Shown here in pieces: positions 1 to 8,127 of a stretch of DNA of 8,127 nucleotides (positions within the stretch are counted from its first letter, which is position 1; each line of letters starts with the position of its first letter). Source of the stretch: Promethearchaeota archaeon (GTDB lineage Archaea; Asgardarchaeota; Lokiarchaeia; Sigynarchaeales; SOKP01); NCBI GenBank assembly GCA_016839635.1, contig JAEOTV010000060.1, forward strand, positions 1 through 8,127. The letters run 5' to 3'. The position numbers and the translations under genes are program-made. The notes below the pieces were generated by a model, which was not told where the DNA came from, did not search any database, and was given only the letters and a program-made list of their open reading frames with translations.

Positions 1-459
1 ACAGTCTTTTGGAATCCAATCTAAAGGTCTTTCAATCTCTATATTATTCTGGATCATAAGTTCTGACATTAGAGGATAAATACCTTTATGAGCAATAGAA
101 CGATCAGGATTTTGAATATTTTTTATCCGCATTTTATATCTAGCAATTCTGACAATATCAGCAAAATTAATATCTTTAGGGCAATGTTGCAAGCAACTAT
201 TACACATTAAACAATCCCATAATATCTGACTGTCAATTATCTCATCTTCAAATCCTTCTAATATCATTTGAATAATTCTACTCGGTGTAAATTTTTGAAC
301 TTTACTGATTTGGCATACACCTGAGCAACGAGCACATTGATAACATTTTTTTAATAAATTAATTAAATCTGGTTCATAAATCTTTTTTATGTATAAATTT
401 AATTCATTTTCTTTGTCTTCTACCTTTTCTAATTTTTCTATTTCAGTTATAAGGTTCAC
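1..459 (-). CDS. HdrC/HdrD-like Fe-S protein, N-terminal part (runs off window)
   Basis: Translating the minus strand from GTG at 459 gives 153 codons that stay open to the window edge. Two CxxCxxCxxxC [4Fe-4S] motifs are visible: C39/C42/C45/C49 (KKCYQCARCSGVC) and C83/C86/C89/C93 (WDCLMCNSCLQHCP). This is the dicluster ferredoxin module of HdrC and of the N-terminus of HdrD/GlpC/GlcF-like proteins, which passes electrons to a CCG-domain catalytic site. The segment after the second motif, ending in an 'LDWIPKDC'-like stretch, resembles the linker before CCG domains in fused HdrD-type proteins. I therefore lean to HdrD-like, but the deciding CCG domains would lie outside the window. The start is inferred: a TAA lies four codons upstream in frame and no ATG is available before the first motif; the adjacent AAGGA is a weak, very close ribosome site. 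It begins 4 bp after the FrhB-like gene stops, so it is operonic and the probable acceptor arm of the HdrA complex. Confidence 0.85.
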   Translation of the reverse strand, partial: MNLITEIEKLEKVEDKENELNLYIKKIYEPDLINLLKKCYQCARCSGVCQISKVQKFTPSRIIQMILEGFEDEIIDSQILWDCLMCNSCLQHCPKDINFADIVRIARYKMRIKNIQNPDRSIAHKGIYPLMSELMIQNNIEIERPLDWIPKDC

Positions 460-463
460 TTCC

Positions 464-1576
464 TTATTTTAAACTTTTCATAAATTCATTTCTTCGTTCT
501 ATTTTTGATTCAGAAAATTTAGTAATTAGGGCTTTCATATCTATTTTTGCATTTTTATCGAGATGCAGATTTTTAATTACACTCTTGTCTAAAGCATCTT
601 GAAATAGTTGTCTACCTTTTTCAGTACGTGGAATTATAGTGGTAAATTTATCTGGGGATGCAAGCCCTCCAAACGAAATATCTGAATAAATATTAGTAAA
701 ATCGATACAGGAATGACAAGCTGGACGGATATAATTAACTAATTTATTAAAAGGAATATGGATAATCTTTTCTTTTGAGCTTTTATCTTTTAACTTTAAA
801 ATTAAATCTTCTTTAATGTTAATTTTTATTATATCTTCGAATTTAATCTTAAAATCTTTTTCAAATTTCTCGATTTGAGATTTTTCGAATAGAAAATTGT
901 GATAACAGAATAAACCTAAACAAATCTCAATATGCTCTGAGGGGGTAACACCTAAAGCCTGCATACATCTAATAGTATAAATTTGACATGGTGTTCCCAC
1001 AATTGCTAACTTTTTAAATTTATAATGACTTAATTGAGGAATAGAGCGCGTATAAGTGCTAAACCTCTGTACTTCATCTACTTGGGGAGATATATTCAAT
1101 ACAGTTCCTGAGGCTTTAATTAGATCCTCTTTATTCTCTGCAAACATAGATTCTCGTGAAAATGGACCTTCAGCTTTAGATACTATTGCTCCATCAATAA
1201 TTTTTTTTTCTATTAAGTAATTTAAAAGTGTATTTACTACACCTCCATCTGTTCCATACTTTAGGAATTGGTCATCTGTAGTTTGACACGAATAGATATC
1301 TTCAGCAAATCCAAATGGCATCAATGTAAAGTCAGTGAATTGATAAGCCTTATTAAGATCATCATCCAAAATATTGGTCTGAGGGCATAAGTAATAACAT
1401 ATACCACATTCAAGGCACGCGTCCTTATTTATATACTCTGGAGGGGAATTAGGCTTTTTAAAACCTATTACACTTTCAAATGCTGCTGAACAGAAAGAAG
1501 TGCATCCTCCGCATTCTTGGCAGATTCCTTTTTCATGAACTTCCTTAATTAAATCTTGAAATGTTTTTATACTCAT
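464..1576 (-). CDS. FrhB-family (F420 hydrogenase/dehydrogenase beta-subunit-like) Fe-S flavoprotein
   Basis: 370 aa, ATG start, TAA stop. Two ferredoxin-type motifs lie at the N-terminus: C19/C22/C25/C29 (the first lacks the usual Pro after its last Cys) and C54/C57/C60/C64-Pro. They are followed by the FrhB core: TDGG at 109-112, VGTPC at 193-197, a 'CLGLFC' strand, and the late ACHSC/'DISFGGLASP' motif. Known members (FrhB, FpoF, FdhB, FqoF) use FAD and [4Fe-4S] clusters to exchange electrons with coenzyme F420; related proteins oxidise other substrates, so F420 is likely but unproven. The gene follows its larger paralogue by 12 bp. A GGAG sequence at the end of that gene, about 15 nt upstream, probably serves as ribosome site. 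The order hdrA-mvhD-frhB-frhB-hdrC/D implies it feeds or drains electrons at HdrA. No membrane segment or signal peptide; cytoplasmic. Confidence 0.9.
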   Translation of the reverse strand: MSIKTFQDLIKEVHEKGICQECGGCTSFCSAAFESVIGFKKPNSPPEYINKDACLECGICYYLCPQTNILDDDLNKAYQFTDFTLMPFGFAEDIYSCQTTDDQFLKYGTDGGVVNTLLNYLIEKKIIDGAIVSKAEGPFSRESMFAENKEDLIKASGTVLNISPQVDEVQRFSTYTRSIPQLSHYKFKKLAIVGTPCQIYTIRCMQALGVTPSEHIEICLGLFCYHNFLFEKSQIEKFEKDFKIKFEDIIKINIKEDLILKLKDKSSKEKIIHIPFNKLVNYIRPACHSCIDFTNIYSDISFGGLASPDKFTTIIPRTEKGRQLFQDALDKSVIKNLHLDKNAKIDMKALITKFSESKIERRNEFMKSLK

Positions 1577-1588
1577 AATAATTTGACA

Positions 1589-3085
1589 TTACTCCTTTTC
1601 TAATATAATTGGTTTACAATTTTTTCTTTTGGTGCCTGCAATCCTTTCTAATAAGGGCTGTCCGGGTTTAACATCTTTTAAACTCTTTGATTCTATTAAA
1701 CCTGCTTTAATTACCTCTTTGTATATTTTTTCACCTTTTTTATTCCGAGTTATAACTGTAGACCAACCACTAGGTGAACCAATTGATCCTACAGAAATAT
1801 CGGCATAATCGGCAGTTAAATCCTCACAAAAATGACAGTTATAACGAGCATAGGATTTAACTTCCTTCAAGGGTACATTTAAATCCTCATCAGAATCTAA
1901 GTGTATGATAAATTTACCCCCACTTATGTCCATTTTTGTTACTTTATTAAAATCTTTTTGAAATTGTTCATTGATTAAGTTAAGGACCCCCTCATATGGA
2001 AATGATTCCATACAAAAAAGCCCTATTCTATATTTTATATTTTTGAAAAAACCTACTCCACTCGGAAACAAAGTACTCTTTTCTAAGGCGTTCATCATAC
2101 AAGGGACACCTACAACCGCAATATTTTCATAATTTTTTGTATCATCTATAATCCTCAAAGTTGAGGCATTAGCATATTTAGTACCACTTGTTTTATAGAG
2201 CTCTTTAACATCTTCTATTATTACGGGTTCAGGTTTCCATAATTCCTCTGAATGTTTTACAGCTACAATTGCTTCAACAAGTTTATTCTTGAGTAAATAT
2301 TCAAGTATAGAAGTTACAATCCCACCGTCTTGTCTTACTTTTTTAATCTCATCCTTTGTGGTGGTAGCAGAATAGGTACTAACATAACCATTAATTTTAT
2401 CTGAAAAATTTAAAGATTTATTAAGTTTATTTATAGTTTTACCTGCTTGTTCAATTGAAAAAGATCTTGGGCAAATTGAATAACATAAGCCACATTTCAT
2501 GCAAGTTTCATCATCTATCTCCAATGTATCTGCAGATACAGTTATTGCATTCACAGGGCATATGGATGAACACAATCCACATTGACAGCATACTTTAGAA
2601 TCAAAAACAATCGAAACAGGTTCAAAAAAATGTTCAATAAATACATCAGGTATATCTATAACTTGATACCTGTAGAAATATTCTTTTTCTTCTACTTCTT
2701 TTTCTTCTCCCTTTATTTTCTTGATAACTGTCTTTGTTTTAGTTTCAATAAGTTCTTCAATATATCCTTGTTCCTTTAGATAAATAATATCACGAATAAC
2801 GTTTTCAGAAGGAAAATCTTTTACAAGTTTTACAATTTCGTCTAAAAATAACGGTTCCTTCTTTGTTAATTTTTCTATCACTAATTTACGTTCTGTTTCA
2901 GCATCAATCATCGAATCTAGAATTTCATAAAAATCATCTTCAGTATATTTATCAATTTTCAAAATATCATCTTTTGCTTCGAAAAATGCCCTAATTTGAA
3001 AATTTTCTACCGCTTTATAGGTTGCATCCATTAGATTCTTGGGTGATATCCCATTGAAATTTTCATTTTTTGAAATCTGAACCAT
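1589..3085 (-). CDS. FrhB-family Fe-S flavoprotein with N-terminal winged-helix-like extension
   Basis: 498 aa, about 130 residues longer than the downstream paralogue. Residues 1-150 precede the redox part; about 64-115 read as a winged-helix fold (helices around 'ERKLVIEKL', 'LDEIVKLVKDF', 'NVIRDIIYLKEQGYIEE', then a Lys/Glu-rich hairpin ending 'EYFYRYQ'). Two [4Fe-4S] motifs follow: C166/C169/C172/C176-Pro and C195/C198/C201/C205-Pro. The FrhB core has QDGG at 252-255, VGVPC at 325-329, GLFCME at 355-360, CHFC at 417-420 and a 'DISVGSIGSP' motif. By family it should bind FAD and use F420 or a similar donor, passing electrons through its clusters. ATG at 3085 is preceded by GGAAGGATGG, a strong purine-rich ribosome site. 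It is separated from mvhD by about 110 nt, the longest gap in the operon, where the SECIS candidate lies. The N-terminal fold is inferred from sequence pattern only; the role could be DNA binding or protein contact. Confidence 0.88.
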   Translation of the reverse strand: MVQISKNENFNGISPKNLMDATYKAVENFQIRAFFEAKDDILKIDKYTEDDFYEILDSMIDAETERKLVIEKLTKKEPLFLDEIVKLVKDFPSENVIRDIIYLKEQGYIEELIETKTKTVIKKIKGEEKEVEEKEYFYRYQVIDIPDVFIEHFFEPVSIVFDSKVCCQCGLCSSICPVNAITVSADTLEIDDETCMKCGLCYSICPRSFSIEQAGKTINKLNKSLNFSDKINGYVSTYSATTTKDEIKKVRQDGGIVTSILEYLLKNKLVEAIVAVKHSEELWKPEPVIIEDVKELYKTSGTKYANASTLRIIDDTKNYENIAVVGVPCMMNALEKSTLFPSGVGFFKNIKYRIGLFCMESFPYEGVLNLINEQFQKDFNKVTKMDISGGKFIIHLDSDEDLNVPLKEVKSYARYNCHFCEDLTADYADISVGSIGSPSGWSTVITRNKKGEKIYKEVIKAGLIESKSLKDVKPGQPLLERIAGTKRKNCKPIILEKE

Positions 3086-3126
3086 ATTTCCATCCTTCCG
3101 GATTACATTTATTTAATATATTTTTA

Positions 3127-3151
3127 TTTTTAATTGAATACTAATTAAAAA
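3127..3151. repeat. 9-bp perfect inverted repeat, all A/T arms
   Basis: TTTTTAATT (3127-3135) and AATTAAAAA (3143-3151) are perfect reverse complements around a 7-nt loop. In mvhD mRNA it follows the GC-richer hairpin at 3158-3168, and its 5' arm overlaps the U-run that hairpin's lower stem would need, so the two could be alternatives. It is not followed by a U-tract on the minus strand, so it does not look like a terminator. Confidence 0.4.
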
Positions 3152-3178
3152 CCCCATCCTTCGCAAGGTAAGTCCTCT
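3147..3178 (-). promoter_or_regulatory. Candidate SECIS-like hairpin in 3' UTR of mvhD
   Basis: Archaeal SECIS elements usually sit in the 3' UTR, and two UGA-containing genes end just upstream. The most structured part of the gap forms, in mRNA sense, a CCUU/AAGG stem (3165-3168 with 3158-3161) closed by a GCG loop. Below it is an asymmetric internal loop, UUA on one side and AUGGG on the other. Below that is a lower helix of AGAGGAC-type sequence against GUUUUU, rich in G-U pairs. Layout (long lower helix, asymmetric purine-containing loop, short upper helix, small apical loop) is SECIS-like. I cannot see a clean match to the conserved GAA/A core, and the lower helix is weak. The placement is strong; the identity is not. 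Confidence 0.3.
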
Positions 3179-3203
3179 TATAACTAAAATTTGTTTATAA
3201 GAA

Positions 3204-3665
3204 TCATTCTGCAGGGGTAGTTATAACTTGTTGTGGTTCAATTTTTGGGGGCTCCTCACTTAAGTTAAGTGGATTAGGTCCGGCTTTCTCAACTTTTTCT
3301 AAGGCGTCTTCAACACTTTTTACAAATTTCTCCGATTCTGCACCACTTAACCAATACATATTTATTCTTTGATTTCCGAAACCACGAGATTCTAAGATTC
3401 TATTTGCTAAATCTATATGTCTTTCGGCTGTGAAATTACCTTTTTTAAACTGACATTCATTAGGGCGTCAACCAACAACCATAACACCATCAGCTCCCGC
3501 GCGAATACTGTAGAGAATGTGCTTAACATCAACTCTACCAGTACATCTCACCTTTATAATTTTTACTGCAGGAGTATATTTTAATCGAGAAACCCCAGCT
3601 AAATCCGCCGCACTATATCCTCACTTTAAGCAGGCAAAAACAATTAAATTATAAGTATATTCCAT
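3204..3665 (-). CDS. mvhD: MvhD/VhuD electron-transfer subunit, selenoprotein with two UGA-encoded Sec
   Basis: The frame from ATG 3665 reads through two TGA codons, at 3621-3623 (Sec15) and 3468-3470 (Sec66), and ends at TGA 3204-3206, giving 153 aa. MvhD is the small [2Fe-2S] protein that links hydrogenase or formate dehydrogenase to HdrA. Family motifs are all present: C12-L-K-U15 matches the conserved CxxC, then R40-C41-T-G-R, then G65-U66 with C71 in the 'GCxxxxC' motif, then the 'GNFTAER' region. Both TGAs replace family cysteines, and VhuD is a known selenoprotein family. About 40 C-terminal residues after the 'YWLSGAESEKF' segment are Pro/Glu-rich and look like a linker. A strong GGAGGTGAT ribosome site overlaps the end of hdrA; only 6 bp separate the genes. 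The last TGA is followed by TTC-TTA-TAA, so a third Sec with a two-residue tail is formally possible, but no family Cys lies there and I take it as the stop. Confidence 0.9.
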
Positions 3666-3671
3666 GTCTGT

Positions 3672-5615
3672 TTAATCACCTCCTAAAAGACCGTCAATTT
3701 CAGCAAATAATTGATGATCTCGATAATATCTGATATCAATTGCTTGAGTAGGGCAACATGTAGCACATATACCGCATCCATCACAATTTATTTCATCAAT
3801 GAAAGCACCGATATCTTTTTCAATTCTGATGGCGTTTTTAGGACATTCTTTTTCACACCGTCTACAAGAAATGCAAAATTCGCTATCCACCTCAGCAGTA
3901 ATTAGCTCTATATCGATTTGTCCTGGTGATGTTAACTCAGCTACTTTACTAGCTGCTGCTCGAGCTTGAGAAACGGAATAAGAAATATTTTTCGGTCCTT
4001 GAGCAAATCCAGCTATAAAAATTCCTTTTGATTTAGTCTCTTGTGGCAATAAACCAAAATGCGATTCTGTGAGAAAGCCATAAATATTAGTATCAAGATT
4101 TAAAACCTTTACAATTTGTTGAGTACCTTTAGAAGGAAGTGCTGCTGTAGATAAAACTACTAAATCAGCATCAATTTTTACAATTTTATCTGTTAATGAT
4201 GAATAGACTCGAACTTTCACATTTTTAGTTTCAGGATCTTCAGAGATTTCGCCTACTTTTCCGCGAATCATTCTAATACCTGCATCTTTAGCTCGTTCAT
4301 AATATTCTTCAAATCCTTTTTCAGGTGTTCTTATATCAATATAACAGATTGTAATATTCGCATCGGGAAATTCTTCAAGCAATAGCCGTCCATTTTTTAG
4401 AGCGAGCATACAACACACACCACTGCAATATGTTCGCTCAGTTTCTCGACTTCCTACACATTGTATAAATACAATTTCTTTCGGTTTCTTTTCATCTGAA
4501 ATTCGGTGCACATGACCTTCAAGTGGTCCATTTGGGGCTAAAATCCGCTCTAATTGTACTTGAGTTATAACATTCTCGAAATCTCCATAACCATATTCTC
4601 CAAATGGTTCATGTATGTCCCAACCTGTTGCTATTATAACAGTTCCAACCTCAACTTTGACTTCTGTGGGTACTTGGCTAAAATCAATAGCATCTAATTC
4701 ACAAGCGTCTACACACGAGAAACATTCTATGCAAGCATCTCGATCAATATCATATAAAAATGGTACTGCTTGACCAAATGCTATATCAATTGCTCTTCGT
4801 ACTCCTAAATCTTCATCGAAATAATTGCTTGTGTATACGGGACAAACTTCTGTACATGCTCCACATCCATTGCATTTATCTGTTGTATAACGTGGTTTCT
4901 TTTCAATTGTTACGGTATAATTACCAACATAGCCTTCTATTTTTTTTACTTCGCTATAGCTTAATAATTCAATATTCTCATTTCTATTGACTTGAAGCAT
5001 CACTGGACCACATATTCATATACTGCAGTCATCTGTTGGAAAGGTTCTGTCTAACTGAGACATTCTCCCACCTATTGTGGTTTTATGCTCTACTAAATAA
5101 ACCTTAATACCCTGATTCGCAAGATCAAGAGCCGCATTCATCCCGCCAATTCCCCCTCCTATTACCAGTGTGGCTTTTGTAACTGGAACAGTTTTAATAG
5201 GAACTGGTTCTAATAGTTTTGCTCGTTCAATACCACTTTTTACAAGGATTTTTGCTTTTTCCGTAGCCTCTTCTTTACTGTCTGTACACCATGAACAATG
5301 CTCACGTACATTTACCATTTGAAAATAATATGGGTTTAAATCTGTTTTAGCAATTGTTCCCCTATAAATTACTTCATGTGTACGTGGAGTTCAAGCAGAA
5401 GCTACAATTCTGTTTAAATTCTTCTCTTTTATATCTTCAATTATCTCGTTTTGAGCATTATCAGTTCAAAGAAATGAATTTTTCTTTGATATAATTATTT
5501 CATCTCCTAAGCTTTTCACATACTCCACTAATTCATCGCAATCTACTTTTTGACGTATATTGATACCTCAGGTGCAACTATAGTATCCAATCCGATGATT
5601 TTCAGTATTAGTCAT
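3672..5615 (-). CDS. hdrA: HdrA, FAD/iron-sulfur hub, selenoprotein with four UGA-encoded Sec
   Basis: One frame of 648 codons runs from ATG 5615 to TAA 3672, interrupted only by TGA at 5568-5570 (residue 16), 5466-5468 (50), 5391-5393 (75) and 5016-5018 (200). The 647-aa product has normal HdrA length. HdrA carries the FAD that splits or merges electron pairs in Hdr complexes. In order: an N-terminal domain with YSCTUGINI (C14, U16), FLUTDNAQ (U50) and ASAUTPRTHE (U75), matching the family's CxCG, YxC and ACTPRTHE cysteines; FAD-binding GGGIGG at 153-158; DCSIUICGP (C197, U200, C202), matching DCSxC; inserted ferredoxin with C248/251/254/258 and C295/298/301/305; QCVGSRE to YCSGVCC (C386, C397, C401, C402), the typical HdrA cluster site, all normal Cys; and a C-terminal ferredoxin with C581/584/587/591 and C611/614/617/621. 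Trp residues use TGG (residue 109, for example). It is the first gene of the operon. A GAGGTG lies about 15 nt before ATG, and TAA immediately precedes the ATG in frame, fixing the start. Confidence 0.93.
3676..3684 (-). promoter_or_regulatory. Shine-Dalgarno site for mvhD inside the end of hdrA
   Basis: On the minus strand the sequence is AGGAGGTGA, the fullest anti-16S match seen in the window. It lies in the last codons of hdrA and sits about 10 nt before the mvhD ATG. This points to strong, coupled translation of mvhD and supports treating both UGA-bearing genes as live. Confidence 0.75.
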
Positions 5616-5703
5616 TTATTTTTACACATCCACCTCTAGCTTTTACTTAATTGTATAATGATAAATTTCTTAGATTTTTATTGGATGGTTTTTAAGTTCC
5701 AAT

Positions 5704-5735
5704 ATTGATCTATTTGGTAAGATCAATTTTAAATA
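5704..5735 (-). promoter_or_regulatory. Probable hdrA operon promoter: TATA-like box with adjacent dyad operator
   Basis: On the minus strand TATTTAAA (5728-5735), preceded by an A-rich BRE-like tract, fits an archaeal TATA box. A start site about 25 nt downstream would fall near 5705, giving a leader of about 90 nt. Between them is a perfect 7-bp inverted repeat, ATTGATC (5704-5710) and GATCAAT (5721-5727), with a 10-nt spacer. A dyad covering the TATA-to-start interval is where archaeal repressors act. A second weak TATA-like stretch lies nearer the gene, about 5654-5664, so the start point is uncertain. Confidence 0.45.
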
Positions 5736-5985
5736 TTTTTTTTTAAAATTTATTCATTTTCAATATTTTTAATACTTTCTGTTAATCGTTATAATCAAAT
5801 ATTTGTAAAGGGGACACAAAACCAAAGGATTTTTAACCAGATTGAAGATTCTTGACTATTTGATTTTGGAAAAAGTCAAAGAAGAAGGTATTTATAATCG
5901 ATCTTAAACATTTTAGTTTGGAAAATTTTATTTTACGTTAAAAAGAGGAGTAAGTAGATTCTTCTCAAAAAATAGTACAAATTAC

Positions 5986-6076
5986 GTGAGATGTTTAGAA
6001 TAAAAGCTTAAATACTAAACATACAATAATCTTCTCACTTAAAATTTTATAAAATAATTCCTTGAAGAAGTGAGAA
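5986..6076 (+). promoter_or_regulatory. Cluster of dyads and mutually exclusive hairpin arms
   Basis: ATGTTTAG (5991-5998) and CTAAACAT (6015-6022) are a perfect 8-bp inverted repeat enclosing an AT-rich CTTAAATA (6007-6014) that could be a plus-strand TATA box. Just outside, GTGAGA (5986-5991) can pair with TCTCAC (6033-6038). The same TTCTCACTT (6032-6040) can instead pair with AAGTGAGAA (6068-6076). The two latter hairpins share an arm, so only one can form. The second stem ends just before the ATG at 6078. Confidence 0.4.
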
Positions 6077-6077
6077 T

Positions 6078-6143
6078 ATGGCGGATGGAATCTTTATAAT
6101 AAGAGGTGGTTTTTTAGGGTGGGAATTTACTCATAAACTATAA
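6078..6143 (+). CDS. Possible 21-aa small protein (weak)
   Basis: ATG at 6078 and TAA at 6141 frame 21 residues, beginning MADGIFIIRGG and ending in a Trp-containing tail. It is the only plus-strand ORF here preceded by promoter-like structure: a TATA-like box at about 6007, and hairpin arms ending 2 nt before the ATG. No good Shine-Dalgarno site is seen. It converges on the 3' end of the SDR gene 8 bp away. I do not recognise the peptide; it may be chance, a leader peptide or a remnant of a longer gene. Confidence 0.18.
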   Translation: MADGIFIIRGGFLGWEFTHKL

Positions 6144-6150
6144 TGATATT

Positions 6151-7128
6151 CTAGGGAATACCATTGTTTAAGAACTCTTTATAATAATGAGATTTGTTTA
6201 AAAGGAATCGTTGAGCAAATGGTTTGAACATAGTAGTAAAGAATCTTGAAAAAGCTACCTTTTTTCTCACTGCATCGAAATAATCATCGAGAGTATACCT
6301 TTGATAATTCAAAAGCGCTTGACTTCTATCTGTTGTCATAAATCCGCAATGAAATCCTCTATCTCGCCTGAAAGCTTCTTCTGGTAAGAATTTATGGCCA
6401 ATACCAAAAACATCTAACATTTCATTAAGATATTCTCTATATGAAATCCGACATCGTTCACCTCCAGCTATATGCATTATTTCTCCCCAGATCTCATCAT
6501 TTTCTACAGCATTTGCGAGTGCGAGACCAACATCATTTGTATCACAGATTTCAATACAAGTATCAAGCGGCATTTCAAACATAAGTGGATCCATTTGTAA
6601 TTTATTTAATGAGACGATGTAAGTTAACCGAAAAATTACCCATTTTAAGGAAGAATTCTTAATTAATTCTTCACATTTTATTTTCTGTTTGGCATACTCA
6701 TCATCTGGATTTGGATTGAGTTGATCTTCAGTGTTTATCAAAGGATTTTCAAGTCGATCTCCATAGACTGAAACTGAAGATGTAAAAATAAATTTTGGCT
6801 TATTAGATTGATTTTCCATTGCTTCAATTATATTAGCTGTGCCTCCAACATTCACAGTTTCTGCGAACTTGGGTTTTTTATCGGCAAGAGGAGGAATAAT
6901 CGCAGCGACATGAATAACTACGTCTCTATCAGAGATAGCTTTTTCTACTTCTCTATAGTTTCTTAAATCCCCCCAAACGACTTCAATGCCTTTCTTATAT
7001 TTGTTTGCAAGTCTTTTATTTCTTTTTGTTCTAATATCAAAAACTCGTATATTATGATTTCTTTTGAGCAGTTCTTTTAGAGTACTTAAACCAACATTAC
7101 CAAATGCTCCAGTTAATAAAATTTTCAT
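6151..7128 (-). CDS. Extended SDR-family NAD(P)-dependent epimerase/dehydratase
   Basis: 325 aa, ATG start, TAG stop, with GAGGT 8 nt before the ATG. The Rossmann fold is clear: TGAFGNVG with G7/G10/G13, the strand ending VFDIR (D31 at the ribose-binding position suggests NAD, R33 leaves NADP possible), GDL at 53-55, and 'HVAAIIPP' near 73-80. Catalytic residues are visible: TSSVSVYG (116-123) supplies the Ser, and YAKQK gives Y145 and K149 (YxxxK). This is the extended SDR family, whose members epimerise, dehydrate or reduce sugar nucleotides and related compounds; the substrate cannot be read from sequence. The C-terminal 50 residues, rich in Phe, Arg and Lys ('FSRFFTTMFKPFAQRFLL'), look amphipathic and could lie on a membrane surface; this is inference. 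It has its own promoter, probably controlled by the neighbouring PadR regulator, and stands apart from the hdr operon. Confidence 0.88.
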   Translation of the reverse strand: MKILLTGAFGNVGLSTLKELLKRNHNIRVFDIRTKRNKRLANKYKKGIEVVWGDLRNYREVEKAISDRDVVIHVAAIIPPLADKKPKFAETVNVGGTANIIEAMENQSNKPKFIFTSSVSVYGDRLENPLINTEDQLNPNPDDEYAKQKIKCEELIKNSSLKWVIFRLTYIVSLNKLQMDPLMFEMPLDTCIEICDTNDVGLALANAVENDEIWGEIMHIAGGERCRISYREYLNEMLDVFGIGHKFLPEEAFRRDRGFHCGFMTTDRSQALLNYQRYTLDDYFDAVRKKVAFSRFFTTMFKPFAQRFLLNKSHYYKEFLNNGIP

Positions 7129-7193
7129 ACCTAAATACCTCTAGCCTAAATAAATTTGATTTTGATAATTATGTGACTGATATTTAATATTAA

Positions 7194-7242
7194 GATATAT
7201 CAGAGTCTACTATAATATATATCTGAGTCTACCATATATAAA
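7194..7242 (-). promoter_or_regulatory. SDR gene promoter with tandem operator-like direct repeats
   Basis: Minus-strand TTTATATA (7235-7242) is a good archaeal TATA box with an A-rich BRE just upstream. Immediately downstream are two copies of ATATATC(A/T)GAGTCTAC(T/C)AT, at 7195-7213 and 7217-7235, with 2 mismatches and a period of exactly 22 bp, about two helical turns. The expected start site (about 7210) lies inside the array, so a bound protein would block initiation. Confidence 0.6.
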
Positions 7243-7336
7243 CCTTTGTAAAAGAAAAACAATATTAATTGAAAATCAAAATCTTCTTTAAATCAATCGA
7301 AATGAAAGAATACACATTATTGGTATAAAATAGGGT

Positions 7337-7933
7337 TTATTTATTGGTTTTTAAATTATCGATTCTTTGGTCAATCTCATTGACTAAGTTATCTAATTTA
7401 TTAACTACTTTTGATAGAACAAGTTTTCTTTTTGAGAGAATTTGAAGTTTTTCATCTTTGGTTTTCCCAATTAAACTTGCATCATCAATTAAATCAGGAC
7501 CAAAAAAATCTTCGAAATCTTTGGGGAGGACCAAATTAGTTAGTCCTATTGTTGACATAATCATAGAAAGTAGAGATTTTCGCATATTTTGCTGTCTTTC
7601 AAGAAGCATTTTTAAGGTTTTTCTTCCCTTTTCAGTAATTCGATAAACTTTGCGCTCTCTTTTTCCTTCCATCTCACTAGTAAACTCAATTAAACCTTTT
7701 TCTGTTAATGAAGAAAGATGTGGATAGAGAGAAGATGCAGTAGGATTCCACACACCATATGTATCTTCAGTTATTGTTTGCATAAGACTATACCCATGAG
7801 ATGGGCCTTTCTCCAATGCCAATAATATCAATGTGCTGATGTGTCCTTTTTTCATAGACTGTTCAATAGCGTCAGCAATTACATCAATTTTTTCCGTGTT
7901 TTTTGTTTTTCCTAGGCTTTTTTTACTACTCAT
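7337..7933 (-). CDS. PadR-family winged-helix transcriptional regulator
   Basis: 198 aa from ATG 7933 to TAA. An upstream in-frame TTG at 7969 would add 12 residues, but it lies downstream of the likely start site and ATG follows AGGG at a workable distance, so I prefer ATG. PadR hallmarks: 'ILLALEKGPSHGYSLMQTI' at about 36-54 with HGY at 46-48, 'SSLYPHLSSLTEKGLI' (recognition helix, about 67-82), and the basic wing 'KRERKVYRITEKG' (about 90-102). A C-terminal helical region follows; the last 35 residues have the heptad-like pattern of the PadR dimerisation helix. These regulators are usually repressors that sense small hydrophobic or phenolic ligands or stress, and often regulate themselves and an adjacent gene. 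Here the adjacent SDR gene, 208 bp away on the same strand, is the likely target. The ligand is unknown. Confidence 0.9.
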   Translation of the reverse strand: MSSKKSLGKTKNTEKIDVIADAIEQSMKKGHISTLILLALEKGPSHGYSLMQTITEDTYGVWNPTASSLYPHLSSLTEKGLIEFTSEMEGKRERKVYRITEKGRKTLKMLLERQQNMRKSLLSMIMSTIGLTNLVLPKDFEDFFGPDLIDDASLIGKTKDEKLQILSKRKLVLSKVVNKLDNLVNEIDQRIDNLKTNK

Positions 7934-7972
7934 CTCACTATAACCCTGTTTATTTAAAATACATATCAATTA

Positions 7973-8000
7973 TAGATATATCTAATTACGTAATAAATAA
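7973..8000 (-). promoter_or_regulatory. padR promoter with palindromic operator-like site
   Basis: TAGATATATCTA (7973-7984) is a perfect 12-bp palindrome just downstream of the AT-rich minus-strand TTATTTAT (7993-8000), a possible TATA box. Its centre GATATATC also occurs at 7194-7201 in the SDR promoter. Placement between TATA and the expected start supports autorepression, although short AT-rich palindromes are common in such DNA. Confidence 0.4.
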
Positions 8001-8052
8001 TAACCTTTAGAGTTTCTTTTACAACAAAGATAACAAACACTAATCTTAAAAC

Positions 8053-8127
8053 TCAAATTTGCTTTTTCTTCTTCGTTTTAGACTTTCCACTTCCAAATCC
8101 AGAGAAATCAAAATCAGAACCACCAGA
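8053..8127 (-). CDS. C-terminal 24 codons of an unrecognised protein
   Basis: The minus strand from the window edge reads 24 codons ending at TGA 8053-8055. The tail is Gly/Ser/Phe-rich (SGGSDFDFSGFGSGKSK) then Lys-rich (KTKKKKQI), a low-complexity, probably disordered and basic C-terminus. The protein cannot be identified from this. The TGA appears to be an ordinary stop, which matters because it argues that UGA is not globally reassigned. A 119-bp gap separates it from padR. Confidence 0.6.
   Translation of the reverse strand, partial: SGGSDFDFSGFGSGKSKTKKKKQI

Follow-up and report, generated by a model that had tools for sequence, protein, structure and literature searches.

The window (the whole stretch of DNA analysed here, 8,127 nucleotides of contig JAEOTV010000060.1 from a Promethearchaeota archaeon) carries hdrA followed on the same strand by vhuD, a putative SECIS element, two FrhB/FdhB-like genes and the start of an HdrC-like gene (Table 1). 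The hdrA reading frame runs from 5615 down to 3672 and comprises 648 codons, that is, 647 residues plus a TAA. Its internal stops are four TGAs, at residues 16, 50, 75 and 200, and neither TAA nor TAG occurs within it. The plus strand across the same stretch is crowded with stops, and the coding strand is the minus strand, the translation of which bears out the original prediction that the four TGAs are the sole disruptions of the frame. The vhuD ATG is at 3665, six bases beyond the hdrA TAA, and the vhuD product was matched to FlpD (PF02662) at 144.3 bits against a gathering score of 22.3. Locus L001 (Candidatus Lokiarchaeia archaeon isolate ABR05) is 86% identical to the window over 5.66 kb. 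Stretches similar to the epimerase-like/PadR-type stretch of the window were observed upstream of hdrA in several relatives.

Table 1. Features of the window, in order of position. All lie on the minus strand; U denotes a putative selenocysteine (Sec).
Feature	Position	Strand	Basis or remark
Start of HdrC-like gene, cut by the window end	1..459	-	ORF list, profiles, comparison with L001
Second FrhB/FdhB-like subunit, 370 aa	464..1576	-	ORF list, domain and family profiles
FrhB/FdhB-like subunit with ferredoxin domain, 498 aa	1589..3085	-	ORF list, domain and family profiles
Putative eukaryote-like type I SECIS	3173..3207	-	AUGA, 9-bp stem, 11-nt A-rich loop, GA
UGA of the SECIS core, codon 154 of the vhuD frame	3204..3206	-	Probable vhuD stop, or Sec then Phe-Leu-TAA
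vhuD/mvhD (FlpD family), putative Sec codons U15 and U66	3204..3665	-	Pfam match, alignment, 9sfi_K
TGA, VhuD U66	3468..3470	-	TGA in 43/43 covering rows; X in 9sfi_K
TGA, VhuD U15	3621..3623	-	TGA in 44/44 rows; X in 9sfi_K
hdrA, 647-residue HdrA with four putative Sec codons	3672..5615	-	Translation, homologues, purifying selection
TGA, HdrA U200, CxxU (C197-S-I-U200)	5016..5018	-	Position 197 of 5odc_A; X198 of 9sfi_A
TGA, HdrA U75	5391..5393	-	Translation; TGA in 44/44 orthologue rows
TGA, HdrA U50	5466..5468	-	Translation; in 44 orthologue rows, TGA 32, Cys 12
TGA, HdrA U16, motif C14-x-U16-G	5568..5570	-	Translation; TGA in 44/44 orthologue rows
NAD-dependent epimerase-like gene	6151-7128	-	Upstream of hdrA, same strand
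PadR-type regulator	7337-7969	-	Upstream of hdrA, same strand

The hdrA product is homologous over its full length to 5odc_A (E 3.1e-192, residues 5-644) and 9sfi_A (E 4.2e-194), and comprises an N-terminal Fe-S domain, an FAD/thioredoxin-reductase domain, and inserted and C-terminal ferredoxins. Comparison with 5odc_A by Foldseek gave a TMq of 0.78. The top NCBIfam match was NF040770 (HdrA2) at 757.1 bits, under the curated cut-off of 1100; this profile runs on into an MvhD-like domain, which in the window is a separate gene (P0002, 649-773 of 777). Upon alignment with HdrA homologues, all four TGAs fell on Cys columns of the family, as had been proposed from the motifs around them, and the refuting outcome, TGAs that miss these columns, did not appear. 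The in-frame UGA at the CxxU column places the product among the putative Sec-containing HdrA. The X residues of 9sfi_A and 9sfi_K were taken to be Sec from the known Sec sites of the family. The alignment thereby supports a reading of the gene as an HdrA with four putative Sec codons at conserved Cys positions.

When TGA is read as a stop, hdrA yields an ORF of 100 aa from residue 100 and another of 443 aa from residue 205. Splitting of the gene by standard callers had been foreseen, and these pieces were confirmed; the main call loses 204 N-terminal residues, not the 99 expected, because the 443-aa ORF begins at residue 205. HdrA of these archaea is badly truncated in databases: of the best 120 hits listed from the public protein database (P0003-P0122), 93 are remnants of 439-443 aa. 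W stands at the TGA sites in the nine near-full-length entries for Loki HdrA that were examined (P0003, P0004, P0007, P0009, P0012, P0013, P0016, P0017 and P0018).

In all, 63 loci were collected, with one genome per species. The orthologue alignment comprised 53 rows, namely 47 orthologues (the window included) and six paralogues (L045-L050) that were counted apart. Three orthologues (L029, L044 and L060) are without the N-terminal columns, leaving the 44 rows counted in Table 1, where columns 16 and 75 are TGA throughout and column 50 is either TGA or Cys. At column 200, TGA is present in all 46 orthologue rows that cover it. Four Secs had been called exceptional; within the Lokiarchaeial clade they are the commonest state, all three N-terminal Secs being present in 32/44 orthologue rows. 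They are not obligatory, because the other 12 rows have Cys at position 50. In L029, hdrA lies in two frames (5886-6429 and 6329-8000), probably through an assembly indel.

Across 227 genomes of the phylum, with up to five candidates scored per genome, 49 of the matches listed had at least 66% identity. Three to five TGAs were found in 47 of these and one TGA in each of two partial matches, with TAA or TAG in none. The 110 distinct full-length HdrA sequences translated from the loci contain 254 internal TGAs, a figure that omits six C-terminal TGAs treated as normal stops. Columns 16, 50, 75 and 200 hold 244 of them, other Cys columns (298, 301 and 614) hold eight, and two lie off Cys, so that 252/254 are on Cys columns. 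At positions 14/16/50/75/200, the patterns were CUUUU (31), CUCUU (23), CUCCU (19) and CCCCC (31), with CCCCU (2), CCUUU (2), CUUCU (1) and CCUCU (1) as rarer forms. The four-TGA pattern is not due to chance. The extra putative Secs are on Cys of the inserted and C-terminal ferredoxin motifs, at 298 in four rows (L134-L137), at 301 in three (L087/L014, L101/L023 and L145) and at 614 in one (L038). The HdrA of L014 and of L023 each have five TGAs.

Ka/Ks over residues 1-199 was 0.05-0.10 in 7/7 orthologue comparisons, and over residues 201-647 it was 0.045-0.062 in the five comparisons where it was computable. Short segments were noisy, residues 1-15 alone giving values from 0.19 to 2.3. Purifying selection acts across the hdrA UGAs. 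A decaying gene or an assembly error would fit the two rows with TGAs off Cys columns (L140 and L143) and the N-terminal part of L029 in another frame, but the same TGAs recur in dozens of separately assembled genomes, selection is purifying and TAA/TAG is found in none of the 49 orthologue matches listed. For the clade, shared TGAs, selection and the lack of TAA/TAG refute this explanation, and its probability was judged negligible.

Changes at the Sec columns were counted on a FastTree tree of 100 rows from which those columns had been removed. The fewest changes were one at column 200, four at column 16, six at column 75 and seven at column 50. Each of the 79 Sec-HdrA has U200, and all of them fall to the same side of a branch supported at 99; single placements on the tree are unsure because some long branches meet. 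The Secs other than U200 have, as far as the aligned sequences indicate, been gained and lost.

Sec machinery was searched for in the genomes of 12 relatives and in 14 control genomes. SepSecS was over its cut-off in 12/12 relatives and in 1/14 controls (M. jannaschii). SelB-like matches were obtained in 12/12 relatives at 228-248 bits, with three over the cut-off and 11 on the contig of spcS. PSTK-like matches were obtained in 11/12 relatives, none over the cut-off, with a weak match (E 9.6e-5) in G009. SelD with its own in-frame TGA was found in 10/12 relatives, and a tRNA-Sec match beside spcS in 7/12, with 3/12 genomes over the cut-off. With a threshold of E 0.001, 14/14 control genomes also give hits to the SelB, SelD and tRNA-Sec families and 9/14 to PSTK, and weak matches to these four families were therefore given no weight. 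The archaeal Sec-utilisation trait was found in the relatives, SepSecS being the one component over its cut-off in all 12, and the absence of Sec machinery, which the original prediction had named as an outcome that would speak against it, did not appear in these genomes. Two adjacent selD-like genes with one TGA each were seen in G001, G003, G005, G006, G007, G008, G010 and G011; two or more selD genes have been described for Loki- and Thorarchaeia (PMC11227280).

Stop usage was counted in 324 mechanically called ORFs of at least 200 aa from L001-L051, a set that leaves out the window and in which some ORFs may not be genes. TAA ended 246, TAG 53 and TGA 25. One of the TGA ends is accounted for by L038, where codon 614 of hdrA is an additional Sec codon. 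UGA is not simply reassigned, because the remaining 24/324 ORFs still end in it, and a changed genetic code was rejected for these loci. Decoding of the hdrA UGAs as Trp or Cys, whether through an altered genetic code or through stop-codon read-through, could account for the nine database entries with W, although these are taken to reflect gene calling under a code with TGA as W. It is at odds with the ORFs that end in UGA, with the Sec machinery of the relatives and with the covarying SECIS described below. Moreover, the four N-terminal Cys columns (14, 16, 50 and 75) hold Cys or TGA in 173/173 rows, and a Trp codon never occurs at 16, 50 or 75. Such decoding is very improbable, and the hdrA UGAs are presumably read as Sec in the organism of the window.

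The putative SECIS at the end of vhuD agrees with the published type I form of Asgard eSECIS, which has a GA_[G/A]A core, an upper stem of 7-15 bp with no more than two mismatches and a loop of 8-20 nt (PMC11227280), and it lies 3' of the selenoprotein genes. An element occupies the corresponding position in 43/43 loci when up to two mismatches were allowed and in 30/44 under strict limits. Its form in relatives is AUGA, 9 bp, a loop of approximately 11 nt with an invariant AAA, and GA or AA. Within the 9-bp stem, 94.9% of cells are paired, compared with 86.6% in shuffles, and 27 cells show double changes, compared with 7.4 +/- 2.0 in shuffles (0/500 as high). When the partner strand was slid, pairing fell to 40-58%. 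A covariance model of the element was searched against 23 orthologous operons, among them the window, and each gave one copy on the same strand. Among other Sec-hdrA loci, 22/37 gave a copy at E 6.2e-5 or better, with scores of 71.5 bits in L139 and 49.8 bits in L050, and 15/37 gave no match at E 0.01, some of these stretches possibly ending early. The folding energy of the window region showed no extra stability (z -0.33, 66/200 shuffles as good), and Rfam, from which two chance snoRNA matches were all that was obtained, had no hit at the SECIS region with E up to 5.

In 33/43 loci, the vhuD frame continues past U66 and meets its first stop-like codon in the UGA of the SECIS core. A TAA or TAG precedes it in 9/43, and L038 is different. 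Read through, this UGA would lengthen the product by two residues in 27 of the 33 loci, by three in two, by six in one and by 21-26 in three. A stop is likelier than read-through here because the gain is two residues in 27/33 loci, 9/43 stop earlier and L038 is arranged differently; a VhuD that normally ends with Sec was therefore judged the less likely case. A ribosome that has reached the SECIS-core UGA would have opened the SECIS, and the codon would then not be read as Sec. Separately, homology between the N-terminal domain of HdrA and VhuD, suggested by their similar-looking Cys spacing, was rejected at an hhalign probability of 0.1%.

In the HdrABC-MvhADG complex, the N-terminal cluster of HdrA is ligated by Cys197 from the other HdrA, the rest of the ligands coming from the N-terminal domain, and the cluster lies on the proposed path to ferredoxin (PMC9012536). 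HdrA U200 aligns with this residue. Because Cys197 is given in trans to the N-terminal cluster of the partner, U16, U50, U75 and U200' (the prime denoting the other protomer) may be all four ligands, and the ligand count could be four of four. The earlier reading of the gene as HdrA is supported, and the mostly selenolate-ligated cluster that it proposed is consistent with the evidence; the equivalence of U200 to the Cys given in trans had escaped it, as had U15 and U66 of vhuD and the shared SECIS.

Five ligand candidates (14, 16, 50, 75 and Cys197') are available for four places. Loss of a single N-terminal Cys gave no guide to the ligands, as all four are kept in 173/173 rows, and the passages of the literature on the N-terminal cluster ligands named only Cys197. 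C14 is invariant and is TGA in 0/173 rows, while Sec is found in many rows at 16, 50, 75 and 200. In an AF2 model built from 19 rows (mean pLDDT 75.9, which is moderate, with residues 185-197 below 50), U16, U50 and U75 lie in the loops just after the first three beta strands of the domain (residues 9-14, 40-46 and 69-74), and C14 closes the first of these. On the simplest reading of alignment and model, 16, 50, 75 and 200' may be the ligands of one [4Fe-4S] cluster, all of them Sec; C14 could be a ligand in place of one of 16, 50 and 75.

A different arrangement was also weighed, in which the Secs are real but only some are ligands. C14 would then be a ligand, and C14-x-U16 and C197-xx-U200 would be redox-active Cys/Sec pairs serving selenenylsulfide chemistry or protection against oxidation. 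C14 and C197, the neighbours of U16 and U200, are Sec in 0/173 rows, C14 is conserved as well as the other three N-terminal Cys, and the HdrA motif is listed as CxxU (PMC13188914), all of which would suit such pairs. Against them stand the cluster ligand found at the equivalent of U200 in the solved complex (PMC9012536), the lack of a Cys among the nearby residues examined around U50 and U75, and the extra Secs on ferredoxin-motif Cys. Redox pairs of this kind appear unlikely.

The preferred reading is a four-Sec HdrA in which one SECIS serves six UGAs and three or all four of the cluster ligands are selenolates, and its probability was put at about 0.68. Within a soluble Hdr complex, HdrA would be the subunit that binds FAD and bifurcates electrons, and hdrA would be co-transcribed with the two-Sec vhuD and the F420-binding FrhB-like subunits. 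The single SECIS after vhuD would direct the decoding of all six UGAs as Sec, the most distant lying approximately 2.4 kb upstream. U16, U50 and U75, together with U200 of the other protomer, would ligate the [4Fe-4S] cluster of the N-terminal domain; the selenolates would tune the potential of the cluster and the rate of electron transfer, and F420H2 might be the electron donor. A fuller version is tentative and was given somewhat less than an even chance. In it, the cluster is all-Sec, an ancestor with U200 as its only Sec acquired those at 16, 75 and 50 later, step by step, and the seventh UGA terminates vhuD with the SECIS unfolded by the ribosome.

Methanogen Sec-HdrA (9sfi_A) resembles the window HdrA in its full-length homology and in the X at the U200 column, but it has a single X, with Cys at the U16, U50 and U75 columns, whereas the window HdrA has four TGAs. 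A VhuD chain accompanies HdrA in 9sfi, and the window has an hdrA-vhuD pair. The TGAs of the window VhuD are at the same two columns as the two X of the VhuD/MvhD chain 9sfi_K, from which vhuD of the window type differs in having the SECIS-core UGA as its first stop-like codon in most loci. In M. maripaludis, hdrAU is located with vhuD (PMC11097638). The HdrA row of a 2026 review table gives one Sec (PMC13188914), in line with the statement in the original prediction that HdrA, an established selenoprotein family in some methanogens, usually has one. The HdrA/FrhD selenoproteins reported from Asgard archaea (Huang 2024, PMC11227280; Sun 2021, PMC9723677) come from the same superphylum and represent the same gene pair, with a type I SECIS that has an AUGA_GA core, as in the window, and that is shared by hdrA and frhD (PMC11227280).

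Sec in Asgard HdrA and FrhD/VhuD, the shared SECIS, the two-Sec VhuD and the one-Sec HdrA at CxxU are already known. As far as checked, the N-terminal Secs of HdrA are new. The main text of Huang 2024 (PMC11227280) does not contain the phrases "multiple Sec" or "Sec residues", and a four-Sec HdrA was not found in the texts consulted, which included PMC11227280, PMC13188914, PMC9723677, PMC11291895, PMC1794560 and PMC2398784, with supplementary tables and Mariotti 2016 outside this scope. Among prokaryotic selenoprotein families, the vast majority carry a single Sec, and two or three are confined to a small subset (PMC13188914). In the HdrA described here, a conserved set of four putative Secs, and of five in a few rows, is placed on actual or possible Fe-S ligand columns. 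The natural series from one to five Sec would allow the effect of selenolate ligation on a [4Fe-4S] cluster in electron bifurcation to be followed, and the vhuD stop inside the SECIS would provide a natural test of a Sec UGA against a stop UGA in one message.

F420-linked HdrA2 systems are like the window, which combines HdrA with an MvhD partner and has two FrhB-like genes. The window differs in having HdrA and VhuD as separate genes and in scoring below the HdrA2 cut-off. A related HdrABC has been termed F420H2-dependent (PMC5296606). In L001, the counterpart of the HdrC-like gene encodes 425 aa and resembles a fusion of HdrC with HdrB, the HdrB-like part having been recognised by eye. After this gene, at the end of the L001 operon, lies a second HdrA (12426-13925, plus strand) with Cys at the CxxC and at the visible N-terminal motifs, in which an N-terminal-type domain is fused behind the FAD part.
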